Of a stretch of 6,919 nucleotides of DNA, positions 1-6,919 are shown piece after piece. Numbering within the stretch: position 1 is the stretch's first letter; each line of letters starts with the position of its first letter. The stretch covers positions 1 through 6,919 of the forward strand of contig JAFGIT010000362.1 in the NCBI GenBank assembly GCA_016929465.1. The letters are read 5' to 3'. Below the pieces are notes generated by a model that was given only the letters and a program-made list of their open reading frames with translations, did not search any database and was not told the DNA's origin. The DNA is from JAFGIT01 sp016929465 [NCBI: Candidatus Coatesbacteria bacterium] (GTDB lineage Bacteria > B130-G9). Both the position numbers and the translations under genes were made by a program.

Positions 1-1
1 G

Positions 2-973
2 GGAGAGGATATAGTACTTACCGCCAGCAAAGGAACCTATGTATCCGAGGACGGACTCGAATTGAGGGCTATCACCGATGGCAGCGTTCAGCGAGACCGC
101 AAGGGCGTCCTTTATGTCGAGGAGGCCTATAACATAAGGGGAAATCTGGGCTACTCAACGGGGAACGTCAATTGCGCGGGCGACGTCAAAGTAGGGGGAG
201 ATGTCCTGTCGGGCTTCTCTCTCATCGCAACGGGAGATGTCGTGATCAATGGTGTTATCGAGGGCGCCAAGGTCATCTCCAAAAGCGGAAGCGTGATGGT
301 CAAAGGCGGCATTCATGGGCAGCAGAACCAGGCCTACATCGAGGCAAAGGAGACAGTTGCAGCGAGATTCGTTCAGGAGGCGACGATAATCTCCGGAGAC
401 ACAGTCATGATCTCCGGGCACATTCTCGACAGCACCATCAAAGCCGCGAGAATTGTCGATGTGTCGTCCAAGCATGGTAGCGTTATGAACAGCCTCGTCC
501 AGGCTGCAGAGGAGATAATCGTTCGGAATTTAGGGGGACCGGGCTCCAAAGGCACCGAGGCACGCATCTCTGACCTCGAGACAAACGCGACAGAAATCAG
601 AGAGAACATCCAGAGACTGGGACGGACCATAGCTGCCCTCGAAGACAAAGTAGGCAGGCTCAAGGACGTCGTCGATACGCTCAGCAAGACCGGTGGTCGG
701 GCTATAATGAAAGGCTCCGGCATCAAGAATTACGTCGAGAGGATAGTGAAGGAAAACGACAATCTCAGCAAGGTGATGGATGAAAGAGCCGAATTGAGGA
801 AGCTACTCGCCAAGCTGCTCTGCGGACGAATCACGATAATCGATACGCTGTATCCCGGATGCAAGATCACGATAGCCGGCCTGAGTGAGACCATCAATGA
901 CCCCATACGGAAGCTGGTTTATACCGTCGAAAAAGGCGAGCTGGTAGCCAGACCTTACTCCCCCAGTTCCTGA
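2..973 (+). CDS. FapA-like DUF342 protein, C-terminal part (5' end outside window)
   Basis: The reading frame is open from the first bases of the window, so this is the last 323 residues of a longer protein; the TTG at 62 is only an internal codon. Visible residues about 25-185 form the repetitive beta-helix typical of DUF342/FapA: short strands with regularly spaced Gly and Val, such as GNLGYSTGNVNCAGDVKVGG, followed by GDVVINGVIEGA, VMVKGGIHG and a run of I/V-x-A/S strands. Residues about 205-250 are a heptad-like, charged helix predicted to be a coiled coil (segment around LETNATEIRENIQRL). A small terminal beta region (KITIAG to VEKGELVARPY) matches the usual FapA ending. Family members are cytoplasmic, 450-600 residues long, and have been linked to flagellar assembly or polar localisation in Vibrio, but many homologues lie in non-flagellar contexts. 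Nothing flagellar is visible here, so the family call is firm and the role is not. It converges with the next gene, 29 bases away. Confidence 0.88.
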   Translation, partial: GEDIVLTASKGTYVSEDGLELRAITDGSVQRDRKGVLYVEEAYNIRGNLGYSTGNVNCAGDVKVGGDVLSGFSLIATGDVVINGVIEGAKVISKSGSVMVKGGIHGQQNQAYIEAKETVAARFVQEATIISGDTVMISGHILDSTIKAARIVDVSSKHGSVMNSLVQAAEEIIVRNLGGPGSKGTEARISDLETNATEIRENIQRLGRTIAALEDKVGRLKDVVDTLSKTGGRAIMKGSGIKNYVERIVKENDNLSKVMDERAELRKLLAKLLCGRITIIDTLYPGCKITIAGLSETINDPIRKLVYTVEKGELVARPYSPSS

Positions 974-1002
974 GCTCAGGCGGAGAACCTCCTGGCGGGC
1001 CT

Positions 1003-2928
1003 CTATATTTCCAGGAAATCGAACCGGCCCGGTTCACTGGGCTCGAAGTCGGAGACCGCGAAGAGCCAGGCGTAGGCGCCGTCGAATGCGCCAATGAACT
1101 CACCAGAGGCATCTATCGAAAGAGACCTGTGTCCGCCCCTCAAATCTGCTCTCCAGAGTAGCGTTCCCCCGAGGCTGGCGCAGATGAGAGACCTGCCTTC
1201 CCTGAAGACCTCGATGAATTCTCTATTCTGGTTTCTCGCCACAGTTGAGTGCCTATCGGCGAGCTCCTTTCTCCAGGTGATGCGGCCGTCCTGCCCGATC
1301 AGGATCGCCTCATCGCGAGTGGTCCTGCAGAATAGGCCGTCTTCGAACGGGCGCAGTCTTGTGATAGGCGAGCCCAAATCTGCCGCCCAGATTCGCTCAC
1401 CCAACAGGTCGAATGCCGAGACAACTCCCCGAGTGTCTCCTACAAAGAGGGACTCATCGTCAAGCGCGAGCCGACTTCCCCCCGATGTGAATTCGACCGA
1501 AAAGACTCCTCTGCCCTTGAAGTCAACCAGAACTGCCCGGTTCCCTTCTGCGACAACCATGTCCTCACCAGAGGGCGAGATCAAGAAATAACGGGCATCG
1601 GCGGAGTCCATCCAGGTTCTCATGATCTGCCCGTCCGCATCAAAAACGCATATATTGCCGCCCATATCCATCGTTGCGAAGCGGTTCCCAATGGCATTGA
1701 CAGCAAGCATCGCAGTCCCCACACGTCTGCGCCAGAGGAGCTGGTCGTGGGCAAACGCATTCAGATATCCCTCGGTCGTGGCCGCAAAGGAGTACGACCG
1801 CGATGCGAGACACAGCGAAAAGACAGTCCCACCCAGGTTTGCTATCTCATTCGAGCGCCCCTTCTCGTCGAACGAGATGATGCGCCCATCAGTGGTTGCA
1901 CAGATTGAATGTTTGCCTCCGGGAAGCACGCGAATCTGAGCGGTTTGGCGGCTACTGGGCCTGCTGAAGAGCTTCGCTGAGAATAGGGGCTTCTTCTCTG
2001 AATGGCTCCCTTTACCCGACGAGTGCTCAAGGAAGGTGAAACGAGAGCTGTCGCCCGAAGTGATCTCATAGCCATACACGACCCCCAATCGGTCGGCGAC
2101 AATGAGATATTGGCTGTTGGCGTCGATGGCCCATGACTTGGGCCGGAATGGGAGATCAAAACTCGCGACTGCATCGCCGGCCTGATTGACAAAAGAAAGC
2201 CCCCCATTAATCGTCCCAAGTGCGATCATGGCGCATTCAGGCACGCACACAGCAAAGCTTATCGGCTGCTTGGATTTGAATGCGCGCGCATCAAGCCCCT
2301 CCCTGTCGAACAAGAATGCACCCATGCCAAACGCCGGCAGCGTAATCCACCTGCAGCACGGACTAAAATGAGGGAGCCCGCTCATGGTGTTGAGTTTTCT
2401 AACCCACAGCTGGTCGAATTCGCCATCCAATAGTGCAATCGCGGCGTTGGAGTTTCCGAGCAGCGCCAGGTCCTCTTCTGCGGATAAATCAATGGACTCT
2501 ATCGACAACGGGATTTGCATTGTTCTCACTAGCTCACCTCCTCGGTCAAGGATCGAGATGCACCGGGAATCGCCTCCTACGAGAATCGCCCCATCAGAAA
2601 GCCTCATGTCGGAGGCGTTGATGACATGCGGATAGCGAGTCGTCCAGACCGTCGTTCCCGACAAATCGAGAAGGGCGATTGTGCGGTCCGCTAAGGAGAC
2701 GAAAATGTTCGAACCATCGCGGGATAGCCGGAAGGACCTGATCGCCTCGTCAAATCTCTTCGAGAAAATCAGCTCGCCGCTGGGAGAGAGTCCGCATAGG
2801 TTGTTCTCACCGTCACTTAATGCTGAGTGACCCGTTACGGCGACGCTGGCCTCGACAAATGCCTGTGCGGAGGAATAAATCCATCTCTCCTGAAGGGCAA
2901 AAGACGGCCCGTCATAGGATACATCCAT
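1003..2928 (-). CDS. Double WD40/PQQ-like beta-propeller protein, probably cytoplasmic
   Basis: I do not recognise a named gene. From the ATG at 2928 the protein has 641 residues and is built almost wholly of propeller blades. Short blade ends recur about every 40 residues in the form D-x-x-G-x-x-x-W (DLSGTTVWTTRY, DLLGERIWAADLG, GQDGRITWRKELA, SLGGTLLWRADLRG). There appear to be two propellers: residues about 10-300 and 330-641, joined by a Ser/Lys-rich linker near 303-330. Both halves end in a similar motif, RFTFLEH (296-302) and RFDFLEI (635-641). There is no signal peptide or membrane segment, so it is probably cytoplasmic, acting as a binding or scaffold protein. The start is uncertain. 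The frame stays open to TTG at 2985, and TTG at 2970 has an AGAGG six bases upstream, but the extra N-terminus is Arg-rich low complexity, so I prefer the ATG. The gene follows the pseudo-subtilisin gene on the same strand. Substrate and pathway are unknown. Confidence 0.85.
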   Translation of the reverse strand: MDVSYDGPSFALQERWIYSSAQAFVEASVAVTGHSALSDGENNLCGLSPSGELIFSKRFDEAIRSFRLSRDGSNIFVSLADRTIALLDLSGTTVWTTRYPHVINASDMRLSDGAILVGGDSRCISILDRGGELVRTMQIPLSIESIDLSAEEDLALLGNSNAAIALLDGEFDQLWVRKLNTMSGLPHFSPCCRWITLPAFGMGAFLFDREGLDARAFKSKQPISFAVCVPECAMIALGTINGGLSFVNQAGDAVASFDLPFRPKSWAIDANSQYLIVADRLGVVYGYEITSGDSSRFTFLEHSSGKGSHSEKKPLFSAKLFSRPSSRQTAQIRVLPGGKHSICATTDGRIISFDEKGRSNEIANLGGTVFSLCLASRSYSFAATTEGYLNAFAHDQLLWRRRVGTAMLAVNAIGNRFATMDMGGNICVFDADGQIMRTWMDSADARYFLISPSGEDMVVAEGNRAVLVDFKGRGVFSVEFTSGGSRLALDDESLFVGDTRGVVSAFDLLGERIWAADLGSPITRLRPFEDGLFCRTTRDEAILIGQDGRITWRKELADRHSTVARNQNREFIEVFREGRSLICASLGGTLLWRADLRGGHRSLSIDASGEFIGAFDGAYAWLFAVSDFEPSEPGRFDFLEI

Positions 2929-2998
2929 GTCGGGGACAAGGCTTTCCTCTCTTCCTCTGGCTCTCCTCAAGAGAGACCTCTGCAAAGAAAAGACTGAA

Positions 2999-3042
2999 AA
3001 TCGAGCCCCTTATGAACCAAACACACTACCTCAATCGAGCCC
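2999..3042. repeat. Pair of 10-bp direct repeats upstream of the propeller gene
   Basis: The decamer AATCGAGCCC occurs at 2999-3008 and again at 3033-3042, a 34-base period (a little over three helical turns). It lies in the gap between the pseudo-subtilisin stop and the start of the propeller gene. Position and spacing would suit a paired regulator site for the propeller gene, but two copies of ten bases in a gap this short can arise by chance. No promoter could be defined beside it. Confidence 0.3.
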
Positions 3043-3122
3043 AGCTAAATCCCGCCTACAACAAGCGAATCTCGCCTATTACGGGACAATCCCGGCGAAT
3101 ATGCCGCTATCGACCGCTCAGC

Positions 3123-5948
3123 CTAATGAATTGTGAGATAGGGCCAAGTATCGCTTCGCTGACCTGAGTTGTCAAAGGCAACAATCTCTAGGATCAATTG
3201 TCCAGCGGCGATTCCGCCAACTCCGGTGTAGAGAGTGAATGTGCCGTCATTCGGGAATTTATCGCCCTGAGTGCCATCGTCCTTGAGATACGCTTCCAAT
3301 GGAGATTGGCCCTCGAGGAACAGCTCAACGCGATCGATGTCGCCCCACGTTATCCCACTCGAGTCCCTGACCACGGCGGTTATGTTCACAACTCCCCCCT
3401 GCGTCGAAGCGGATGAGCCATAGAGCCCAGCGCTCAGGATCGATGGAGTACCATCTGCGGCGTATCCGGATGTCAGCGAGCCGGTCTTGCCTTTGCTCGC
3501 CTTGTCTGCCGATGGAGAAAGGCTGTCCTTGACCGTGAGATATGGCCACATATCGCTCGTCTTTCCGGATGAGTCCGTCGCGGCGATCCCTACGAGATAT
3601 TGGCCGGATGCGAACATCCCTGGGAAAATGAAGATGGAGTAAGTATATATGCCATCTCCGGCAATGGAGTCACCTTCCAGCCCGTCATCTCTCATTAAGA
3701 GACCAGTTGGCGCGCCTTCGAAATAGAGCTCAACCTTGGAGATGTCGGTCCTCGCATCGGGCGTAGAGACCTTTGCGGTGATGATGAGATTGCCGCCGTC
3801 GGCCTGTGAGATGTAGCTGTCGCCGAAAGACGCCTCCTCGATCACTGGCGGCAGATCATTTGATTCACCGACGAGGGCGGCATATATGTCAATGAGTCCG
3901 GAGCCGGTCCGATTCGCATCCCCAAGGGATCTCGCCCCGCCCTTCAACCGGCTGATAACCTCAGCGTATGGAGCGGTGGGCATATAGGAACGGATCAAAG
4001 CGCAGGCACCGGCTGCAAATCCAGCAGAGCAGGCGGTACCGTGAACATAATCATAGCCAAGAGCATATCCGTTTGCCGAATAAGAGCTGGCGTAAGTGGG
4101 CAGCGTAGTGTAAATACCGTTTTCGTCTCCAGGGCCCCCCGAGCCTCCAGGCGCGACAACGTCAACCTTGCGACCATCTGCACTACCGCCTGAACTCGAA
4201 TAGGAGGTTACCTGGCCATTCCTGCCGGTCGCTCCAACTGCCAAGACACCTTCATAGCTCGCCGGATAGCCCGAGACACCAGCTGTATCGCCTGTACCGG
4301 AGATGACCAAGATGTCATGCTCCTTCGCGTAGTTCACGGCGTCTTCCAGCTGAGCAGATTTTTCGTCGAAGCCGACCGGAATCACCGCGATTTTGGCGCC
4401 CATATCGACGGCGTATCTGACCGCCTTCCAGAGAGCCTGCCGTGAGCCATCGAACTTAAGGGCCATAATCGAGGCGCCCCACGACACACCTGCCACGTTC
4501 TTCGGACAGCAATCTTGATCATGGAAGCTGGAGTTGTCATTGTTCGCGATTGCAGCGATTATTCCGGCGACTGCGGTGCCGGTCCCCTGCTCATCGAAGA
4601 TGCCGTTGCTGCCGATTCCGTCCCGCGTGAACGACCATCCGAAGACATCATCTGTGAGGCCATTGCCGTCGTTGTCAATTCCGTCGGCATCCAATTCCCC
4701 CTGATTCCGCCAGAGGCTCTCACGCAGGTCCGGATGATTTGGATCGACGCCCGTGCTGATCAATGCTACGACAACATCAGTGCTATCTCCGCGCTCGATG
4801 TACCAGGCAGTAGGAGCATTGATGTCTGCGGTACGAGAAGGTTCATAGAGAGCCCATTGCTTGTCAAAACTGCTATCGCATGGAGTTATCATCCCACCGG
4901 CCGGAGCGAGGTCACACTCGAGGATGTTCATGCTGCCATCTGTGACCGAGAAGCTGTCAAAGGTGTGGTCCTGGTACCCAGATTTACTCACAGTCAATGT
5001 AACGTTTTCCGAGGAGTTCACGGCTCTGAAACATACTCTGCCAAGATGATCGGATTCCAGGAATTCCTGATCAGTGCCGGAGTTGACGACGACCGTCGCT
5101 CGCGGCAGCGGGCATCCCTCTGCATTCTCGGAACCATTGTTGATTTGAACAGCAACTGTTCCTGTATTCCCGGCTCGTCCTACGTCGATTCTCGCCACGG
5201 TCATCGCATTGTAATCAACTGTCCAGAGGTACAGACCGTCAAAAGCCATGTCATAGAGCGTTCTTCCACCAGTGGTGAACCAGGAATCGATGCCGCCGTC
5301 ATCTCTCCGAGTGAACATGATGCTTTCGCCTTCTTTGCACGTCGCAGAGATGAATAGGCTCTTGCCGTCCGCCGCCAGACCGAATCCCTGAATCAACTCA
5401 TAGCCGCCTACGCTCGCTGGGATATCAGCCCTCCCGACCTCTGTTCCCTGCCGGCTGTACCAGATGAGAGTCCCGCCGCCCGAAGCTGACTTCAGACAGG
5501 CCAGATTCTCACCATCATAGGCGAGACCTATCATCCGTCCATCAACGGTGAAGGAAGAGACCAAATCTCCGTTCAGGGGATTGATGCACAGCAGTCTGGG
5601 AACGGATCCTGAATCCAGGACCCAGACATTCTCACCATCCCACGCACAGCCTCTCGGCTGAACTTCATCAATGGAATTCACGATGTAATCAATAACGAAT
5701 GATTCCCTGGATGTGCCTCCCACCGTATCGAGGACGTAGAGCATGGGCGTCACCAATTGCCCTAATACCACCACTCCGGAGCAGTAAAGAAGCCCATCCT
5801 CATCGACGGCCAAGCCTCTTGGGCTCAACTCCTGAGGTGCATCGAATTCGTAGCCGATATAACCGGTCTCCGCCGCGGCGTGGCCGATACCCAAAGTGGA
5901 GATGGCTAGATAGCCAAGAAACGCCAGTGATGAGATTGCCCTTTGCAT
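3123..5948 (-). CDS. Exported subtilisin-fold (S8) pseudoprotease with propeller and tandem C-terminal beta-sandwich modules
   Basis: The protein has 941 residues from the ATG at 5948. The frame is open further to TTG 6086, but this ATG starts a clear signal peptide (MQRAISSLAFLGYLAISTLG, with likely cleavage after HAAA near 26) and has AAGGGG ten bases upstream. Domains in order: propeller of NHL/SMP-30 type (about 28-256), carboxypeptidase-regulatory-like sandwich (258-350), S8 fold (358-695), and two related sandwich modules (700-807 and 834-941). S8 landmarks are plain: KQWALYEP, INAPTAWYI, TGVDPNHPDL, DNDGNGLTDDVFGW, VAGIIAA, YPASYEGVLAVGA, VDVVAPGG and YVHGT. However, the catalytic positions are changed: Asp to Ser398, His to Thr456, Ser to Ala639, and oxyanion Asn to Asp554. 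The substrate strand reads IPVGF instead of the usual SxGG. Proteolysis is therefore not expected. It is secreted or surface-exposed, possibly as an adhesive or binding protein. No C-terminal sorting signal is visible. About a dozen Cys residues suggest disulfides. Confidence 0.92.
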   Translation of the reverse strand: MQRAISSLAFLGYLAISTLGIGHAAAETGYIGYEFDAPQELSPRGLAVDEDGLLYCSGVVVLGQLVTPMLYVLDTVGGTSRESFVIDYIVNSIDEVQPRGCAWDGENVWVLDSGSVPRLLCINPLNGDLVSSFTVDGRMIGLAYDGENLACLKSASGGGTLIWYSRQGTEVGRADIPASVGGYELIQGFGLAADGKSLFISATCKEGESIMFTRRDDGGIDSWFTTGGRTLYDMAFDGLYLWTVDYNAMTVARIDVGRAGNTGTVAVQINNGSENAEGCPLPRATVVVNSGTDQEFLESDHLGRVCFRAVNSSENVTLTVSKSGYQDHTFDSFSVTDGSMNILECDLAPAGGMITPCDSSFDKQWALYEPSRTADINAPTAWYIERGDSTDVVVALISTGVDPNHPDLRESLWRNQGELDADGIDNDGNGLTDDVFGWSFTRDGIGSNGIFDEQGTGTAVAGIIAAIANNDNSSFHDQDCCPKNVAGVSWGASIMALKFDGSRQALWKAVRYAVDMGAKIAVIPVGFDEKSAQLEDAVNYAKEHDILVISGTGDTAGVSGYPASYEGVLAVGATGRNGQVTSYSSSGGSADGRKVDVVAPGGSGGPGDENGIYTTLPTYASSYSANGYALGYDYVHGTACSAGFAAGACALIRSYMPTAPYAEVISRLKGGARSLGDANRTGSGLIDIYAALVGESNDLPPVIEEASFGDSYISQADGGNLIITAKVSTPDARTDISKVELYFEGAPTGLLMRDDGLEGDSIAGDGIYTYSIFIFPGMFASGQYLVGIAATDSSGKTSDMWPYLTVKDSLSPSADKASKGKTGSLTSGYAADGTPSILSAGLYGSSASTQGGVVNITAVVRDSSGITWGDIDRVELFLEGQSPLEAYLKDDGTQGDKFPNDGTFTLYTGVGGIAAGQLILEIVAFDNSGQRSDTWPYLTIH
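3126..3449 (-). repeat. C-terminal beta-sandwich module, copy 2
   Basis: Residues 834-941 of the pseudo-subtilisin. It shares landmarks in the same order and spacing with copy 1: a start of the PSILSAGLYG type, VELFLEG, the acidic loop DDGTQGDKFPNDGTFT, and the ending WPYLTIH. The acidic DDGxxGDxxxxDGxxT loop looks suited to calcium binding and is seen in extracellular beta-sandwich repeats. The copy ends the protein. Confidence 0.8.
3528..3851 (-). repeat. C-terminal beta-sandwich module, copy 1
   Basis: Residues 700-807 of the pseudo-subtilisin, directly after the S8 fold. Landmarks are PVIEEASFGD, VELYFEG, DDGLEGDSIAGDGIYT, AATDSSGKTSD and WPYLTV. A linker of about 26 residues rich in Ser, Lys and Gly separates it from copy 2. 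The similarity is at protein level with clear divergence, so the duplication is not recent. Confidence 0.8.
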
Positions 5949-5958
5949 GAGTCTTTTT

Positions 5959-5964
5959 CCCCTT
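5959..5964 (-). promoter_or_regulatory. Ribosome binding site deciding the start of the pseudo-subtilisin
   Basis: On the minus strand AAGGGG lies ten bases before the ATG at 5948. It is the only Shine-Dalgarno-like stretch near a start that also opens a signal peptide, so it favours this ATG over the longer TTG-initiated frame. The spacing is slightly long. Confidence 0.5.
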
Positions 5965-6125
5965 GTTTTTGGTAGCTTTCTTGATTTCTGAAACAACTGG
6001 ACAGTGCTCGAAGTTCCCGCCTCAGAGCATGTTCGTGGCCCATTGACGGCGCACAATAACGGGCGGGGATCAGTTCCAAAGAGCAAGAAATCGCTGGATG
6101 CCGATACTTGCGTTCCGCAGCCTCG

Positions 6126-6919
6126 TCATAGATAGCGAGGGCGCAGCAACATCTTGGCTATCCTGGGCAGAGCCCTGGGGCCAAATTTCTTACTCATTTC
6201 GAGAAGAGGCGCCGGTCTAAGCCAGAATTTCCTCATCGCACCGAGGATGTCAGATACTACGACGTCGCCCCTGTCCATGCTGCCCATTCTCTTGACCTCT
6301 CCTTCCCCGAATCTTCTCCGCTTGAGAAGGTCAATCGACCTGGACCCCGATGTCATTCGCGCATCGAGGAATTCGATGGCATTCGCTCCGCTCTTTCTGG
6401 CGAATTTCACTGCGGAGACCATATCCTCATCATCCGGGAAGAGACCAGCAACGAAGCATAGACAGGTGAAGATGCCAGCAGCATGAAGCAGCCTGATCGC
6501 TCGTGATCGACAGTCCGCATCACGGTCCGGCCCATAGCCGAATTCAGAGGCCGCCCTCTCTGCATTCAGAGGTAGAACAAGGAAGACCATGTCGCACCCG
6601 GCTGTCTTCAGCTTCTGGATCGTCTGTTCAGAGAACGTGCAATCGCATGAGCGAAAACTGAAGGAGGCCGTCTTCAATCCAGCTCTGGCCATCTCCTCGA
6701 CGAGCTCCTCCCACCACAGGTCCGGAGGAGTGAGATTATCCGCAATGAGCTCGAAACGCCGCTCGCCCAAATCGAGCAGAGCTGACCTCATTTCCTTTAC
6801 TAGCGCAAAGGGCCTACGCAGATGTGTGACTCCGCCTGATATCTTTGGGACCAGGCAGTGCAGACAGTTATGTTTGCAGCCGGTGGATGCAAGCACCGGC
6901 AATCGCAGTTGGCCATCTA
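6126..6919 (-). CDS. Radical SAM protein, B12-binding-type subfamily, N-terminal part outside window
   Basis: The frame is open to the right edge, so the N-terminus is missing; 263 residues are visible. The radical SAM cluster motif CxxxCxxC is at visible residues 14-21 (GCKHNCLHC), which ligates the 4Fe-4S cluster that cleaves S-adenosylmethionine. Downstream landmarks match proteins with an upstream cobalamin-binding domain (BchE-like group): LIADNLTPPDLWWEELVEEM in place of the usual FxDDNFT strand-helix, KLKTAGCDMVFLVLPLN in place of the usual GIESG strand, then FVAGLFPDDEDM (the usual GLPGET turn), and a basic C-terminus with the RKFWLRP type of ending. The cobalamin domain itself would lie outside the window and is inferred. 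The substrate cannot be read from sequence; this group includes methyltransferases and cyclases. It lies 177 bases upstream of the pseudo-subtilisin gene on the same strand, with no evident functional link. Confidence 0.87.
   Translation of the reverse strand, partial: DGQLRLPVLASTGCKHNCLHCLVPKISGGVTHLRRPFALVKEMRSALLDLGERRFELIADNLTPPDLWWEELVEEMARAGLKTASFSFRSCDCTFSEQTIQKLKTAGCDMVFLVLPLNAERAASEFGYGPDRDADCRSRAIRLLHAAGIFTCLCFVAGLFPDDEDMVSAVKFARKSGANAIEFLDARMTSGSRSIDLLKRRRFGEGEVKRMGSMDRGDVVVSDILGAMRKFWLRPAPLLEMSKKFGPRALPRIAKMLLRPRYL

Follow-up and report, generated by a model that had tools for sequence, protein, structure and literature searches.

The window (the whole stretch of DNA analyzed here, 6,919 nucleotides) contains a gene for a 941-residue protein that belongs to the S8 (subtilisin) family by descent and fold but not by mechanism: the catalytic Asp, His and Ser and the oxyanion-hole Asn are all replaced. 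The reading we favor, to which we give a probability of roughly 0.65, is that the protein is a secreted, surface-displayed pseudo-subtilase that lost its triad ancestrally and has been kept by purifying selection as a non-catalytic platform for binding or scaffolding. Pseudo-subtilases are already known, and this protein is a new, unusually complete member of that group.

Gene structure and domain layout

The features of the gene and its surroundings are collected in Table 1. A longer frame that starts at a TTG at 6086 (987 codons, same stop) is likewise open. The N-terminus that follows the ATG resembles a signal peptide and the start aligns with the ortholog starts; it reads as a predicted Sec signal peptide. 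The order of the parts outside the S8 domain (propeller, regulatory-like, Ig-like) is more weakly shown than the S8 part itself, with the propeller and Ig assignments coming from weak profile matches and a poor full-length model. The full-length AlphaFold model has a mean pLDDT of 49.4 and its S8 part is unusable, thus only the propeller part was taken from it, where the block pLDDT is ~50-90. The choice-of-anchor X family NF041940 matches the C-terminus in two stretches (41.8 bits, cut-off 25). A similar C-terminal pair closes other large proteins of the phylum genomes (13 loci read, with many more partial matches), and the module is common to a C25 peptidase (L072) and a transglutaminase-like protein of these genomes. 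A search of the phylum genomes with the SprA profile TIGR04189, aimed at a link between the C-terminal module and type IX secretion, gave no match, but the controls were equally silent and the result carries no information.

Table 1. Positions of the pseudo-subtilase gene, its parts, key residues and neighbors in the window.
Feature	Positions	Strand	Basis or remarks
Gene for predicted secreted pseudo-subtilase, 941 aa	3123..5948	(-)	Stop codon 3123-3125; ATG at 5948 matches ortholog starts
Signal-peptide-like N-terminus, residues 1-26	5871..5948	(-)	By eye; same layout in orthologs
Beta-propeller, residues 27-270	5139..5870	(-)	Foldseek matches to NHL and glutaminyl-cyclase propellers; NHL profile below cut-off
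Carboxypeptidase regulatory-like domain, residues 276-341	4926..5123	(-)	PF13620, 26.6 bits, below cut-off 32.3
S8 (subtilase) domain without catalytic residues	3954..4781	(-)	PF00082, AlphaFold model, structural match
Ser398 (AGC), catalytic Asp position	4755..4757	(-)	Codon read by script; phmmer
Thr456 (ACC), catalytic His position	4581..4583	(-)	Codon read by script; Val/Leu/Leu in orthologs
Shortened substrate-binding edge, residues 495-513	4410..4466	(-)	19 residues in 4/4 orthologs
Pro524, subtilisin Ser125 position	4377..4379	(-)	Ser in 26/26 relatives; Pro in all orthologs with the site
Asp554 (GAT), oxyanion Asn position	4287..4289	(-)	Codon read by script
His636	4041..4043	(-)	Invariant in the clade and specific to it; nucleophile position three residues further on
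Ala639 (GCC), nucleophile Ser position	4032..4034	(-)	Codon read by script; phmmer
Ig-like repeat 1 (choice-of-anchor X)	3549..3860	(-)	NF041940
Ig-like repeat 2, terminal WPYLTIH	3126..3440	(-)	NF041940 and homologous C-termini
Upstream neighbor, B12-binding-like radical SAM protein, cut by window edge	6126..6917	(-)	PF04055, 29.2 bits, just below 29.5
Downstream neighbor, 660-aa PQQ/BamB-like propeller protein	1003..2985	(-)	PF13360; signal peptide not evident

Loss of the catalytic residues

Membership in the S8 family is clear: in the alignment to PF00082 (Peptidase_S8) that the original prediction had suggested as a check, the domain reaches 112.5 bits, with the cut-off at 21.8. Its best PDB relative by sequence is the deseasin MCP-01 (3vv3; E 9.3e-24), and phmmer sets Ser398, Thr456, Asp554 and Ala639 opposite the catalytic positions of this enzyme. 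The phmmer alignment to savinase agrees wherever these positions are covered, and three MAFFT alignments give the same assignments. The codons and coordinates are identical to those of the original prediction, which had read the same four replacements from the letters, in a numbering that counts from the ATG. Other subtilisin-related classes do not accommodate the protein either. The type VII mycosin model TIGR03921 gives 127.2 bits against a cut-off of 278.75, and the sedolisins (S53), whose triad is Glu-Asp-Ser (PMC9549277), have a catalytic Ser where this protein has Ala639.

A classical triad elsewhere in the S8 domain is unlikely because His405, His544, His636 and Cys649 are the only invariant His or Cys residues there, and another triad of the standard type was rejected on the sequence alone. 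A replacement Cys nucleophile at Cys640 is ruled out by the Tyr found there in one ortholog (G002). The outcomes named in advance as speaking against the prediction, catalytic residues relocated within the domain or homologs with the triad intact alongside relaxed selection on this copy, have not appeared; no ortholog bears the triad.

The catalytic residues are kept in nearly all the other S8 proteins that were read. The four phylum genomes hold 34 S8 matches, five of which form the pseudo-S8 group (one a contig-end piece), leaving 29 further matches. Of these, 23 were aligned and three more were read (the two pieces of C33 and the second of C130), with two C87 matches and one C48 match left out; Asp, His, Asn and Ser are kept wherever the site is covered. 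C130 was aligned in its last part only, its His, Asn and Ser being seen on re-reading and its Asp lying beyond the locus. In C78 and C63 the sequence stops short of the Ser site. Outside the phylum, Asp, His and Ser are kept in 45/45 relatives and Asn in 44/45, the one exception being L021 with Ala; these relatives are the best-scoring loci (26 + 26, 7 shared) and so a non-random set, some of them from the same genome family. L095 and L102 keep all sites, and L102 has an in-frame stop.

Fold and substrate-binding cleft

The fold has survived the loss. An AlphaFold model of the S8 domain built with 31 sequences has a pLDDT of 85 and a pTM of 0.86, and VIA-align superposes it on deseasin 3vv3 (Z 44.9, 1.7 A, 304 residues) and on thermitase (Z 42.2, 1.2 A, 271 residues). 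The deseasin, an S8 protease, is also the best match by fold among the matches listed. The intact scaffold that had been assumed from the flanking motifs is borne out by the structure model. The two proteins share a similar acidic DGIDNDGNG segment with a putative calcium-binding role, whereas the deseasin is a catalytic protease with its triad present.

In the 26 outside S8 relatives 20 columns show no variation. The orthologs keep 15 of these unchanged and have Ala or Gly at Ala381; the remaining four, namely the three triad positions and the equivalent of Ser125, differ in every ortholog. The chance that the three triad columns would all fall among four columns drawn at random from the 20 is 0.0035. 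The segment between the MxLK and YA motifs, which in subtilisin holds the substrate-pairing strand, is shortened as well. We measured it in 44 catalytic relatives (L095 left out), where it has 24 residues in 25/44 and ranges from 14 to 33. The catalytic relative L101 has only 14 residues, the sole segment shorter than 19, and L021 and L037 have 20; shortening alone is no proof of lost binding. Gly526, the Gly127 equivalent, is invariant in the orthologs and is followed by Phe527. Parts of the substrate-binding edge have changed together with catalysis, and the old cleft looks remodeled, not kept.

New residues have also been fixed. Among the 185 ortholog-invariant columns examined, 46 are clade-specific, including those of Asp554 and His636. 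Ser398, Asp554 and His636 are fixed in all orthologs with the site and absent in 26/26 catalytic relatives.

Phyletic range and phylogeny

The phylum search covered four genomes from one family and three genera, including the genome of the window (G000, a 3.19 Mb metagenome-assembled genome in 423 contigs), and an ortholog is present in 4/4. Identity to the window protein is 66% in G001, 64-68% in G003 (two contigs) and 55-56% in G002 (two contigs). The states are S/S/S/S at the Asp site, T/V/L/L at the His site, D/D/D/D at the Asn site and A/A/A/A at the Ser site; every ortholog that covers a site has it replaced, with three of the four replacements fixed and the His position variable. When a profile of the pseudo-S8 group was run against 386 genomes, the phylum four included, the orthologs scored 664-711 bits, the second G003 piece 175.5 bits and the next best match 159.5 bits. 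No ortholog was found in the 382 genomes outside the phylum in this profile search, which scored up to five candidates per genome. The group is therefore restricted to this phylum among the genomes searched.

The four orthologs form one clade in the tree (100/100, from a bootstrap that had not settled), with a stem of 1.16 changes per column and internal branches of 0.023-0.34, and the pseudo-domain is not near any S8 paralog. The long stem and short internal branches would fit rapid change when catalysis was lost and a stable domain thereafter.

Selection and conservation

Comparison of G001 with G003 (dS ~0.5) gave a dN/dS of 0.096 for the pseudo-S8 domain (bootstrap 0.058-0.147), close to the 0.087 (0.048-0.141) and 0.070 (0.045-0.100) of two catalytic S8 domains in the same genome pair; values between genera were set aside because dS there approaches or exceeds saturation. 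In the G001-G003 pair the protein's propeller part gave 0.110, and the neighboring genes gave 0.188 (radical SAM), 0.198 (PQQ propeller) and 0.183 (FapA). The S8 domain also has the highest share of residues invariant in the four orthologs, 177/336 (53%), compared with 106/244 in the propeller, 19/74 in the regulatory-like domain, and 45/104 and 49/105 in the Ig-like repeats.

The shared substitutions, the dN/dS of ~0.1, the intact fold and the triad kept in all 45 outside relatives support the conclusion that the loss of catalysis is old and maintained by selection. The original prediction had proposed selection for a non-catalytic role such as binding, adhesion or decoy, and had asked whether homologs share the substitutions and whether dN/dS indicates purifying selection. 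All orthologs do share them and the ratio is close to that of the catalytic paralogs, thus the selective part of the proposal is supported, whereas the decoy role is weakened by the altered substrate-binding positions. Within 13-residue surroundings, 8/13 residues are invariant around Ser398, 10/13 around Thr456, 7/13 around Asp554 and 7/13 around Ala639. The surroundings of Ser398 and Thr456 are somewhat more conserved than the S8 domain and those of Asp554 and Ala639 no more so. With two of the four no higher than the domain as a whole, conservation does not clearly single out the old cleft as functionally special.

Gene neighborhood

The order radical SAM, pseudo-S8, 654/660-aa propeller protein is kept in G000, G001, G003 and G002, in the last two across two contigs each. 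The full-length relative of the radical SAM neighbor has 469 aa in G001. A convergent FapA gene lies downstream in G000, G001 and G003. No second S8 or C25 match was found on the contigs that bear the pseudo-S8 gene, several of which are short. The remaining neighbors were judged by eye from the ORF lists.

Discussion

The protein probably binds some partner instead of cutting it. In the sequence of events that we propose, the ancestor would have carried an S8 protease domain flanked by a beta-propeller on the N-terminal side and a double Ig-like module on the C-terminal side. This domain would have lost the triad, the oxyanion Asn and part of the substrate-binding edge before the phylum's three known genera diverged, and purifying selection would since have held it as a rigid non-catalytic platform. 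We infer that the protein is exported by Sec and anchored at the surface by the C-terminal module that it shares with C25 peptidases and transglutaminase-like proteins of the genome. The remodeled cleft, together with the propeller, may then bind a protein or glycan partner as a scaffold or receptor.

Precedents for such a domain exist. CspC and CspA of Clostridioides difficile are described as S8 pseudoproteases with a non-catalytic role (PMC6636752, PMC12880746). CspC has T170 and G485 at catalytic sites and retains D105 (PMC6636752). The Csp proteins and the window protein share a bacterial S8 domain whose triad is not functional. In both CspC and the window protein a Thr replaces the catalytic His. 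CspC, however, keeps the Asp, whereas the window protein lacks Asp, His, Asn and Ser; CspC also has a prodomain and a jelly-roll insert of ~130 residues and acts in spores, whereas the window protein looks like a secreted propeller/Ig protein. No prodomain family matched it at E 0.001, and it is the propeller-like and regulatory-like regions that precede its S8 domain. There is no room for a jelly roll of ~130 residues, because 304 residues of the domain model (residues 9-350) align with the 329-residue deseasin. The Csp proteins were the only natural bacterial pseudo-subtilases to surface among the papers listed by our literature searches, and others may be in print.

PIMMS2 of Plasmodium is likewise a subtilisin-like pseudoenzyme with a signal peptide, which in the window protein is predicted. 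The P. falciparum ortholog is reported to lack Asp and His, and the GTS motif to be absent in all orthologs (PMC5520436). PIMMS2 differs in being eukaryotic, in having a transmembrane segment and in triad positions that vary between orthologs, whereas most of the replacements in the group described here are fixed. Prokaryotic serine protease homologs without catalytic residues have also been surveyed more broadly: a 2008 study judged 42 of 966 proteins from five serine protease families in 91 prokaryotic genomes to be inactive, a count for the five families together (PMC2605481). Loss of catalysis in itself is thus not new.

The Csp proteins also suggest an alternative to the binding platform, namely that the dead domain regulates an active protease by pairing, at the surface, with a catalytic member of the S8 or C25 family. 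Candidate partners are the further S8 matches and at least 37 C25 matches in the four genomes, one of the latter (L072) with the shared C-terminal module. We nevertheless regard this analogy as possible but unlikely, as the contigs with the gene lack such an enzyme (short as several are), the domain has no space for a Csp-like jelly roll, and it is not close in the tree to any S8 paralog.

A substrate trap or decoy, in which the inactive cleft would go on binding substrates or inhibitors of proteases and so shield or sequester them, would account for the retained fold and the invariant Gly526. Against it, the parts of the cleft that bind substrate have been altered too: the Ser125 equivalent is Pro, Phe527 follows the Gly127 equivalent, and the edge segment has 19 residues where 25/44 relatives have 24. 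We consider a plain trap improbable, and less likely than a non-catalytic binding or scaffolding role.

The residues newly fixed in the clade raise the idea that the old cleft was rebuilt, with Ser398, Asp554 and His636 making a new site on the S8 scaffold for a ligand, a metal or even catalysis, which we regard as quite improbable. In its stricter form, a different active or metal-binding center formed by these three residues, it would draw on their fixation and on His636 being the only clade-specific invariant His near the nucleophile position in sequence. In the subtilisin layout, however, the distance between positions 32 and 218 is probably too great for them to share a triad, and we rate this form as very unlikely. 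A decaying pseudogene or a sequencing artifact, as a single contig with four key residues lost might suggest, is refuted by the substitutions that the orthologs share, by their intact frames in assemblies made independently and by a dN/dS of ~0.1, in keeping with the original argument from the open 941-codon frame.

This orthologous group, found in all four phylum genomes, is of wider interest in that its catalytic chemistry is gone, yet constraint on the domain equals that on active paralogs in the same cells. This makes it a clean case for asking what the S8 fold is used for besides cutting. It is also a warning for genome annotation, since an assignment from the PF00082 profile only would label this pseudo-subtilase a serine protease.

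Gene order around the pseudo-S8 gene

The order radical SAM (B12-binding-like), pseudo-S8 and PQQ/BamB-like propeller is kept in four of four genomes of the phylum (loci L043-L047), and the intergenic gaps along it are alike in G000, the genome of the window, and G001, at 177 and 183 bases before pseudo-S8 and 137 and 138 bases after it. The orthologue in G003, another of the four genomes, lies on two contigs, of which the end of L044 overlaps the start of L045 with two residues differing, and this mismatch suggests a strain mixture in the G003 MAG.

Features of the window
Feature	Positions	Strand	Remark
Conserved gene order, radical SAM to propeller	1003-6917	-	
Paired Ig-like module	3126-3860	-	C-terminus of pseudo-S8
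Sigma-70-like site, 10/12	3147-3175	-	End of pseudo-S8 gene, before propeller gene; about 2 sites per region expected by chance

Other S8 and C25 genes

A distinct S8 clade with the catalytic His in HGV, not HGT, was seen in G000 and G002 (L005, L006, L007, L008, L061, L067). The residue following its catalytic Asp is Cys, Ser or Gly, the triad is retained wherever the sequence covers the sites, and the four G000 genes lie as pairs on contigs C9 and C378. Another S8 protein, found in G002 (C33; L063/L065) and G000 (C130; L069), carries an insert of more than 100 residues between its intact Asn motif, SAGN, and the next S8 segment. In a further S8 gene with an intact triad, L102, the frame is broken by a single in-frame TGA, which may be a stop, recoding or an error. 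Matches to C25 (gingipain-family) peptidases are plentiful, with 5 to 16 in each of the four phylum genomes.

A shared C-terminal module

Large secreted-looking proteins of the phylum terminate in a paired Ig-like module (L070-L082), the usual last part of which is a PYLxV/PYFxV-like stretch. Among its carriers are a transglutaminase-like protein (L070) as well as a C25 peptidase (L072), and the module possibly serves throughout the phylum as a tag for sorting or anchoring.
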